The notes below the pieces were generated by a model. It was given only the letters and a program-made list of their open reading frames with translations, searched no databases and had not been told where the DNA came from. This document shows, piece by piece, positions 1-64,000 of a stretch of 64,000 nt of DNA; the stretch's first letter is position 1; each line of letters begins with the position of its first letter. The stretch is from Bifidobacterium asteroides (GTDB lineage: Bacteria; Actinomycetota; Actinomycetes; Actinomycetales; Bifidobacteriaceae): contig NZ_CP132384.1 in NCBI RefSeq assembly GCF_030758775.1, positions 310,001 through 374,000 of the forward strand, given 5' to 3'. The translations under genes and the position numbers were made by a program.

Positions 1-2
1 TG

Positions 3-1388
3 GAGACCACCTATGTGGTGACCAAGAAGGATGTCTACAAGAAGATGACCATGTTCTGGTCCAAGATCTTCCTGCTCTCCTTCGCGGTCGGCGTGGTCAC
101 GGGCATCATCCAGGAGTTCCAGTTCGGCATGAACTGGTCCAACTACTCCAGATTCATGGGTGACATCTTCGGTGCCCCCCTGGCCATCGAGGCCCTGCTG
201 GCCTTCTTCCTGGAGTCCACTTTCATCGGCGTGTGGATGTTCACCTGGAATAGGTTCAAGCCGGCCGTGCATGTGATCTTCATCTGGCTGACCTTCCTGG
301 GTTCCTCCATGTCGGCCATCTGGATTCTGGCTGCCAATAGCTTCATGCAGCACCCGGTTGGTTTCGAGATCAACCAGGCCACCGGTCATGTGCGACTGCG
401 CAGCTTCGGTGATGTCATGTCCAATCCCCAGCTGTGGATCGAGTTCCCCCACGTCTTCTTCGCCGCCGTCTGCACAGGGGCCTTCGTGGTCATGGGCTGC
501 AGCGCCTTCAGCCTGCTGAGAATGCACATGGGGAACAAGGATCAGGCCGTGGCCGCTGTCGAGGCCGACTCCGAGAAGCAGGCCAAGGTCAACCTGTTCA
601 CCAAGTCCATTCGTCTGGCCGCCCTGCTCGGTCTTATCGGTTCCATCTGCGTGATCACCTACGGTGATTTGCAGGGCAAGTACATCGTGACCGATCAGCC
701 CATGAAGCTGGCCGCCACCGAAGGCATCTACGAGGACACCGGCGATCCCGCTCCTTGGAATGCCGTGGCTCTGATCAATGAGAAGGACCATAAGATTGAA
801 GGGTCCGTCGAGATTCCCGGAGCCATGTCACAGCTGGCTTACGGCAAGAAGACAGGCGCCGTCAAGGGCATGAACACCGTCAACAAGGAGTTGCACGAGA
901 AGTACGATGCCAAGTATGGCAAGGACATGAACTACTACGTGCCGGTCACCACCCTATTCTGGGTCTTCCGTCTGATGGTCGGAATCGGGTTTGCCTTTGC
1001 CCTGATATCAGCATTGGTGCTCTGGTTCACACGTAAGAAGAAGAACACGCTCTTCACCACACGCTGGAAGCTCTGGATCATGGGTATCTTTACTTTCGCC
1101 CCCTTCGCTGCGACGACCAGTGGCTGGCTGGTGACTGAGCTTGGACGCTATCCATGGCTGGTTTATGGTTATCAGACCATTGCCGATGGCGTTTCGCCCA
1201 CCAGCACGGTGCCGAACCTGCTCTTCACCTGCATTGTCTACTTCCTGCTCTTCCTGGTTCTGGGCGGAGTCATGGTCTTCTATACCAGGAGGACCCTGCA
1301 CCAGGGACCCTTCTACAAGCCGGATGACGGCAATGGGCCGCAGCCTGCCAAGGTGCATGGCGCACCAGCTCGGGTGGCCCTGGCCTAA
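3..1388 (+). CDS. cydA: cytochrome bd oxidase subunit I (5' end outside window)
   Basis: Haem-binding subunit of the quinol-oxidising, oxygen-reducing cytochrome bd complex of the inner membrane. The reading frame is open from the first bases of the window, so the start and the first helix with the low-spin haem histidine lie upstream. Counting from the first GTG at 15: FFLESTF matches the conserved glutamates near haem, the His in EFPHVFF (about residue 146) fits the second haem ligand, and Met 321 in FRLMVGIG fits the axial methionine. The quinol site reads GRYPW rather than the GRQPW of E. coli. Many hydrophobic helices are present. No cydB follows: the gene ends at a strong hairpin and the next gene is on the other strand. 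Identity is secure; pairing with CydB cannot be judged here. Confidence 0.93.
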   Translation, partial: ETTYVVTKKDVYKKMTMFWSKIFLLSFAVGVVTGIIQEFQFGMNWSNYSRFMGDIFGAPLAIEALLAFFLESTFIGVWMFTWNRFKPAVHVIFIWLTFLGSSMSAIWILAANSFMQHPVGFEINQATGHVRLRSFGDVMSNPQLWIEFPHVFFAAVCTGAFVVMGCSAFSLLRMHMGNKDQAVAAVEADSEKQAKVNLFTKSIRLAALLGLIGSICVITYGDLQGKYIVTDQPMKLAATEGIYEDTGDPAPWNAVALINEKDHKIEGSVEIPGAMSQLAYGKKTGAVKGMNTVNKELHEKYDAKYGKDMNYYVPVTTLFWVFRLMVGIGFAFALISALVLWFTRKKKNTLFTTRWKLWIMGIFTFAPFAATTSGWLVTELGRYPWLVYGYQTIADGVSPTSTVPNLLFTCIVYFLLFLVLGGVMVFYTRRTLHQGPFYKPDDGNGPQPAKVHGAPARVALA

Positions 1389-1425
1389 TGGCCGGCTGAC
1401 CTTAAACACTCCCTTCCCCTTCGGT

Positions 1426-1467
1426 AAATCCCCCGCTTCGGACCGTATGGTCCGGAACGGGGGATTT
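1426..1467. terminator. bidirectional terminator-like hairpin after cydA
   Basis: Two arms of about 19 bases (starting AAATCCCCCG and ending CGGGGGATTT) pair almost perfectly around a GTAT loop. The hairpin sits between the convergent cydA and polyprenyl synthase genes. No long T run follows on either strand, so strength is uncertain. The remaining bases up to 1637 hold nothing I recognise. Confidence 0.6.
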
Positions 1468-1637
1468 GCTGTCATAGGGTGTTTGTCATCAGCGGCTGCC
1501 AGCTGTGGTGAGATTCAGAAAAGAGAGCAATGCCAAGCATGAAGTGGCAGATATGACGGATGTTCGGCTCGTGGCTGATAGGAGGCTGGTCTCACTCGCT
1601 CTAGTTATGCTGCGCCGGTTCCGCCGCGCCGATTCGG

Positions 1638-2597
1638 TCAGACCTGGGCAGTCAGCTTGCTTACAATCCGCTGCAGCAAGCTGCGTATGCCCTCAGACAT
1701 GGGGGAATCCTCCAGGCTGTCTGAAGCCCGCCGCAGATAGTCTTTGGCGGTTTGACGGCTGCTTTCCATCAACTGGGGATGTGCTCTGAGGTAGTCGACT
1801 ACCTGTTCGGGATCGTCCTGCTGGACCAAGGCTCTGAAGTTCTCATCCTTCTGGAACCCCAGCAGAACCGGCAGAGTGTAGATTCCGTCGCGGATATCCT
1901 CCAGCTTGGGCTTGCCGCTGTCACGATCCAGATCAAAATCGTTGATGTCGTCAATGATCTGGAAAGCCATGCCTAGATTGCCGCCGAAGTCTCTGGCGGT
2001 CTGCTCCAATGCCGGGTCAATTGGCTGGCCGTCAAGGCGGATCCCGGTCAGGCAGGCCAGTCGGAAGAGGGCTGCGGTCTTGCCGGAGATGGCTCTGTCG
2101 TAATCGTCAATGGTTATGTGGGTGTGGTGGCGGTCGGACTCCTGGTAGAGCTCTCCACCTACGATCTCGCAGACCGTGCCGGCCTGTTCGCGGATAAAGC
2201 CTGTGTCAGGGGCGATGGAGGCCATGATCTCCATGTAGCGGGAGAGGATCAGATCACCTAGATAGATGGCGGCCTTGTTGCCCCGGATGGTGTGGACCGT
2301 GGGCTTGTTGCGGCGGATGGGGGCGTTATCCAGAACGTCGTCGTGGACCAAGGTGGCCAGATGAAGCATCTCGATGGCGGCGGCGCCGGTGATGACGGTG
2401 TCGTCCAAGTGTCCTTTGGTTCGTGCTCCGGCCCGCGCAAAGAGAGCCACCATAGCGGCGCGAATCATCTTGCCGTGGTTATCCAGCAGTCGACGGTAAT
2501 CCTCCTGATAGGGCGCTACATGAGTACGTTCCTGGTGCAGGCGGTCGACAACCCGCTCAAGATCCTTGCGCAACAGGAGCTCTTGTCCTTCTGCCAT
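1638..2597 (-). CDS. polyprenyl diphosphate synthase (trans, long chain)
   Basis: Class I isoprenyl synthase that condenses isopentenyl diphosphate onto an allylic diphosphate. Both Mg-binding aspartate-rich motifs are present: DDVLD at residues 86-90 and DDIND at 216-220, in a protein of 319 residues, the usual length. KPTVH and GKTAAL segments typical of the family are also visible. The cytosolic product could feed a quinone side chain or another polyprenyl lipid; chain length cannot be read from sequence. Its position next to cydA is suggestive of a quinone role, but that is inference because the genes converge and are not co-transcribed. The ATG is preceded by a purine-rich GAGGGAG at about 10 bases. 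Confidence 0.85.
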   Translation of the reverse strand: MAEGQELLLRKDLERVVDRLHQERTHVAPYQEDYRRLLDNHGKMIRAAMVALFARAGARTKGHLDDTVITGAAAIEMLHLATLVHDDVLDNAPIRRNKPTVHTIRGNKAAIYLGDLILSRYMEIMASIAPDTGFIREQAGTVCEIVGGELYQESDRHHTHITIDDYDRAISGKTAALFRLACLTGIRLDGQPIDPALEQTARDFGGNLGMAFQIIDDINDFDLDRDSGKPKLEDIRDGIYTLPVLLGFQKDENFRALVQQDDPEQVVDYLRAHPQLMESSRQTAKDYLRRASDSLEDSPMSEGIRSLLQRIVSKLTAQV

Positions 2598-2825
2598 GGA
2601 GGTACGCTCCCTCTATCTCGTTAAGAACCGCAACGTATCCAATATACCAAGACCGGGGCCAGGCCTGAAGATTGTCGGCCCGGTCCTTGCCGTCATCGTA
2701 ATCACTGTGGTCAAGTTAACATCAGGGTGCCGGCCTGCGGTGGTGACGTTGCGGCCTGAATCCGATTCGTAAGAGGACTGCATACATCGGCCTAGAGGCG
2801 AAGTCGGGTGAAGTAGGCTGGATGT

Positions 2826-4295
2826 ATGAGTCAGCATTACCACGCGGATCAGGTCTCCCCACAAGGCGGCGGGGGAGAGCATGATCGACCGCTGTCCGTT
2901 TCGGCCCGGCTGGGGCGACTTCAGTTCCATTACTCAGGCAAGTTCAGACTCCTGCAGCTGGCCGACGTCCAGGAAGGCCCCAAGGTCTCTCCGGACACAA
3001 TCAGGCTGATAGGCGCGGCTTGCGATGCGGCAAAGCCCGATCTGGTGGTCTTCTCAGGCAACCAGGTAGCCGGTTACGACACGGCCTACGAGCGCACCTT
3101 CCGCAAGAGGCGCTGGAGCACTCCCCTGGACGGCATCTATTCTGCTGGTCTGAGCATGGGCGGCGCCTTGGGGCTTGGGGGAGCCTCTCTGAAACGCTCT
3201 GCCAAGTCCCAGGATGGTCAGGCTGTTGCGGACCGCCGGGAACCAGACCGCAGGGATGCCGAGCGTGTACGCCAGCAGAACATCAAGCACACTGAGGATC
3301 TGGTCCGCAGAACCGTTGGCCTGGTCACCGGCCCGCTGGTTGAACGCGGGATTCCCTTCGTCGTCACCTATGGCAACCACGACTTCCAGTGTGGGCTGGA
3401 CACCGACCAGATGGATGCCATCTATCGGGAGGTGCCCGGTTGCCTGAACCCGGAGGCCACGGTCGCCCATCCTGATCGAGTCCATGCGCTGATCGGGTCG
3501 GCCCTGCCCTCCCAGACGGCTTTCGTCTGCGCTCCAGGCACCTTCGCGCTGCCTGTGGCGGATTGCGACGGTCACGGGGTGGTCATGGGCCTGGTCCTGC
3601 TGGACTCTGGCGACTATGCCCGGGCAGGAGGCTATGGCTCACCGTCGGCGCAGGCCCTGGACTTTCTGGCGGCCGCTCCCGATCTTCTGGGCAACCGGTC
3701 CATAGTCTTCCAGCACATGCCCATTCCCCAGTTCTACGATCTGCTCAAGCCGGTGCCAGCCACCACAGCCTATGCGGTCCAAGGTTACAGAAGTTTCGAC
3801 TCCCGTTGCTACATTCTGGACGAATCGCGCACCTGCCCCGGCTCCTACCTGGGCGAGGGGGTCTCCTGCCCGGATGAGGACAGCGGCGAGTATGACCTGC
3901 TGACCCGGAACCGGGGCTATTTCGCCCTCTTCGCCGGGCATGACCATCGCAATGGCTTTGTCGGCCGTAGCGGAGATCTGACGCTGGGGGCCACGCCTAC
4001 ATGCGGATTCGGCTCATACGGTCCGGTGCCCAGCAAGCGGGCTGCCCGGCTCTTCGAGTTCGACATCCGCCATCCCCATCATCCTCGCACTCAGCTCCTG
4101 GAGTTCGGGCAATTGGTGGGGCGGCCAGGATCCCACAAGGTCTACACCTTCGCCATGAGCCATGTGCCCACCTCCACCGGGGACGCGGTCAACCTCTTGC
4201 GTCGGCCCGGGTTCTTGGCGGGCGGCCTGACGGCTCTTGCCGGGCTGATCGCCTCCTGGGGATCCAGCAGGCGGCGGTCAGGACCAAGGCGTTAG
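2826..4295 (+). CDS. calcineurin-like metallophosphoesterase with altered metal site
   Basis: A 489-residue protein of the calcineurin-like phosphoesterase fold, closest in layout to the PAP29-like purple acid phosphatase group. Visible blocks: LLQLADVQEG (about 42-51), VVFSGNQVAGYD (about 74-85), YGNHD (about 182-186), FQHMP (about 295) and AGHDH (about 370). The family normally has DxH in block one and GD in block two; here they read DVQ and GN, so one metal-ligand His and the metal-bridging Asp are replaced. The rest of the site (GNHD, H, GHDH) is intact. An N-terminal polar region of about 38 residues and a hydrophobic stretch near the C terminus (GFLAGGLTALAGLIASW) followed by basic residues suggest a C-terminal membrane anchor. 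Substrate unknown. Confidence 0.75.
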   Translation: MSQHYHADQVSPQGGGGEHDRPLSVSARLGRLQFHYSGKFRLLQLADVQEGPKVSPDTIRLIGAACDAAKPDLVVFSGNQVAGYDTAYERTFRKRRWSTPLDGIYSAGLSMGGALGLGGASLKRSAKSQDGQAVADRREPDRRDAERVRQQNIKHTEDLVRRTVGLVTGPLVERGIPFVVTYGNHDFQCGLDTDQMDAIYREVPGCLNPEATVAHPDRVHALIGSALPSQTAFVCAPGTFALPVADCDGHGVVMGLVLLDSGDYARAGGYGSPSAQALDFLAAAPDLLGNRSIVFQHMPIPQFYDLLKPVPATTAYAVQGYRSFDSRCYILDESRTCPGSYLGEGVSCPDEDSGEYDLLTRNRGYFALFAGHDHRNGFVGRSGDLTLGATPTCGFGSYGPVPSKRAARLFEFDIRHPHHPRTQLLEFGQLVGRPGSHKVYTFAMSHVPTSTGDAVNLLRRPGFLAGGLTALAGLIASWGSSRRRSGPRR

Positions 4296-4305
4296 GAATT
4301 CCCGC

Positions 4306-5109
4306 TCAGACCCTGCGACGGGCGGGAGATGAGGCTCGCAGCAGGGCTTCTGTCAGATATTTGCCGGCGGCCATGACCAGGGGGGCGTAGCGCCTTCCCG
4401 GCGTTGTGGACATGCGGTTGACCGGCCCGGAGATGGATATGGCGGCCATGACCTGCCCGGATCCGTTGCGGATGGGGGCCGAGATGGAGCAGACGCCTTC
4501 TTCCCGCTCGTTGATGGATTCGGCCCAGCCGCGCTTGCGGACCGTGGCCAGGGTCGCTGCGTTGAACTTGGCGTGCCGCAGACCCTGATGGAGGCGCTCG
4601 GGTTCCTCCCAGGCCAGCAGAATCTGCGCTGCCGACCCGGCCTCCATGGACAGCAGGGCGCCTACGGGGATGGAGTCGCGCAGGCCCGAGGCGCGTTCCA
4701 CCGCGGCGATGCAGACACGGACTTCGCCTTGGCGGCGGAAAATCTGGGCTGACTCGCCCGAACGGTTGAGCAGTGTATGCAGGATGGGCCCCGAGGCGGT
4801 CAGCAGTCGATCCTCGCCAGCGGCAGCGGCCAGCTCGGCGAAGCGGGAGCCCAGGACGAAGCGGCCATGCGCGTCCCGCAGCACGAAGCGGTGGCGCTCC
4901 AAGGCGATGGCCAGTCGGTGGGCTGTGGGTCGAGCCAACCCTGTGGCGTTGACCAGCTGGCCCAGGGTCATGGGTCCAGTCTCCAGGGTGTCCAGAATTC
5001 GCACCGTCTTGTCCAGAACGCCGACGCCCGAATGAATCTCCTCCTGATGCATGTTCGGATCATTTGTGGAGGGGTATCTGTCGTCGTCGTTCATAGAAGG
5101 TGTGTCCAT
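4306..5109 (-). CDS. IclR-family regulator of leucine biosynthesis (NdgR/LtbR type)
   Basis: DNA-binding regulator with an N-terminal winged helix-turn-helix (about residues 28-90, including GVGVLDKTVRIL and ARPTAHRLAIALERH) and a C-terminal IclR effector domain (ESAQIFRRQGEVRVCIAA, SGLRDSIPVGALL, AWEEPERLHQGL, SISAPIRN). These blocks match the NdgR/LtbR regulators that sit divergently next to leuCD in actinobacteria, which is exactly the arrangement here. Length 267 residues; the first ~27 residues before GVGVLDK are polar and absent from many homologues, so translation may begin at a later ATG (5091 or 5052). Likely controls leuCD through the palindrome at 5133-5153. Confidence 0.87.
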   Translation of the reverse strand: MDTPSMNDDDRYPSTNDPNMHQEEIHSGVGVLDKTVRILDTLETGPMTLGQLVNATGLARPTAHRLAIALERHRFVLRDAHGRFVLGSRFAELAAAAGEDRLLTASGPILHTLLNRSGESAQIFRRQGEVRVCIAAVERASGLRDSIPVGALLSMEAGSAAQILLAWEEPERLHQGLRHAKFNAATLATVRKRGWAESINEREEGVCSISAPIRNGSGQVMAAISISGPVNRMSTTPGRRYAPLVMAAGKYLTEALLRASSPARRRV

Positions 5110-5132
5110 GGTTGAATTATGCCATCTCAGTA

Positions 5133-5153
5133 TATGAAATGCAAAAGTTCATA
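5133..5153. promoter_or_regulatory. inverted repeat between IclR gene and leuC, candidate operator
   Basis: TATGAA and TTCATA arms separated by nine bases, in the 136-base gap between the divergent IclR and leuC starts. The location and symmetry fit an operator for the IclR dimer; binding is inferred. Confidence 0.4.
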
Positions 5154-5245
5154 ACGGTTGGGCAGTTCCATACTCGGTGGTAAGAAGCCGGCGGGGTGCC
5201 GATGAGATTGGCGCTCCGGCTGGTCGCAGGTTTTCAGGAGGCGAT

Positions 5246-6649
5246 ATGGGACGCACAATGGCGGAAAAGGTCTGGGCCGATCATTTGGTCAGAAAGGGCC
5301 AGGGAGGCGAGCCCGATCTGATCTACATCGATCTGCAGCTTATGCACGAGGTAACCAGCCCACAGGCATTCGAGGGGCTGCGCCTGGCAGGCCGCAAGAT
5401 CCGTCACCTGGACCAGGTCATCGCCACCGAGGATCACAACACCCCCACCATCGACATCGATCGGCCCATCGCCGACAAGGTCTCGGCCCTGCAGATCTCC
5501 ACCCTGGAGCGCAACTGCCGCGAGTTCGGCGTCCGTCTGCATCCCTTGGGGGATGCCGATCAGGGCATCGTCCACGCTTTTGCACCCGTCCTGGGACTGA
5601 CGCAGCCCGGCATGACCATCGTCTGCGGCGATTCGCATACCTCGACCCACGGGGCCTTCGGGGCCCTGGCTTTCGGCATCGGCACCTCCGAGGTGGAGCA
5701 TGTTCTGGCCACCCAGACCCTGAGCCTGAAGCCTTTCAAGACCATGGCCATCACCGTCCGCGGGCAGCTCAAGCCGGGCGTGGGCGCCAAGGACGTCATC
5801 CTGGCCGTCATCGCCAAGATCGGCACTGGCGGCGGCCAAGGGCACGTTCTGGAGTACCGGGGCGAGGCCATTCGGCGCATGTCCATGGACGCGCGCATGA
5901 CCATCTGCAACATGTCCATCGAGGCCGGGGCGAGGGCCGGGATGATCGCGCCGGACGAGACCACCTTCGCTTACTTGGAGGGCCGGCCGCACGCCCCCAA
6001 GGGGGCCATGTGGGATCAGGCACTGGACTACTGGCGTACCCTGCCCACCGATCCGGACGCAGTCTTCGACAAGGAGGTCATCCTGGATGCCGACCAGCTG
6101 ACCCCCTACGTGACCTGGGGCACCAATCCCGGACAGGGTCTGCCCATTGCCGCTGATGTGCCTGTGCCCGAAAAGATCGCCGACCCGGCCAAGCGACAGG
6201 CAGCCCAGGAGGCCATCGACTACATGGGTCTGAAGCCGGGGATGCCAATCCGGGACATCGCCGTGGACACCGTGTTCATTGGTTCTTGCACCAACGGGCG
6301 CATCGAGGATTTGCGCGCGGCGGCAGCCATCATGAAGGGACACCACAAGGCCAAGAACCTGCATCGCGTCTTGGTGGTTCCGGCCTCTTCGCGAGTTCGC
6401 ATTCAGGCCGAAAAGGAGGGGCTGGATCGCATCTTCGAGGACTTTGGAGCCGAATGGCGCAACGCTGGCTGCTCCATGTGCCTGGGCATGAACCCCGACC
6501 AGCTGGTGCCGGGGGAGCGCTCCATCTCCACATCCAACCGCAACTTCCAGGGTCGTCAGGGCAAGGGCGGCAGGACGCATCTGGCCTCGCCCGAGGTGGC
6601 CGCTGCGACGGCCATCCGGGGAACCATCTGCTCCCCGGCCGATCTGTAA
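5246..6649 (+). CDS. leuC: 3-isopropylmalate dehydratase large subunit
   Basis: Isomerises 2- to 3-isopropylmalate in leucine synthesis together with LeuD. The 467-residue protein is of the aconitase superfamily with a 4Fe-4S cluster: GSCTNG and CSMCLGMN carry the ligand cysteines, and [14 protein letters not shown] and [11 protein letters not shown] are typical substrate-site blocks. The start at 5246 is chosen because AGGAG lies five bases upstream and the protein then begins [10 protein letters not shown] as in homologues; the open frame extends back to 5177 without support. leuD follows after 52 bases on the same strand, so the two are probably one operon. Confidence 0.95.
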
Positions 6650-6701
6650 GCCCATCAATCATTCGTCATCGTCATCGCCATCCAGCAGGCAGGAGGTCAT
6701 C

Positions 6702-7388
6702 ATGGAGCCACTTTCCGTTGTCACCGGGGTCGGGGTGCCCTTGCGCCGCTCCAACGTCGACACCGATCAGATCATCCCCGCCGTATTCCTGAAGCGGGTG
6801 CAGAAGACCGGCTTCGAGGACGCGCTCTTCTACGCCTGGCGAAGGGATCCGAATTTCGTGCTCAACCGGCCCGAATATTCAGGCGCCCGAGTTCTGGTGG
6901 CCGGGCCGGACTTCGGCATCGGCTCCTCGCGCGAGCATGCGGTCTGGGCTCTGCGGGACTACGGCTTCCGCGTGGTCATCGCCCCCCGCTTCGCTGATAT
7001 CTTCTATGGGAACACCGCCAAGAACGGTGTTCTGGCCGCCATCATGCCCCAGGAATCAGTGGAGTTGCTCTGGAAGCTCCTGGAGGAGGACCCCGGCACC
7101 GAGATGACCGTGGACCTGGGCGCTCGCACGGTCACCTGCGCGGATGTGACTCTGCCTTTCCAGGTAGACGACTACGTGCGGTGGCGGCTCATGAACGGTT
7201 ACGACGACATTGATCTGACCCTGCAGCACGAGGATGACATCCGTGCCTATGAGCGTATGCGGGCCGAGCGATTCCCCTTCAAGCCGCGTACCCTGCCGGC
7301 CCAGCACATGCCAGAAGAGCCGGTCACTTCAGCCAGGGAGGGTCAAATCGACTGGCCTGGACCCCTGGCTGACCGCGGCATCATTTGA
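6702..7388 (+). CDS. leuD: 3-isopropylmalate dehydratase small subunit
   Basis: Swivelling-domain partner of LeuC. The 228-residue sequence has the diagnostic [15 protein letters not shown] near the N terminus (about 14-28), [14 protein letters not shown] (about 71-84) and [14 protein letters not shown] good AGGAGG lies seven bases before the ATG. No gene for leuA or leuB is near, so the leucine pathway is split in this genome. Confidence 0.95.
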
Positions 7389-7502
7389 CCGACGGGCCGT
7401 GAGCCCTCATATGAAAGCCATTTGCTCCCTCTTCGCTTACCATGGAATGAGACAGCCATTGATCGCCTGTGACTAGTTGGCGAGTGAAGAGGAGCGGTTA
7501 TC

Positions 7503-8462
7503 ATGAGGCACAGCAGCGGCGATGTGCACGACTGGGGCGTTAGACGGGCAGTGAATACCCTAAGTGCTTTTGCCTTCATCTACGTGGCCATAGAGACCCT
7601 GGCAGGTCTTTTGGGGAGCAAGGCGGTTCTGCCTGCTCTCTTCCCGCATGCTTCCAAGGCACAGATCAACGGCCCTCTGGGTGACTGGACTGTGGCCATC
7701 TCCGTAGTGCTGGCCCTGCTGTTTGCCTTGATCAGCCAGTGGCCGGTCATCGTGGGCCATGAACGCCATGGCCAGGATCAGGTGCAGTGGGTCACTGCGC
7801 GCCGATTCAGCCTGTTGGCCTTGATTATCGCCCTGGCCTGCTTCTTCCTCAGTCAGCTGGTGGCCGGGGCGGCCGACTCCGGACTGAGCGCCATTCTGTC
7901 CAGTACTGGCCTGCATCCGCCGTCCGCGCCTGGCGACGGAGGCATGGAAACGCCGATCATGCTCTTCTATGGCATTCTTTTGGGGCCCTTTGCCGAGGAG
8001 CTGGTCTTTCGCGGGGTCATCATGAACGGTCTGCGCCGCTTTGGCCGGGTCTTCGCCATTATTACTTCTTCTCTGCTTTTCGGCTTCATGCACGGCTCCT
8101 TGGTCCAGGGTCTGTTCGGTTTCATTTCCGGCCTGGTTCTGGGCTATCTGGCCATGGAGTACGGGCTGGTCTGGTCCCTGCTGGTGCACATGCTCAACAA
8201 CGCTTTCTCTTCAGGTTTGTTGGCCAAGTACATGCCTCTGGCGCCCGAGGTGGTCCGCATCGGCCTGGGCTTTCTCATGATCCTGGTGCTGCTGGTTGGC
8301 GTCGTCGGGCTGCTGTTCAAGATAAGGACTCTCCGTGATTACTGCCGCAGCAATCGCGCTCCCAAGGGAATCTATGCTTCCTGGCGGGCGCCCTGGTTCC
8401 TGCTCTTCTGCCTGGCATGCCTGCTGATGGCCCTGAGCGAATTCGTACCAGGGCTGGCCTGA
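7503..8462 (+). CDS. CPBP family intramembrane metalloprotease, copy 1
   Basis: A 319-residue polytopic protein of the CPBP (CAAX protease/bacteriocin-processing, Abi) family. All catalytic motifs are present: EELVFR with E165, E166 and R170; FGFMHGS with H197; HMLNN with H229 and N233. The family cleaves or processes substrates inside membranes (prenyl-protein processing in eukaryotes, bacteriocin immunity or signalling roles in bacteria); the substrate here is unknown. First of three paralogues in a row on the same strand. The C-terminal block RAPKGIYASWRAPWF is shared with copy 2. A GAGGAGCGG ribosome site precedes the ATG by about eight bases. Confidence 0.88.
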   Translation: MRHSSGDVHDWGVRRAVNTLSAFAFIYVAIETLAGLLGSKAVLPALFPHASKAQINGPLGDWTVAISVVLALLFALISQWPVIVGHERHGQDQVQWVTARRFSLLALIIALACFFLSQLVAGAADSGLSAILSSTGLHPPSAPGDGGMETPIMLFYGILLGPFAEELVFRGVIMNGLRRFGRVFAIITSSLLFGFMHGSLVQGLFGFISGLVLGYLAMEYGLVWSLLVHMLNNAFSSGLLAKYMPLAPEVVRIGLGFLMILVLLVGVVGLLFKIRTLRDYCRSNRAPKGIYASWRAPWFLLFCLACLLMALSEFVPGLA

Positions 8463-8637
8463 CCAGACAGTCGATGGCGCCGGGCGCCTGGCCATTGTCG
8501 GGATTCTGTCGAGGAAGGGCGGGGTCGGGCTAGACTCGGACATGTAGTGTTGTGATATGAACGTGGGGAAAGGTTCGTGTCGCTGGACGCCCTTGACGGT
8601 CGTACGGTAGTGCATGAAGGGGAAGGATCATCGACGG

Positions 8638-11178
8638 ATGAGGGATGATGAGGATCGCGACAGCGGCAGCGAGTCCGCCGATGCCCAAAGCGATCAGGGG
8701 CGCTGGAAGATGTCGCGCTCCTCTATTGCCCTCATGACTGCAAGCCACAGTGCCAGCAAGGACTACGCCCGTCATTGGGATTATGAGGAAGGGTCCATCG
8801 ACCTGCCGCCCTTGAGCCTGCCGGGGGAGGCCGTGGATGATGGCTTGGCCTACCCGGGACGGATAGCCCATAGGAAGACTGCGGTTCTGGGCGATGAAGG
8901 AGCTGGCGGCAAGGGTTCCAGACCAGTCGGTGAACGACCGTCAGTGCTTCCAGGATCCTATGATTTTTTGGACTCGGTCACCATGGCCAGTCAACCGGGA
9001 GTTCCCGCATTTCCTCCTGAAGATCTACCAGCTGACGGGCATGTCGGGAAGGGATCCGACAAGGAGTCTTCTCCGCGGCGTGTGGTGGTTCGCCGAGAGC
9101 CGGAAGCCGCAAAGGCCAAGGAGACCCCGGCGCAGCCTCAGCAGCCTGCGGCCAAGGTCGTCTGGTCCTGGACGAAGCCCGAAAAGAACAATGGCCCGGT
9201 CTTCTCTTGGAATATGCCCAAGCGTCGTAAGCCGTCCGCAAGCACCCGTGCAGGCAAACCTGCGGCTTCCGCTCCTTCCGCAGTCAGAACAGCCGAACCC
9301 AAGTCGGCGACTATGCTCGAGGCGCCCTCGGGTTCCGGCGCTGAGGATTCGATGTCTGCGAAACCGGGTTCGGAGATTCCTGCACCCGCAGCCTCTGTTC
9401 ATGCGTCTGAGGCCCCTGTGGTATTCGCCGACCGGCCAGTCGTTGTCCGTCGCTCGGATGCCGACTGGGATTCCCTGGTCACTGGTTCATCGGCTTCTGG
9501 GGACAACGGTGCTGCTGCACAATCCGTGTCCAGTGGAACCGATCATCAGGGGCGTCGGGTCTGTTCGACTCCACGGGTAGTTGCCCAGCCTGCCGCAGTC
9601 GCCGGTGACGATACCGGTGGTCGGGTCGTTTCGTCAAAGGCTATTGACGGACAGGAGACGGCGCTCGCGCAGAAGGATCATGCCGGCCAGCCCATGCAGA
9701 CCGGCCAGGCAGCGATTGCCGTTCAGCCTGCCCCTGCCGAATCTTCAGAGGCTGTGAACGCAGCTCCGGCGACGCAGTCGGTCGTCCAGTTCGCGTCTTC
9801 GTCGACATCCGTATCCGCTCCAGGTGCTTCTGTGGCTCTCGCCGCCAAGGCTGCCGAGGCTGCTGCAGCTGCTGTGGCGGCCAAGGCCAAGTCCTCAGAG
9901 ACCGAGGAAGCCGCAGCGAATGCAACCAAGCCGACCCGTTCTTCGCATGGTCTTCATTTCGGCCTATCTGCCAGAGGTCATGAAAGGAAGAGGGGAGCCC
10001 GTCGGTCGTTCAAGCGGCGGGCTGCTCGCAACCGTACCCATCCTTCAGCCGAGTCGGCAGTCCCTCGGGTCGTTTCCAATGCTTCGGCAGGATCGGTCAA
10101 TTCGCAGCCGGTCGCTGTTCCCAGTGAACTTGACGCCGTCACGCCAGCTGCTGAAGTTGCGGCTCAGCCCCAGCCTCAGGCCCAGGCGCAACCACAGACG
10201 GCCAAGCCCACCACCGGCAAGTCCAACACCTACACAGCCAGTTCCGGGGTCCTCCACGCCGTCAACGGACAGGCCGCCTTCGCCTTCGTCTATCTGGCCA
10301 TATCGGTTCTGGTGCTCATGGTCGGTTCGGGGATGATCCTGCCAGTCGTCATGGAACAGGTCAAGGACCCCAGATCCATCGCCTTCCTATCCGACGGGAT
10401 TACTCTCCTGTCGGTCCTGCTGGCGCTGACCTATGCCTGCATTTCAGAGTGGAGCGTTATTCGAGGTGTGGATCAGCGGGGACAGGACGCGGTCCGCTGG
10501 CGAACGGATCGAAGAATGACCCTGGCGGCTCTGCTGGCCCTGGTCGCGGTGCTCCTGCTGGGCCAAGGGATGGTTCATGAACTGAACAAGTTCTTCAATC
10601 ACTTCGGTCTGCTTCTGCACATCCCCTCCCTGGCCTCGCACAGCCTGCTGGTCACCGGGGCTTCCTCGCCAATGATGGCCCTGTATGCCCTCCTGGCGGT
10701 CCCCCTGGCTGAGGAGCTGGTCTTCCGCGGCATCATCCTCAACGGGTTGCGTCGGTATGGCCGGGTCTTTGCCATTCTGACCGCATCCCTGCTCTGCGCC
10801 CTGCTGCAGAGTGATCCGGTCTCCGGGCTTTGGATCTTCCTGCTGGGGCTGGCATTGGGATACTGCTCCCTGGAGTATGGTCTGATCTGGGCCGTCGGAG
10901 CCCGTGTGCTCGGTGATCTGCTCTTCAGCGGCCTGCCCAATCGATATCTGATGAGCGCTCCGAGAACCGCTCGTCTGTCGATTTTGGCAGTAGCGCTGGT
11001 CTTGGTTCTGGCTGGGCTGCTCATGTTCTTCCTGCACCGCACCAGTCTGTTGGACTACCGGCGGCGCTATCGAGCCCCTAAGGGCACATATGTTTCCTGG
11101 AGGCAGCCCTGGTTCCTGCTCTACTTGCTGCTCTGCCTGCTGCTGACGGTCTTCAAGTTCGTGCCCGGCCTGCTCTGA
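8638..11178 (+). CDS. CPBP-like membrane protein with long disordered tail, predicted inactive
   Basis: A 846-residue fusion-like architecture. Residues 1 to about 535 are low-complexity, rich in Ala, Pro, Ser, Glu and Lys (for example an Ala-rich run AAKAAEAAAAAVAAKAK and a basic patch RKRGARRSFKRRAARNR), with no predicted membrane segment. The last ~305 residues align with copy 1. The EExxxR motif is kept (E692, E693, R697), but at exactly the spacing where copy 1 has H197 and H229, this protein has Q724 (ALLQSD) and R756 (RVLGD), and the last motif Asn is Asp 760. The metal site should therefore not form, making this a likely pseudoprotease. The 8638 start is preferred because GGGGAAGG lies 11 bases upstream; an in-frame ATG at 8614 is possible. 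Confidence 0.8.
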   Translation: MRDDEDRDSGSESADAQSDQGRWKMSRSSIALMTASHSASKDYARHWDYEEGSIDLPPLSLPGEAVDDGLAYPGRIAHRKTAVLGDEGAGGKGSRPVGERPSVLPGSYDFLDSVTMASQPGVPAFPPEDLPADGHVGKGSDKESSPRRVVVRREPEAAKAKETPAQPQQPAAKVVWSWTKPEKNNGPVFSWNMPKRRKPSASTRAGKPAASAPSAVRTAEPKSATMLEAPSGSGAEDSMSAKPGSEIPAPAASVHASEAPVVFADRPVVVRRSDADWDSLVTGSSASGDNGAAAQSVSSGTDHQGRRVCSTPRVVAQPAAVAGDDTGGRVVSSKAIDGQETALAQKDHAGQPMQTGQAAIAVQPAPAESSEAVNAAPATQSVVQFASSSTSVSAPGASVALAAKAAEAAAAAVAAKAKSSETEEAAANATKPTRSSHGLHFGLSARGHERKRGARRSFKRRAARNRTHPSAESAVPRVVSNASAGSVNSQPVAVPSELDAVTPAAEVAAQPQPQAQAQPQTAKPTTGKSNTYTASSGVLHAVNGQAAFAFVYLAISVLVLMVGSGMILPVVMEQVKDPRSIAFLSDGITLLSVLLALTYACISEWSVIRGVDQRGQDAVRWRTDRRMTLAALLALVAVLLLGQGMVHELNKFFNHFGLLLHIPSLASHSLLVTGASSPMMALYALLAVPLAEELVFRGIILNGLRRYGRVFAILTASLLCALLQSDPVSGLWIFLLGLALGYCSLEYGLIWAVGARVLGDLLFSGLPNRYLMSAPRTARLSILAVALVLVLAGLLMFFLHRTSLLDYRRRYRAPKGTYVSWRQPWFLLYLLLCLLLTVFKFVPGLL

Positions 11179-11280
11179 GGCATGACGCATTGGCGCTGCG
11201 GTGGTGGCGTAGACTTGGACAAGCTGGAGGTCAATGCCGGATGGCCGAACCTGCAGAGGATCATGAAAGGGCATGGTGAC

Positions 11281-12333
11281 ATGGGGCAGACAGCGACGGC
11301 GCCCGACGCGTCAGGGACCGGGCAGGCTCAAAAGCCCAGACGAGGCGTGGCGGATCGTGCATGGATGAGTGCGGCCAGAGGTATGCTCAACCGTCAGGCC
11401 GCCCTGCTGCTGGTCTACCTGCTTATCATCAACAGTGTCGGCCTTCTGTTCGGTGTGCTGGCTCAAATGGAGTGGAATGCCGTGTTTGATCCAGTGCCTG
11501 CCCACTCGGGATTTATATATGTGATGAGCCATGCGGACAAGGAGTATGGGGGCATCATCAACCTGATCGCCGCCTGCACAGGCCTCTGCTTCCTGGTCTT
11601 CACACGACGTCGGCAGATCTGCGATTCCGGTCCTTCGGGTATCTTCCACACTGATCTGCACCCCATGACCTGGCAGGTGCTGCTGGGATGCTTTGCGCTG
11701 ACGCTGACCGGGCAGACCCTGGCCGACTGGTATCAGTCAGGGATGGACTGGACCACGGCGCGGCTGGGAGTGCAGCAGTCCTGGACCACGACCGAGCAGA
11801 TCCAGCAGGCCTCGGGTACCATTCCCATGTTCATCTACGTCAGCCTGCTGGCCCCCGTCATCGAGGAGCTGGTCTTCAGAGGTGCCATCCTGCATGCGCT
11901 GAAGCCCTACGGCCACGTCTTCGCCATCGTCACCTCCGCGGTCATGTTCGGTTTCTTCCACGGCGACCTTGGCCAGGGGTTCTTCGCTTTCATCATGGGT
12001 CTGCTCCTGGGCTATCTGGCCTGCGAATACTCCATCTTCTGGTCCATAGCCCTGCACGTGTTCAACAACCTGGTCGTCAGCGACGGGCTGGAACTCCTTC
12101 TCGGGTTTATGAGCGACAACATGTCCTCCTACATCAACGTGCTCATGATGCTGGCAGGCTTGCTGGCGGCCGTCCTGGTCCTCTATTTGGGCCGTCATCG
12201 GATTGTCGCTTTTCTGCGGGAAAACCGCACTTATACGAACGTCTATGGCGCCTGGGCTTGCCCATTTTTCATCATGCTGCTGCTGATCATGGGCTTCACG
12301 ATGCTGACCCCCTTCGTTTCAGCTGGCGCCTGA
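11281..12333 (+). CDS. CPBP family intramembrane metalloprotease, copy 3
   Basis: A 350-residue polytopic CPBP protein with a full catalytic set: EELVFR with E195, E196 and R200; FGFFHGD with H227; HVFNN with H259 and N263. Spacing from the glutamates to the histidines (32 and 64 residues) is identical to copy 1. It diverges more from copies 1 and 2 at both ends and has a ~30-residue polar N terminus. The start at 11281 is preferred since AAAGGG lies nine bases upstream; in-frame ATGs at 11182 and 11263 exist. It ends the trio and is followed after 139 bases by murA. Confidence 0.86.
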   Translation: MGQTATAPDASGTGQAQKPRRGVADRAWMSAARGMLNRQAALLLVYLLIINSVGLLFGVLAQMEWNAVFDPVPAHSGFIYVMSHADKEYGGIINLIAACTGLCFLVFTRRRQICDSGPSGIFHTDLHPMTWQVLLGCFALTLTGQTLADWYQSGMDWTTARLGVQQSWTTTEQIQQASGTIPMFIYVSLLAPVIEELVFRGAILHALKPYGHVFAIVTSAVMFGFFHGDLGQGFFAFIMGLLLGYLACEYSIFWSIALHVFNNLVVSDGLELLLGFMSDNMSSYINVLMMLAGLLAAVLVLYLGRHRIVAFLRENRTYTNVYGAWACPFFIMLLLIMGFTMLTPFVSAGA

Positions 12334-12472
12334 CCAGTATCTGACTGGGTGGACGCTCTATGCCCGAGGCGACAATTCACGGTGTCCCCACACCCCTTGT
12401 GGCAGACTTGCAGATAGGGCCGATGATGTGCCAAAGCCCGGCTCTGAGCAGATACGAGAAGGAAGCCGATAT

Positions 12473-13804
12473 ATGCCCAAGGTGAATACACAGAATGATG
12501 TGCTGCATGTGGTGGGCGGCAGACCCCTGCACGGTACCATCCAGATCCGCGGGGCCAAGAACTTCGTCAGCAAGGCCATGGTGGCGGCCCTTCTGGCTCC
12601 CGGTGTTTCAGTGCTGAAGAACGTTCCCGAGATCCGCGATGTCCATGTGGTCTCGGACCTGCTGAGGCTGCACGGGGTCAAGGTGGATGTTCGTCCCCAG
12701 GAGGGTGTGGTCACCATCGATGCCAGTCATGTGGAGCTGGCCGACGTGGCTGATGTAGACACTCTGTCGGGCTCTTCCCGCATTCCCATCCTCTTCTCCG
12801 GCCCGCTTCTGCATCGGATGGGGGAGGCGTTCATCCCCGTTTTGGGCGGATGCCGCATCGGCAGCCGGCCCATCGATTTCCATCTGGAGACCCTGCGCAA
12901 GCTGGGGGCCAATGTCGACAAGGAGCATGAGGCCGGCATACACATCACGGCGCCCAATGGTCTGCATGGGGCCAAGATTCACCTGCCCTACCCTTCGGTG
13001 GGCGCCACGGAGCAGACTCTGCTGGCAGCCGTCATGGCCGAAGGGCGCACTGAGCTGTCAGGGGCGGCCACCGAGCCCGAAATCATGGACCTGGTGGCGG
13101 TCCTGCAGAAGATGGGCGCGCAGATTTCCGTGGATGTGGACCGGACCATCCGCATCGAGGGGGTGCCATCCCTCAAGGGATTCACCCATACCTCCCTGCC
13201 CGACCGGATTGAGGCCGCATCCTGGGCCTCCGCCGCCCTGGCCACCCATGGCGACATCATGGTCAAGGGTGCCCATCAGCCCGATATGATGACCTATCTG
13301 AATGTCTTCCGCAAGATCGGCGGCCAGTTCGACGTGCGCGACGACGGCATCCGCTTCTGGCATCCGGGCGGCGACCTGCGGCCCGTGGCCATTGAGACCG
13401 ATGTGCATCCTGGGTTCATGACCGACTGGCAGCAGCCGCTGGTGGTCGCTCTGACCCAGGCCAAGGGTCTTTCCATCGTTCACGAGACCGTCTACGAGAA
13501 CCGCTTCGGCTTCACCGAGCCCTTGATTCAGATGGGCGCCACCATCCAGCTCTACAAGGAGTGCCTGGGGTCCCTTCCCTGCCGCTTCCAGCAGCGCAAC
13601 TTCAACCATTCGGCGGTCATCTTCGGGCCCACCCCGTTGACCGGCCAGGACATCGATGTGCCCGACCTGCGTGGCGGCTTCAGCCACCTGATCGCCGCGC
13701 TGACGGCCTCCGGTCCCTCCACCGTCCACGGCATCTCCCTGATCGACCGCGGCTACGAAGACTTCCGCGACAAGCTGCTGGCCCTGGACGCGCAGATCGA
13801 CTGA
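12473..13804 (+). CDS. murA: UDP-N-acetylglucosamine 1-carboxyvinyltransferase
   Basis: Transfers enolpyruvate from PEP to UDP-GlcNAc, the first committed step of peptidoglycan synthesis, in the cytosol. 443 residues, EPSP-synthase fold; RGAKNFVSKAMVAALL near the N terminus and GGCRIGSRP around residue 126-134 are diagnostic. The active-site residue is Cys 127, the fosfomycin-sensitive type, not the Asp of mycobacteria. The ATG at 12473 is preceded by AAGGAAG; the open frame upstream is not needed. An acyltransferase gene follows after 14 bases, so co-transcription is likely. Confidence 0.94.
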   Translation: MPKVNTQNDVLHVVGGRPLHGTIQIRGAKNFVSKAMVAALLAPGVSVLKNVPEIRDVHVVSDLLRLHGVKVDVRPQEGVVTIDASHVELADVADVDTLSGSSRIPILFSGPLLHRMGEAFIPVLGGCRIGSRPIDFHLETLRKLGANVDKEHEAGIHITAPNGLHGAKIHLPYPSVGATEQTLLAAVMAEGRTELSGAATEPEIMDLVAVLQKMGAQISVDVDRTIRIEGVPSLKGFTHTSLPDRIEAASWASAALATHGDIMVKGAHQPDMMTYLNVFRKIGGQFDVRDDGIRFWHPGGDLRPVAIETDVHPGFMTDWQQPLVVALTQAKGLSIVHETVYENRFGFTEPLIQMGATIQLYKECLGSLPCRFQQRNFNHSAVIFGPTPLTGQDIDVPDLRGGFSHLIAALTASGPSTVHGISLIDRGYEDFRDKLLALDAQID

Positions 13805-13818
13805 TCCGGCAGGCATAG

Positions 13819-14712
13819 ATGGCTTCCAAAGGCAAACCTTCCCCACGCTCTGCGGTGCCGGCCCTGTCCGACCAGCAGGTGGCCCTGTTGGCCCAGCGGC
13901 ACAGGTTGGTGGATCCAACCCGCTACTATCCCACTGGACACCGCATACCGGCCCTGGACGAGATAGACGGTCAACACCCTGTGGGGACCACTCGTCTGTT
14001 GCGCGGAGTCTCCCAGGTGGTGCGAGACTCCTGCCGGGTCTATGCCTGGGGCCTGGAACGGGTGCCGCAGAGCGGCCCCTTTATCACCGCAGCCACCCAT
14101 GTGACCCAGTTTGACGTTTTCATTCCCATGATGGCGCTCTTCCACCTGGGTCGTCGTCCCCGATACATGGCTAAGGCCGAAATGGCCCATTGGCCCCTTA
14201 TCGGCAGCTGGTTCCGCATGGTGGGCATGCAGCCGGTGGAGCGCAAGTCAGGCAAGGCCAGGTCGATTGAGGAGGAGTCGATCAGCATTATCACCTCGGG
14301 CAGGCCACTGACCATTTGGCCCGAGGGAACCGTGACCCGTGATCCTCTGAAGTGGCCCATGTCGCTTAAGCCCGGTGTCGGATTCATCGCCCTGGAAGCC
14401 TCGCGACAGCTGGGTCGCATGGTTCCCCTGTATCCCAGCATCACCTGGGGGGCGGCTTCGATCAATCACAAGTGGCCCTGGCCTCGAAAGAACGTGGTCT
14501 TGTGCTATGACCGGCTCCTTGACTATTCCGACCTTCTGGAAGACGTGGATCAGTGGGGAGCGGAACCCCCCAAACAGTCCGTGCATGTCCTCTGTGTCCG
14601 CCTGCGCAACCGGATGGAGGAGGTCATGGCCGAGATCCGTGGCGAAGAGCCCCCAGCGGCTGGATACTTCGATTACGTGACCATGACCCGTCGGCCCAGA
14701 AGCGAGCAATAA
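13819..14712 (+). CDS. 1-acyl-sn-glycerol-3-phosphate acyltransferase family protein
   Basis: Membrane-associated lysophosphatidate acyltransferase-type enzyme (PlsC fold) for phospholipid synthesis. The catalytic HX4D motif is H94-VTQF-D99 and the phosphate-binding block reads WPEGTVTRD (about residues 169-177), a variant of the common EGTRS. About 297 residues, slightly longer than E. coli PlsC. Lies between murA and gpsA on the same strand; the neighbouring gpsA makes the glycerol-3-phosphate backbone, which supports a phospholipid role. Confidence 0.88.
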   Translation: MASKGKPSPRSAVPALSDQQVALLAQRHRLVDPTRYYPTGHRIPALDEIDGQHPVGTTRLLRGVSQVVRDSCRVYAWGLERVPQSGPFITAATHVTQFDVFIPMMALFHLGRRPRYMAKAEMAHWPLIGSWFRMVGMQPVERKSGKARSIEEESISIITSGRPLTIWPEGTVTRDPLKWPMSLKPGVGFIALEASRQLGRMVPLYPSITWGAASINHKWPWPRKNVVLCYDRLLDYSDLLEDVDQWGAEPPKQSVHVLCVRLRNRMEEVMAEIRGEEPPAAGYFDYVTMTRRPRSEQ

Positions 14713-14828
14713 GGCCGGAACCCGCCTCTAATTCCAGCTGCCTGGCGGCGGTGTCATAGGATGGTAGAGACAAGAATAAGGCTGCTGGTCGGCGTTCCCG
14801 TGCGCACGGCATTATGCAAAGGAGAATG

Positions 14829-15827
14829 ATGACGAAGATCGCAGTATTGGGAGCAGGCGCATGGGGAACCGCTTTTGCCCAGGTATTGGCTGACGCAGGC
14901 AATCAGGTGATCATGTGGGACATTGACCCGGATGTCGTGGACGAAATCAACAGCAAGCGTTCGAATGCCCGCCGCCTGCCGACCGTGGAAAGGCTGCCCG
15001 ATGGCATCAGCGCTGAGGGTGACCGGGCCAAGGCTGTCTCGGGGGCTGAAATCGTGATCGTGGCCATAGCCGCTCAGCATGCCTGTGAGGCCTTGACGGA
15101 ATTCAAGGGTCTGCTAGGTCATGATGCCATTGTGGTCTCCCTGATGAAGGGGATTGAACGGGGCACCGACAGGCGGATGGATCAGGTGGTCCGCCAGACA
15201 CTGGATCTGGACTCAGCCAGGTTCGCGGCTGTCTCCGGCCCCAACCTGAGCAAGGAGGTGGCCGCCCGCGAGCCGAGCGCCACCGTGGTCGCCAGCACTG
15301 ATGCCGATACAGCCATGAGAGTAGCCCGTGCCTGCACGAACGACTATTTCAAGGCCTTCGTCTCGGACGATGTGATCGGCCTGGAAATGTGCGGGTCGCT
15401 GAAGAACGTCACTGCGCTGGCAGTCGGGATGTCACGAGGGGCTGGATTCGGGGAGAACACAGCCGCCATGATCCAGGCCAGGGGCCTGGCTGAACTCACT
15501 GCTCTGGGGGAGGCCTGCGGGGCCAAGTCCAAGACTTTCGCCGGTCTTGCCGGGGTCGGCGACCTGGTGGCCACCTGCGGTTCATCCCTGAGCAGGAACT
15601 ACACTTTCGGCTTTAATCTGGGTCAGGGCAAAAGCCTTGAGGAAGCCACTCGCGTCAGCAAGGGTGTCGCCGAGGGCGTGCCCACCACCGATGCTGTCGT
15701 CGCCCTGGGCAGGCGTTACCAGGTGGCGACCCCGCTGGCTACGGCCATGAGCCATGTGCTGGGTCAAGGTCTGAGCTGCCGGGGCATGATCGACGAGCTG
15801 TTCGGGGGGCAGATCACCACAGAGTGA
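14829..15827 (+). CDS. gpsA: NAD(P)-dependent glycerol-3-phosphate dehydrogenase
   Basis: Reduces dihydroxyacetone phosphate to sn-glycerol 3-phosphate for membrane lipids. 332 residues, the family's normal length. The N-terminal Rossmann motif is GAGAWGTAFA; SGPNLSKEVA, GSLKNVTALAVGMSRGAGFG and AGVGDLVATC are conserved catalytic and substrate blocks. AAAGGAGA immediately precedes tandem ATGs at 14826 and 14829; the second gives better spacing and the usual MTKIAVLG beginning. Confidence 0.95.
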   Translation: MTKIAVLGAGAWGTAFAQVLADAGNQVIMWDIDPDVVDEINSKRSNARRLPTVERLPDGISAEGDRAKAVSGAEIVIVAIAAQHACEALTEFKGLLGHDAIVVSLMKGIERGTDRRMDQVVRQTLDLDSARFAAVSGPNLSKEVAAREPSATVVASTDADTAMRVARACTNDYFKAFVSDDVIGLEMCGSLKNVTALAVGMSRGAGFGENTAAMIQARGLAELTALGEACGAKSKTFAGLAGVGDLVATCGSSLSRNYTFGFNLGQGKSLEEATRVSKGVAEGVPTTDAVVALGRRYQVATPLATAMSHVLGQGLSCRGMIDELFGGQITTE

Positions 15828-15837
15828 GTCTGACGGC

Positions 15838-15855
15838 CATCAGAACATTCTGATG
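15838..15855. other. perfect palindrome CATCAGAA-CA-TTCTGATG
   Basis: Eight-base arms around a two-base centre, 11 bases after the gpsA stop. There is no T run after it, so it may be a weak terminator or a protein site for the 289-base gap before ddl. The rest of that gap shows no feature I can name. Confidence 0.35.
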
Positions 15856-16116
15856 ACTATAGAGAGCGCGAAGACTATGAAGCCGGCGCTACCAGCATTG
15901 TGCTTGACGATATACGGGTTATAACTCAATCGTGCGCCTGACTTGTCTGGTGCCTGCGTCAGCTCAATCATGCCTGTTCGTGCCAAGCTTGTGGATGAGC
16001 GACTCCACCCGTGCCTAGCTGACCGCCAAGGGGATATTCTGCTGTCTTGAGTGATGTATCTGCCCGGGCATGTGGGTGAGGTCGGAATGCGTGTCCAGGA
16101 TGAGGAAAGCCGAGGG

Positions 16117-17268
16117 ATGATGGTCAGGAAACGTGTTGTGGTGCTCTATGGCGGGCGTGCCGACGAACATTCCATATCCTGCGTGTCAGCGGCCGGCGTG
16201 CTCAATGCCATCGATACCGACCGGTATGAGCCCGTCCCCATCGGCATCACCAAGGACGGTCGATGGACCATCGGCGGCCAGGATCCCAGGCAATGGGGTC
16301 TGGGCGATGCCAGTCTGCCAAGGGTGCAGATAACCGAAGGCAGCCGTCCGGTCATCCTCGACATGGCCCGTGGCAGGGATGGGTTTCTGATCGGCGACCA
16401 TGCCGACCTGGTCTCTGGAGCCCAACCTTCCGGGGCAGTCGGTTCCCTGGAGCCTTTGGGGCATGTTGACGCGGTCTTTCCGGTGCTGCACGGCCCATAC
16501 GGTGAGGATGGCACCCTACAGGGCCTGCTTGAAATGATGGGCCTGCCCTACGTTGGGTGCGGGGTCTTCGCCTCTGCCGCATGCATGGACAAGCACTATA
16601 CCAAGATTCTGCTCAGCCAAGCCGGCATACCTGTGGCTCCTGGCATCACCATAGACTCCCGTGAACAGCGATCCGGAGCCGACCTGCTGGCTGCTGTGGA
16701 GAAGGCAGAGCTGCATTACCCGCTCTTCATCAAGCCCTCCCGTGCGGGATCCAGCTTTGGCGTGGTCAAGGTGGAAGAGCCCAAAGGCGAAGCCCTGGCT
16801 GCTGCGGTCGCCGAGGCAGCAAAGCATGACTGGCGGGTTCTGATAGAGGAGGGCATTGAGGGGCGGGAGATCGAGTGCGCCGTGCTTTCATCGAGCAAGG
16901 ACAGAAAGCCCCATACAGCCTGGCCAGGCGAGGTGGTACTGGACAAGGCTGATCAGGACGAGGCCTTCTACGACTTCGACAGCAAGTATGTGGACTCTTC
17001 CGCCTCCCATGTAGAGGTCCCCGCGGACCTGCCGGAGGAGACCCTTCAGAAGGTTCGCGACCTGGCTGCCAAGGCCTTCAGAACCGTGGACGGCGCCGGT
17101 CTGAGCCGTGTCGACTGCTTTGTAACGCCCGAGGGCAGGGTCATCGTCAACGAGATCAACACCATGCCTGGTTTCACGCCCATCTCCATGTATGCCAAGG
17201 CCTGGGAGGCCACCGGGATCACCTACACCGATCTGATCACCGAACTGATCGAGGGTGTATCGGCCTGA
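16117..17268 (+). CDS. ddl: D-alanine--D-alanine ligase
   Basis: ATP-grasp enzyme that makes D-Ala-D-Ala for peptidoglycan. 383 residues. Visible: LYGGRADEHSISCVSAAGVL at the N terminus, VFPVLHGPYGEDGTLQGLLE, YVGCGVFASAACMDKHYTK, FIKPSRAGSSFGV and VNEINTMPGFTPISMY. Start at 16117 chosen because GAGGAAAG is seven bases upstream and the protein then begins directly with the first beta strand; the frame is open to 16051. The gene converges on an mscS-like gene. Confidence 0.95.
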   Translation: MMVRKRVVVLYGGRADEHSISCVSAAGVLNAIDTDRYEPVPIGITKDGRWTIGGQDPRQWGLGDASLPRVQITEGSRPVILDMARGRDGFLIGDHADLVSGAQPSGAVGSLEPLGHVDAVFPVLHGPYGEDGTLQGLLEMMGLPYVGCGVFASAACMDKHYTKILLSQAGIPVAPGITIDSREQRSGADLLAAVEKAELHYPLFIKPSRAGSSFGVVKVEEPKGEALAAAVAEAAKHDWRVLIEEGIEGREIECAVLSSSKDRKPHTAWPGEVVLDKADQDEAFYDFDSKYVDSSASHVEVPADLPEETLQKVRDLAAKAFRTVDGAGLSRVDCFVTPEGRVIVNEINTMPGFTPISMYAKAWEATGITYTDLITELIEGVSA

Positions 17269-17355
17269 CGCGGAGTCGCCTGCGGAGTTTGAGGCGTCTC
17301 GTGAGAGGAAAGATGCCGTTTTGCATTTCTCCCGCAGGATGAGAGGATCATCTGG

Positions 17356-18240
17356 TTAATACTCAACGTCTTTTGTTCGGAGCTCGGCCTCCTGGACCAG
17401 GTAGTCCTGGCCCGCCAAAGCGCGGGTGGCGGCATCCTGCATATCGGCGGCGATGACGCCCTGCTTGGCGAACATGACTACCTGGCCCTTGATGCCGTAA
17501 GGGGTGAAGCCCTGGAGCTGGACGATGGGCGGATTGGCTGGCATGGCCATGCCCTTGGTTGCCTGGGCCACCACCTGTGCTATGGAACGGGAGGACTTGG
17601 CTATATCGGCATCTCCTCGCAGGGTGAAGGGAACCGTGGTGGCGGCCTCGCCTGCCTCGGTGATCTTCTCAAGCGCCGTGGTGTTGAGGATGGAGTTGGG
17701 GATCAGCAGCTGGTTGCCGGTCCTGTCGATGACGATGGTATGGCGCCAGGTCACGTCGCGGACGGTTCCGGTGGTGCCCTGGATGGTGATGATGTCGCCG
17801 GGCTGGACCACCTTGCTGACCATCAGTCCGAAGCCGCCGACGATGTTGGCGATCGTATCCTTCAATCCGAAGGAGAGGGCCAGGCCGCTGACGCCCAGGG
17901 CGGCGACCACAGTGGATGGGTTGATTCCGAAGACAGGTTGCAGGACTGTGGCAGCGGCGAAGATCCAGATCAGGGCGCGGACGATGTTGACGAAGATGGA
18001 TGCACTGGGCAGGTTGGTTCGCTCCAGGGCACGTCGCATGGCCGCCGCTACGATCTTGGAGATCAAGGCAGCGCAGACAGCCACGACGATCAGAAGGACG
18101 ATCTTTCCGAAATTCTGGCGGAACCAGTAGATGACGGCATCGCTGAAGCTGGAGATGGCCTGTTCGGACCTTCCCATGGGATCCTTGTCCGGATTGACGC
18201 TTGCGATGCTCGTGCTGGCAAAATCGACGGTCGGATTCAT
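17356..18240 (-). CDS. MscS-family mechanosensitive channel
   Basis: Small-conductance mechanosensitive channel family, for release of solutes at hypo-osmotic shock in the cytoplasmic membrane. 294 residues with about three N-terminal helices, the pore helix ALGVSGLALSFGLKDTIANI, and the beta domain with QPGDIITI and NQLLIPNS. The ATG at 18240 overlaps the stop of the upstream acetyltransferase (ATGA), so the two are translationally coupled; the open frame to 18309 is not used. Confidence 0.88.
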   Translation of the reverse strand: MNPTVDFASTSIASVNPDKDPMGRSEQAISSFSDAVIYWFRQNFGKIVLLIVVAVCAALISKIVAAAMRRALERTNLPSASIFVNIVRALIWIFAAATVLQPVFGINPSTVVAALGVSGLALSFGLKDTIANIVGGFGLMVSKVVQPGDIITIQGTTGTVRDVTWRHTIVIDRTGNQLLIPNSILNTTALEKITEAGEAATTVPFTLRGDADIAKSSRSIAQVVAQATKGMAMPANPPIVQLQGFTPYGIKGQVVMFAKQGVIAADMQDAATRALAGQDYLVQEAELRTKDVEY

Positions 18241-18689
18241 GAGGCCTGGTCCTCCGGCTCGTTTCCGGTGCTGTCCGTCAGGGGCTTGTCCATCCACATG
18301 TGCGGACATCCCTCGTCCTGATCGTGAATGCCCATATCCCGATACCCTAAGGACTTATAGAAGCCCGCTACCCGTTCTTGGGCATGGAGTGTGAGCCGGT
18401 CGGCCCCGTGGCTTCGAGCGGTTTCCTCGGCCCTGCCTACCAAATCGGCACCCAGGTGCTGGCCGCGGTAGGGTTTCAGAACCGCCAACCGGCCAAGTGT
18501 CCATGTCTTGCCCTGGTCGGGGAAGACTCGGCATACTCCGACGGGTTCATCCCTGTCATAGGCCACGATATGAAGGCTGGCATCGTCGGTTTGGTCGAAC
18601 TCATTGTGAAAGCCCTGCTCCTCTACGAATACGGCCTTACGGATGGCCTTGGCATCCTCGGGAATGGCCTCGCTCACCTCATACCGCAT
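18237..18689 (-). CDS. GNAT-family N-acetyltransferase (ElaA-like)
   Basis: 150-residue single-domain GNAT protein. The acetyl-CoA loop is LAVLKPYRGQHLGADLV (about residues 68-84); FVEEQGF near the N terminus and GFYKSLGYRDMG near the C terminus are typical of ElaA-like members. Substrate unknown. Overlaps the mscS-like gene by four bases and starts the pair. Confidence 0.82.
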   Translation of the reverse strand: MRYEVSEAIPEDAKAIRKAVFVEEQGFHNEFDQTDDASLHIVAYDRDEPVGVCRVFPDQGKTWTLGRLAVLKPYRGQHLGADLVGRAEETARSHGADRLTLHAQERVAGFYKSLGYRDMGIHDQDEGCPHMWMDKPLTDSTGNEPEDQAS

Positions 18690-18879
18690 GCTTCCTCCTC
18701 GCCATGGTCCTCCGCTGTCTCCAATCTACCAAGCTTGACCCTCGGCATGAACGGATGTCCGCAACCGGACGACGAACGGTCCCTGCGACTGTCGGCTGTC
18801 TGACCCAGACGATTACATGGATGAGGACTCTGCAAGCAGTGCGAGCTTGCAATAGAGATACTGAAGTGATGCGGGAGCG

Positions 18880-19563
18880 ATGGGATTGGTCATGGGCAAG
18901 GATTCAAAACTGACAGGTGCGGCTGGCGAAGCCGGTAAAGGAAATCGGCGCTCGCAGAGGGAGCGGATGCTTGCTGGCGAGCTCTATGACGCCTCGGATC
19001 CCGAACTGGGCCAGCTACGAGTCAAGGCCCACGAGCTTTGCCGTCTTTTCAACGCATCTTCTGAGCAGGAGCGGGACCTGCGCAGCCGGCTTCTGGACGA
19101 GCTGGTGCCCCAGCATGGTCAGGATGTTGACTTTATGGGGCCTATCTATTTCGACTATGGATGCTTCACCAAGCTTGGCTCGCGCATCTTCGCCAATTTC
19201 AACTTCACTGTTCTGGATACTTGCCCGGTGCAGATCGGCGACGATGTGATGATCGGCCCTAATGTCACACTGGCCACCCCTCTGCATCCCCTGCGGTGGC
19301 AGGAGCGGAATCTGAGGCGCCATAAGGATGGCTCCCTCTACGACTACGAGTTGGCGGCTCCGATCACCATAGGCTCCAACTGCTGGCTGGCATCAAACGT
19401 GACTGTGGCCGGGGGAGTGACCATCGGCGATGGTGCGGTCATCGGGGCCGGATCCGTGGTCACCCATGACATCGCACCTGACTCCCTGGCCGTGGGTGTG
19501 CCCTGCCGGGTAATTCGTACCATCACCGAGGCTGATCGGATGGAACTGCCAGGGGAGGGCTGA
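18880..19563 (+). CDS. NodL/LacA-type sugar O-acetyltransferase
   Basis: Left-handed beta-helix (hexapeptide repeat) acetyltransferase of the maltose/galactoside type; transfers acetyl from acetyl-CoA to a sugar hydroxyl. Visible: ERMLAGELYDASDPEL, the catalytic-region TLATPLHPL, and hexapeptide turns ITIGSNCWLASNVTVAGG, IGDGAVIGAGSVVTHDI. 227 residues from the first ATG; an in-frame ATG at 18892 gives MGKDSK and is an equally possible start. Its 3' end overlaps the convergent ABC ATPase gene by 41 bases. A paralogue is at 51923-52588. Confidence 0.86.
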   Translation: MGLVMGKDSKLTGAAGEAGKGNRRSQRERMLAGELYDASDPELGQLRVKAHELCRLFNASSEQERDLRSRLLDELVPQHGQDVDFMGPIYFDYGCFTKLGSRIFANFNFTVLDTCPVQIGDDVMIGPNVTLATPLHPLRWQERNLRRHKDGSLYDYELAAPITIGSNCWLASNVTVAGGVTIGDGAVIGAGSVVTHDIAPDSLAVGVPCRVIRTITEADRMELPGEG

Positions 19564-20332
19564 AGGCCTCCTGGTTTGGCACGGCATCCATGCTGGCCAG
19601 CTGCTGGGCTATGGTCTGTGGGTCTCCGCCCGGGCATGCTGCCTGAATGCGTCCGTCCTGGAGGAAGATGACGCGGTGGGCCCGGGCGGCGACGTTGGGG
19701 TCGTGGGTCACCATGAGGATGGTCTGGCCGCTGCGGACGGCCAGGTCGAAGAGGTCCATGACCTCCCGCGAGCTATGGGTGTCCAGGGCGCCGGTGGGCT
19801 CGTCGGCCATGATGATCTCCGGGCTGGCGGCCAGGGACCTGGCGATGGCCACGCGCTGCTGCTGGCCTCCGCTCATGTCAGCTGGATAGGTGTTGGCATA
19901 ACCCTCTAAGCCGACGTTCGACAGGGCAGACAGGGCTGCTTGGGCGGAGATTTTCCTGCCGCCGAAGAGGCTGGACAGCATGGTGTTCTGCAAACAGGTG
20001 AAGGCGTTGACCAGGTTGTAGTCCTGGAAAACGAAGCCGATATGGTCGCGCCGGAGCCTGGTCAGCTCTTTCTCTTTCATCCGGGTCAGGTCCTCCCCGG
20101 CGATGGCCACCCTGCCCTGTCTGACCTGGAGCAGTCCCGCGGCGCAATAGAGGAGGGTCGATTTGCCGGCGCCCGAAGGTCCCATGATGGCCGTCCAGGT
20201 TCCCGCCTGACATTCCAGGCTGATCTCGTCCAGCACCCGGGCACCCTGCTTCTGCCGCGTTCCGTAGTCGTAGCAGATCTTGTCCAGAATGAGCGGTTGT
20301 GCGTATGGATCCTTGATCGCCCGATGCTGCAT
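19523..20332 (-). CDS. ABC transporter ATPase, MacB/LolD type, without adjacent permease
   Basis: 269-residue nucleotide-binding domain. Walker A GPSGAGKST, Q-loop FVFQDYNL, signature MSGGQQQRVAIARSL, Walker B IIMADEPTGALD and the switch VTHD are complete. The FVFQDYNLV and DEPTGALD forms are typical of the MacB/LolD/FtsE-like group that pairs with FtsX-like permeases. No permease gene is adjacent on either side, so it is an orphan ATPase in this window. The ~35 C-terminal residues are extra to the domain and overlap the neighbouring acetyltransferase gene. Confidence 0.85.
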   Translation of the reverse strand: MQHRAIKDPYAQPLILDKICYDYGTRQKQGARVLDEISLECQAGTWTAIMGPSGAGKSTLLYCAAGLLQVRQGRVAIAGEDLTRMKEKELTRLRRDHIGFVFQDYNLVNAFTCLQNTMLSSLFGGRKISAQAALSALSNVGLEGYANTYPADMSGGQQQRVAIARSLAASPEIIMADEPTGALDTHSSREVMDLFDLAVRSGQTILMVTHDPNVAARAHRVIFLQDGRIQAACPGGDPQTIAQQLASMDAVPNQEAFSPPLAVPSDQPR

Positions 20333-20727
20333 CGTTGCCTTCCTTCCGATCGCTTCCTGTCTAGTCTTTACCTCTATAAGACCATGGCCAGAGCTCCTGT
20401 CAGGGTGTTTTCAGGGTCGAATCGGGGACGGTTCAGGGTGGAATCCACAGGATTCGCATTTGCTCCTGAAAGGTATGTATCGTGAACGTAGGGGGTCGTA
20501 TCTCTTGCCGGAAGGGGGGATTGATGGGCGGGTCGTCATCAGGCTGACAGGGATTCGGTGATTGCTTATTTCCTTGGAATTGCAAGGATGCAACCGTCGG
20601 TTGACGGCAAATATCGGTGTCTTCGCCGGGTGCAACCCAAAGCTGGTGGCGGTCGGAGCCACGCACGTTTCATCATGGCCTCGTTGCTGGTTGAATCGGC
20701 AATCTGCCGATCGGGAGAAAGAACAAT
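20333..20727. other. 395-base intergenic region before XRE regulator gene
   Basis: Divergent region between the ABC ATPase and the XRE regulator. No convincing gene or RNA seen. It has several short direct and inverted repeats; the clearest is the palindrome at 20695-20711 listed separately. Confidence 0.5.
20695..20711. promoter_or_regulatory. palindrome ATCGGCA-ATC-TGCCGAT upstream of XRE gene
   Basis: Perfect seven-base arms with a three-base spacer, ending 16 bases before the ATG of the XRE regulator and directly before its ribosome site (GGAGAAAG). Position suits autoregulation by the encoded repressor; this is inferred. Confidence 0.42.
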
Positions 20728-21756
20728 ATGAGTTTCAGAACCAACGTGCAGTATCTGCGTTCGCAGCGCAACATGACTCAGGAGCAGCTGGCCATGCTGG
20801 TGGGGGTGTCCCGTCAGGCGGTGTCCAAGTGGGAGTTAGACAAGGCATATCCTGAGATGGACAAGCTCCTGGCCATCTGTGACCTCTTCGGCTGCACCCT
20901 TGATGACCTGGTCCTGGGCGATGTTCGGCAGCCGGGTTCCGGGCAGCGTGCGTCCAGGCCGGACCATCAGGATGCCGCACAGGCGACTCCGCCAATCCAT
21001 GCGACTATGCCGCCTGTCCCGTCTGCTATGGAAGACGTTACCGGCTACGCCTCCTTCAGCAATGTCTACAGTCTTCGGATGGCTTTCGGAATTGCCCTTA
21101 TCATGCTTGGACTGGCTTTCGGTGGTCTTTTTGCCGGAGTCAGTCAACCGACAGACGCCCAGAATGGTCTGGCCTTTCTCGCTCTGATGATTGGCATCGT
21201 CCTGGGCCTGGCCTGTCTCATACCGGCGATTTCCACCAGGAAGGACTTTCGCCGCAGGCATCCCTATGTGGCGGATTTCTATACCGATGAGGAGCGCTCG
21301 CGAGTTTATCGGCAGACTACCTGGGAGTTGGTCTGCGGTCTGGCTGTCGTGCTCCTGGATGTGGGTATCAACTCTGCCGGATACCTGATCTGGGGCTGGT
21401 CCGATCAGGTCAGAGGGTTTGTCTTCTTCCTTCTTCTGGCTCTGGGGGTCTTCCTACTGGTCCACGCTGGAACAAGCCATAGGATGATGAACCTCCGTGC
21501 CTACAACAGGCAGGTTGATTCCGTCGATGACGGTCGCTGGGATACCTATCGTTACGAGCACCGGGTAAGCAATGCCATCAGCGGAACCGTCATGGGCCTT
21601 TGCACGCTGGTGGCCCTGACCATGCTCTTCTCCGGCAATTACGACAATCTCTTCGGTTGGCGCATCCCATTCTGGGCCATCTGGATCATCGGCGGGGTGT
21701 TCTGCGGAGTGCTCCAGTCTCTGATCGGCATCTTCCGCAAGCCTCCTCGTGCTTGA
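20728..21756 (+). CDS. XRE-type HTH regulator with C-terminal membrane domain
   Basis: 342 residues. N-terminal XRE/Cro helix-turn-helix (about 5-60: LRSQRNMTQEQLAMLVGVSRQ, QAVSKWELDKAYPEMDKLL), a polar linker to about residue 105, then about six hydrophobic segments forming membrane helices (for example FGIALIMLGLAFGGLFAG, IPFWAIWIIGGVFCGVL). The layout resembles one-component membrane-anchored regulators that sense envelope conditions. GGAGAAAG precedes the ATG. The adjacent divergent ABC ATPase may be a target; ligand and regulon unknown. Confidence 0.83.
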   Translation: MSFRTNVQYLRSQRNMTQEQLAMLVGVSRQAVSKWELDKAYPEMDKLLAICDLFGCTLDDLVLGDVRQPGSGQRASRPDHQDAAQATPPIHATMPPVPSAMEDVTGYASFSNVYSLRMAFGIALIMLGLAFGGLFAGVSQPTDAQNGLAFLALMIGIVLGLACLIPAISTRKDFRRRHPYVADFYTDEERSRVYRQTTWELVCGLAVVLLDVGINSAGYLIWGWSDQVRGFVFFLLLALGVFLLVHAGTSHRMMNLRAYNRQVDSVDDGRWDTYRYEHRVSNAISGTVMGLCTLVALTMLFSGNYDNLFGWRIPFWAIWIIGGVFCGVLQSLIGIFRKPPRA

Positions 21757-21766
21757 GACCGCTGAT

Positions 21767-21795
21767 TTGCCTTACTCGACGGAATGTAGTAGTCT
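21767..21795 (+). promoter_or_regulatory. probable promoter of rpmB
   Basis: TTGCCT and TAGTCT separated by 17 bases, about 85 bases upstream of the rpmB start; the only good -35/-10 pair in this gap. Confidence 0.45.
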
Positions 21796-21880
21796 AACAA
21801 AGTTGTGTGTTCATCCGTAGCCTTGCGTTGCGGGCAAGGACACCTGGGACGACTTGGAAAACAACGTAAAGGAAGTCATC

Positions 21881-22075
21881 ATGGCAGCTCGTTGCGCGGT
21901 GTGCGGCAAGGGCCCGCAGACCGGTTACAGTGTTTCTCATTCGCATATCCGGAACAAGCGCATCTTCCGCCCCAACCTGCAGTCGGTGCACACCACCGTT
22001 GATGGTCAGAATGTGCGTCTGCGCGTCTGCGTCAAGTGCCTCAAGGCCGGCAAGGTGCAGCGCATCGCCGCCTGA
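21881..22075 (+). CDS. rpmB: ribosomal protein bL28
   Basis: 64-residue protein of the large ribosomal subunit. [31 protein letters not shown] and [11 protein letters not shown] give the family pattern, and the two CxxC pairs form a zinc-binding (C+) version. The start at 21881 has AAAGGA nine bases upstream. Monocistronic between its own promoter and a strong terminator. Confidence 0.96.
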
Positions 22076-22099
22076 GTGCGGTTCGTCGGTCGTATATGG

Positions 22100-22130
22100 A
22101 CCCCCGGGGGCATAAGCTCCGGGGGTTCTT
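22100..22130 (+). terminator. rho-independent terminator after rpmB
   Basis: ACCCCCGG and CCGGGGGT arms, with further GC/GC pairing inside, followed by TCTTGT; located 25 bases after the rpmB stop. Confidence 0.75.
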
Positions 22131-22176
22131 GTCATCCTGAGGGATGATGGTCGGCGCTTGCGGGAGGTGATCGGGT

Positions 22177-24654
22177 ATGTCGGCAGTGGCTCGTGTAGGT
22201 CTGCACAGCACCGTGGCCTCGCTGGTGGCCAACAGGCGTCGGGTGAGCGCTCTCAAGGCTCTGGGCGTGGTCACGGTAGGGGATGCGCTGACCTACTATC
22301 CTTTCCGCATCACCGATCCCATGCAGGTCACCACTATTGCCGGCATTCGGCTGGGTGAGCCCTGTGCCTTCGCTGCCCGGGTGGACCAGGTGCGTCTGGT
22401 GCCTCTGAGCGGTCACCGGGGCTTCCGGCTGGATGTGATGGTGGACGATGCTGCCTTCGTCAGCGGTCGGGGCGGTACTCCGCTTGCGGTCAGGCTGGTC
22501 TTCTTCTCTCATAAGAAGCCCTATATGGATTGGATGGTCCGTCGGCTGCAGGTAGGGGCGGATCTGGTCGTGGCCGGTGAGCCCGGCATCTACATGGACC
22601 AGCTCCAGTTCACTCATCCGGAGACCCTGGTTGTTGCTGATGCCAATCAGGAGGTTTCCGCGGACGCTTCTCGGCCCGATGCGGCCAGTCTTGACGAGGC
22701 CCTGGAGCGGATCCGTCGACCGCGGCCGGTCTATCACGCCAGTTCCCGCATTTCCTCAGACCATATTCACGATGTCATTCTGGGTTTTCTGCGTCTGCTG
22801 GCGCAGGCCGATGATGCATCTGGCACCATCCCTGTAGCCGGTGCCGCAGAAGAGGAACACAACAGTGCCGAGGTCCGCATCAATCCAGAAGCGTTGGGTC
22901 GGGCTATACCTGATGTGCTGCCCGAGCAGGTCCGTGTCGACCAAGGGCTGATGCATCGTGCCCGTGCCCTGCTGGGCATGCATGCGCCCGACAGCCCTGA
23001 CGACTTCGCTGCGGCACGCAAGACCCTGCGCTATGAGGAGGCCTTCGTCTCGCAGACAGCCCTTCTGCAGACCCGCCGACAGACCCAGCAACAGCCCACT
23101 TATCCATGCGCGGATTCGGGTGCCGACCGTCCAGACACCCTGCCTGCCCGTTTCATCGGCTCTCTGCCATTCCAGCTGACCGATGGCCAGCGTCAGGTCA
23201 TCAATGATATCGGTGTCGACATGGCCAAGGATCAGCCCATGCAGCGGCTTCTGCAGGGCGAGGTCGGCTCCGGCAAGACCGTGGTGGCCCTGGCAGCCAT
23301 GCTCCAGGCGGTTCAGGCTGGTCATCAGGCTGTTTTGGTGGCTCCGACCCAGGTGCTGGCCGAACAGCACTATGCATCCATCGGCGGCATGCTCAAGGCC
23401 ATGGGCACCGATGTGACCGCCACTGCCGTCGAAGGCCGCCATAAGCCTGTGGACAACGTCACCATGATTCGTATGACGGATCAGCTGGTGCTGCCTCTGG
23501 TGCTGCTGACCGGAGGCATGAGACTGGCCCAGCGCCGTTCCGCTCTGGCTGTCTCGGCTTCGGGCCGTCCCTGCATTGTCATCGCCACCCATGCGGCCTT
23601 CTCCAAGACCTTCCAGGCCCCCAATCTGGCTCTGACCGTCATCGACGAGCAGCATCGTTTTGGGGTTGAGCAACGTGAGGAGCTGCGTCGCAAATCCGAT
23701 CGCGTTCCCCACCTGTTGATCATGACCGCCACGCCCATCCCGCGTACAGCCGCCATGACCTGGTTCGGTAATCTGGACATCTCCGCCCTGACCGAGCTGC
23801 CCAGCAACCGCAAACCGGTCCGTACCCACGTCATCGCCGAGTCTGACGGGCCGACCATGGGCGCCATGTTCCTGCACCTTCGTCGACGAATTGATGCTGG
23901 GGAGCGAGCCTATGTCATCTGCGCCCGCATCGACGATGAGGACGACCCTTCGGTCTCCTCAGACCGCTCCGGCCAATCCAGTGCGTCTGACTCCCAACCT
24001 GAACTGCTGGTTGAGGAAGGCCAAGGTGATGGCCAGCGTCCGCCTCTGCACTCGGTGGCTGAAATGAGTCAGCGACTGGCTGCCCTGCCGCAATTCCAAG
24101 GCATTGCCATGGCCACGCTGACTGGTCGAGATGACGACGCCACAAAGAATGCCGTCATGGCGGACTTCGCCTCGGGTCGCGCCCCCCTGTTGGTAGCCAC
24201 CACTGTGGTGGAGGTGGGGGTGGATGTGCCCCAAGCCTCCTGCATTGTCATCTTCGATGCCGATCGGTTCGGACTCTCCCAGCTTCATCAGCTGCGCGGC
24301 AGGGTGGGGCGCGGCGGCACCGATTCATGGGCATTCCTGATCTCGCGTGCCCCTGCGGATTCCCCTGCTGCCGATCGGCTCGAAGTCATTCGCGACACCA
24401 CTGACGGGGCCAAAATCGCCGAGGAGGATATCCGCATCAGAGGAGCCGGCGATGTGTTGGGCGATGCCCAGTCCGGCGGCCATTCCTCCCTGAAGCTTCT
24501 GCGGGTGGTCACCGATGCGCCCATGATCGCCCGTGCCCGCACCCAGGCAGGCCAACTCCTGGAATCCGACCCTACTCTGGTCGGGCAGCCCCAGCTGGCT
24601 GGCGCTGTCTTGGACTTTATGAGAGGCAACGAAGGTTTCCTGGTCTCCAGCTGA
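22177..24654 (+). CDS. recG: ATP-dependent DNA helicase RecG
   Basis: Branch-migration helicase that reverses stalled replication forks. 825 residues, longer than E. coli RecG (693) because of inserts typical of actinobacteria, such as a polar stretch after about residue 215 and another at about 590-625. Wedge domain at the N terminus (TYYPFRITD), Walker A GEVGSGKT (about 361-368), Walker B DEQHRFG (about 489), TATPIPRTAAM, TTVVEVGVDVPQA and QLRGRVGRGG. Followed closely by rsmD on the same strand. Confidence 0.95.
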   Translation: MSAVARVGLHSTVASLVANRRRVSALKALGVVTVGDALTYYPFRITDPMQVTTIAGIRLGEPCAFAARVDQVRLVPLSGHRGFRLDVMVDDAAFVSGRGGTPLAVRLVFFSHKKPYMDWMVRRLQVGADLVVAGEPGIYMDQLQFTHPETLVVADANQEVSADASRPDAASLDEALERIRRPRPVYHASSRISSDHIHDVILGFLRLLAQADDASGTIPVAGAAEEEHNSAEVRINPEALGRAIPDVLPEQVRVDQGLMHRARALLGMHAPDSPDDFAAARKTLRYEEAFVSQTALLQTRRQTQQQPTYPCADSGADRPDTLPARFIGSLPFQLTDGQRQVINDIGVDMAKDQPMQRLLQGEVGSGKTVVALAAMLQAVQAGHQAVLVAPTQVLAEQHYASIGGMLKAMGTDVTATAVEGRHKPVDNVTMIRMTDQLVLPLVLLTGGMRLAQRRSALAVSASGRPCIVIATHAAFSKTFQAPNLALTVIDEQHRFGVEQREELRRKSDRVPHLLIMTATPIPRTAAMTWFGNLDISALTELPSNRKPVRTHVIAESDGPTMGAMFLHLRRRIDAGERAYVICARIDDEDDPSVSSDRSGQSSASDSQPELLVEEGQGDGQRPPLHSVAEMSQRLAALPQFQGIAMATLTGRDDDATKNAVMADFASGRAPLLVATTVVEVGVDVPQASCIVIFDADRFGLSQLHQLRGRVGRGGTDSWAFLISRAPADSPAADRLEVIRDTTDGAKIAEEDIRIRGAGDVLGDAQSGGHSSLKLLRVVTDAPMIARARTQAGQLLESDPTLVGQPQLAGAVLDFMRGNEGFLVSS

Positions 24655-24670
24655 AAGGACAACAGACCAT

Positions 24671-25270
24671 ATGCACATCATCGCCGGCCGCTTCAAGGGA
24701 TTCCCCATTCCCGCAGCCCTCAAGGGCACCCGGCCCACCACCGATCGGACCAAGGAGGCCATTTTCTCCCATCTGGAGTCCGAAGGCCTGCTGTCCGGTG
24801 CTCGGGTCCTGGACCTGTTCGCCGGCACCGGGGCCTTGGGATTCGAAGCCCTATCCCGCGGTGCCCAGAGCCTGGTGGCTGTGGAGTCTTCTGGTCGTGT
24901 CGCCGGACTGCTGTCACGCTCGGCCGCAGGGTTGCGACATCATCCGGCCTGGGATTCAGCCATGGACATTCGCGTCAGCAGAAACCGTGCCGAGCGCTTT
25001 GTTCGTCCCCTCTCCTCCGGTCATGAGGATGCCGGTCTGTCCGAGGCCTGCTTCGACCTGGTCTTCATGGATCCGCCTTACGATCTGTCGACGGAGGACT
25101 GCCAAAGCATTATGACCGGTTTGACTGGCCGAAAAATGGTGGACGATAGAGGCATGATCATTCTGGAGCGATCGACACGTACCCCGTCGCCCGCGGCTCC
25201 TCAAGGATGGACCACTGATCAGGCCCGCACCTATGGGGAGACAGCAGTCTACTATCTGACAGCCCGCTGA
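24671..25270 (+). CDS. rsmD: 16S rRNA (guanine(966)-N2)-methyltransferase
   Basis: 199-residue SAM-dependent methyltransferase. MHIIAGRFKG, RPTTDRTKEAIFSHL, the SAM motif VLDLFAGTGALGFEALSRGA and catalytic MDPPYD are the RsmD signature. Starts 16 bases after recG with AAAGGAC as ribosome site. Its last 19 bases overlap the convergent trmD. Confidence 0.93.
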   Translation: MHIIAGRFKGFPIPAALKGTRPTTDRTKEAIFSHLESEGLLSGARVLDLFAGTGALGFEALSRGAQSLVAVESSGRVAGLLSRSAAGLRHHPAWDSAMDIRVSRNRAERFVRPLSSGHEDAGLSEACFDLVFMDPPYDLSTEDCQSIMTGLTGRKMVDDRGMIILERSTRTPSPAAPQGWTTDQARTYGETAVYYLTAR

Positions 25271-26229
25271 TCATCCATGGAATTTGACGGCTGATCCAGA
25301 GGTCTCGGATGCGTTTCCCGTGTGTCCCAGCCCAGGTCTTCCAAGAGACGGCGGTCATGCTTATCGAAGGTTGAGCAGTCCAAGCGGGCAATCAGGTCGG
25401 GACGGATCCGACTGGTTCGCTTGATGGCCTCATCGCGCCGGAACCGGTCCACCTTTCCGTGGTCGCCGCTGGTCAGTATTTCGGGCACGGCCATGCCACG
25501 CCAGGTTGTGGGGCGTGTGTACTGGCGATATTCCAGCAGGGGCTCATCACCTGTGTAGGATTCCTGCACAATGGATTCCGGATTGCCCATGAACCCAGGC
25601 AGGAGCCGGGTGATGGCCTCCAGCATGACCGAGACGGCCACCTCGCCCCCATTGAGCACGTAGTCGCCAATGGAGTACTCCCGGATGTCGATCCCCTGAT
25701 TCCGGTAGTAGTCGGGGATGCGTGCGTCATAGCCTTCGTAGCGGCCGCAGCCGAATACCAGCCTCTCCGCCCGTGACAGTTCGGTTGCATCGGCCTGGGT
25801 GAACAGGGGTGCGGATGGGTTGGGGAAGATCAGGACTGGACCGGCCGCACCAGCCTTGTAGCTGTCTGCTGGTGAATCTGCCTCGGCTGCTGTGCCATCG
25901 CTTTTCTCGCCGGACCTCTTCATCGCTTCTTTTTGTCCATTAACATCAGCGGTGTTGGCTGTCTGGTCCGAAGGCGGTTGTTGCTGAGTCGGTCCATCTG
26001 GCATGCCCAGCAGATCGTCCAGGCACTGACCCCAAACTTCGGGTTTCATGACCATACCTGCTCCGCCGCCAACCGGCGTATCGTCCACGGAGTGGTGCAC
26101 GTCATGGGTCCAGTCGCGCAGATTGTGGGCGTGTATGGCCACCAGACCTTTCTCCTGGGCCTTGCCTAGCAGACTGAGTCCAGTTACGTCAAAATACTCG
26201 GGAAAGACAGAGACGATATCGATTTGCAT
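25252..26229 (-). CDS. trmD: tRNA (guanine(37)-N1)-methyltransferase with acidic insert
   Basis: Makes m1G37 in tRNAs to prevent frameshifting; SPOUT-class knot methyltransferase. MQIDIVSVFPEYFD, HNLRDWTHDVHHSVDDTPVGGGAGMV, CGRYEGYDAR and SIGDYVLNGGE are diagnostic. 325 residues against about 245-255 in E. coli: the extra length is mainly a hydrophilic insert at about residues 76-128 between the VMKPEVW block and VLIFPNPSAPLFTQ, plus a short C-terminal tail. The ATG at 26229 is chosen because homologues begin MQIDIVSVFPE; the frame is open to 26247. Confidence 0.94.
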   Translation of the reverse strand: MQIDIVSVFPEYFDVTGLSLLGKAQEKGLVAIHAHNLRDWTHDVHHSVDDTPVGGGAGMVMKPEVWGQCLDDLLGMPDGPTQQQPPSDQTANTADVNGQKEAMKRSGEKSDGTAAEADSPADSYKAGAAGPVLIFPNPSAPLFTQADATELSRAERLVFGCGRYEGYDARIPDYYRNQGIDIREYSIGDYVLNGGEVAVSVMLEAITRLLPGFMGNPESIVQESYTGDEPLLEYRQYTRPTTWRGMAVPEILTSGDHGKVDRFRRDEAIKRTSRIRPDLIARLDCSTFDKHDRRLLEDLGWDTRETHPRPLDQPSNSMDDQRAVR

Positions 26230-26472
26230 GCCACCAACTCTACCCAAGCCTGTTCGGGTCGGAATCGGGCACGGATTGGTACACCTATGAGTGTTACACT
26301 GTCTGGGTCTTCAAGTCGCGTATGAATCCGGCTTGGGAGATGTCATCAACGCAGCCAGAGAGCTATAACCGTTGCGTAAACAGCAATGAGAGCGGTATCG
26401 GATGATGCCATGCCGTACGGATCCGTGGTGATGGCTATGCGAACAGTCTGATGCGTGAGGAGCGGACGGTCC

Positions 26473-27876
26473 ATGGTCGACCATGTTGACAAGAAAACAA
26501 AACTGCTGATTACCGGCACTGCCGGCCTTGCCTTCTGCGGGGTGCTTTTGGAGACCTCGCTCAATGTCACCTTTCCGGAGATGACCAGGTACTTCAAAAC
26601 CGGGCTGGGCACAGTCCAATGGCTGACTACCGGCTATCTGCTGGTGGTGGCCTTGACGGTTCTGGCCGCCGCCTGGTTGGAGCATTCATTCACGACCCGT
26701 GCATTGATCCTGGCCAGCGTCGGAATATTCCTGGGCAGCGACCTGATGTGCATCCTCGCTCCATGCTTTCCTGTCCTTATGGCGGGACGCCTCCTGCAGG
26801 GCATCAGCACTGGTATTGCTCTTCCCTTGGTGTTCTCTCTGATCATGAAAAAGGTTCCTCTCCACATCCAGGGTCGTTACGTGGGCAGCGCCGGCATGGC
26901 GGTGGCCCTGGCTCCCTCCCTGGGCCCGACTTTTGGCGGAGCAGTCATCCAGGCCTTATCCTGGCGATCCATCTTCCTGATCGTGCTGCCCATTGAGCTG
27001 GTATTCGGGATTATTGCCCTCATCTCGGTTGACAGGGAGAGCGCCCATGTCGGTCCCTTTGCCTGGCTCCAGTTCCTTCTTCTGGGTATTTTCCTGACCG
27101 GTCTGACCATGGGTCTGAGCACCTTGGATGTGCATGGTCCAATCACCTGGCTGTCCTTGTTTATCGGTGCCCTGGCACTTGTTGCAGGGGTCTGGACTCT
27201 TGTGCGCCAGCGGACCAGGCTGATCAACATCGCGGTCTTCCGGAACCGTACCTTCACTCTGGCCCTGATCCTCTACTTCCTGGTCCAGTTTGTTCAGATA
27301 GGCCTGACGTTCATCTTGCCCAACATGGCCCAGTCCGTCCTAGGGGAGACCTCCACGGTCGCTGGTCTCCTTCTGCTGCCGGGGAGCCTGCTCTCGGCCC
27401 TCTGCCAGCCCGTCACAGGCGGCTATCTGGATGGCCATGGCCTGCGTGGACTGCTTGCGGTGGGAAGCACTGCCTTCTTCCTCTCGGCCTTAGGCTTCCT
27501 GGTCCTCAGCCGGCACTTGTCCGTCCCGCTGATGGTCCTTCTCTACGCCTGCTACATGGTCGGGCAGGCTTGCGTCTTCAACAACCTGCTCACAGTCGGG
27601 CTGCAGCATATCCCAGCCAAACTGGTGCCTGACGGCAACGCGCTCTTCAACACCCTTCAGCAGTATTCAGGCGCCGCCTCGACCGGCGTCCTGGCTGCCA
27701 TCATCACTGGCATGCCCAAGGCCAGAGGGATCCATGCCGGTCCTCAGGCCTTCCAGTTCGGCGCCGTCTGGGCTTTCGTCTTCGTCTTTCTCATCGTCCT
27801 GGGCATCCTCCTGGTGGCATGGTCCCTGGAGCGCAGCCTGGCCGATCAGGATAGGGATGGGATTCAGGTTGCATGA
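26473..27876 (+). CDS. MFS transporter, DHA2-like multidrug exporter family
   Basis: 467 residues with about 14 hydrophobic segments. The first helices contain ETSLNVTFPEM and VQWLTTGYLLVVAL, and GRLLQGISTGIALPLVFSLI corresponds to motif A/C regions of 14-helix drug:H+ antiporters (EmrB/LfrA-like). Substrate unknown. The start at 26473 has GAGGAGCGG ten bases upstream. Stands alone between the divergent trmD (gap 243 bases, no clear promoter seen) and a convergent YdcF-like gene. Confidence 0.84.
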   Translation: MVDHVDKKTKLLITGTAGLAFCGVLLETSLNVTFPEMTRYFKTGLGTVQWLTTGYLLVVALTVLAAAWLEHSFTTRALILASVGIFLGSDLMCILAPCFPVLMAGRLLQGISTGIALPLVFSLIMKKVPLHIQGRYVGSAGMAVALAPSLGPTFGGAVIQALSWRSIFLIVLPIELVFGIIALISVDRESAHVGPFAWLQFLLLGIFLTGLTMGLSTLDVHGPITWLSLFIGALALVAGVWTLVRQRTRLINIAVFRNRTFTLALILYFLVQFVQIGLTFILPNMAQSVLGETSTVAGLLLLPGSLLSALCQPVTGGYLDGHGLRGLLAVGSTAFFLSALGFLVLSRHLSVPLMVLLYACYMVGQACVFNNLLTVGLQHIPAKLVPDGNALFNTLQQYSGAASTGVLAAIITGMPKARGIHAGPQAFQFGAVWAFVFVFLIVLGILLVAWSLERSLADQDRDGIQVA

Positions 27877-27906
27877 CCTCTGATTCCTTCTGAAGGGTTG
27901 ATGGTG

Positions 27907-28923
27907 TTAATGCAGGACTGAAATGCCGATCCAGACGGCCCAGCCTATCGCAAGGACCAGGTAGGGCCACCAGTGCATGCGGGTGATGGCCACGAACTCC
28001 CGGATGAAGGCGGTCGGCCAGTAGTAGCCCTTGGTGTGTGAGCCGATTCCGTCGGCATTCAGTCCCACCTTGCTGGCGTATTCGCTGGCCCGGAAGACGT
28101 GGTAGTCGCTGGTGACCAGGGCCACCCGGTAATGCTCAGGTCCGGTGCCCATCTCGTAGCGGTCGTCCAGGATCTGCTTGGAGTAGCGCAGATTCTCCAG
28201 GGTTGTGGTCGACCTGTCCTCCATGATGATGGCCTCGCCTGGCACCCCGCAGGAGTTGCGCAAATACTGAGCCATGGCCCTTGCCTCGCTGATGACCTCA
28301 TCGGGGCCCTGTCCGCCGGAGACTACGAAGCGCCCCAGGCGCCCCTGCCGCTTCCAGAGGTCTACAGCCTTGTCCAGCCGTCCCCGGAGCAGGGGCGTAG
28401 GTTCTTCGCCGCGCAGACCCGCTCCGTGGATGATGATGTAGTCGTAGCGACGCTTGCGGGGCAGCAGCCTGTAAAAACTGGAATAGAGCAGCAGGGCCAG
28501 GAAGGAGAAGAAGAACCAGGTGGCTTCCAGGTCGATCAGTCCAGCCAGCTTCTGCATCCATGAGGGGGCGCCAAAGCCTGCGAGGAGGGGCGAAAGAAAC
28601 ATGTAGGCCACCACGGCCAGCGCCAGCAGCCCGGGCAACAGAGTGGTCAGGGAGATTCCCTCATGTCGGATGACGATGACCGTGTTGGCCAGCAGGAAGC
28701 AGATCACCAGCAGGGGAGAGGCAATGAGCAGGATGACCAGGGGCAGGATCAGCCAGCGCATGCCGAACTGCAGAAGAAGTGCTCCGCCCAGGGTCAGCAG
28801 CAGGAGCAGAAACCAGATGGCATTGCGGAACTGCCGTGGCTCCTTGTGCAGGTCCCAGAGGAAGAGCAGGCCGAAGATGATGGCGGGTGCATAGAGCAGG
28901 AGGAGCTGCATATAGTTGGTCAT
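27907..28923 (-). CDS. YdcF-like (DUF218) membrane protein
   Basis: 338 residues: about six hydrophobic helices in the first 170 residues, then a DUF218 domain with YDYIIIHGAGLRGEEPTPLL, VVSGGQGPDE, EARAMAQYL, EDRSTTTLENLRYS and VTSDYHVFRA. The family includes SanA/ElyC/YdcF proteins tied to cell-envelope maintenance; exact function unknown. The final hydrophobic segment anchors the C terminus. The ATG at 28923 gives a hydrophobic first helix; the frame is open to 29007. Confidence 0.82.
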   Translation of the reverse strand: MTNYMQLLLLYAPAIIFGLLFLWDLHKEPRQFRNAIWFLLLLLTLGGALLLQFGMRWLILPLVILLIASPLLVICFLLANTVIVIRHEGISLTTLLPGLLALAVVAYMFLSPLLAGFGAPSWMQKLAGLIDLEATWFFFSFLALLLYSSFYRLLPRKRRYDYIIIHGAGLRGEEPTPLLRGRLDKAVDLWKRQGRLGRFVVSGGQGPDEVISEARAMAQYLRNSCGVPGEAIIMEDRSTTTLENLRYSKQILDDRYEMGTGPEHYRVALVTSDYHVFRASEYASKVGLNADGIGSHTKGYYWPTAFIREFVAITRMHWWPYLVLAIGWAVWIGISVLH

Positions 28924-29041
28924 GCCTTGATTTCCCTTCCCGAGGACGAACTGGCAGGGTTTTATTCCACTGTAGCGAACAGACGAGCCGCCGCTCGTCC
29001 TTGACATGCCACTGCTTTCCAGCCTGCCGTGGTAGCATATA

Positions 29042-29057
29042 TGTGGTAAATCTCACA
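29042..29057. promoter_or_regulatory. CRP/GlxR-like palindrome upstream of lutABC
   Basis: TGTGG-TAAATC-TCACA differs at one arm position from the TGTGA-N6-TCACA core of CRP/GlxR-type sites. It lies in the 272-base divergent gap, about 225 bases before lutA. Function inferred only from the pattern. Confidence 0.3.
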
Positions 29058-29279
29058 CGTTCAAAAGCTGAGGGTGGGCGATTCCCGACGGTGCGAATTC
29101 CAGGTCGATACCATGATAATGATGGGTCCTTTCAGGATTGCACATCGGTGCCTGCATGGGCGTGGTTGGTCGCAAGGCAGCGATGCGGTGGGAGGATCAG
29201 GGGTTCAAGTGATGTTGGGTTTCTCTGCGATCCGGAGATGGTTCGGACCTGGCGTGCAAGGTTGTAGAGAGGTGTGGTA

Positions 29280-30098
29280 ATGAAAGTAGTGATATTCTCC
29301 ACCTGCGTGGTGGACCTCATGTTTCCGAACGTGGGGAAGGCCATGGTGGAGGTGTTGGAGCGGTTTGGCTGCGACACCTACCTTCCCAAGGAGCAGATTT
29401 GCTGCGCCCAGCCCACCTTCAACAGCGGGTATGTCAAGGGAAGCATGCAGGTCATGCGCAACGAGGTCGATGCCCTGCTGAGCGTGGATGCCGACTACAT
29501 CGTGGGTCCAGCGGGCTCCTGCGTGAATATGCTCAAGGAGCTGCCCTTCCATCTCAAGAACGACCCGGTCTATGCCGCCAAGGCCCAGACCATGGCTGAC
29601 AAGACCTATGAGTTCTCGCAGTTCCTCTATCGTGTGCTGGGTGTGCTGGATGCGGGCGCTGAGCTTGATGCCGTGGCCACCTACCACCGCTCCTGCCACA
29701 TGACCCGGTTGTTGGGGGAGCGGACCAGTCCCTTCGCCCTGCTGGACCATGTCAAGGGTCTGACCATGATCCCCCTGCCGCATATCGAGAACTGCTGTGG
29801 GTTCGGCGGCATGTTCTCCATGAAGGAGCCTGAGATCTCCAAGCAGATGGTTGACGAGAAGGTGAACGACGTGCTCAGCACCAATGCCAGCGTCCTCATC
29901 TCCTGCGATCCGGGCTGCCTGATGAACATCGGAGGCCGTTTCAACCGGCGTGGCGAGAAGATCACCATCATGCACCTGGCTGAGGTGCTCAATCACAACG
30001 TGGACATGAGCCGCGTCAAGTATGTGGAAGGCCGCTCTGCTGGCGATGGGGCTACGGGCTCCGTCAGAGCCGCCAAGGAAGAGGGGGCTCTGGTATGA
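29280..30098 (+). CDS. lutA: lactate utilization protein A, CCG-domain Fe-S oxidoreductase subunit
   Basis: 272-residue protein with two cysteine-rich CCG domains that bind Fe-S clusters: ICCAQPTFNSGY near residue 41, SCHMTRLLGE, ENCCGFGGMFS and SCDPGCLMNIGG. Part of the LutABC (YkgEFG/LldEFG) complex that oxidises L-lactate to pyruvate in the cytosol and passes electrons onward. The ATG at 29280 has AGAGGTG upstream; the frame begins six bases earlier at GTG. Overlaps lutB by four bases (ATGA). Confidence 0.9.
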   Translation: MKVVIFSTCVVDLMFPNVGKAMVEVLERFGCDTYLPKEQICCAQPTFNSGYVKGSMQVMRNEVDALLSVDADYIVGPAGSCVNMLKELPFHLKNDPVYAAKAQTMADKTYEFSQFLYRVLGVLDAGAELDAVATYHRSCHMTRLLGERTSPFALLDHVKGLTMIPLPHIENCCGFGGMFSMKEPEISKQMVDEKVNDVLSTNASVLISCDPGCLMNIGGRFNRRGEKITIMHLAEVLNHNVDMSRVKYVEGRSAGDGATGSVRAAKEEGALV

Positions 30099-31600
30099 GC
30101 AGCATGGTCAATGGCAAGAAGGCCGCGCAATATTTGCGGACCAGCAAGGCTCCCTTCCTGACCAGGGTCAAAGAGTCCGAGCAGGACAAATTCGCCCAGC
30201 AGGCTGTGGCCAAGGCCCAGGATGCGCAGTGGGTCAAGCGTGAGGCCGCCCGACAGGAACTGGGCAACTGGGAGCAGTGGCGCGACCTGGGCGAGCAGAT
30301 CCGCCAGCACGTCATCCGCTATCTGCCTGACTACCTGGAGGAGTTCGCCGACAACGTGGAGAAGCGCGGCGGCCATGTCTTCTTCGCCCAGACCGACGAT
30401 GAGGCTGCCCAGTACATCAAGCAGATCGCCATCGAGAAAAAGGCCAAGCACGTCGTCAAGAGCAAGTCCATGGTGACCAGCGAGATCAACCTGGATCCGA
30501 CGCTGATGACGGTGCCCGGCCTGGAGGTTCTGGAGACCGACCTGGCCGAGTTCATCCTGGAAGAGGACGACTGGGACCAGCCCACGCATCTGGTCTTCCC
30601 CGCCCTGCACAAGAACCGCGAGCAGGTTCGGCAGGTTTTCGAGAAGAAGCTGGGTTACAAGGGCGACAACGACCCCCAGCACATGGCTCGCTTCTCGCGT
30701 AAGGTTCTGCGCAAGCACTTCCTCGAGGCCGACATGGGCATCACCGGCTGCAACTTCGCTGTGGCTGACACCGGCATGATCAACCTGGTGACCAACGAGG
30801 GCAACGCCGATCTGGCCATGTGCATTCCCAAGACCCAGGTGGTGGTCATGGGCATGGAGCGTCTGGTGCCGACCATGAAGGAGGCCGAGACCATGGACAA
30901 CATGCTGGCCCGGTCCGCTGTCGGCCAGAAACTGACCTCCTATCTGACCTACACCGCACCACGTACCGGCCAGGAGTCGGACGGACCGGACGATGTCTAT
31001 GTGGTCATTCTGGACAATGGCCGCTCCAACGCCCTGGGGACGGTCTTCGAGCCCATCCTTCAGTGCATCCGCTGTGCCTCCTGCCTGAACGTCTGCCCCA
31101 TCTACCGGCACATCGGCGGTCACGGCTACGGATCCATCTATCCCGGTCCTGTGGGCTCGGTGCTTTCGCCGGTGCTGGACGGTGGCTACGACGACTTCGG
31201 GGATCTGCCCTACGCCTGCAGCCTGTGCGCAGCATGCACGGCCACCTGCCCGGTCAAGATCCCTCTGCATCAGCTTATGATCGAGCACAGGCGGATCATG
31301 ATGGATGACCAGTCCCAGGCCAACCTGATCGACGACACGGTCATGAGGGTCATGGGCCTGGGCACTGGCCATTCCTCGCTCTTCCGCACCGCCCTAGGGG
31401 TGGATCACACCATGCTGACGCCCATATCCAAGAAGCAGCCGGAGACAGCCAAGAACCTCTTCGCCAGTGATCGGCACGTGGAATGGATGCCCTTCGTCTT
31501 CGGCGGATGGACCAAGGTTCGTGATCTGCCGGATCCGCCCAAGCACGGGCAGAACTTCCGCAGTTGGTTCGCTCATCACAAGAAGGAGCAGCAGGCATGA
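30095..31600 (+). CDS. lutB: lactate utilization protein B, iron-sulfur subunit
   Basis: 501 residues. N-terminal LUD-type domain (EKRGGHVFFAQTDDEA, MGITGCNFAVADTGMI, TNEGNADLAM) followed by two 4Fe-4S motifs, CIRCASCLNVCP (about 326-337) and CSLCAACTATCP (about 378-389), and a C-terminal helical region. This is the standard LutB/YkgF layout and length. Coupled by overlapping stop/start codons to lutA before and lutC after, so the three subunits are made together. Confidence 0.93.
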   Translation: MSSMVNGKKAAQYLRTSKAPFLTRVKESEQDKFAQQAVAKAQDAQWVKREAARQELGNWEQWRDLGEQIRQHVIRYLPDYLEEFADNVEKRGGHVFFAQTDDEAAQYIKQIAIEKKAKHVVKSKSMVTSEINLDPTLMTVPGLEVLETDLAEFILEEDDWDQPTHLVFPALHKNREQVRQVFEKKLGYKGDNDPQHMARFSRKVLRKHFLEADMGITGCNFAVADTGMINLVTNEGNADLAMCIPKTQVVVMGMERLVPTMKEAETMDNMLARSAVGQKLTSYLTYTAPRTGQESDGPDDVYVVILDNGRSNALGTVFEPILQCIRCASCLNVCPIYRHIGGHGYGSIYPGPVGSVLSPVLDGGYDDFGDLPYACSLCAACTATCPVKIPLHQLMIEHRRIMMDDQSQANLIDDTVMRVMGLGTGHSSLFRTALGVDHTMLTPISKKQPETAKNLFASDRHVEWMPFVFGGWTKVRDLPDPPKHGQNFRSWFAHHKKEQQA

Positions 31601-32301
31601 CCGATCGTGAGGTATTCCTGGACTACCTGGCCAAGAAGAGCGGACGGCCCCGCCACCAGCTCAAGGATCATCCTCTGGTTCCGGTCAACGACCTGCCGGA
31701 GACCACTTTGTCCGGCCACACCCAGGATGAGCTGTTGGAGATCGCCCGGAAGAGCAGCGAGGCTGTCCATGTGGACTTCCGCACCTGCACCAAGGCCGAG
31801 TTGCCCATTGCATTGGACGAGTTCATCGATTCGCGCAAGGACGACAGCGACCATGTGATGCTGCCCACCTCCGACCTGTTTGCAGATTTCGGCCTGGAGG
31901 AGTGGAGGGACGGTCTGAACCCGCCTGCCACTTTCTGGAAGCCGGGGGCCAGCCGCGAGGAGAACATCAAGACCGCCGACGAGTCCGGGACGGCCATAGC
32001 CTTTGCGGACTTCCTGCTGGCCGAGTCGGGCACCATCACCGTGGCTACCACCCCGGGTCAGGGCCGTGCCTTCCACTTCCTGCCGGTGCACTATCTGAGC
32101 ATCATCCGCAAGTCCAAGATCCTGCCCCGAACACGGCAAGCTATGGACTACTATGACCCAGCTCTGGTCTCAGGCGAGCTCAAGACCTCCAACATCAACT
32201 TCATCACCGGTCCCTCCAACACGGGCGACATCGAGATGGTGATCGTGGTGGGCGTGCATGGCCCACTGGATATGACATATCTGGTGGTTGAAGACATGTA
32301 G
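31597..32301 (+). CDS. lutC: lactate utilization protein C (LUD domain)
   Basis: 234-residue LUD-domain subunit. Visible: FADFGLEEW, AIAFADFLLAESGTI, HYLSIIRKSKI and FITGPSNTGDIEMVIVVGVHGP, the last being the family signature. The ATG at 31597 overlaps the lutB stop (ATGA) and has AAGGAG ten bases upstream. Completes the lactate oxidation operon; no lactate permease or LutR-type regulator gene is adjacent. Confidence 0.92.
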   Translation: MTDREVFLDYLAKKSGRPRHQLKDHPLVPVNDLPETTLSGHTQDELLEIARKSSEAVHVDFRTCTKAELPIALDEFIDSRKDDSDHVMLPTSDLFADFGLEEWRDGLNPPATFWKPGASREENIKTADESGTAIAFADFLLAESGTITVATTPGQGRAFHFLPVHYLSIIRKSKILPRTRQAMDYYDPALVSGELKTSNINFITGPSNTGDIEMVIVVGVHGPLDMTYLVVEDM

Positions 32302-32350
32302 CTCTATAACATTTCCTGCTTAGGCAGGGCGCATTTCCCATAAGTGGGGA

Positions 32351-32390
32351 GTCAGCGGCTCGAAGAAGGACGCTGACCCCCCCCCCCCCC
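32351..32390. terminator. hairpin followed by a run of 14 C, between convergent lutC and rimM
   Basis: GTCAGCG and CGCTGAC arms (32351-32376) are followed immediately by C14 (32377-32390) instead of a T run. The hairpin probably ends transcripts from both sides; the homopolymer is unusual in this window and its length may vary between cells or be a sequencing uncertainty. Confidence 0.5.
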
Positions 32391-32416
32391 GCATACGCTT
32401 CTGCTGAAAGACGGGT

Positions 32417-33022
32417 TCAGACCAGGCCAGGCAGAAGCCCTCCAGGTGGGTCGATGGCCACGTACCCGTTTTCAATGTCAACCTGGGGTACCAGGGCTTC
32501 GACGAAGGGTATCAGCCCTTCCGCCTCCTCGTCGTCTTCTTTGGTGGTCATGCGGATCTGCAGCTGCTGCTGGGCTACGCCGTCCAGCACGTCGCTGACT
32601 TGGCCGACCACTCGTCCGGAGGGCTCGCCCAGAGAGTTGCCCGGAGCCATGCGAACCTCGAGCCCAATCAGATCCTCGGGATACCAGGCATCCTCCTGCG
32701 CCAGTTCCTGGGCTGGATCTGCCTGGACATACAGTTCAATGCCGTTCAGCGCTTCGGAGGCGTTCCTGTCTTCCACGCCTTTGAAGAGGACGATCCAACG
32801 CTGTTTGAAGCGCCGGGAGGAGACCACCGTGAAAACCTGTCCGTCCTTGGTCTGCAACTGGGAGTCGGGGGCGAAGCGCCGCTCAGGCTCGTCGGTGTAG
32901 GCATATACGTTGACCTCGCCCTTGAGTCCCTGTGCGCGGCCAATACGGCAGACCCTCAGCAACCTTCGCTGCTGAGGGTCCGGACCCTGCGGGTCATGAT
33001 TGGTGGACCGGCTGGGGCTCAC
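32417..33022 (-). CDS. rimM: ribosome maturation factor RimM
   Basis: 201-residue 16S rRNA-processing factor for 30S assembly that binds uS19. LRVCRIGRAQGLKGEVNVYAYTDEPERRF is the N-terminal RimM domain; the PRC-barrel domain includes AWYPEDLIGLEV and FVEALVPQVDIENGYVAIDPPGGLLPG. A ~20-residue polar N-terminal extension precedes it. Overlaps khpA by four bases (ATGA). Third gene of rpsP-khpA-rimM. Confidence 0.93.
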   Translation of the reverse strand: MSPSRSTNHDPQGPDPQQRRLLRVCRIGRAQGLKGEVNVYAYTDEPERRFAPDSQLQTKDGQVFTVVSSRRFKQRWIVLFKGVEDRNASEALNGIELYVQADPAQELAQEDAWYPEDLIGLEVRMAPGNSLGEPSGRVVGQVSDVLDGVAQQQLQIRMTTKEDDEEAEGLIPFVEALVPQVDIENGYVAIDPPGGLLPGLV

Positions 33023-33252
33023 CGGCGCACGTCCATGATGTCGACGCGCACCTTGTGGTCTGCCAGCGCCTGGATCACGGTGCGGATGGCGTTGGCAGTC
33101 CTGCCGCCCCTGCCGATCACGCGGCCAATATCCTCGGGGTTGACCCGCACCCGCAACAGTTCTCCGCGAGAGTTCTCGTGGGACTTGACCGACACGTCAT
33201 CGGGAAAGTCCACGATGTTCCTGATCAGGTGCTCAACGGCCTGTGCAAGCAT
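33019..33252 (-). CDS. khpA: KH-domain RNA-binding protein KhpA
   Basis: 77-residue single KH domain protein. The RNA-binding GxxG loop is IGRGGRTANAIR, preceded by VNPEDIGRV. Lies between rpsP and rimM, the usual place in Gram-positive bacteria, where KhpA with KhpB binds many small RNAs and affects cell division. The ATG at 33252 gives the normal MLAQAVEHL start. Confidence 0.92.
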   Translation of the reverse strand: MLAQAVEHLIRNIVDFPDDVSVKSHENSRGELLRVRVNPEDIGRVIGRGGRTANAIRTVIQALADHKVRVDIMDVRR

Positions 33253-33287
33253 GATAGCCGGTCCTTCCAATACTCAGTAAATGTGCC

Positions 33288-33746
33288 TTACTCAGCTGCC
33301 TGCTCGGCCTGGGCGGCATCTGCCGACTCATCGGCCTTGGGGGCTTCCTTCTCCGCCTGGGCCTTGGCCTTGGCGTCAGCCTCGGACTTGGCAGCCTTGA
33401 GCTTCTGAGCTTCGTTCTGTGCCTGCTCAATGCGGGCCTGGGCATCGATCTCGGCCTGGGGCACCTTCAGAGTGCCTTCCTTGCCGGGCAGATCCTTGAA
33501 CTTCTGCCAGTCACCGGTGATCTTCAGAAGGTTGAAGACAGGGTCACTTGGCTGAGCGCCTACTCCCAGCCAGTACTGGGCGCGCTCGGAGTCGATCTTG
33601 ATTGAAGAGGGCTGGGTGTTGGGATCGTAGGTGCCGATCTCCTCGATGACCTTGCCATCGCGCTTCTTGCGGGAATCGACCACGACCACGCGGTAGAAGG
33701 GGTAGAACTTCTTGCCCATTCTCTTCAGACGAATTCTGGTTGCCAA
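33288..33746 (-). CDS. rpsP: ribosomal protein bS16 with Ala/Lys/Glu-rich tail
   Basis: Small-subunit protein. The core is [19 protein letters not shown] through [10 protein letters not shown] and [15 protein letters not shown] (about residues 1-90); the remaining ~60 residues are a charged Ala/Lys/Glu-rich extension as in other actinobacteria. The start codon is TTG at 33746, decided by AAGGAG seven bases upstream and by homology at MATRIRLKR. The longer open frame to 33881 is not coding. 152 residues. Confidence 0.93.
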
Positions 33747-33869
33747 AACGGCTCTCCTTGGTACTTGGTGTGCCCGGCGGCGTCTCCATGTGGGGCATGG
33801 TGGCGCTCCTGGCGTGTTCCTCACGGCCGTCGGAATGAGAGGGCTCCTCCGGACATGAATAACAGCAAA

Positions 33870-33875
33870 AGTATA
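33870..33875 (-). promoter_or_regulatory. possible -10 box (TATACT) for the rpsP operon
   Basis: On the minus strand TATACT lies about 125 bases before the rpsP start; no good -35 is seen at the right distance, so support is weak. Confidence 0.25.
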
Positions 33876-33891
33876 CCTCAACCATAGGATT

Positions 33892-33927
33892 AAGGGTCTG
33901 CTGTGGCATATGCCTCAACAGACCCTT
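33892..33927. terminator. terminator-like hairpin after the alpha-glucosidase gene
   Basis: Perfect nine-base arms AAGGGTCTG and CAGACCCTT, 35 bases past the stop of the minus-strand glycosidase. It separates the sugar module from the rpsP operon. Confidence 0.6.
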
Positions 33928-33961
33928 GGTTTGGTTTTCTCCAACCTGTTCCGACCTAGGT

Positions 33962-36277
33962 CTAGGCTTCGGCCTCCCTATAGACCGGGGCCTGGCTCTC
34001 GTCGTCCAGGATCAGGGTCATGGTTCGCTCAGGCAGGACCAAATGGATCCTTCGATAGAGAGGCTTGAATCCATAGTGGGTCACGGTAACCGAGCACTGG
34101 CCTTGGCTCTCCATGCGGATCTGATAGAGGTTGTAGGCCCCCTGCTCGTAGTCGAAGCTGTATCCGTCATCCTGATAGTGGGTGTAGTCGCCATGTTGGC
34201 CGAAGAGTCTGAACGTCATGGACTCCTCGGGCTGGTCGTCCATATGCTCCACCAGTCGACCCCAAGGCAGAACGGTGTCGGCCCTGACGAAGATCGGCAG
34301 CTGGTCCAGAGGAGCCTCAACCAAAATATCTCGTTGGCCGCCGAAAGTGACCATGGTACGCAGATCCACCCAGTCGCCCTTGGGCAGATAGACCATTCTT
34401 GAGACCTGCCCTTGCTCTACCACCGGTGCCACCAGAACCTGGTCGCCGACCATGTACTCATCGTTCAAGTTCCGGGTGCGCGCATCTTCTGGGTAATTCA
34501 GGACCAGGGGACGCATAACCGGCAGGCCGTCTTTCATCTGCTTGGCGAAGCAATCGTAGAGGTAGGGAATGAAGCGATACCTCAAGTGCAGGAAATGCCG
34601 GTAAATGTCTAGGACCTCAGGGCCAAAGACCCAAGGCTCCTGGTCTCGTGCCTGGAGTGCGGAATGGTTGCGCAGAAGCGGGCTGAAAATGCCGGCTTCG
34701 ATCCATCGGGTCAGCAGCTCCGGGGTTGTATCGGCGCTGAATCCACCGATGTCGGCCCCGACAAAGCTGAATCCGCTCATCCCCATATTGCAGAGCTGAG
34801 GGATCGACATTTGCAGATGCGGCCAGAGGCTTTGGTTGTCGCCGGTCCAGACCGTTGAGTACTTCTGCGTTCCCGCGTAGGCCGCACGTGTGATGACGTA
34901 GGGCCGTCTGCCGGTGGCTTTTTTCAGGCCCTGATAGGTGGCCTTGGCCATGTTGTGGCCGTAGACATTGTTCATCCTGGCAAGGTCGGACTTCTGATCT
35001 TCATCGCTGAAGACGGTGTCTTCCGGTATCTCTCCGTCGAATACGGCGGGTTCGTTCATGTCTGTCCAGATGCCGGCTGCCCCGCTGTCGACCAGAAAAC
35101 GGCAATGCCCGGCCCACCAGTCGCGGACTTCGGGTCGACCGAAGTCAGGGAATACGGACTTGCCGGGCCAGACCCTGTTGACATAGATGCTGCCGTCAGG
35201 GTTGGTCGCGAAGTACCCCTTATCCAGACCCTCCTGATAGATCGGATAGTCGGGATCCTCTTTGACTCCAGGATCCAGGATGGGGATGACTCTGACTCCC
35301 CGTCTTTTCATATCCGCCAGGAACCCGGCGGGATCCTTGAAGATATTCCTGTTCCAGGTGAAGACGCGGTAGCCGTCCATATAGTCGATGTCGAAGTGGA
35401 CAGCTTCTAGGGGAAGGTGATACTTGGCGAAGGTGTCGACGATCTGCTCCACCCGGTCCTGGCTCATGCTGTAGCCCCAACGTGACTGTTGATAACCCAG
35501 CATCCAACGCTGGGGGAGAGGGACCCGGCCAGTCAGATAGGTATAGTTGGAGACCACCTCCTTCAAGGAGGAGCCGCCCAGTATGTAATAGTCCAGGTTT
35601 CCGTCGACAGCCGAGTAGAAGTAGTAGTCGGCGTTTTCCCTGCCCAGGTCAAGATGGCTCCGGTAGGTGTTGTCGAAGAAGATCCCCCAAGGGCGGCCTT
35701 TTTTCAGTCCGAACAGGACCGGGATGGACTTATAGAGGTTGGTGAAGGTCTCGATGTGCGGGCGCGGCTCATCATAATTCCAGTTGTCGTATTGATAGGA
35801 CCGCTTGTTCAGATAGCCGGTCTTGTCGCCCAGGCCATAGAATTGCTCGTCTGGATCCAAGGCCTTGACTACCTGGTAGTAGTGATCCTCAGTCTGGCTC
35901 ACGCCGGAAACTTCGTGGCCCTCGGCCCGCATGATGCTCTGGTGGGCGGCATCAATCGTCTTGGCGATGGGGCGCCTCTTGCCACGGTAGTCCAGGATCA
36001 ATGGATTGCCCTGAGCGTCGAAGACGTCCAAGAGCAGGTCAGGTCCGACTTTGACGGTCAGCTGCCCTGTGGACAGTTCCAGATGGTCGCCGACCTCTTT
36101 CAGATCGAAGGGAGTCTCCACCTTCTTTTCGCCCTCGATGGCGTAGGAGTTGGTATGTCGTCCCCGGTCCTGAAAGACGCGGATGATTTGGTCCGTCAGC
36201 ACGGTCAGGATCAATGCTCCCTGGTCGGAACTCAGGGTGATGGTCTGACCTTTCGCGGTGTAATGCAGGTTCGTCAT
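33962..36277 (-). CDS. GH31 alpha-glucosidase
   Basis: 771-residue cytoplasmic retaining alpha-glucosidase (no signal peptide). The catalytic nucleophile is Asp 406 in WTDMNEP and the acid/base Asp 509 in VGADIGGF; FDIDYMDGY, WPGKSVFPDF, RNHSALQARDQEPW and the C-terminal beta domains (PVMRPLVLNYPEDA) complete the family pattern. It should release glucose from the non-reducing end of maltose, isomaltose or related alpha-glucosides; the linkage cannot be read here. It forms a module with the adjacent permease and LacI regulator, probably one transcript with the permease (28-base gap). Confidence 0.93.
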   Translation of the reverse strand: MTNLHYTAKGQTITLSSDQGALILTVLTDQIIRVFQDRGRHTNSYAIEGEKKVETPFDLKEVGDHLELSTGQLTVKVGPDLLLDVFDAQGNPLILDYRGKRRPIAKTIDAAHQSIMRAEGHEVSGVSQTEDHYYQVVKALDPDEQFYGLGDKTGYLNKRSYQYDNWNYDEPRPHIETFTNLYKSIPVLFGLKKGRPWGIFFDNTYRSHLDLGRENADYYFYSAVDGNLDYYILGGSSLKEVVSNYTYLTGRVPLPQRWMLGYQQSRWGYSMSQDRVEQIVDTFAKYHLPLEAVHFDIDYMDGYRVFTWNRNIFKDPAGFLADMKRRGVRVIPILDPGVKEDPDYPIYQEGLDKGYFATNPDGSIYVNRVWPGKSVFPDFGRPEVRDWWAGHCRFLVDSGAAGIWTDMNEPAVFDGEIPEDTVFSDEDQKSDLARMNNVYGHNMAKATYQGLKKATGRRPYVITRAAYAGTQKYSTVWTGDNQSLWPHLQMSIPQLCNMGMSGFSFVGADIGGFSADTTPELLTRWIEAGIFSPLLRNHSALQARDQEPWVFGPEVLDIYRHFLHLRYRFIPYLYDCFAKQMKDGLPVMRPLVLNYPEDARTRNLNDEYMVGDQVLVAPVVEQGQVSRMVYLPKGDWVDLRTMVTFGGQRDILVEAPLDQLPIFVRADTVLPWGRLVEHMDDQPEESMTFRLFGQHGDYTHYQDDGYSFDYEQGAYNLYQIRMESQGQCSVTVTHYGFKPLYRRIHLVLPERTMTLILDDESQAPVYREAEA

Positions 36278-36305
36278 GGCAGACGTTTTCCTTTCGTAAT
36301 GTTGC

Positions 36306-37685
36306 TTAGGCCTCGTTGGATTCGGGTTCCCGGCTCTTGATGATGTCCATCAGGGCTGCGCCAATCAGCCAGGAGATGCCCCCGATTAGGAGCATGGTCG
36401 GCATCGATCTGCCCACCAGCGGGAAGATCGCGAAGCTGCTGACCGATGCAATTATCTGCGGGAGGCAGATGAAGATGTTGAAGAGCCCCATGTAGGCCCC
36501 GTCGTTGGCACCGTCGGTTTCCGTAGTGAAAATAGCGAAAGGTTCGGCATGCATGGTCAGGAAGCAGATGCCGATCAATGTGAAGGAGCCGATCAGTGCG
36601 TACTGGTTGTGGGAGAAAGCGGTCCAAATCATTCCCAGGCCGCCGCAGAGCAGCCCAATCCGGTACCAGAATTTGCGCTTGTACTGGCTGGTCCTGGACA
36701 GAACCAGGAATCCGTAGATGATGCCCACGATGGACTGGACGAAGGTGAGGATGCCATACCAGTTGCCGGCGGCCTGGAATCCCGCTGAGGAAGAGTCGGC
36801 CGTGTGCCAGACGTTTTGGGCGATGGCCCCGGTCGTGTAGGTCCAGAGGTACTGGACGCCGAAGTAGGCGAAGAACTGGATGACTGCAACCTGCCAGAAT
36901 GTGCTGGGGGCCTCCTTGAGAAGGGTCCAGTAGGACTTCTGCGGCTTCTTCTCCTCATATTCGAAGTTGTGGTATTGGGCATAGGTCTTAGGATCGTATT
37001 CCTTGACCGAGAGGATGGTGTAGATGGAGGTGGCCAGAAGGACAGCCGCGGCGATGTAGAAGGAGAGTCGCACAGACATGGGGACCACTCCTTTCTTATC
37101 GATGTTGGCTATACCCAGCCCGGTCAGCAGGAAGGGGCAGAGGTTGGCCAGAACGCCTCCCAGATTGCTGAAGGACTGTTGCCAGGACCAGGCCTGGTCC
37201 TTCTGCTTCTCGTTGACCATGTCGCCGATGATCATGCGGAAAGGTTGCATGCAGGCGTTGTTGGACAGGTCCATAAGGACGATGGCTGCTGCTCCGAAGC
37301 ACAGAGCAGTTACGGATCCGTAACCAAAACCAAAGGAACCGGAATTCGGCAGCAAGACCATGACGATGGCAGCCAGGGGAGCGGCCCAAAGCAGGATGGG
37401 CATCCGGCGGCCGAAGCGTGGGGACCAGTGTCCGTCAGAGAATCGTCCCAGGATTGGTTGAATGATCATTCCGATCAGGGGCGGCAGTATGAAGAAGAAC
37501 CCAAGCTTGCTTGGGTCGGCACCCAGAGTCTGGAATATGCGGCTCATCTGTGAGGTCTGCAGGGAGAAGGCCATGTTGACGCCGCAGTAGCCGAAGGTGA
37601 TGGCGAACATGGTCTTCATGGTGATATCCGGTAGCGAATGCCGTTTCTTGGTAGAGGCATCACTCGTCATTTGAGGTGCGCTCAA
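36306..37685 (-). CDS. MFS sugar permease (GPH/SUC-like, alpha-glucoside type)
   Basis: 459 residues with about 12 membrane helices. FGYCGVNMAFSLQTSQMSRIFQ and PLIGMIIQPILGRFSDGHWSPRFGRR (read in two parts) are typical of maltose/sucrose symporters of the SLC45/GPH type. Likely imports the substrate of the neighbouring glucosidase. The start is taken as TTG at 37685 because AAAGGAG lies five bases upstream; an ATG 15 bases later (37670) is the alternative. Preceded by the operator at 37719-37730. Confidence 0.85.
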   Translation of the reverse strand: MSAPQMTSDASTKKRHSLPDITMKTMFAITFGYCGVNMAFSLQTSQMSRIFQTLGADPSKLGFFFILPPLIGMIIQPILGRFSDGHWSPRFGRRMPILLWAAPLAAIVMVLLPNSGSFGFGYGSVTALCFGAAAIVLMDLSNNACMQPFRMIIGDMVNEKQKDQAWSWQQSFSNLGGVLANLCPFLLTGLGIANIDKKGVVPMSVRLSFYIAAAVLLATSIYTILSVKEYDPKTYAQYHNFEYEEKKPQKSYWTLLKEAPSTFWQVAVIQFFAYFGVQYLWTYTTGAIAQNVWHTADSSSAGFQAAGNWYGILTFVQSIVGIIYGFLVLSRTSQYKRKFWYRIGLLCGGLGMIWTAFSHNQYALIGSFTLIGICFLTMHAEPFAIFTTETDGANDGAYMGLFNIFICLPQIIASVSSFAIFPLVGRSMPTMLLIGGISWLIGAALMDIIKSREPESNEA

Positions 37686-37718
37686 GGTATCTCCTTTGAT
37701 CTTTTGTAAACAATTACT

Positions 37719-37742
37719 GTAAACGTTTACGGTATGAGTATA
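37719..37742 (-). promoter_or_regulatory. LacI-type operator GTAAACGTTTAC with adjacent TATACT -10 box
   Basis: A perfect 12-base palindrome with a central CG (37719-37730), the classic LacI/GalR site form, directly downstream of TATACT (37742 to 37737 on the minus strand) that would drive the permease and glucosidase genes. A second half-like site TTGTAAACAA is at 37704-37713. The divergent lacI gene lies on the other side, so both directions may be repressed. Confidence 0.7.
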
Positions 37743-37834
37743 CAGCCTCATTCATCTTTTTCATGCCCGGGCGTGTGGCTATGATGGCCGATGACGTAGA
37801 AACTGGGTCCGGCATGGGTTCGGCAGAGGGAAAG

Positions 37835-38866
37835 ATGGAGGTCATGGCTGAAGCTTCCAGAGTGACCTTAAAGGACATAGCCCAGCGGTTGGGGCTGTCG
37901 ACGGCTACCGTTTCGCGTTCCCTTTCCGACACCGGTGAACACAGGGATCAGACGGTACGCTTGGTCAAGGAGACGGCCAAGGAGATGGGGTACATCCGCA
38001 ACACGGCAGCGGCCGACCTCGTTCAGGGCAAGAGCCATGCTTTGGCTGTCATCCTCTCCAACACCAAGACCAATTTCGATTCTTCAATCATCGAGGGGAT
38101 CGAACAATCAGCTGCGGAACGGAACCTGGATGTGTTGATTCTCCATGCTGGCAACGCTGATCTGCAAGCCCAGCGGCGGGCCATCACCACTGCGGTAGAG
38201 CGTGCCGTCAGAGGAATTATTCTGGTCTCCCTCGAGCTCCAGGAGTCATTGATCGCCACCATAGAGCAGGTGGGAATGGATTGCATATCGCTCTCATCCT
38301 TTGTGGGCGGCGGACGGCTGCCCTGCATTACTTCAGATGACTATCAGATGGGGTATGAGGCCACGCAGTTTTTGATTGACCAAGGTCACCGACGGATCGG
38401 GTTGGCGGGCATTCCTAAGCATGGTTCAATCACTCTGCGCATCAGCGGGTACCGGCAGTGCCTGGAGGATAACAGCATCCCTTATAGGGAAAGTCTGGTT
38501 TTCCGTGGGGGATGTCTCTACCAGGATGGTATAGCCGCCATGAAGCGCTGTCTAAAGACGAAAGAACAGATCACTGCCCTTATCGGTGCCAGCGACCTGG
38601 TGGCTATGGGTGCCATCAACCAGGCCAGGGACCAGGGGTTGGATGTGCCCGGTGACGTGAGTGTCATGAGCTTTGACGGCACGGACATTGTAGAAATGGT
38701 CAGGCCCACCATAACCAGCGTCACCCAGGCCTTTTACCGTATGGGAGTGGAGGGAGTCAAGGCCCTGCTGTCCGGAGACAAGCCGGGTTCGCGTTTTCTG
38801 CCTTTCCGGATAATCAGCAGGCAGTCCACCGGACCGGGCCCTTGCCTGCACGGTGATCATAAGTGA
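37835..38866 (+). CDS. LacI-family regulator of the alpha-glucoside module
   Basis: 343 residues. N-terminal LacI helix-turn-helix VTLKDIAQRLGLSTATVSRS (about 8-27) and hinge NTAAADLVQGKSHALAVIL, followed by the periplasmic-binding-like effector domain with FDGTDIVEMVRPTITSVTQ near the C terminus. Divergent from the permease-glucosidase pair, sharing the operator region. Start 37835 has AGAGGG upstream; ATG 37844 is possible and the frame is open to 37763. Confidence 0.88.
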   Translation: MEVMAEASRVTLKDIAQRLGLSTATVSRSLSDTGEHRDQTVRLVKETAKEMGYIRNTAAADLVQGKSHALAVILSNTKTNFDSSIIEGIEQSAAERNLDVLILHAGNADLQAQRRAITTAVERAVRGIILVSLELQESLIATIEQVGMDCISLSSFVGGGRLPCITSDDYQMGYEATQFLIDQGHRRIGLAGIPKHGSITLRISGYRQCLEDNSIPYRESLVFRGGCLYQDGIAAMKRCLKTKEQITALIGASDLVAMGAINQARDQGLDVPGDVSVMSFDGTDIVEMVRPTITSVTQAFYRMGVEGVKALLSGDKPGSRFLPFRIISRQSTGPGPCLHGDHK

Positions 38867-38883
38867 GCAGCCTCTGCTCAGGC

Positions 38884-40026
38884 TCACAGGTGCAGTTGAG
38901 CCAAAAGGCCGCAGTGGTCGGTGTGCGGGACTTTCATGACCTTCATCGATTCGACCCTGATGCCTTGGCTGACCAGGATATGGTCGATTTCGATCAGCGG
39001 CGGTAGAAGTGCCTGGCAATGCGGAAAGGTCGGATGCGGCCCGCAACCTAGGGAAAGGGAGGCATCACGCAACCTGCCGGACTGCAGCATAGCGCGAAAG
39101 GTGGGGTGGTGCAGGTTGGCGTTGCAGTCGCCCATGATGACGGTGAATGCGGGCGATTCCATGTCTGGGGCGGCCGCCGTCTTTTCGTTGTTCAAGAGAG
39201 CCAGGCGCTCAATGCCTAAGCCCCATTGTCTGGCGCCGCGTTGGGGCGACTTGGGATGGACTGAAGCCACGCGGATTGTTCCAGCTTGGGTATGCAAAAG
39301 CATCAGAGGGACGGCTGAAGCTTCCAAATCAAGGCCTGACGGTTGATGCCATATGGGCTCCAGACGAGAGAAGAGGGCGTTCCTGCCGCCATTGTCATTC
39401 TGGGTCTGCGGCCCCTCCACCAGGTATGGCATGATCTGCCTCATCCCTGCTTTCTGAAGATGAGTCAGCAGCGTCGAGTTCACTTCCTGCAGGGCTAAAA
39501 CGTCGACATCATGGCTTTGAACCTGCTCCATGATGGTCTGCGCATCCGCCTTGCCATAGCGGCAGTTTAGCGTCATTACTCTCAAGGAAAGGGCTGGATG
39601 GCTAGCGGCTGGAGCCCGGTCGCGAGTTTCTGTGTGGACCTGTGCTGAATCAGGCGTGACCTGATTGAGCTGGTTTGATTTGGGACTGTCTGCATAGGCA
39701 TCTGCTTCATTACTAGTATCGGTGCGATGCCTATTGTTTGACAGTAGCCCAGTTCTGTGCCCCGAGCCCGTTGGAGAGGACAGGTGAAACCTGTACTGGA
39801 GTCTCCACAAGGTGACCAGAGTCAGCTCAATCAGGGCCAGGGCGGACTGTGGCCAGGCCTGGATCACAATGGCGCAGACCAAGATGGCCAACAGGGGAAC
39901 GGCCAAGAGGTCGATCAGGGCGATCAGCTCTACCAGAGGGCGGTGCCAGTCAGTTCCGGCAGGGAGGAAGCGCAGGGCCATCCACAAGGCGATGAGCCCC
40001 AGGAGAATCCAGAGAAGGGTGTTCAC
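38884..40026 (-). CDS. membrane-anchored endonuclease/exonuclease/phosphatase family protein
   Basis: 380 residues. About three N-terminal helices (LLWILLGLIALWMALRFL, ALIDLLAVPLLAILVCAIVI), a polar linker of about 60 residues, then the EEP metal-dependent phosphoesterase domain: RVMTLNCRYGKAD, DVLALQEVN (metal Glu), MGDCNANLHHP, EIDHILVSQGI and HTDHCGL (catalytic His). Substrate may be DNA, a phospholipid or an inositol phosphate; not decidable. GTG start with AGGAG ten bases upstream. Lies 31 bases after ffh on the same strand. Confidence 0.83.
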   Translation of the reverse strand: MNTLLWILLGLIALWMALRFLPAGTDWHRPLVELIALIDLLAVPLLAILVCAIVIQAWPQSALALIELTLVTLWRLQYRFHLSSPTGSGHRTGLLSNNRHRTDTSNEADAYADSPKSNQLNQVTPDSAQVHTETRDRAPAASHPALSLRVMTLNCRYGKADAQTIMEQVQSHDVDVLALQEVNSTLLTHLQKAGMRQIMPYLVEGPQTQNDNGGRNALFSRLEPIWHQPSGLDLEASAVPLMLLHTQAGTIRVASVHPKSPQRGARQWGLGIERLALLNNEKTAAAPDMESPAFTVIMGDCNANLHHPTFRAMLQSGRLRDASLSLGCGPHPTFPHCQALLPPLIEIDHILVSQGIRVESMKVMKVPHTDHCGLLAQLHL

Positions 40027-40056
40027 GTGCCATTGTCTCCTGCAGGAGAGAGGGGT

Positions 40057-41673
40057 TTAGCGGCCGCCGAAGAGACCGCCCAGTCCGCCGCCAAGGTTGG
40101 GCGGCAGGTCCGGCAGGCCTTCAGGCATCTGCGGAGTTTCGGGGCGCTTGGCGAAGGCGGAGCCGCCGGAGGATTTGCCCTTGCCGGACAGGCGCTCGCG
40201 TAACGCCTTCTCTTCGGCCTCCCGCTTCATAGGATTGCCTGAACGGGAGCCCTTGCGGCCTTTCTTGCCCTTTTTGCCCTTCTTGCCGCCGCCAGCGCCC
40301 ATGCCGCCCATGCCTGGGATCGAGCGGCTGCCATTGGTCATCCGCTTCATCATCTTGGCCGCCTGCTCGAACCGCTGCAGCAGGCCGTTGACAGCCGAGA
40401 CCGTAGTGCCGGCGCCATAGGCGATCCGGGCCCGCCGCGAGCCGTCGATGATGCTGGGGTCGCGTCGCTCCTGGGGAGTCATCGACTGGATGATGGCCTG
40501 GGTCCGGTCCACTTCCTTCTCATCGAACTGCTCAAGCTCCTTGCGGTGCTGGGCCATGCCCGGGATCATGCCCAGGATGCTCTTGAAGGAACCCAGCTTG
40601 CGAACCTGCTGGAGCTGCTCCAGAAAGTCGTCCAAACCGAAGCTGCCCTCGGACATCTTCCCGGCGGCCTTGCGGGCCTCCTCCTCGTCGAACTGGCGCT
40701 GGGCCTGCTCGATCAGGGTCAGGATGTCACCCATGTCCAGAATGCGGGAGGCCATCCGGTCGGGGTGGAAGACCTCGAAGTCCTTGAGGCCCTCGCCGTT
40801 GGAGTCGAAGAGGATGGGCTTGCCGGTCACCGAGGCCACCGACAGGGCCGCACCGCCTCGGGCATCGCCGTCCAGCTTGGACAGGACCACGCCGGTGAAA
40901 TCCACGCCCTGGTCGAAGGCCTTGGCTGTGGCGACTGCATCCTGGCCGATCATGGCATCGATGACGAAGAGGATCTCGTTGGGGTGGACGGCATCGCGGA
41001 TATTGCGGGCCTGCTCCATCAGCTCCTGATCCACGCCCAGCCGACCGGCCGTATCAATGATGACCACGTCATAGAGCTTGTCCTTGGCCACCCTGATCGA
41101 GTCGGCTGCCACTTTGACCGGATCGCCTGTGACCTGCCCCGGGGCTGCCAGCTCGGATCCGCTGGTCTGCACGCCTGGCTCGGGTGCGTATACCGGCACT
41201 TCGGCGCGCTCGCCGACCACCTGGAGCTGGGTGACCGCATTGGGCCGCTGCAGGTCGGCCGCCACCAGCAGGGGGGTGTGGCCGGCATCCTTGAGCCAGT
41301 AGCCTAGTTTGCCGGCCAACGTGGTCTTGCCGGCACCCTGCAGGCCAGCCAGCATGATGACTGTGGGCGGATTCTTGGCGAAATTGAGCGGTCGATCCAC
41401 TCCAGCGCCCAGGATGTCAGTCAGTTCGTCGTAGACGATGGAGACTACCTGCTGGGCCGGGTTCAGGGCCTTGGAGACCTCCTCGCCCAGGGCGCGTTCC
41501 CTGATGCGTCCGGTAAAGGATCGCACCACGTCCAGGGAGACATCGGCATCCAGGAGGGCGCGGCGGATCTCGCGGATTGTGCCGTCGATGTCGGCCTCGG
41601 TCAGCTTCCCCTTGGAACGCAGATGGGTGAAGGCCTGGGAGAGCCGGTCGGTCAAAGATGAAAATGCTGCCAT
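40057..41673 (-). CDS. ffh: signal recognition particle protein Ffh
   Basis: 538-residue SRP54 GTPase that targets nascent membrane proteins. N domain (FSSLTDRLSQAFTHL), G1 LAGLQGAGKTTLAGKLG, DTAGRL, SKLDGDARGG, then the M domain with FLEQLQQVRKLG, the Met-rich SILGMIPGM, and a Gly/Lys-rich C-terminal tail (GGGKKGKKGKKGRKG). Insert in the G domain (VYAPEPGVQTSG) is typical of bifidobacteria-like versions. Gene order ffh then rpsP further downstream is the actinobacterial one, here separated by the sugar module. Confidence 0.95.
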   Translation of the reverse strand: MAAFSSLTDRLSQAFTHLRSKGKLTEADIDGTIREIRRALLDADVSLDVVRSFTGRIRERALGEEVSKALNPAQQVVSIVYDELTDILGAGVDRPLNFAKNPPTVIMLAGLQGAGKTTLAGKLGYWLKDAGHTPLLVAADLQRPNAVTQLQVVGERAEVPVYAPEPGVQTSGSELAAPGQVTGDPVKVAADSIRVAKDKLYDVVIIDTAGRLGVDQELMEQARNIRDAVHPNEILFVIDAMIGQDAVATAKAFDQGVDFTGVVLSKLDGDARGGAALSVASVTGKPILFDSNGEGLKDFEVFHPDRMASRILDMGDILTLIEQAQRQFDEEEARKAAGKMSEGSFGLDDFLEQLQQVRKLGSFKSILGMIPGMAQHRKELEQFDEKEVDRTQAIIQSMTPQERRDPSIIDGSRRARIAYGAGTTVSAVNGLLQRFEQAAKMMKRMTNGSRSIPGMGGMGAGGGKKGKKGKKGRKGSRSGNPMKREAEEKALRERLSGKGKSSGGSAFAKRPETPQMPEGLPDLPPNLGGGLGGLFGGR

Positions 41674-41916
41674 AATGCCCCAAGTCTACCTGTCAGCCGG
41701 GAGATTGGCCGGCAGCTCCGTAAGGCCTGCGCCCTGAGCCTACCAGACGTAGGAGGTTCGGGAGAATTCGATATTGATGGGCGAACGGTTGTAGTGCTTT
41801 GACTGTTGAGAAGTACGGAAACAATGGTTGAACACGGGTGTATCGATCACAAGAAGGAGGGTGAGAGGGTCTGAGCAGCTATATAGAAGAAAGATATGAG
41901 TCTACTTTGTGTCTTC

Positions 41917-41961
41917 TTGACATGGTGCCCAACTAGCTTCTATACTGAATCGAAACGATTC
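41917..41961 (+). promoter_or_regulatory. near-consensus promoter overlapped by operator O1 of the GH172/ABC operon
   Basis: TTGACA (41917-41922), an 18-base spacer and TATACT (41941-41946) are followed without a gap by GAATCG-AAA-CGATTC (41947-41961), a palindrome at the expected transcription start. Repressor binding there would block initiation. Confidence 0.75.
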
Positions 41962-42011
41962 GACATTTTGGTTGCATCGACGGCATGGTCAACGCCTGCA
42001 CTACGCCCGGA

Positions 42012-42027
42012 GTCGAAACCTTTCGAC
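42012..42027. promoter_or_regulatory. operator O2, GTCGAAA-CC-TTTCGAC
   Basis: Perfect seven-base arms with a two-base centre, 65 bases from O1 (about six helical turns) and 52 bases before the solute-binding protein ATG. The shared TCGAAAC core indicates the same LacI-type regulator, probably the one encoded at 46510-47520. Confidence 0.65.
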
Positions 42028-42079
42028 ATGTTGAATCGCAGTAGATGGATGCAAGGATGCAAGGAAGTTAGGAGCCATC

Positions 42080-43390
42080 ATGAAGATCAGAAGAGGGATC
42101 GGGGCGGCCTTGGCCTTGGCCATGTCGATCCTGCCGCTGGCGGCCTGCGGATCGGGGGGCGATGCTCCCCAGGAAGCCCATCCGTCCAGCATCAAGATCT
42201 GGTACTACGAGGAGCCCAGCAGCGGTCAGGCCCGGGGCTGGCTGAAGGCTGCCGATATCTTTACCCGACAGACCGGCATCAAGGTGGATTTCGAGGTAAA
42301 GTCATTCACTCAGATTGCCCAGAATGGCAGCCAGTTCCTCAACTCGGACGACGCCCCGGACGTCATGGAGTCCAATCGCGGCAACGGCTCGGCCGGGGTC
42401 CTGTCCACCCTGCAGCTGCTGACCGACCTGAAGCCCTATGTACAGAAGTACGGCTGGGACAAGAAGGTGCGCGGCCAGGCGGCGGCAGTGGGCAAGTACG
42501 ACAAGCGCGGCGTCATGGACGGGGATACCTGGTACGGGGTTTCCTCCTACGCGGAGATGCAGCGCGTCTACTACAACAAAGACTTGTTTGCCAAGTACAA
42601 GATTCCCATCCCGCAAACCTTTGACCAGTTCGTGGCAGCCCTCAAGGCCTTCAAGAGCCACGGCGTCACGCCCATAGCGGCCGATGCCCAGGAATATGGG
42701 GTGCTCTGGCTCTGGTGGCAGCTGGCCATGACCAAGGCCGATGCCCAATTCGTCGACGACTGGCAGCTCTACAAGCATCCAGTCAACTGGCGCAGCAAGC
42801 CGCTGACCTTCGCCACCAACACCATCCGTGACTGGATCGACAAGGGATATATCTCCAAGAACGCCACCGGCATGAAGGCCGAGGACACGACCACGGCATT
42901 CATCAAGGGGACCTATCCCATCTACCAGACCGGCACCTGGAACCAGACCCGCTTCATGGAGCAGGTCAAGGCTTTCGACTGGACGGCATCCATCTTCCCG
43001 GGGGCCAAGATGGTCGAGGGCTGCGCGGGCAACCTGCTGGTCATCCCGCAGAAGTCACGGCGTAAGGATGCCGCGGCCCGCTATATCAATGTGGTCCTGT
43101 CCAAGGAGGTTCAGAACTACATCGGCAACAAGGGTGGCGTGCCAGTGGCGGCTGACACGGCGGCTATTACCAACCCCAAGAGCCGTGATCTGGTCAATGA
43201 ATACACCAAAGCCTCGGACGCCAGCCGGATGAGCTACTATCCCGACTACCCTGCGCCCAACCTGACCGACGCCATGCCGGCCGCCTTCCAAGAGCTGGTC
43301 AACGGCACCAAGAGCCCCGACCAGGTTTTGGACACCCTGCATAAGAACTACGACGACGGCGTCGCCCAGCTCGATCTCGATGACGACTGA
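42080..43390 (+). CDS. sugar ABC transporter substrate-binding lipoprotein
   Basis: 436 residues. Lipoprotein signal peptide with lipobox LAAC (Cys about residue 23), then a CUT1 family-1 extracellular binding protein: IKIWYYEEPSSGQARGW, TGIKVDFEVKSFTQIAQN, WYGVSSYAEMQRVYYNKDLF, YPIYQTGTWNQTRF. Aromatic residues typical of sugar binding are frequent. First gene of the operon with two permeases and the GH172 enzyme, under the promoter and operators just upstream. No ATPase gene is included, so a shared MsmK/MsiK-type ATPase elsewhere probably powers it. Confidence 0.9.
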   Translation: MKIRRGIGAALALAMSILPLAACGSGGDAPQEAHPSSIKIWYYEEPSSGQARGWLKAADIFTRQTGIKVDFEVKSFTQIAQNGSQFLNSDDAPDVMESNRGNGSAGVLSTLQLLTDLKPYVQKYGWDKKVRGQAAAVGKYDKRGVMDGDTWYGVSSYAEMQRVYYNKDLFAKYKIPIPQTFDQFVAALKAFKSHGVTPIAADAQEYGVLWLWWQLAMTKADAQFVDDWQLYKHPVNWRSKPLTFATNTIRDWIDKGYISKNATGMKAEDTTTAFIKGTYPIYQTGTWNQTRFMEQVKAFDWTASIFPGAKMVEGCAGNLLVIPQKSRRKDAAARYINVVLSKEVQNYIGNKGGVPVAADTAAITNPKSRDLVNEYTKASDASRMSYYPDYPAPNLTDAMPAAFQELVNGTKSPDQVLDTLHKNYDDGVAQLDLDDD

Positions 43391-43421
43391 GCTGCGTCAA
43401 TCCGCCAAGGAGAGTACAAGC

Positions 43422-44357
43422 ATGTCTGACACACATAGCAGGAAGAAGGCGCAGTCCCGCATCCCGGGCAGTGCGCCCTCGCGGTTCGTTCCTTATCTGA
43501 TTCCCGGTCTGATAGGCATCGTGGCCATCGTCATCGTGCCCATCTTCTGGAACATCTATCTGAGCTTCACCCGCTGGAGGGGGGTGGGGCCGACCAAATG
43601 GGTGGGTCTGCGCAACTGGCGACGACTCATGGGCGACTCGACCTTCTGGGTCTCCTTCGGGCACACCCTCTGGATCATCGTGGCCATCGTCATCATCCCC
43701 ACGGTTCTGGGCCTGCTGATCTCCTCGGCCCTGACTGACGTGATCCAGAAGAAGTTCGGCCCCCACACCTCCTCGACCCTGCGGGCCCTCTACTACCTGC
43801 CTCAGGTCCTGCCTGTGGCCGTGGCAACTATCATCATGGGCTGGATCTTCAGGCCTGAAGACGGTGCGGTCAATGACCTGCTGACCAAGATCGGCTTGGG
43901 CGGACTGGCCCACAACTGGCTGGGCTCGACCACCACGGCACTGCCCATCCTCATGGTCATCCTGATCTGGATCCAGCTGGGCTATCCCATCGTCATTTTC
44001 ATGTCCGGACTGCAGCGGGTGGATCCCGAGCTCTACGAGGCGGCCAGCCTGGACGGGGCCAACTGGTGGCAGAAGTTCCGCGTCATCACCCTGCCCTCCA
44101 TCATTCCCGAGCTCCTGGTGGTCATTCTCACGTCTACCATCGGTGCGCTGAAGACCTTCGCCCCGGTTTATTTGCTGACCAAGGGCGGGCCCGGCACCTC
44201 CACTATGGTTCCCTCCTACTACTCCTACAACCAGTTCTTCCAGGTGCAGCAGGTGGGCTACGGTGCCGCCATCTCGACATCCCTGACCGTGGTCATCGTC
44301 ATCTTCTCCATCGTCTTCACCATCGTGCAGAAGCGCGTGCAAAAGAACATCGCCTGA
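43422..44357 (+). CDS. CUT1 sugar ABC transporter permease (MalF-like)
   Basis: 311 residues with six membrane helices (for example YLIPGLIGIVAIVIVPIFW). The EAA loop reads EAASLDGANWWQKFRVITLPS near residue 206-226, the contact site for the ATPase. ATG at 43422 has AAGGAGAG ten bases upstream; 31 bases after the binding protein gene. Forms a heterodimer with the next permease. Confidence 0.9.
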   Translation: MSDTHSRKKAQSRIPGSAPSRFVPYLIPGLIGIVAIVIVPIFWNIYLSFTRWRGVGPTKWVGLRNWRRLMGDSTFWVSFGHTLWIIVAIVIIPTVLGLLISSALTDVIQKKFGPHTSSTLRALYYLPQVLPVAVATIIMGWIFRPEDGAVNDLLTKIGLGGLAHNWLGSTTTALPILMVILIWIQLGYPIVIFMSGLQRVDPELYEAASLDGANWWQKFRVITLPSIIPELLVVILTSTIGALKTFAPVYLLTKGGPGTSTMVPSYYSYNQFFQVQQVGYGAAISTSLTVVIVIFSIVFTIVQKRVQKNIA

Positions 44358-44377
44358 GGAAGGCTAGGAAGCACATC

Positions 44378-45259
44378 ATGAATAATCAAGCCACACTGCA
44401 AGCCGACGCCCGGGTGTCCTCCCGGCACGCCCATAGAATCCGCACCTGGGGGGACTGGGCCGGTCTGATCCTGCTGATTGCCGGAGCCGTAATCATGCTC
44501 TTCCCCCTGCTGATCCTGGTCCTGAACGCTTTCAAGACTACGGCTGACTACAACGCCACGGGTCCCCTGTCCGTGCCTGCCCACTTCAGCATGGATGGCA
44601 TCATCTCCTTCTGGAACAAGAGCAATTTCCCGCTCAAGCTGGGCAACTCCCTGCTGATTTCCCTGGTAGTGGCCGTTGTCGGGGTCCTGCTTTCGGTCCT
44701 CAACTCCTTCGCTCTGGGCATCGGCAGGGTCAAGGGCAACACGGTCATCCTCCTGTTCATCATGCTGGCCAACATGGTCCCCCAGGAGGCCCTGCTCTAT
44801 CCGCTCTACGTCATGTTCAAATGGATGGGCTTCTACAACTCCCAGTGGTCCATCATCATCATCTTCACCATCATCCAGAGCGCCTACGGCACCTACCTGC
44901 TCTCCTCGGTCTACGGTACCTTCCCCCAGGCCATCCTGGAAGCGGCCACCGTCGATGGGGCCTCGCGCTGGCAGATTCTGCGCAAGATCGTACTGCCGGT
45001 GTCCTGGTCGACCATCAGCGTCCTCTTCGTCTTCTTCTTCATCTGGACCTGGAACGAGTACATGATCCCCATGGCCTTCCTGATGAGCGAGAAGACGCAG
45101 ACCATACCGCTGGCCCTGGCGACCATGCAGGGGCAGCACACCATGGCTGCCACCGACCTGGCATCCGCCTCCCTGCTCAGCATCATCCCCACCATCATCT
45201 TCTTCATCTTCTTCCAGAGGAAGCTCTCGCAGGGGATAGTGGCAGGTGCTGTCAAGTAA
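44378..45259 (+). CDS. CUT1 sugar ABC transporter permease (MalG-like)
   Basis: 293 residues, six helices, EAA loop EAATVDGASRWQILRKIVLP. Typical MalG-type N-terminal NAFKTTADYN segment. Starts 20 bases after the MalF-like gene with GAGGAAGG upstream. The open frame further 5' overlaps the previous gene and is not used. Confidence 0.9.
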   Translation: MNNQATLQADARVSSRHAHRIRTWGDWAGLILLIAGAVIMLFPLLILVLNAFKTTADYNATGPLSVPAHFSMDGIISFWNKSNFPLKLGNSLLISLVVAVVGVLLSVLNSFALGIGRVKGNTVILLFIMLANMVPQEALLYPLYVMFKWMGFYNSQWSIIIIFTIIQSAYGTYLLSSVYGTFPQAILEAATVDGASRWQILRKIVLPVSWSTISVLFVFFFIWTWNEYMIPMAFLMSEKTQTIPLALATMQGQHTMAATDLASASLLSIIPTIIFFIFFQRKLSQGIVAGAVK

Positions 45260-45352
45260 TCGCCGCTGCACAAGTACACTGAACATGGCCGCCCGCTGCA
45301 AGAGGGCAGAGGAGGGGAGCGGGCGGCCCGAACATGAAAGGCAACCACAACC

Positions 45353-46483
45353 ATGGGTATGACCATGCCGAACTTCACCAACGGTCTTGAGGCGCTGACT
45401 CGCCCATCCACAGACCGCACCCGTTGCATCAACGCCGAGAACCCTCGGGGAGGCAAGGGCAGTGCAGCTATGACTGCAAGCAATCTCGGTCCATCCAGAA
45501 AAGGAACCCCATGCCTGAGGAACATCCCTCCTGGGCAGGACATGGTTCTAGCCGACCTGTCCGGCGCGGGCGAGATCCGTCATATCTGGATGACCGTGAC
45601 CGATGCCACTTCGCCTACCGGGCCCAACGTCCTGCGCAATCTGATTCTGGAATGTTACTGGGATGGGGAACAGACACCCTCAGTCTGCGTGCCTTTGGGC
45701 GACTTCTTCTGCTGTGGCCACGCCCAGGCCTGCCGGGTGGAGTCCGTGCCTGTAGCCGTCTACCCACGCCGGGGCTTCAACTGCTACTGGCCCATGCCTT
45801 TCCATCACGGGGCCCGGATCGTCCTGCGCAACCGCCACAACGAGCCCATCGAGGCCTTCTTTTACCAGATCGACTATGTGGAAAAGGACGAGCTGCCCGA
45901 GCAGGTAATGACCTTCCATGCCCAGTGGCGCCGTCAGCGGGTCACCGAACTGGGTCAGGACTATGTGATCCTGGACGGAGTACATGGCCGGGGCTCCTAC
46001 GTGGGCACCTATCTGGCTCTGACTGCCCTGGAGAGCCGCTGGTGGGGCGAGGGCGAGGTCAAGGTCTACCTGGACGGGGACAAGGACTATCCCACTTGGT
46101 GCTCCACGGGCAGCGAGGACTACTTCGGCGGTGCCTGGAGCTTTGCCGGGCAGGATCCGGATGGTCGTATGCACGAGGTCACCTACAGCGGGGCCTACAT
46201 GGGATTTCCCTTCCATTCCAGGCAGTTGGACAATCGCGAATCCCAGTACTGGGATGCCGATACCCCGGTGACCAGAGGATTCTATCGTTGGCACATTCCC
46301 GACCCCATTATTTTCGCGAGCGATATCAAGGTGACCTTGCAGCAGATAGGCGTGGACGAACAGGGCTACTTCGAACGTCAAGATGACCTGGCCAGTGTGG
46401 CCTATTGGTACCAACAGGAGCCTCACCAGCCCTTCCCGCACCATGTGCTGGAGACAGGGGAGAGGGACCGTCGGCCACGCTGA
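45353..46483 (+). CDS. GH172 (DUF2961) glycoside hydrolase, alpha-D-fructofuranosidase/arabinofuranosidase type
   Basis: 376-residue cytosolic protein of DUF2961, now GH172, whose founding enzyme is the difructose dianhydride I synthase/hydrolase of Bifidobacterium dentium; alpha-D-arabinofuranosidases belong there too. Blocks seen: NAENPRGGKG, GEIRHIWMT, CVPLGDFFCCGHA, WPMPFHHGA, and WWGEGEVKVYLDG...GSEDYFGGAW. By family comparison the likely catalytic pair are Glu 233 in GEGE and Glu 255 in GSEDY. No signal peptide, so it would act on an oligosaccharide imported by the transporter genes just upstream (93-base gap). Exact substrate is not decidable; inulobiose or DFA I, or D-arabinofuranosides, are candidates. 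Confidence 0.85.
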   Translation: MGMTMPNFTNGLEALTRPSTDRTRCINAENPRGGKGSAAMTASNLGPSRKGTPCLRNIPPGQDMVLADLSGAGEIRHIWMTVTDATSPTGPNVLRNLILECYWDGEQTPSVCVPLGDFFCCGHAQACRVESVPVAVYPRRGFNCYWPMPFHHGARIVLRNRHNEPIEAFFYQIDYVEKDELPEQVMTFHAQWRRQRVTELGQDYVILDGVHGRGSYVGTYLALTALESRWWGEGEVKVYLDGDKDYPTWCSTGSEDYFGGAWSFAGQDPDGRMHEVTYSGAYMGFPFHSRQLDNRESQYWDADTPVTRGFYRWHIPDPIIFASDIKVTLQQIGVDEQGYFERQDDLASVAYWYQQEPHQPFPHHVLETGERDRRPR

Positions 46484-46509
46484 GTGGCGGCTCGGGCGGA
46501 CTCCGGCTT

Positions 46510-47520
46510 CTATCGGCTGATGGAGGAGCGGTCGATCAGCTTGGGACGCTCCAGTTGGACTCGGCCGGCCAGGGAAGCCCCCTCCTCCACAGCCTGGGTC
46601 AGCAGATCCGCAGCCTTGGCACACAGTGAGCGGGGGGTAAGGGGCATCTCTGAGATGCCTTGAAGCTCAAGAGTGGGGCTGACCTTGCCTGCGGCGCAAG
46701 ACAGAACGGCCACGTCATCAGGAATACTCATGCCGTCCGAGCGCATGCGAATCACCACGGTGTCCAGCAGGGAGGGGCGGATCTGGCTGATCAGGCCATC
46801 GATGCGGCCGTGATGGATAAGATCCAGCACCTGCTGGGTATAGGCCAAATCGCTGCCGGTAGGTCCCGGCTGAAGCTGCAGATCCATGCCCAAGCGGCAG
46901 GCCCAAGTCTTGAGACTGCGTAGCAGGATAAGGCGGAAGCCGGAACCGCGCCGGTATTCGCCCTCGAGATCCTCCAGAAAGAGCAGGCGTTTGCATCCCG
47001 CCCGGGCCATGGCTTCCACCGCCATGCGGCCCATCAGTTCGAAGTCCAAATCCACACAGGCGCAGGCTGCGTGCTGCTGAGGCACTCCCAAGGCCACGCA
47101 GGGGCGTCCGTATGAGGCGGCCTGGGCGGCGCGTATGTCATCGTCCACCAGATCCATCAGGACCACGCCGTCGGCCAGATTGCTGCGGGTGACCCGCCGA
47201 ATATCTTCGACGCCGTTTTCGGCGGTCAGCAGCAGGGAGTCATAGCCACGGGCATGCTCGCAGCTGGCCATCTCGATGAAGTAATCTGCGTAGGAGGCCC
47301 GGTTCTGCCCGGGGCGCAGGGGGGCGCTCAGGGCGACAATCTGATTGCGCTTGGCCCGCAGCATTCGGGCACCGGCATCCGGGGCGTAGTCCAGTTCGTC
47401 GGCGGCTTGCATGATCCGCTGGTAGGTTTCCGGAGAGACGGGACGCTTGCCAGAGAAGGCATAAGAGACTGTGCTGACCGAGACTCCGGCCCTTCTGGCG
47501 ACATCGCGTATATCGGACAT
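46510..47520 (-). CDS. LacI-family regulator of the GH172/ABC operon
   Basis: 336 residues. Helix-turn-helix IRDVARRAGVSVSTVSYAFS at the N terminus, hinge DAGARMLRAKRNQIVAL, then the sugar-binding effector domain (GVVLMDLVDDD, CACVDLDFELMGRMAVEAM). Convergent with the GH172 gene, 26 bases away, and unlike other genes nearby has no obvious alternative target, so it most likely binds the O1/O2 palindromes. Its 5' end lies four bases from the cysS stop. Confidence 0.88.
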   Translation of the reverse strand: MSDIRDVARRAGVSVSTVSYAFSGKRPVSPETYQRIMQAADELDYAPDAGARMLRAKRNQIVALSAPLRPGQNRASYADYFIEMASCEHARGYDSLLLTAENGVEDIRRVTRSNLADGVVLMDLVDDDIRAAQAASYGRPCVALGVPQQHAACACVDLDFELMGRMAVEAMARAGCKRLLFLEDLEGEYRRGSGFRLILLRSLKTWACRLGMDLQLQPGPTGSDLAYTQQVLDLIHHGRIDGLISQIRPSLLDTVVIRMRSDGMSIPDDVAVLSCAAGKVSPTLELQGISEMPLTPRSLCAKAADLLTQAVEEGASLAGRVQLERPKLIDRSSISR

Positions 47521-47524
47521 GAGG

Positions 47525-49102
47525 TCAGCGGTTCAGATCCCAGGTGCTGCCAGCGGGTGTGTCCGCCACGGTCACGCCGGCCGCCGTCAGCTGATCCCTG
47601 ATGGCATCGGCCCGGGCGAAGTCATGATCCTTTCGTGCTTGATCGCGTTCCTTCAACTGCTGGCCTACCAAGGCATCCAGGGTGTTCATGGCTTGATCGT
47701 CATGGTCGGCTGCAGCCCCGGCCCAGTGGGGATCGAGGGGATCAAGGCCGAAGACATCCAGCATGGTTCTGACCTGGAGCAGGGCATTAGCCAGCCACTT
47801 CCGATCCAGAGCATTCGGATCCGCATCCATGGCCGCGTTGGCTTGACGGATCAGTGCATAGAGGGCGGCCAGGCCGCCTGAGACGTTGATGTCGTCATTC
47901 ATGGCCTGCACAAAGTCCTCCGGCAGATCATCCGCGCTCAGTCCAGCCACGCGGGCACGCTCGGGCTGTGCGCCCAGGATCCGCCCGGCCCGGTCCACGA
48001 AGTTGCGGATGCGCTCATAGGCGCCCTCGGCCTCCTGCAGGGACTGGTCGGACCATTCCAGCATGGACCGGTACTGCACCGAGACCAGGGCGTAGCGCAC
48101 CACCCAGGCCGGATGCTGCGAAAGCACCTGGTCCACGGACAGCCCGTTGCCCAGGGACTTGCTCATCTTCTCGCCCTTCTGGGTCACCCAGGCCGTGTGC
48201 ATCCACCGATGGGCGAATCCCCAGCCGGCTGCGTGCGACTGGGCCATCTCGTTCTCGTGGTGGGGGAAGCGCAGGTCCAGGCCGCCTCCGTGGATGTCGA
48301 ACTCCGCGCCCAGATAGCGGTGGCTCATGGCCGAGCATTCCAGGTGCCAGCCCGGCCGACCTGTGCCGAAGGGTGTTTGCCAACGAGCCGTGGGTGGATC
48401 GGTGGGCTTGGGCGCTTTCCAAAGTGCGAAGTCGCGGGGGTCGCGCTTGCCGGGCTCCTCATCGGGGTCGGCAGCTTGCTCATCGGTGTCGATGCTGGGT
48501 CCCAGCCGGTCGTTGGCGGCGGCCTGTTCGTCAGCGGGCTGGGTGCCGGTCTGCTGGTGGGTCAGGGCACCATACTCGGGCCAGGAAGCCACGTCGAAGT
48601 AGACGTTGCCTGATGGGCGGCCCTGTTCGTCGGGCACCACATAGGCGTGGCCGCGGTCGATGATGCGCTGGATCAGGTCGATCATCTCGGGGATGTGCCC
48701 GGTAGCTCGGGGCTCGTAGGTGGGTGGCAGGGCTCCCATGGTCTCATAGGCATGGGTGAATTCGCGCTCGTAGATGTAGGCCCGCTCCCACCAGCGCTGG
48801 CCGTTGGCCGCCGCCTTGGTCAGGATCTTGTCGTCGATATCAGTCACGTTGCGGATCAGGGTCACCTGGTAGCCCAGCCTGAGCAGCCAGCGTCGGATCA
48901 CGTCGAAGGCCAAGGTGGTCCTGATATGGCCGATGTGGGGCGAGCTCTGCACCGTGGCCCCGCACACGTAGATGCCAACCTTGCCCGGTTCGATAGGCCG
49001 GAAGGGGGTCACCTGGTGACCAGCTGTGTCATACAGACGCAGACCAGCTGCGGCCAGGCTGACTGAAGCCTTGGAATCATGCGGTTGCGAACTCGTATCC
49101 AT
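47525..49102 (-). CDS. cysS: cysteinyl-tRNA synthetase
   Basis: Class I synthetase charging tRNA-Cys. 525 residues: CGATVQSSPHIGHIRT contains the zinc cysteine and the HIGH-type motif, RNVTDIDDKILTKAA, WHLECSAMSHRYLG (zinc ligand) and the KMSKS loop GEKMSKSLGNGLSV. A polar insert at about residues 175-215 (DEQAAADPDEEPGKRD region) enlarges the CP1 area. ATG at 49102 is used because homologues begin near here; the open frame runs to 49372 across the divergent gene. Confidence 0.94.
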   Translation of the reverse strand: MDTSSQPHDSKASVSLAAAGLRLYDTAGHQVTPFRPIEPGKVGIYVCGATVQSSPHIGHIRTTLAFDVIRRWLLRLGYQVTLIRNVTDIDDKILTKAAANGQRWWERAYIYEREFTHAYETMGALPPTYEPRATGHIPEMIDLIQRIIDRGHAYVVPDEQGRPSGNVYFDVASWPEYGALTHQQTGTQPADEQAAANDRLGPSIDTDEQAADPDEEPGKRDPRDFALWKAPKPTDPPTARWQTPFGTGRPGWHLECSAMSHRYLGAEFDIHGGGLDLRFPHHENEMAQSHAAGWGFAHRWMHTAWVTQKGEKMSKSLGNGLSVDQVLSQHPAWVVRYALVSVQYRSMLEWSDQSLQEAEGAYERIRNFVDRAGRILGAQPERARVAGLSADDLPEDFVQAMNDDINVSGGLAALYALIRQANAAMDADPNALDRKWLANALLQVRTMLDVFGLDPLDPHWAGAAADHDDQAMNTLDALVGQQLKERDQARKDHDFARADAIRDQLTAAGVTVADTPAGSTWDLNR

Positions 49103-49193
49103 ATCCTTGAGCCTACCAAGGCTTGCTGACTGCCCAGGGGGAAATGCCGAGCCTGCAGACCCGGTCCGATGGCATGTGTGCAAGAATGGAATC

Positions 49194-49919
49194 ATGGCGA
49201 AACCTAGGGTGCTGGTGGTCCAGCATGTGGATTGGGAGAAGCCGGGTCGCATTCTCGACAACCTCCAGGAGTGCGGGCTGGATACCGAGATCACCAATAT
49301 CGTGGATGAGAAGAAGCCCAAGCTGCCGCGCTCGCGTGAGTTGGCGGGACTGGTCATCATGGGCGGGCCCATGTCGGCTGACGACTATGCGCATCACCCC
49401 GGACTCAAGGCAGAGACCAAGCTGGCCAAGGCGGCGATGGCTGCCAACAAGCCCATTCTGGGGATTTGCCTGGGTCATCAGATTTTGGCGCGGGCCCTGG
49501 GAGGCACCCTGATGCGGGATCAGGATCCCGAATATGGCATGGGCCCCATCCGCTGGGTGGGGCAGGACGACGACGTGGCCATGTGGAGCAAGAACACGGA
49601 TGTGCTGCACTGGCACGCCGACCAGGTCACCCTCCCGCCAGGGGCCAAGCTTCTGGCCCGCTCCCAGGCAACCAAGGTTCAGGCTTTTCGGCTTGGATCG
49701 GCCTTGGGCCTGCAGTTCCACCTGGAGGTGACGGCGCCCATTTTCGAGGAGTGGATGCAGGTGCCGAGCATGGTTGGCACGATGAAGAAGTCCAAGATCG
49801 CTAAAATGCGCGAAGAATTTATCAAAGGGATGCCGCAGATGCAGCCTCTGGCCGATGCCATCTTCTCTGCCTTTGCGGCCAGGTGCTCGACTCAGGCCGC
49901 CCAGCTAGCTGCCGCCTGA
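49194..49919 (+). CDS. class I glutamine amidotransferase-like protein
   Basis: 241-residue stand-alone GATase1 domain of the GMP-synthase-like type. Nucleophile Cys in ILGICLGHQILA (about residue 93), His and Glu in LQFHLEV (about residue 174-180). MGGPMSADDYAHHPGL is typical of the group that includes putative glutamine amidotransferases beside no synthase partner. Amide acceptor unknown. Divergent from cysS; converges on the ABC-F gene with two bases between stops. Confidence 0.85.
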   Translation: MAKPRVLVVQHVDWEKPGRILDNLQECGLDTEITNIVDEKKPKLPRSRELAGLVIMGGPMSADDYAHHPGLKAETKLAKAAMAANKPILGICLGHQILARALGGTLMRDQDPEYGMGPIRWVGQDDDVAMWSKNTDVLHWHADQVTLPPGAKLLARSQATKVQAFRLGSALGLQFHLEVTAPIFEEWMQVPSMVGTMKKSKIAKMREEFIKGMPQMQPLADAIFSAFAARCSTQAAQLAAA

Positions 49920-49921
49920 GG

Positions 49922-51868
49922 CTACTCCAGCTCCTCCCCGATGGTCAGCCACTCCTCCTCTAGCTGGTCCGACTGTCCGGTCAGATCCTTGAGCTTGCTG
50001 TTGAGCTCGTTGAGACCCTGGTAGTCGCCTGGGTCGTGCTCAGCCATCTGTCGCTCAAGTTCCTTGCGTTGATCAGCCAGCTTGGCCAGCTTGCGTTCGA
50101 TGGCGGAGGCCTGCTTGTTAAGATTTCGCCTGGCAACACGTTCGGCCTTGGCCTGATTATGATTCCCGGTCTCCTTGGCTGATGCCTGGCCCGGCGCATC
50201 CGCAGCTTCCCGGTCGGCCGATTCGACCATGTCCAGGTAGTCTTGGATGCCGCCGGGCAGGTGAACCACCTTGCCGTTGATCAGGGCGAACTGCTGGTCG
50301 GTCACCCGCTCCAGCAGGTAGCGGTCGTGGGAGACCACGATCAGAGTGCCCGGCCACGAATCCAGCATGTCTTCCATGACGGCCAGCATGTCGGTGTCCA
50401 GGTCGTTGCCTGGCTCGTCCATGACCAGCACGTTGGGCTCGTCCAGCAGGATGAGCAGGAGCTGCATGCGGCGCTTCTGTCCGCCGGACAGGTCGCCTAT
50501 TCTGGTCATCAGCTGGGAGCTTTCAAAGCCCAGGCGCTCCATCAGTTGGCTCGGGGACACCTCCTTGCCCTCCACCAGATAGGTGGGCTTGTAGCGGCTA
50601 AGGACCTCTTTGATCCGATAGCGGCCCAGCTTCTCCAGTTCATCCAGACGCTGGGTCAGCACCGCGAAGCGGACCGTCTTGCCCACCTTGACGTGTCCTG
50701 CCGTGGGAGCCACGCTGCCGTCAATCAGACCTAGCAGGGTGGACTTGCCCGCTCCGTTGGCGCCTACGATGCCGAATCGGTCGCCGGGGCCGATCAGCCA
50801 GGTCACGTCGTCCAGGACCTTGTGTCCGCTGATGGTGAGGGTGTCGGCTGCCGCAGTGCCCGGACGGTCCTTGCCGGGATCGGCGGCCACGGTCACCGAG
50901 CCCATCAGTGGGCGCTCGGCATGAGGGGAGGGGACCCGGTCGTTCTTGTTTCCATCGGCATCGGAGTCGGCCCCTGGATAGATCTTGGTCACGTCGACCA
51001 GGTCCACCACCTGCTTGCCCAGGCGTGAGGTGGCCATCCGCTTGAGTTCCAGGCTGTTGCGCATGGGCGGCACGTCGGCGATCAGCTCCTGCGCGGCCTT
51101 GACATGGAATTTCTGCTTGGTCGACCGGGCCCGGGCTCCTCGGGTCAGCCAGGCCAGTTCCTTGCGGGCCAGGTTGCGGCGCTTGGTCTCGGCCAGATCC
51201 GCCTGGCGCTCGCGCTCCACCCGCTGGAGCATGTAGGCGCTGTAGCCGCCCTCGAAGGGGTCGATGGTTCCGTCATGCACCTCCCACATGGAGGTGCAGA
51301 CTTCGTCCAGGAACCAGCGGTCGTGGGTGACCAGCAGGAGGGCTCCGGAATTCTTGGCCCAGCGGTTCTTCAGATGCTCGGCCAGCCAATGGATGGTGAG
51401 CAGATCCAGATGATTGGTCGGCTCATCCAGGGCCAGGATGTCCCAATCCTGAAGCAGCAGCCGGGCCAGATCCACCCTGCGGCGCTGACCGCCGGACAGG
51501 GTGCCCACCTTGGCCTCCAGCTCCATGCCCCCCAGAAGGGACTCGACGATCTCGCGGGATCTGGGGTCGGCAGCCCATTCGTAGTCTTGTCGATTCTCCA
51601 GGGCCGCCTTGCGGACCGTGTCCTCGTCCTTCAGGGGATCACGTTGGTCCAGCATGCCGAAGGTGAGACCATTGCGCATGGTCACCCGGCCCTGTTCGGG
51701 TTCCTGGGTGCCGTTCAGCAGGTGCAGCAGGGTGGACTTGCCGTCGCCGTTTCGGCCCACGATGCCGATACGATCACCCTCGAAGATGCCCTGCGTCACA
51801 TCCGTAAAGATGGTTTTGGTGGCGAAGGATAGAGCGACGTGTTCCAGACCGAGATCATAGATGGGCAT
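49922..51868 (-). CDS. ABC-F family ATPase (Uup-like)
   Basis: 648 residues with two ATPase domains: Walker A GRNGDGKST and GANGAGKST, signatures LSGGQRRRVDLARL and LSGGQKRRMQLLL, Walker B LALDEPTNHLD and LVMDEPGNDLD. No membrane helices. The interdomain linker (about 240-330) and a C-terminal Lys/Glu-rich coiled coil (QASAIERKLAKLADQRKEL) match Uup/EttA-type translation factors that act on stalled ribosomes or DNA. The second Walker B has DEPGND, a known variant. Upstream neighbour is an acetyltransferase gene. Confidence 0.9.
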   Translation of the reverse strand: MPIYDLGLEHVALSFATKTIFTDVTQGIFEGDRIGIVGRNGDGKSTLLHLLNGTQEPEQGRVTMRNGLTFGMLDQRDPLKDEDTVRKAALENRQDYEWAADPRSREIVESLLGGMELEAKVGTLSGGQRRRVDLARLLLQDWDILALDEPTNHLDLLTIHWLAEHLKNRWAKNSGALLLVTHDRWFLDEVCTSMWEVHDGTIDPFEGGYSAYMLQRVERERQADLAETKRRNLARKELAWLTRGARARSTKQKFHVKAAQELIADVPPMRNSLELKRMATSRLGKQVVDLVDVTKIYPGADSDADGNKNDRVPSPHAERPLMGSVTVAADPGKDRPGTAAADTLTISGHKVLDDVTWLIGPGDRFGIVGANGAGKSTLLGLIDGSVAPTAGHVKVGKTVRFAVLTQRLDELEKLGRYRIKEVLSRYKPTYLVEGKEVSPSQLMERLGFESSQLMTRIGDLSGGQKRRMQLLLILLDEPNVLVMDEPGNDLDTDMLAVMEDMLDSWPGTLIVVSHDRYLLERVTDQQFALINGKVVHLPGGIQDYLDMVESADREAADAPGQASAKETGNHNQAKAERVARRNLNKQASAIERKLAKLADQRKELERQMAEHDPGDYQGLNELNSKLKDLTGQSDQLEEEWLTIGEELE

Positions 51869-51922
51869 GATTCCCCAATCTACCGCCAGCCTTGGATGGA
51901 ATGAGCTCTGGGCTTTCAGGGG

Positions 51923-52588
51923 TTATTGGTCCTGGCTGTTTTCCTGGTCCCGCTGACGAATTCTGTCTATATAGCCAGTTCTGTCCGCATCGGTGATAGG
52001 TCGCAGGACAGTGCAGGGGTTGCCGACCGCAACTACCTGATCCGGTATGTCATGGGTGACGACAGACCCCGCTCCGATGACGGCTCCACGGCCGATCCGC
52101 ACTCCTCCCAGGACGACTACGTGGCCACCCAGCCAAGCTCCCTGGCAGATTTCGATGGGTCGGGCCTGGCAGGCGCCAGCCTTCCGTTCCTCATAGTCCA
52201 GGGCATGGTTGGTGCAGAAGAGCCCTGCGCCGGGGCCTATCCACACGTTCCTGCCTATGATGATCGGAGCGTTATCCAGCATAACGGCGCCGTAATTGAT
52301 TAGCGTCTGACTGCCGATCCGTATGTTGCAACCGACTTCGCATCTGAAGTCCGGATTGATGACGACATCCTGTCCCACCTGGCCCAGAAGATCTTCCAGA
52401 ATTCGTCGCCGTTCCTGCTTCTGCCCAGGGCCGGTCCTGTTGTACTCCAGGAAGAGGTTCTCGGCCCGTTCCCTTTGGCGATCGATGTCGGGATGGGTGT
52501 CTTGATAGACCTGACCGGATACCATCCGCTCCCATTCGATTCGGCCGGTCCGGCTCATTCCCGCCGTCACGTCGTCAGTCATGGGCAC
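51923..52588 (-). CDS. NodL/LacA-type O-acetyltransferase, second copy
   Basis: 221-residue hexapeptide-repeat acetyltransferase. EWERMVSGQVYQDTHPDIDRQRER, then the beta-helix with GRNVWIGPGAGLFCTNHALDY (catalytic His), GAWLGGHVVVLGGVRIGRGAVIGAGSVVTHDIP. Related to the copy at 18880-19563, sharing GAVIGAGSVVTHDI and a conserved ITDADR tail. Acceptor sugar unknown. The gene lies between ilvN and the ABC-F gene on the same strand; translation may start at ATG 52582. Confidence 0.85.
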   Translation of the reverse strand: MPMTDDVTAGMSRTGRIEWERMVSGQVYQDTHPDIDRQRERAENLFLEYNRTGPGQKQERRRILEDLLGQVGQDVVINPDFRCEVGCNIRIGSQTLINYGAVMLDNAPIIIGRNVWIGPGAGLFCTNHALDYEERKAGACQARPIEICQGAWLGGHVVVLGGVRIGRGAVIGAGSVVTHDIPDQVVAVGNPCTVLRPITDADRTGYIDRIRQRDQENSQDQ

Positions 52589-52612
52589 CGCCTTCCAGGA
52601 TAACGGGATGAG

Positions 52613-53167
52613 TCAGCGGTCGGTGATCTGGGAGCCCAGCACCTTCTCGCTCAGGGCCCGGGGTCCCCGAGTCACGGCCACGGCGCCCGACCTGACCAGC
52701 TCGATGATGCCGAAGGGCCGCAGCAACCGCAGCAGGGCTTCCAACTTGCCTTCGGCCCCGGTGGCTTCGATGGTCAAGGACTCGGGGTGGACGTCGACCA
52801 CGCGCACACGGAAGAGTTTGACGATCTCCAGCACATCGGAGCGGTTGCGTTCGTTGGCTTTGACCTTGATCATGACCAGTTCGCGTTCCACGGCTTCGTC
52901 GCCCTTGAGTTCGACGATTTTGAGCACATGCAGCAGCTTGTTGAGCTGCTTGATGATCTGTTCCAGAGGGACGGCTTCCACATCTGCTGTGACCGTGATC
53001 CGGGAGATGTCGTCTCGCTCAGTGGACGAGACGGACAGGGAGTTGATGTTGAAGGCGCGCCGGGCGAACAGGCCGGCCACCCTGGCCAGGACGCCGGGGC
53101 GGTTCTCGACCAGGACGGAAAGGGTGTGCCGTTCGGAGCCGGGCTTGGATGCTGGATAATTGGCCAT
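52613..53167 (-). CDS. ilvN: acetolactate synthase regulatory subunit
   Basis: 184-residue small subunit with the N-terminal ACT domain (HTLSVLVENRPGVLARVAGLF), which binds valine for feedback inhibition and activates IlvB. C-terminal domain with LIKVKANERNRSDVLEIV is complete. Follows ilvB after 14 bases; ilvC is not in the window. Confidence 0.94.
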   Translation of the reverse strand: MANYPASKPGSERHTLSVLVENRPGVLARVAGLFARRAFNINSLSVSSTERDDISRITVTADVEAVPLEQIIKQLNKLLHVLKIVELKGDEAVERELVMIKVKANERNRSDVLEIVKLFRVRVVDVHPESLTIEATGAEGKLEALLRLLRPFGIIELVRSGAVAVTRGPRALSEKVLGSQITDR

Positions 53168-53181
53168 GTGGTGCCCCTTTC

Positions 53182-55122
53182 CTACTTGTTCATGCGACCG
53201 GCGGCGTCGCTGGCCATGGCTGCCCGATCGGCTCCGGTCTGCTCATGCGGCTCGGGCTGCTCCTGCTCAGGACGGATGCCGGCCAGGGGCTGCACGCCCG
53301 GCTTGTAGATGATGGTGTCATTGGAGGCGCCTGCCGGGACCATGGGCCATACCATGGCATCCTTCCAGACGCGGAAGTCGATCAGGACCGGTCGGTCGGT
53401 CACTGCGTTGGCCTTATCGATGGCCTCCAGGGCCTGTTCCTGGGTAAAGGCCCGCAGTCCCAGGCAGCCATAGGCCTCGGCCAGTTTGACGAAGTCGGGG
53501 ATGCCGTTGCCGTCTGTGGGCTTGGCGCCGCCGTCCTCCAGGTTGGTCTGGGAGTAGTGGCTGCCGTAGAAGAGGGTCTGCCACTGACGGACCATGCCGT
53601 AGACCGAGTTGTTGAGTATAGCGATGCGGATGGGCAGTCCCGCCTGCCCGGCCGTGGCCAGCTCCTCGGAGGTCATCTGGAAGGAGCCGTCCCCGTCGAT
53701 CAGCCAGACGGGCCGCGGATCCTCCTCTTCCCTAGTGCCGATGGCTGTCCCTATCGCGGCGGGCAGGCCGTAGCCCATGGTCCCCAGTCCGCAGGAGGAG
53801 ACCCAGGAGCGGGTGCGTTCGAAGTCGATGAACTGGCTGGCCCACATCTGGTGCTGGCCCACGCCGGATACCCAGATAGTATCCGGATCGGCCTTGTTGC
53901 TCAGGGTCTGGACCACCCACTGGGGTGCCAGGGTGCCGTCCGGGCTGGGCTCAAAGGTGGTGGGGTAGTCGTGCCGCCAGCCGTCGATCAGCCGCCACCA
54001 AGGCTTGAGGTCGGGCTTGCCCCAGGTGCGTTGGGCCGCCTTGAGCGCCGGGATCAGATCGTCCAGCACCTGGGCCACGTCCCCGACGATGGGTACATCC
54101 GCCTGCCGGTTCTTGCCGATCTCGGCCGGGTCGATGTCGATGTGGATGACCCGAGCCACCGGGGCGAAGTCCTCCAGGCTGCCGGTCACCCTGTCGTCGA
54201 AGCGAGTGCCCACGGCCACCAGCAGGTCGGAGTGCTGGATGGCCCCGTTGGCGGCCACCGTGCCGTGCATGCCGGGCATTCCCAGAACTGCTGGATCGGA
54301 GTCGGGTACGATGCCTCGCGCAGGCAGGGTGGTGACCATGGGGGCACCGGTAGCTCGCACGAGTTCCTGGACCTGCCGACGCGCGTCGGACCGGACGGCG
54401 CCGCCGCCCACATAGAGGACCGGTCTGTGCGACTGGACCAGGAGCCGGGCGGCATCGTCCAGGACGTGCCCGTGGGCCCGCGTCACCGGGTTGTAGCCAG
54501 GCAGAATCATCTCCTGGGGCCAGGAGTAAAGCATTTTGCCGTTCTGGGCCGTCTTGCTCAGGTCCACCACCACCGGGCCGGGCCTTCCCGAGCGGGCGAT
54601 GTGGTAGGCCTCGGTCATGACCCGGGGGATGTCCTGGGCCTTGGTCACCAGATAGGAGTGTTTGGCCACCGGGTAGGTGATGCCCACGATGTCGGCCTCC
54701 TGGAAGGCATCGGTGCCGATGGAGTCCACACCCACCTGGCCGGTCACCACTACCAGGGGAACCGAGTCCATCATGGCATCGGCTATGGGGGTGACCATGT
54801 TGGTGGCCCCGGGTCCGGAGGTCACCAGGCAGACCCCCACCTTGCCCGTGGAGACGGCGTAGCCCTCGGCTGCGTGGCCGGCTGCCTGCTCGTGGCGGGT
54901 CAATGTGAAGTTGAAGCGCACTTGCTCGTCAATGGCGTCGTAGGCGGGCAGAATAGCACCTCCTGGAACGCCGAAGACCTGGGTGACCCCCAGATCCTCC
55001 AGGGACCGAATCAGCGCCTGGGCTCCCGTCATGGGCTCGCCCTGGGCGGGGACATCCTTGTCGTCATGATCCCAGTTCTTGGGTACCGAGCTGAATGCTT
55101 GCAGAGGTGTCGGCAGACTCAT
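53182..55122 (-). CDS. ilvB: acetolactate synthase catalytic subunit
   Basis: Thiamine diphosphate enzyme that makes acetolactate/acetohydroxybutyrate for valine, isoleucine and leucine. 646 residues: FGVPGGAILPAYDA, catalytic Glu in LTRHEQAAGHAAEGYA, SGPGATNMVTPIADA, and the ThDP motif GDGSFQMTSEELATA with ILNNSVYGMVRQWQ. The ATG at 55122 is preceded by GAGAGGAAAC; the open frame runs to 55371 but that part is an unusual leader rather than protein homologous to IlvB. Operon with ilvN. Confidence 0.94.
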   Translation of the reverse strand: MSLPTPLQAFSSVPKNWDHDDKDVPAQGEPMTGAQALIRSLEDLGVTQVFGVPGGAILPAYDAIDEQVRFNFTLTRHEQAAGHAAEGYAVSTGKVGVCLVTSGPGATNMVTPIADAMMDSVPLVVVTGQVGVDSIGTDAFQEADIVGITYPVAKHSYLVTKAQDIPRVMTEAYHIARSGRPGPVVVDLSKTAQNGKMLYSWPQEMILPGYNPVTRAHGHVLDDAARLLVQSHRPVLYVGGGAVRSDARRQVQELVRATGAPMVTTLPARGIVPDSDPAVLGMPGMHGTVAANGAIQHSDLLVAVGTRFDDRVTGSLEDFAPVARVIHIDIDPAEIGKNRQADVPIVGDVAQVLDDLIPALKAAQRTWGKPDLKPWWRLIDGWRHDYPTTFEPSPDGTLAPQWVVQTLSNKADPDTIWVSGVGQHQMWASQFIDFERTRSWVSSCGLGTMGYGLPAAIGTAIGTREEEDPRPVWLIDGDGSFQMTSEELATAGQAGLPIRIAILNNSVYGMVRQWQTLFYGSHYSQTNLEDGGAKPTDGNGIPDFVKLAEAYGCLGLRAFTQEQALEAIDKANAVTDRPVLIDFRVWKDAMVWPMVPAGASNDTIIYKPGVQPLAGIRPEQEQPEPHEQTGADRAAMASDAAGRMNK

Positions 55123-55339
55123 GTTTCCTCTCGACCTCCAGACTGCGCGCCGACCTGCGGCCGTGCATGTCGAAATACGAACCTGTCGGAGCGTCGGCGG
55201 GGTGGGCGGACGATTCCCGATCAGGAGGAGGCACCTGTGCCGTTCGTGACGGCGTGCCTCCGGGTTATGCCCATAGTCTAAACAGGGGTCTGGTCGGGGC
55301 GTTGGCACAGTACCGCATGCCGGAATTCCGTCTGAAATC
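55123..55339 (-). promoter_or_regulatory. ilvB leader with stable hairpin
   Basis: Leader between rnc and ilvB. A strong hairpin lies at 55227-55261: GGAGGCAC/GTGCCTCC and GCCGT/ACGGC arms joined by a four-base bulge, loop of five. Close by, the minus-strand frame in register with ilvB contains Leu-Leu-Leu-Ile codons, but no T-rich attenuator and no T-box sequence was seen. It may be an attenuation-type leader; unproven. Confidence 0.35.
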
Positions 55340-56101
55340 TCAGGAGGATTGCTCGGCGCGCAGGGTCGCAAGCAGGTCCTGGTTGTCCAGCTGCTTCCAC
55401 CCCTGGGCGGCAGCAGCCAGCTGGGCCTTCCGTTTGCTGCTGGCCTGGCCCTTGCCGATCACGGTCCCGCCGTCCTCCAGGCGCAGTTCGGCGGTGAAGA
55501 CTTGGGCGTATTCCGGCCCGGAGACCGTCATGGCGTACCGGGGCTCGCCCAAGCCCAGCTTGTGGGCCTTGACGGTGATCGAGGTCTTCCAATCCAGTGC
55601 CGGTCCCTCAGTGGCCACTTCGGCCAGGGTGTCGTCAAGAATGGTATGGACGGTGGTCCTGGCCCCCTCGATGCCGTGCTCCACGAAGACCGACCCGATC
55701 AGCGATTCGACGGTGTCGCAGAGTATGGAGTCCTTGTCAGCCCCGCCGTTTTCGCTCTCTCCGCGGCCCAGAAGAATATACTGCCCCAGGTGCAGTTTCT
55801 CCCGGGCGATGGCCGACAGGGCCTCCTCGGAGACCGCCTTGGCCCGCATCTTGGCCAACTGGCCCTCGGTCATGTCTGGATGAACCTTGTACAGGGTCTC
55901 GGTGGCCACCAGTTCCAGAACCGCGTCGCCCAGGAACTCCAACCGTTCGTTGTTGGGCATGCCCGGGTGCTCATGGGCGAAGGAGCGATGGGTCAGGGCG
56001 TGCACCAGCAGCTCCGGGCTGATCCTGCCGCCCAGGGCCTGGAAGAGCTCCTCAGCCGCCTGGTTGCCGGAGTCCACTTGCTCCTGTTCCTCCTGCCGCA
56101 T
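55340..56101 (-). CDS. rnc: ribonuclease III
   Basis: Double-strand-specific RNase for rRNA and mRNA processing. 253 residues: the signature NERLEFLGDAVLELV (about 50-64), catalytic DTVESLIGSVFVEHG, and the C-terminal dsRNA-binding domain with GKGQASSKRKAQLAAAAQG. ATG at 56101 chosen because AGGA is seven bases upstream; an ATG at 56140 with AAGGG close by is the alternative. Preceded by the rpmF terminator, so it probably has its own promoter. Confidence 0.94.
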   Translation of the reverse strand: MRQEEQEQVDSGNQAAEELFQALGGRISPELLVHALTHRSFAHEHPGMPNNERLEFLGDAVLELVATETLYKVHPDMTEGQLAKMRAKAVSEEALSAIAREKLHLGQYILLGRGESENGGADKDSILCDTVESLIGSVFVEHGIEGARTTVHTILDDTLAEVATEGPALDWKTSITVKAHKLGLGEPRYAMTVSGPEYAQVFTAELRLEDGGTVIGKGQASSKRKAQLAAAAQGWKQLDNQDLLATLRAEQSS

Positions 56102-56181
56102 GTGGTCTTCCTGATCCTTCCTGGAGTGCCCTGTCTGCATAGCCCTTCTCGCTTTCTCGGCCTTGCCGTCTGATGATATGG

Positions 56182-56216
56182 AAAAACCCCTGCCACCCGT
56201 CGATGGCCGGGGTTTT
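56182..56216 (-). terminator. rho-independent terminator of the rpmF operon
   Basis: On the minus strand AAAACCCCGGCCA pairs with TGGCAGGGGTTTT around an eight-base loop and ends in five T; 28 bases after the rpmF stop. Confidence 0.8.
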
Positions 56217-56243
56217 CTCATTGCGTGTCGATCGCCGATTGGC

Positions 56244-56438
56244 TCACTTGCTGAACTGCGAGCGAATGGCGTCGCGGTAGACGCGCCCGCGGTACATGCC
56301 GCAGCTGGGGCATGCCATGTGCGGCAGCGCAGGAGCTCCGCAGTTGGGGCAGGTCACCGTAGCGGCGGCCTGGGTCTTCCAGTTGGCGCGCCGGGAATGG
56401 GTGTTGGCGCGCGAGGTCTTGTACTTTGGCAGTGCCAT
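56244..56438 (-). CDS. rpmF: ribosomal protein bL32
   Basis: 64 residues: [20 protein letters not shown] and the zinc cysteines CPNCG and [10 protein letters not shown]. Follows yceD, its conserved partner in bacterial genomes, after 64 bases. The canonical CxxC pairs mean the zinc-containing form. Confidence 0.96.
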
Positions 56439-56502
56439 ATTGTCCTCTGTTTCGATCGAATACTTCGAGCTTAAGCGTAGAGCAGTCTACCGCAACCTCC
56501 GG

Positions 56503-57123
56503 TCATTCGCCAGTCTGGCCGTCGTTGCCGGGGTTCTCCTCCTGCTCCAGACGCTGCTTGAGTCCCTCCAGGGCCGCCCAGCGGTCGTCCATTATCTCGT
56601 GGTGGTGATCGGGATGATCGTTCAGATCCATGCCGCACTGGGGGCACAGGCCCCGGCAGTCGGGTCGGCACAGAGGTTGCAGGGGCAGGGCCTCCACCAG
56701 GGTGTCACGCAGCAGGGCCTCCAAATCCATGAAGGCGCCCCCTCTGGCCAGAGGATAGGTCTGGCCGCTGGCCTCCTCCTGCTCGGCCAGAATCTCCTCC
56801 TTGCCATGGGTCGGCTCCGGTTCTGGATCCTTGTAGGGGAAGAAGACCACCGGATCGTCCTGAATGCTGGTATCGACAGGCCTCAGGCAGCGGGTGCATT
56901 CGGTCTTCAGCGGTACGCTGATATGGGCCTGCAACAAGAGGCCGTCCACCAGGGAGTCGATGTTGCCCTCCACATGCACGGGTGTTCCTGCCGGGATGCC
57001 CACCACCTGGTCGCCAATGCCCTCAGGGGCTGGAAAATCGCGGTCCACTCGGGTGCTTTGCCCTGCCCGCGTCGACACCTGGGCCACTGAAACCGCCCAG
57101 GGTGAATCCTCCGGTCTGCTCAT
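56503..57123 (-). CDS. yceD: DUF177 protein YceD
   Basis: 206-residue protein conserved upstream of rpmF and implicated in 23S rRNA accumulation and processing. The DUF177 core has VPLKTECTRCLRPVD (about 72-86), FMDLEALLRDTLVEALPLQPLCRPDC and CPQCGMDLN, with four cysteines. Overlaps the upstream SepIVA-like gene by four bases (ATGA). Confidence 0.9.
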   Translation of the reverse strand: MSRPEDSPWAVSVAQVSTRAGQSTRVDRDFPAPEGIGDQVVGIPAGTPVHVEGNIDSLVDGLLLQAHISVPLKTECTRCLRPVDTSIQDDPVVFFPYKDPEPEPTHGKEEILAEQEEASGQTYPLARGGAFMDLEALLRDTLVEALPLQPLCRPDCRGLCPQCGMDLNDHPDHHHEIMDDRWAALEGLKQRLEQEENPGNDGQTGE

Positions 57124-57812
57124 CCCTGCGTCTCCTTTTCCTGGTCCGAGACTGACGCGTTCATGCTACGCGCTGCCTCCTGCTCACGCTGCTGGAGAAC
57201 CTCCAGGCCGGCACGCACATCCTGGCTCATCTTGCCCAGCTGTGTGTCAAGCTCGCCCATGACCTGGGCGGCATACCCATCGGCCCCCTGGACCAGACGG
57301 TCTGCCTGGGCCTGGGCCGTGTCGATGATGGTCTGGGCCTTCTGTCGGGCTATGGCCACCACATTCTCCTGGCCGGCCAGGAAGCGGGCCTGCTCGCCGG
57401 CCTCCTTGACGATGTCTGCAGCCCGGCTCTGGGCGTCGGACATGGTGGCGTTGGCCTGGGTCTGCGCCGTATTCAGCCGACGCTCCGCCTCCCTCATGAG
57501 CGCCGAAGCTCGCTCCAGCTGCACTGGCAGCATTTTCTTGAGCTCGTTGAGGTCGTCGGTCAGCTCGTCTCGGTCAACCTTGACCAGTCCCGGACTGAAA
57601 ATGGGGGCCTTGGCCTCATCCAGCATGGCCTGGATCCGATCGATGATGTCATAGACGGTGGTGAATTCCGATCGGGGGTTCCCGCTCTCGTTGCGGTCCT
57701 CCTGCAGGTCGGGCAGGTCCTTCATGTCGACTGCTGGCTTGGGCGCGCTCGCTCTGGTCGAGTCGTCGATAGGCTCGGCATCGTCCCTTTCCTGGGTCTG
57801 CTCGTTCATCAT
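57120..57812 (-). CDS. SepIVA-like coiled-coil cell envelope/division protein
   Basis: 230 residues, acidic N terminus then a DivIVA/SepIVA-like region. [20 protein letters not shown] (about 50-69), [23 protein letters not shown], and a long Ala/Gln/Glu-rich coiled coil to the end. Mycobacterial SepIVA, which organises septal and intracellular membrane sites, sits in the same position upstream of yceD and rnc. Cytoplasmic, probably membrane-associated. Overlaps coaD and yceD by four bases each, which suggests a fixed ratio of the products. Confidence 0.78.
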
Positions 57813-58318
57813 TGGCTCTTTTCCGTGTGCGGTGTGTCCCTGTGCAATGTGTCTATCAGTGCATCCACGACGCTGTCAGGGACCATGCCGGTGATGTCCC
57901 CTCCATGTCTGGCTACGTCCTTGACGATGGTGCTGGAGATATGCTCCCGCACCGGATCGGCTGGCAGGAAGAGCGTTTCCACCCCGGACAGCTTGCGATT
58001 GACCAGGGCCATGCCCAGCTCGGCCTCATAGTCCCCGTTCTGCCTGAGTCCCTTGACGATGACCGAGGCGCCCACTTTACGGCAGTAGTCGGTGATCAGG
58101 CCATCGGTAGAGGCTACGGTGATGTTCGGGTATCCGTCCTCGTCCAGGGCCCGGCGGATCATGGCCACCCGCTCCTGTTCGCTGAACATGGGGGTCTTGG
58201 CGGCGTTGACGGCCACAACCACGTGGACCGTCTCGAAGAAGCAGGCGCAACGTTCGATCACGTCCATGTGGCCGGAGGTGACCGGATCGTATGAGCCAGG
58301 GCATACAGCGATAGTCAT
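57809..58318 (-). CDS. coaD: phosphopantetheine adenylyltransferase
   Basis: Penultimate step of coenzyme A synthesis. 169 residues: [17 protein letters not shown] with the nucleotidyl-transferase HxGH-like motif, [27 protein letters not shown] and [11 protein letters not shown]. Length and motifs are standard. First gene of the coaD, SepIVA-like, yceD, rpmF operon. Confidence 0.95.
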
Positions 58319-58380
58319 GATTCTCAGCGTAGCGCGTCATAGGGAGCGAACGTGCAGCTCGCCGCCGTACCATGGATGTC

Positions 58381-58692
58381 ATGACTGCAAGCAAGAGCAT
58401 TCGCATGGAGGATCCGGAGCGGGAGCAGAACCCCGACCAGGGCACTGGCACGGCCGTGCTGGATCGTCCGGACACCGAGACCGCCGAGAAGACCCGGCTG
58501 AGCGACCAGGGTGACGCTGACCGGTTCGCCCACTACGTCTCCCGTGAGCGCATCGCCGAGTCCAAGCTGACCGGCCGGCCTGTTGTGGCCCTCTGCGGCA
58601 AGGTCTGGGTGCCCAAGCACGATCCCTCCCAGTACCCGGTCTGCCCGGACTGCAAGCGCATCTACGAACAGATGACGGGCGGCAGCCACTGA
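58381..58692 (+). CDS. DUF3039 protein
   Basis: 103-residue actinobacterial protein of unknown function. The conserved block is DRFAHYVSRERIAES, then VVALCGKVWVPKHDP and YPVCPDCKRIYEQM, whose three cysteines could bind a metal. The first ~35 residues are acidic and variable. Divergent from coaD with about 60 bases between starts. An in-frame ATG at 58372 is possible. Confidence 0.85.
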   Translation: MTASKSIRMEDPEREQNPDQGTGTAVLDRPDTETAEKTRLSDQGDADRFAHYVSRERIAESKLTGRPVVALCGKVWVPKHDPSQYPVCPDCKRIYEQMTGGSH

Positions 58693-58717
58693 GCGCCACT
58701 GAGTGGTCCAGGCTGCT

Positions 58718-59737
58718 TCAGGACTGCTTGTCCAAGGCGATCCGGTCGATCATCTCCAGCTCTTCCTGGCTGAAGTCGGCCGACTGGACGGCCTTGAGAT
58801 TGTCCAGGATCTGCTCGGGCTTGGAGGCACCGATGAGCACCGAGGTGACAGCGGGGTCCCTGAGCAGCCAGGCCAGGGCCATTTCTGCCAGACTCTGGCC
58901 GCGTTGGTGGGCCAGATCGTTCAAATCCTGAATCTGCTTCAGCCGCTGGGGGGTCAACGCAGACTCCTTGAGGAAGCGGCCGTCGGCACGTATCCGGCTG
59001 TCCTCGGGAATCCCATGCAGGTAGCGATCGGTCAGCAGTCCCTGGGCCAGCGGGCTGAAAGTGATCAGTCCCTTCTTCTCTTTCAGCACCGCCTCTTTGA
59101 GCCCGTTGTCCTCGATGGTTCTGTCGAAGATGGAGTAGCGGTTCTGGTTGATGATGAAGGGGACGTGCATCTCAGTCAGGATGGCCGCAGCCCGTGCCAT
59201 GGTCGGCCCGTCATAGTTGGACAGTCCCAGGTAGAGGGCCTTGCCGCTGGTGACCGCCTGGGCCAGGGCGCCCATGGTCTCTTCCAGGGGAGTGTTCGGG
59301 TCGGGGCGGTGGTGGTAGAAGATGTCCACATAGTCAAGCCCCAGACGTTTCAGGCTCTGGTCCAGTCCGGACAGCAGATGCTTGCGTGAACCAAAGTCCC
59401 CATAAGGGCCAGGCCACATTCCATAACCGGCCTTGGTGGAGATGACCAGCTCCTGGCGGTGGCGGCTGAAGCACCGGCGCAGGATGATTCCCATGTTGCG
59501 CTCGGCGGCGCCTGGTCCAGGCCCGTAGTTGTCGGCCAGGTCGAAGTGGGTGATGCCGTGGTCGAAGGCCGTCGTGCATAGCTCCTGCATACGGTCCAAG
59601 GGCGTGGTGTTGCCGAAGTTGTGCCAGCAGCCCAGGCAGATGGGCGGCAGTTTCAGACCGCTGTCGCCGCAGCGCCGGTAGGTTGTGGAATCATATCGGT
59701 TCGGGTCAGGCTGGTAGGTTTCGGATTGTGCGTTCAT
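58718..59737 (-). CDS. aldo/keto reductase (YghZ-like)
   Basis: 339-residue NADPH-dependent aldo/keto reductase. Catalytic residues are in FDLADNYGPGPGAAERN (Asp and Tyr), STKAGYGMW (Lys) and YHHRPDPNTPLEETMGAL (His); the cofactor site includes VLIGASKPEQILDNL. The insertion GPYGDFGSRKHLLSGLDQSLKRL is characteristic of the L-glyceraldehyde 3-phosphate reductase (YghZ/GPR) group. Start ATG overlaps the pncB stop by one base (TGATG), so it is coupled to pncB. Confidence 0.88.
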   Translation of the reverse strand: MNAQSETYQPDPNRYDSTTYRRCGDSGLKLPPICLGCWHNFGNTTPLDRMQELCTTAFDHGITHFDLADNYGPGPGAAERNMGIILRRCFSRHRQELVISTKAGYGMWPGPYGDFGSRKHLLSGLDQSLKRLGLDYVDIFYHHRPDPNTPLEETMGALAQAVTSGKALYLGLSNYDGPTMARAAAILTEMHVPFIINQNRYSIFDRTIEDNGLKEAVLKEKKGLITFSPLAQGLLTDRYLHGIPEDSRIRADGRFLKESALTPQRLKQIQDLNDLAHQRGQSLAEMALAWLLRDPAVTSVLIGASKPEQILDNLKAVQSADFSQEELEMIDRIALDKQS

Positions 59738-61083
59738 CAGATGCTCCTCACTAGGGTGGGCAGGACCGGTTCGCCCTTCATCAGGCTGAGGGCGTTGATG
59801 GGCATCTCCTCGAGGGCCTTGGCCCGGTGCTCCCGGGCATCCAGGACTGCCTGCTCGCCTTGGAACTCCGGCCTGCTTTGGCCATGGTCCACGTAGGTGA
59901 CCAGCAGATCCCGCCAGTCCTGCTCAGGCGTAAAGGCTGCCAGCGCATCCTCAGCGCCCGAGATGATGTGCTCGGCATCGGCCACCCCGTTGTGATAGGA
60001 GCGGTAGGCCAGCTTGCGTCCCGGCACCGAGGCCTTGCCCACCGACTTCTTGGCGACGGCCTGCATGACCCCATCGGAGTTCTCGCGCTCGGTCAGCTTG
60101 TAGACCATGGCGCAGGTGGGGGCTCCCGAACCGGTGACCAGCATGGTGCCCACCCCGTAGGAGTCCACTGGGGCATCCTGCAGGGAGGCGATGGCGTACT
60201 CGTCCAGATCATTGGTGACGGTGATGGTGGCCTTGGTGGCTCCCAGGGAGTCCAGTTGGGCGCGGACCTGCTGGGCCAGCGAGCCAAGGTCTCCAGAGTC
60301 GATGCGGACCCCGCCCAGCTCTGGTCCGGCCACATCGACGGCTGTCCTGACGGCCTCCTCGATGGAGTAGGTGTCGGTCAGCAGGGTGGTTCCCTTGCCC
60401 AGGGCCTGGATCTGCCCCTGGAAGGCCTCGCGTTCATTGTCATGAAGGAGGGTGAATGAATGGGCTGCGGTTCCGATGGCCTTGAAGCCGTATCGCTTGG
60501 CTGCCAGCAGGTTTGAGGTCCCCTGGAATCCGCCGACTATGGCCGCTCTGGCTGCTGCCACGGCTGCATATTCATTGGCCCGGCGCGCGCCCATGTCCAT
60601 GCAGGGCCGGCCCTTGGCCGCAGTGACCATGCGGGAGGCGGCCGAGGCTACGGCCGAGTCGTAGTTGAGTATGGACAGGACCAGGGTCTCCAGCAGGGTG
60701 CACTCGCCGAAGCCGCCTTCGACCTGCAGAATGGGGGAGTCGGGGAAGAATATCTCGCCCTCCCGGTAGCCGCGGATGGTTCCGGTGAAGCGGAAGTGTT
60801 CCAGCCAGTCGATGGTGGTCTGGCTGACGATGTGACGGTCGGACAGGAAGCGAAGCTCGTCCTCGCTGAGGTGGAAATCCGCCAGCGCATCCAGAATCCG
60901 CCCAGTGCCTGCCACCACTCCGTAGCGGCGCCCCGCCGGCAGGTGCCGGGTGTAGACCTCGAAGACGGATCGTCGTCCGGCCGTACCGTCCTGCAAGGCG
61001 GCATCCAGCATGGTGTATTCATACATGTCGGTCATCAGAGCCGTAGAGGTTCCGGTGTCCTTGCTATTGTTTTCAGCGTTCAT
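59737..61083 (-). CDS. pncB: nicotinate phosphoribosyltransferase
   Basis: NAD salvage: nicotinate plus PRPP to nicotinate mononucleotide. 448 residues with TDMYEYTMLDAAL near the N terminus, DMGARRANEYAAVAAARAAIVGGFQGTSNLLAA containing the phosphorylation-type His region, GTAAHSFTLL (catalytic His), LTDTYSIEEAVRTAV and RIDSGDLGSLAQQ. Length fits the actinobacterial form. Ends with a stop overlapping the start of the aldo/keto reductase gene. Confidence 0.93.
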   Translation of the reverse strand: MNAENNSKDTGTSTALMTDMYEYTMLDAALQDGTAGRRSVFEVYTRHLPAGRRYGVVAGTGRILDALADFHLSEDELRFLSDRHIVSQTTIDWLEHFRFTGTIRGYREGEIFFPDSPILQVEGGFGECTLLETLVLSILNYDSAVASAASRMVTAAKGRPCMDMGARRANEYAAVAAARAAIVGGFQGTSNLLAAKRYGFKAIGTAAHSFTLLHDNEREAFQGQIQALGKGTTLLTDTYSIEEAVRTAVDVAGPELGGVRIDSGDLGSLAQQVRAQLDSLGATKATITVTNDLDEYAIASLQDAPVDSYGVGTMLVTGSGAPTCAMVYKLTERENSDGVMQAVAKKSVGKASVPGRKLAYRSYHNGVADAEHIISGAEDALAAFTPEQDWRDLLVTYVDHGQSRPEFQGEQAVLDAREHRAKALEEMPINALSLMKGEPVLPTLVRSI

Positions 61084-61189
61084 ATCTTCCCCTTTGTGGG
61101 TGGAAAAGCCCTTGGTTGGCCCCCAGTCTAATCCTCTGCCGACCTACTGGCTCGCCCTGCCCTCCCAAGGTCGGGCTAAGCTGATCCGC

Positions 61190-61828
61190 ATGAGATTCGT
61201 CGTGGGCATCTACCGATTGCTGATCGCCTTTTTCTGCCTGGGCGGCACCTACGAGGCCTGGCTGCTGGGAATCGGCAACAAGTGGGTCTATTTTACCTTC
61301 CAGACCAATATCGCCCTGGGTCTGGTCATGCTCTGGGCCGGAGCGGCCACCCTGCTCAAGGGCATCCAGCCTCCCGCCTGGCTCAAAGGATGTCTGACGC
61401 TCTACATCGTCATCACTGGGCTGGTGGCCATCCTGGTTCTGGGGCTGAACAGCACGGACTACCAGCTGGTCCTGGGCATCCGGACCACATGGATGATTCA
61501 CGTCATCAGCCCCATCCTGGCATCGGTGGACTTCCTCTTGTTCGACCCTCATCGTCGTTTCCACTGGCACAACGTGCTGACCTGGCTGATCTATTTCCCC
61601 TTCTACGTAGCCTTCGTGCTGATCAGAGCCGCCATCTGGCCTCATTCGGGACCGCAGCCGGGCGGCAATCCCTACCCCTATGCCTTCTTGGACCTTGAGC
61701 ACTTGGGCTGGGCCCAATTGACGGTCAACCTGGCTGAGTATCTGGTCGTCTTCTTTGCTCTGTCGCTGGTCATCTTCCTGATTGATCGCATCCTGCCGGC
61801 CAAGACACCGCTGACCATTGATCGGTAG
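61190..61828 (+). CDS. Pr6Pr-type multipass membrane protein
   Basis: 212 residues with six hydrophobic helices. YFTFQTNIALGLVMLWAG, WMIHVISPILASVDFLLFDP and WLIYFPFYVAFVLIRAAIWP give the pattern of the Pr6Pr family (FAR-17a/AIG1-like), whose role in bacteria is unknown; human relatives hydrolyse fatty acid esters of hydroxy fatty acids. The ATG at 61190 starts the first helix; the frame is open into pncB on the opposite strand. Function not assignable. Confidence 0.75.
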   Translation: MRFVVGIYRLLIAFFCLGGTYEAWLLGIGNKWVYFTFQTNIALGLVMLWAGAATLLKGIQPPAWLKGCLTLYIVITGLVAILVLGLNSTDYQLVLGIRTTWMIHVISPILASVDFLLFDPHRRFHWHNVLTWLIYFPFYVAFVLIRAAIWPHSGPQPGGNPYPYAFLDLEHLGWAQLTVNLAEYLVVFFALSLVIFLIDRILPAKTPLTIDR

Positions 61829-61894
61829 ACGGCTGACGGAATAATAGGGACCAGACCAGGGGAGCCTGGGCGGAACGGGAAAGGATCATCACTG

Positions 61895-62659
61895 ATGGTT
61901 GCTATCAAGGACATGCTCCAGGAGGGTGCCGTGCTGCGGCCTGACGGCAGGGCGGCTGATGAGTTGCGGCCGGTCGTCATCACCAGGCATTGGACGGAGG
62001 CCCCCGAGGGATCGGTGCTGATCGAGTGCGGCAAGACCAGGGTCATGTGCACGGCCTCCTTCACGCCGACGCTGCCCCGTTGGCGCAAGGACTCCGGGCT
62101 GGGCTGGGTCACGGCCGAGTACGCCATGCTCCCCAGGGCCACCAGCGACCGTACTGCACGCGAGTCGGTCCGGGGAAAGGTCGGTGGCCGCACCCAGGAG
62201 ATCAGCCGGCTGATAGGCCGTTGCCTGCGCGGTGTGGTGGATATGAAGGCCCTGGGCGAGAATCAGATCCAGCTGGACTGCGATGTGCTTCAGGCCGATG
62301 GCGGCACCCGTACAGCCTCGGTCACCGGCGCCTATGTGGCCATGGTCGATGCCCTCCGATGGGCCCAGGACCACCATCACATCCGCAGTGCCGACAAGGT
62401 GACCAAGGATTGCGTCTCGGCCGTCTCGGTGGGCATCATCGACGGCAAGCCCATGCTCGACCTTCCCTATCTGGAGGACAGCAGGGCCATGACCGATATG
62501 AACGTATCCATGACCGGCTCCGGCGATTTCATAGAGGTACAGGGAACGGCGGAGCATCGTCCCTTCAATCGTCAGGAGCTTGGCATCTTGCTGGACCTGG
62601 CAACCAAGGGGAACAAGGAGCTTCAGGCCGCTCAACGCAAGGCTCTCGCATCCGACTGA
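61895..62659 (+). CDS. rph: ribonuclease PH
   Basis: 3'-5' phosphorolytic exoribonuclease that trims tRNA 3' ends. 254 residues: [57 protein letters not shown] and [22 protein letters not shown]. Complete and of standard length. Paired with rdgB on the same strand after 35 bases, a common actinobacterial order. Confidence 0.95.
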
Positions 62660-62694
62660 CGTCAGGAACAGGCATTTCAGGCAGGAGGATCGAT

Positions 62695-63381
62695 ATGGGG
62701 CAAGCCAGAAAAGTGGTTGTGGCCACGCACAACGAGGGCAAACTAGGTGAGCTTCGTCGCATACTCGACGGTTTCCTGGCCGATGAGGGGCAGAGGATCG
62801 AGCTGGTTTCGGCGGGGCAACTGGGTCTGTCCGATCCGGTAGAGACCGGCACCACCTTTCAGGAGAACGCCCTTATCAAGGCTGGGCAGGCTGCTCGGGA
62901 GTCAGGTCTGCCCGCGCTGGCGGACGACTCGGGGCTGGTAGTTGATGTGATGGGCTCTGCCCCGGGGATCCTTTCGGCAAGGTGGAGCGGCCGCCACGGT
63001 GATGACCAGGCCAACTTGGAGCTCTTGCTGAACCAGCTGAACGACATTCCCGATGATCACAGGGGAGGGCGGTTTGTCTGTGCTGCCGCCTTGGTCGTTC
63101 CGGATGTGCCAGGGTACGCCGTCCGGGGACGTCAAGTGACCAGGGTCGGAGAGATGCCCGGAAGCATCATCCGCCAGGCGCGAGGGGACAATGGGTTCGG
63201 CTACGACCCGATCTTCGTGCCCCTTGATCAGCCTCGGCGTGCCAGCGACCAGCAGCCGCTGACCTCGGCGGAAATGACTTCGGATGAAAAGAACGCCATT
63301 TCGCACAGGGGCAAGGCCTTGGCGGCCATCATGCCGATTCTCATCGGCTGGGTGCTGGGGGATGGCCACATTAGAGGCTGA
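62695..63381 (+). CDS. rdgB: non-canonical purine NTP pyrophosphatase
   Basis: Hydrolyses ITP, dITP and XTP to keep them out of nucleic acids. 228 residues of the HAM1 family: VVVATHNEGKLGELRRIL at the N terminus, ENALIKAGQAARESG, ALADDSGLVVDVMGSAPGI, GDNGFGYDPIFVP and SHRGKALAAI. CAGGAGGATCGAT precedes ATG 62695, which sets the start; the open frame upstream overlaps rph and is not coding. Confidence 0.94.
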   Translation: MGQARKVVVATHNEGKLGELRRILDGFLADEGQRIELVSAGQLGLSDPVETGTTFQENALIKAGQAARESGLPALADDSGLVVDVMGSAPGILSARWSGRHGDDQANLELLLNQLNDIPDDHRGGRFVCAAALVVPDVPGYAVRGRQVTRVGEMPGSIIRQARGDNGFGYDPIFVPLDQPRRASDQQPLTSAEMTSDEKNAISHRGKALAAIMPILIGWVLGDGHIRG

Positions 63382-63447
63382 TAAATCCTTATAGATTCCG
63401 TACGGTGAACGGTCGCGAAACATCAACGATCATGTTCTGAGTGCCGG

Positions 63448-63491
63448 TCGCACTTGAAGCATGCAAGGAAACGCGAAGGTGCGATTTTTTT
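63448..63491 (+). terminator. rho-independent terminator after rdgB
   Basis: TCGCAC...GTGCGA arms with a few further pairs and a 20-base loop, followed by seven T. Ends the rph-rdgB transcript. Confidence 0.6.
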
Positions 63492-63627
63492 ATCTCTATG
63501 ATACAGTCTGCGGTATTGGGGACAACTTAAAAACAGAGCCGATCTGTTCTATCAGATGATTCCATCGGGATTTGGGGGTTTCGTATTGAAGCGATTGCAA
63601 GAACGGAACAATAAGGGATCACTGCAT

Positions 63628-64000
63628 ATGAACCGTTCGATCATCGCCATTCTGATAACCCTTCTGGCGACACTGGCCATGGTTGTTCCGCTTGGGTTGA
63701 GCGCTCTTTCGGCCAGTCAGGCCAATGCCATCGATGGACAGGATGAAACGGCGAGCAGGAAGCCCCTGCTCTATAGGATGATGGCCTTCAACGACAGGAT
63801 CGATACCTATCAGGATGAGCTGCGCATGGACTTCATCCTGCGGGTAAAACACAACGAGTTCAAGCCGGATTGTGTCGACCTTGGTAAGGCAGACACCGGT
63901 GGTAAGTCAAATTGCAATTTATCTTTTGTATATCAGTATGTTGGTTCTGATAACCCTGCAGATTATCATCGTGTAAAGTATATAAACACTATAACTCCAG
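63628..64000 (+). CDS. exported protein, 3' end outside window
   Basis: Open reading frame running off the window end (124 residues seen). A signal peptide is clear: MNRSIIAILITLLATLAMVV, then PLGLSALSASQANA with a likely cleavage after the Ala. The mature part begins IDGQDETASRKPLLYRMMAF and has two cysteines in the visible portion (KPDCVDL and KSNCNLS). AAGGGATC lies about ten bases before the ATG. Codon use and base composition become AT-richer from about 63900 onward, unlike the genes to the left, so recent transfer is possible. No family recognised. Confidence 0.6.
   Translation, partial: MNRSIIAILITLLATLAMVVPLGLSALSASQANAIDGQDETASRKPLLYRMMAFNDRIDTYQDELRMDFILRVKHNEFKPDCVDLGKADTGGKSNCNLSFVYQYVGSDNPADYHRVKYINTITP

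Follow-up and report, generated by a model that had tools for sequence, protein, structure and literature searches.

What controls the sugar-uptake operon that lies between ffh and cysS in Bifidobacterium asteroides, and which protein acts on its promoter? The DNA analysed here, called the window, is a stretch of 64,000 nucleotides that corresponds to positions 310001-374000 of a genome consisting of a single contig of 2,083,947 bases. The island between these two genes is made up of a plus-strand operon for an ABC solute-binding protein (SBP), two permeases and a DUF2961/GH172 glycosidase, followed by a convergent LacI gene. Its features and flanks, in window coordinates, are as follows.

40057-41673, minus strand: ffh (TIGR00959)
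42080-43390, plus strand: ABC solute-binding protein (PF01547, 8e-30)
43380-44357, plus strand: ABC permease 1 (PF00528, 8.8e-22)
44363-45259, plus strand: ABC permease 2 (PF00528, 3e-14, scanned as a longer open frame from 44066)
45353-46483, plus strand: GH172 (DUF2961) glycosidase (PF11175, 3.6e-90, 302 bits)
46510-47520, minus strand: LacI-family regulator, convergent with the operon (PF00356, 60.1 bits; PF13377, 36.8 bits)
47525-49372, minus strand: cysS (TIGR00435)

The regulator combines a LacI helix-turn-helix (PF00356) with a periplasmic-binding-like effector domain (PF13377), both of which score above cut-off, and permease 2 has a GlcU-like match (4.5e-34) that falls under the cut-off of that model. 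ABC sugar importers of this type often share one ATPase, and no ATPase gene was seen in the island. Elsewhere in the window, at 33962-38866, a separate island harbors genes for an MFS transporter and a GH31 glycosidase, together with a further LacI gene (37763-38866) that is oriented divergently.

The region upstream of the SBP gene was aligned among ten bee-clade genomes, namely the window and L009-L014, L016, L048 and L049. It contains the following elements.

41917-41922, plus strand: -35 hexamer TTGACA, 6/6 positions invariant in the ten genomes
41941-41946, plus strand: -10 hexamer TATACT, 5/6 positions invariant (TATAAT in L013)
41950-41963, no strand assigned: putative operator O1, TCGAAACGATTCGA, 14/14 positions invariant, covering the probable start point near 41953
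42013-42026, no strand assigned: putative operator O2, TCGAAACCTTTCGA, 13/14 positions invariant, with its centre 60 bp upstream of the SBP start codon
42070-42074, plus strand: likely ribosome-binding site AGGAG, from the sequence

A preliminary description of this DNA had proposed a promoter of the form TTGACA-18-TATACT, and it is indeed found at 41917-41946, with 11 of 12 consensus matches, an 18-bp spacer and hexamers that are invariant at 11 of 12 positions in the clade. By themselves, the hexamers are not significant, since shuffled sequences yield 1.7 promoter-like matches on average; the interval 40000-48000 has two, this one being the better. As a rule, transcription starts about 7 bases past the -10 hexamer, which would place the start at about 41953. 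The 33 bp preceding the SBP start codon (42047-42079) are invariant at 32 positions in the ten genomes and hold a GGATGCAA tandem repeat, a degree of conservation that exceeds the needs of a ribosome-binding site.

O1 and O2 are copies of one 14-bp LacI-type motif. Its 18-letter versions, GAATCGAAACGATTCGAC (41947-41964) and GAGTCGAAACCTTTCGAC (42010-42027), are equal at 15 of 18 positions when aligned as GARTCGAAACSWTTCGAC, and inverted repeats are located at 41947-41961 (GAATCGAAACGATTC) and 42012-42027 (GTCGAAACCTTTCGAC). O1 scores 6 of 8 palindromic pairs in the odd register and the same in the even one. The odd register, adopted in the preliminary description, was rejected, as its GAATCG flank occurs in the window only (GAGTCG in eight and AAATCG in one of the other clade genomes), TCGAAACGATTCGA is invariant, and the sites of distant relatives are mostly TCGAAACGWTTCGA. 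The proposal of an operator right after the promoter, at the likely start point, is supported by comparison among genomes, in a register other than that first assigned. The second operator also stands, at a shorter distance than the 65 bases originally given: the even-register centres, 41956.5 and 42019.5, are 63 bp apart, and the figure of 65 arose because the first site was read in the odd register. The centre of O1 is CG, at -123 from the start codon, and that of O2 is CC, at -60; O1 has the form of a LacI-family site, an even palindrome with a CG centre situated 30-140 bp before a start codon.

Chance occurrence of the pair is excluded by the pairing of the sites within 63 bp and, above all, by their conservation, and not by the bare count of matches. 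In the window, the 16-mer has four matches at up to three mismatches, versus 0.91 in shuffled sequences. On both strands of the whole genome, the exact TCGAAANNNTTCGA occurs at three places, O1, O2 and 1029020-1029033 (reversed control, one match per strand), and the symmetric TCGAANNNNTTCGA at five (reversed control, two); these exact-match counts are slightly above those of the reversed control and, as bare counts, are weak evidence. Scanning the genome for the rest of the regulon, a check suggested at the outset, brought up no convincing additional site, the counts at two to three mismatches not exceeding the reversed control: with two mismatches the whole-genome counts were 119/115, versus 141/142 for the reversed pattern, and a second relaxed scan gave 37/33, versus 37/33. 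No homologues of the operon proteins were found around one exact and two 2-mismatch matches (L125-L127). The exact match at 1029020-1029033, which precedes a transketolase-like frame, was rejected as an operator of the convergent LacI, given its AT rather than CG centre, its inclusion in a longer 29-bp element and a palindrome that is broken in three relatives. That element (G000:C1:1029020-1029048, L125), just 5' of the transketolase-like gene, has repeated TCGA words and the palindromic TCGAACATTTTCGA with its AT centre, and 16 of 27 genus genomes have it with 0-2 mismatches.

Of the 40 positions that make up the two hexamers, O1 and O2, 38 are invariant within the bee clade; the corresponding figures are 3/18 for the promoter spacer, 2/24 upstream of the -35 hexamer, 21/49 between O1 and O2, and 10/20 after O2. 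O1 and O2 are 63 bp apart in the window and 64 bp apart in L013, and the other eight genomes have a spacing of 65 bp. Among the nine loci returned in a search for LacI relatives, the closest named ones come from B. asteroides-group bifidobacteria of the bee gut, at 92-97% identity (B. choladohabitans, B. asteroides, Bifidobacterium sp. 7101, B. mizhiense, B. polysaccharolyticum and B. mellis); B. indicum comes next, at 61%, and then B. apousia, where the match spans 53 residues. The order -35/-10/O1 recurs before L050 and L053, whose LacI proteins are 74% and 60% identical to the convergent LacI, and before a decayed locus of B. apousia (L017).

The latter (L017:9800-12700) is one of three decayed operons, with L122 and L123, that have kept the GH172 gene (95% identical) and the promoter with O1; no importer gene was found in them, and of LacI only the first 53 residues were found in L017 and L122, and nothing in L123. 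In L051 and L052, the latter being B. indicum and the same genome as L015, LacI and GH172 are retained without a linked importer, and the sole site before the GH172 gene is a 12/14 match, GCGAATCCTTTCGA, at about 7661.

Does the motif extend beyond the clade, and does it follow the regulator? In a family set of 189 genomes, the convergent LacI has a homologue (E <= 1e-60, identity 38-100%) in 45, and in 41 of these an SBP gene is linked to it; G139, G140, G041 and G007, without a linked SBP gene, were not counted. A site of at least 13/14 was found within 400 bp upstream of the SBP gene in all 41 linked cases, 38 of them with a perfect 14/14 match, and in 34 a site has its centre 38-75 bp upstream of the SBP start codon. 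Two or more sites are present in 25 of these promoters and one in 16. In a lenient control, a 12/14 site occurred in 6 of 2050 mononucleotide-shuffled regions. Where the LacI homologue is present (45 genomes), 40 have the exact TCGAAACGWTTCGA, versus 13 of the 144 genomes without it; the reversed control occurs in 4 of 189. The Fisher p value for this co-occurrence, 4e-24, is too small, as the genomes are related and their independence is overstated, but its direction is plain.

Three genomes with the homologue lack the exact TCGAAACGWTTCGA and have 13/14 sites (G138, G014, G065), and two others, in which the LacI and GH172 genes are kept and the importer is not linked, have only a 12/14 site (G139, G140). 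In G041, one of the 40, the exact motif adjoins another LacI gene, 37% identical. As for the 13 genomes with the motif and without the homologue, in seven it stands upstream of an SBP gene that belongs to a related operon, in a region with a LacI protein of 33-36% identity, in four it lies near another LacI or a GH172 match, and in two near nothing recognised. In 11 distant relatives (L065-L067, L069-L071, L074, L077-L080), the LacI homologue, at 361-395 aa, is longer, possibly reflecting a different oligomeric form. The same 11 have an operator also before lacI, 1.3-1.5 kb from the importer site; in contrast to many relatives, no operator was found 5' of the lacI gene at 46510-47520.

Might the O1 inverted repeat function in RNA, as the hairpin of a terminator or attenuator? 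O1 was called terminator-like, with 7 pairs of which 3 are G-C; nevertheless, such calls number six versus 4.3 in shuffled sequences, the probable start point lies inside the stem, so that the RNA would be devoid of most of the 5' arm, and distant relatives retain an even DNA palindrome, TCGAAACGTTTCGA. A search of 41700-42200 against Rfam, with E values up to 1, gave no match to a terminator, a riboswitch or any other family. A role as a hairpin is most improbable.

The assignment of a regulator to O1 and O2 is supported by the presence of the motif upstream of the operon in all 41 linked cases and by its tracking of the regulator among genomes. The recognition helix, residues 13-20, reads VSVSTVSY in 42 of 46 homologue rows (45 genomes, one represented twice), down to 38.6% identity, the others being VSASTVSY (two), VSISTVSY (one) and VAISTVSY (one). 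In the present genome, 2 of 20 LacI-type helix-turn-helix matches have a V-S-[VI]-STVSY helix. The second, with VSISTVSY, is the sole other close one and belongs to a paralogous LacI (G000:C1:1643686-1644681; L128:7687-8682), which lies beside an importer whose SBP is 48%, and whose permeases are 63-66%, identical to those of the window operon. Might this paralogue control the promoter, alone or together with the convergent LacI? Its nearly identical helix and the relatedness of its importer genes would be compatible with such a role, as would the occurrence of the same motif at related operons elsewhere that have a LacI of 33-36% identity. Against this, no site of at least 12/14 was found in the 16-kb region of the paralogue itself, and across the family the motif follows the linked lacI gene, making control by the paralogue unlikely. 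AraQ was rejected as a binder, its consensus TGTGAGCGCTCACA being unlike the site. As judged from sequence, the LacI protein at 46510-47520, which the preliminary description had also named, is thus well supported as the protein that would bind O1 and O2; the paralogue may be a second binder.

How the two sites might work together is a separate matter. The preliminary description had invoked helical phasing and cooperative repression through a loop, that is, a tetrameric or helper-assisted repressor that would bridge O1 and O2 across about 63 bp. A lac-type loop requires a tetramer or a helper and a phase that is kept, the tetramer of LacI being formed through a C-terminal helix. At 10.5 bp per turn, the distance of 63 bp does correspond to 6.0 turns, and within the clade the spacing does not leave the range of 63-65 bp. 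Outside the bee clade, however, the spacings range from 55 to 196 bp, and 16 of the 41 promoters have a single site. In a set of 13 representative spacings, in which near-duplicates were collapsed by hand and the bee clade was represented by 63 and 65 (63, 65, 196, 83, 108, 88, 76, 76, 94, 154, 166, 117 and 55 bp), no phasing was detected at 10.5 bp (R 0.29, p ~0.34; R 0.21 with 11 spacings). Nominal p values of 0.01 at 10.0 bp and 0.03 at 11.0 bp, and a peak at 10.1 bp (p 0.04) in a period scan of 10.0-11.2 bp, point to some weak clustering, which is not zero evidence; still, it is not read as a same-face loop because the phases at 10.0 bp centre near half a turn. The protein, with 336 aa and a C-terminus that reads LIDRSSISR, is close in length to PurR and CcpA (chains of 332-340, PurR 340) and shorter than the full LacI chain of 360; judged by chain length, it may be too short for a LacI-type tetramerisation helix. 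Looping between O1 and O2 is not supported by these data, and it appears quite unlikely.

With strong confidence, the region is instead viewed as the control region of a local LacI regulon, in which a sigma-70-type promoter would drive the four genes for the sugar-binding protein, the two permeases and the GH172 furanosidase. As long as no inducer is present, the LacI protein at 46510-47520 is predicted to occupy O1 as a dimer, to cover the start point and thereby to block initiation, acting by repression and not activation. On the simplest reading, a separate dimer at O2, centred near +67, would independently obstruct elongation. The repressor would then be released from the DNA by the sugar that is taken up or by one of its breakdown products.

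The nature of the sugar is suggested by the glycosidase. GH172 enzymes cleave alpha-D-fructofuranosyl and alpha-D-arabinofuranosyl bonds, according to two reports (PMC8605356, PMC10509167). Among solved relatives, the window GH172 is closer to the exo-alpha-D-arabinofuranosidase 8ic8 (234.8 bits) than to the difructose dianhydride enzyme alphaFFase1, 7v1v (128.1 bits); 4kq7 and 8ah3 score 141.1 and 126.2 bits. By analogy with GH172 biochemistry, the inducer would be an alpha-D-arabinofuranosyl or alpha-D-fructofuranosyl sugar. A broader proposal can be put forward only tentatively, and as a whole it is doubtful: the regulator that recognises TCGAAACGWTTCGA, conserved in Bifidobacteriaceae, may control the uptake and cleavage of such sugars, with an operator near -60 that might act as an elongation block family-wide, and with O1 at -10/+1 as a feature of the bee clade and of lineages close to it.

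The mechanism is an ordinary one, that of a well-conserved local LacI regulon. What is gained is a firm operator consensus, with its regulator, for a GH172-importer operon present in many bifidobacteria, and a simple binding assay could test for the inducer and, with it, for the substrate on which this GH172 branch acts in nature. In the literature searched, no description of this operator and no printed name for the TCGAAACGWTTCGA regulator were found, nor was either 14-mer found as text; logos and supplements lay outside the search, and absence from print is not claimed.

In the lac system of E. coli, the tetrameric LacI uses an operator that covers the start point together with an auxiliary operator. 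The arrangement of operators is alike here, but the window protein may, by its length, be too short for the tetramer helix, and phasing is not kept in relatives. A survey of LacI-family sites (Ravcheev et al., 2014; PMC4052901) reports more than one site for about 20% of operons and describes the palindromes as even and, in most cases, centred on CG. With their even palindrome and their positions at -60 and -123 relative to the start codon, O2 and O1 fit LacI-family norms, whereas the distance of 63 bp differs from the peak spacings of tandem sites, 13, 22 and 32 bp. The B. dentium operon LacI-GH32-GH172-ABC with BBDE_2040 (Kashima et al., 2021; PMC8605356) unites LacI, GH172 and ABC-importer genes, as the window does; unlike that operon, for which no operator is described in the parts of the paper covered, the window operon has no GH32 gene, and its GH172 matches 8ic8 better than alphaFFase1. 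There is also a likeness to the local LacI regulons of bifidobacteria reconstructed in ten genomes, the B. asteroides group not being among them (Khoroshkin et al., 2016; PMC4746261). Several B. dentium regulons in Table 2 of that study have no assigned pathway. In the local regulons of the ten genomes, as in the window, the regulator gene lies beside a transport and glycosidase operon whose promoter region contains the site.
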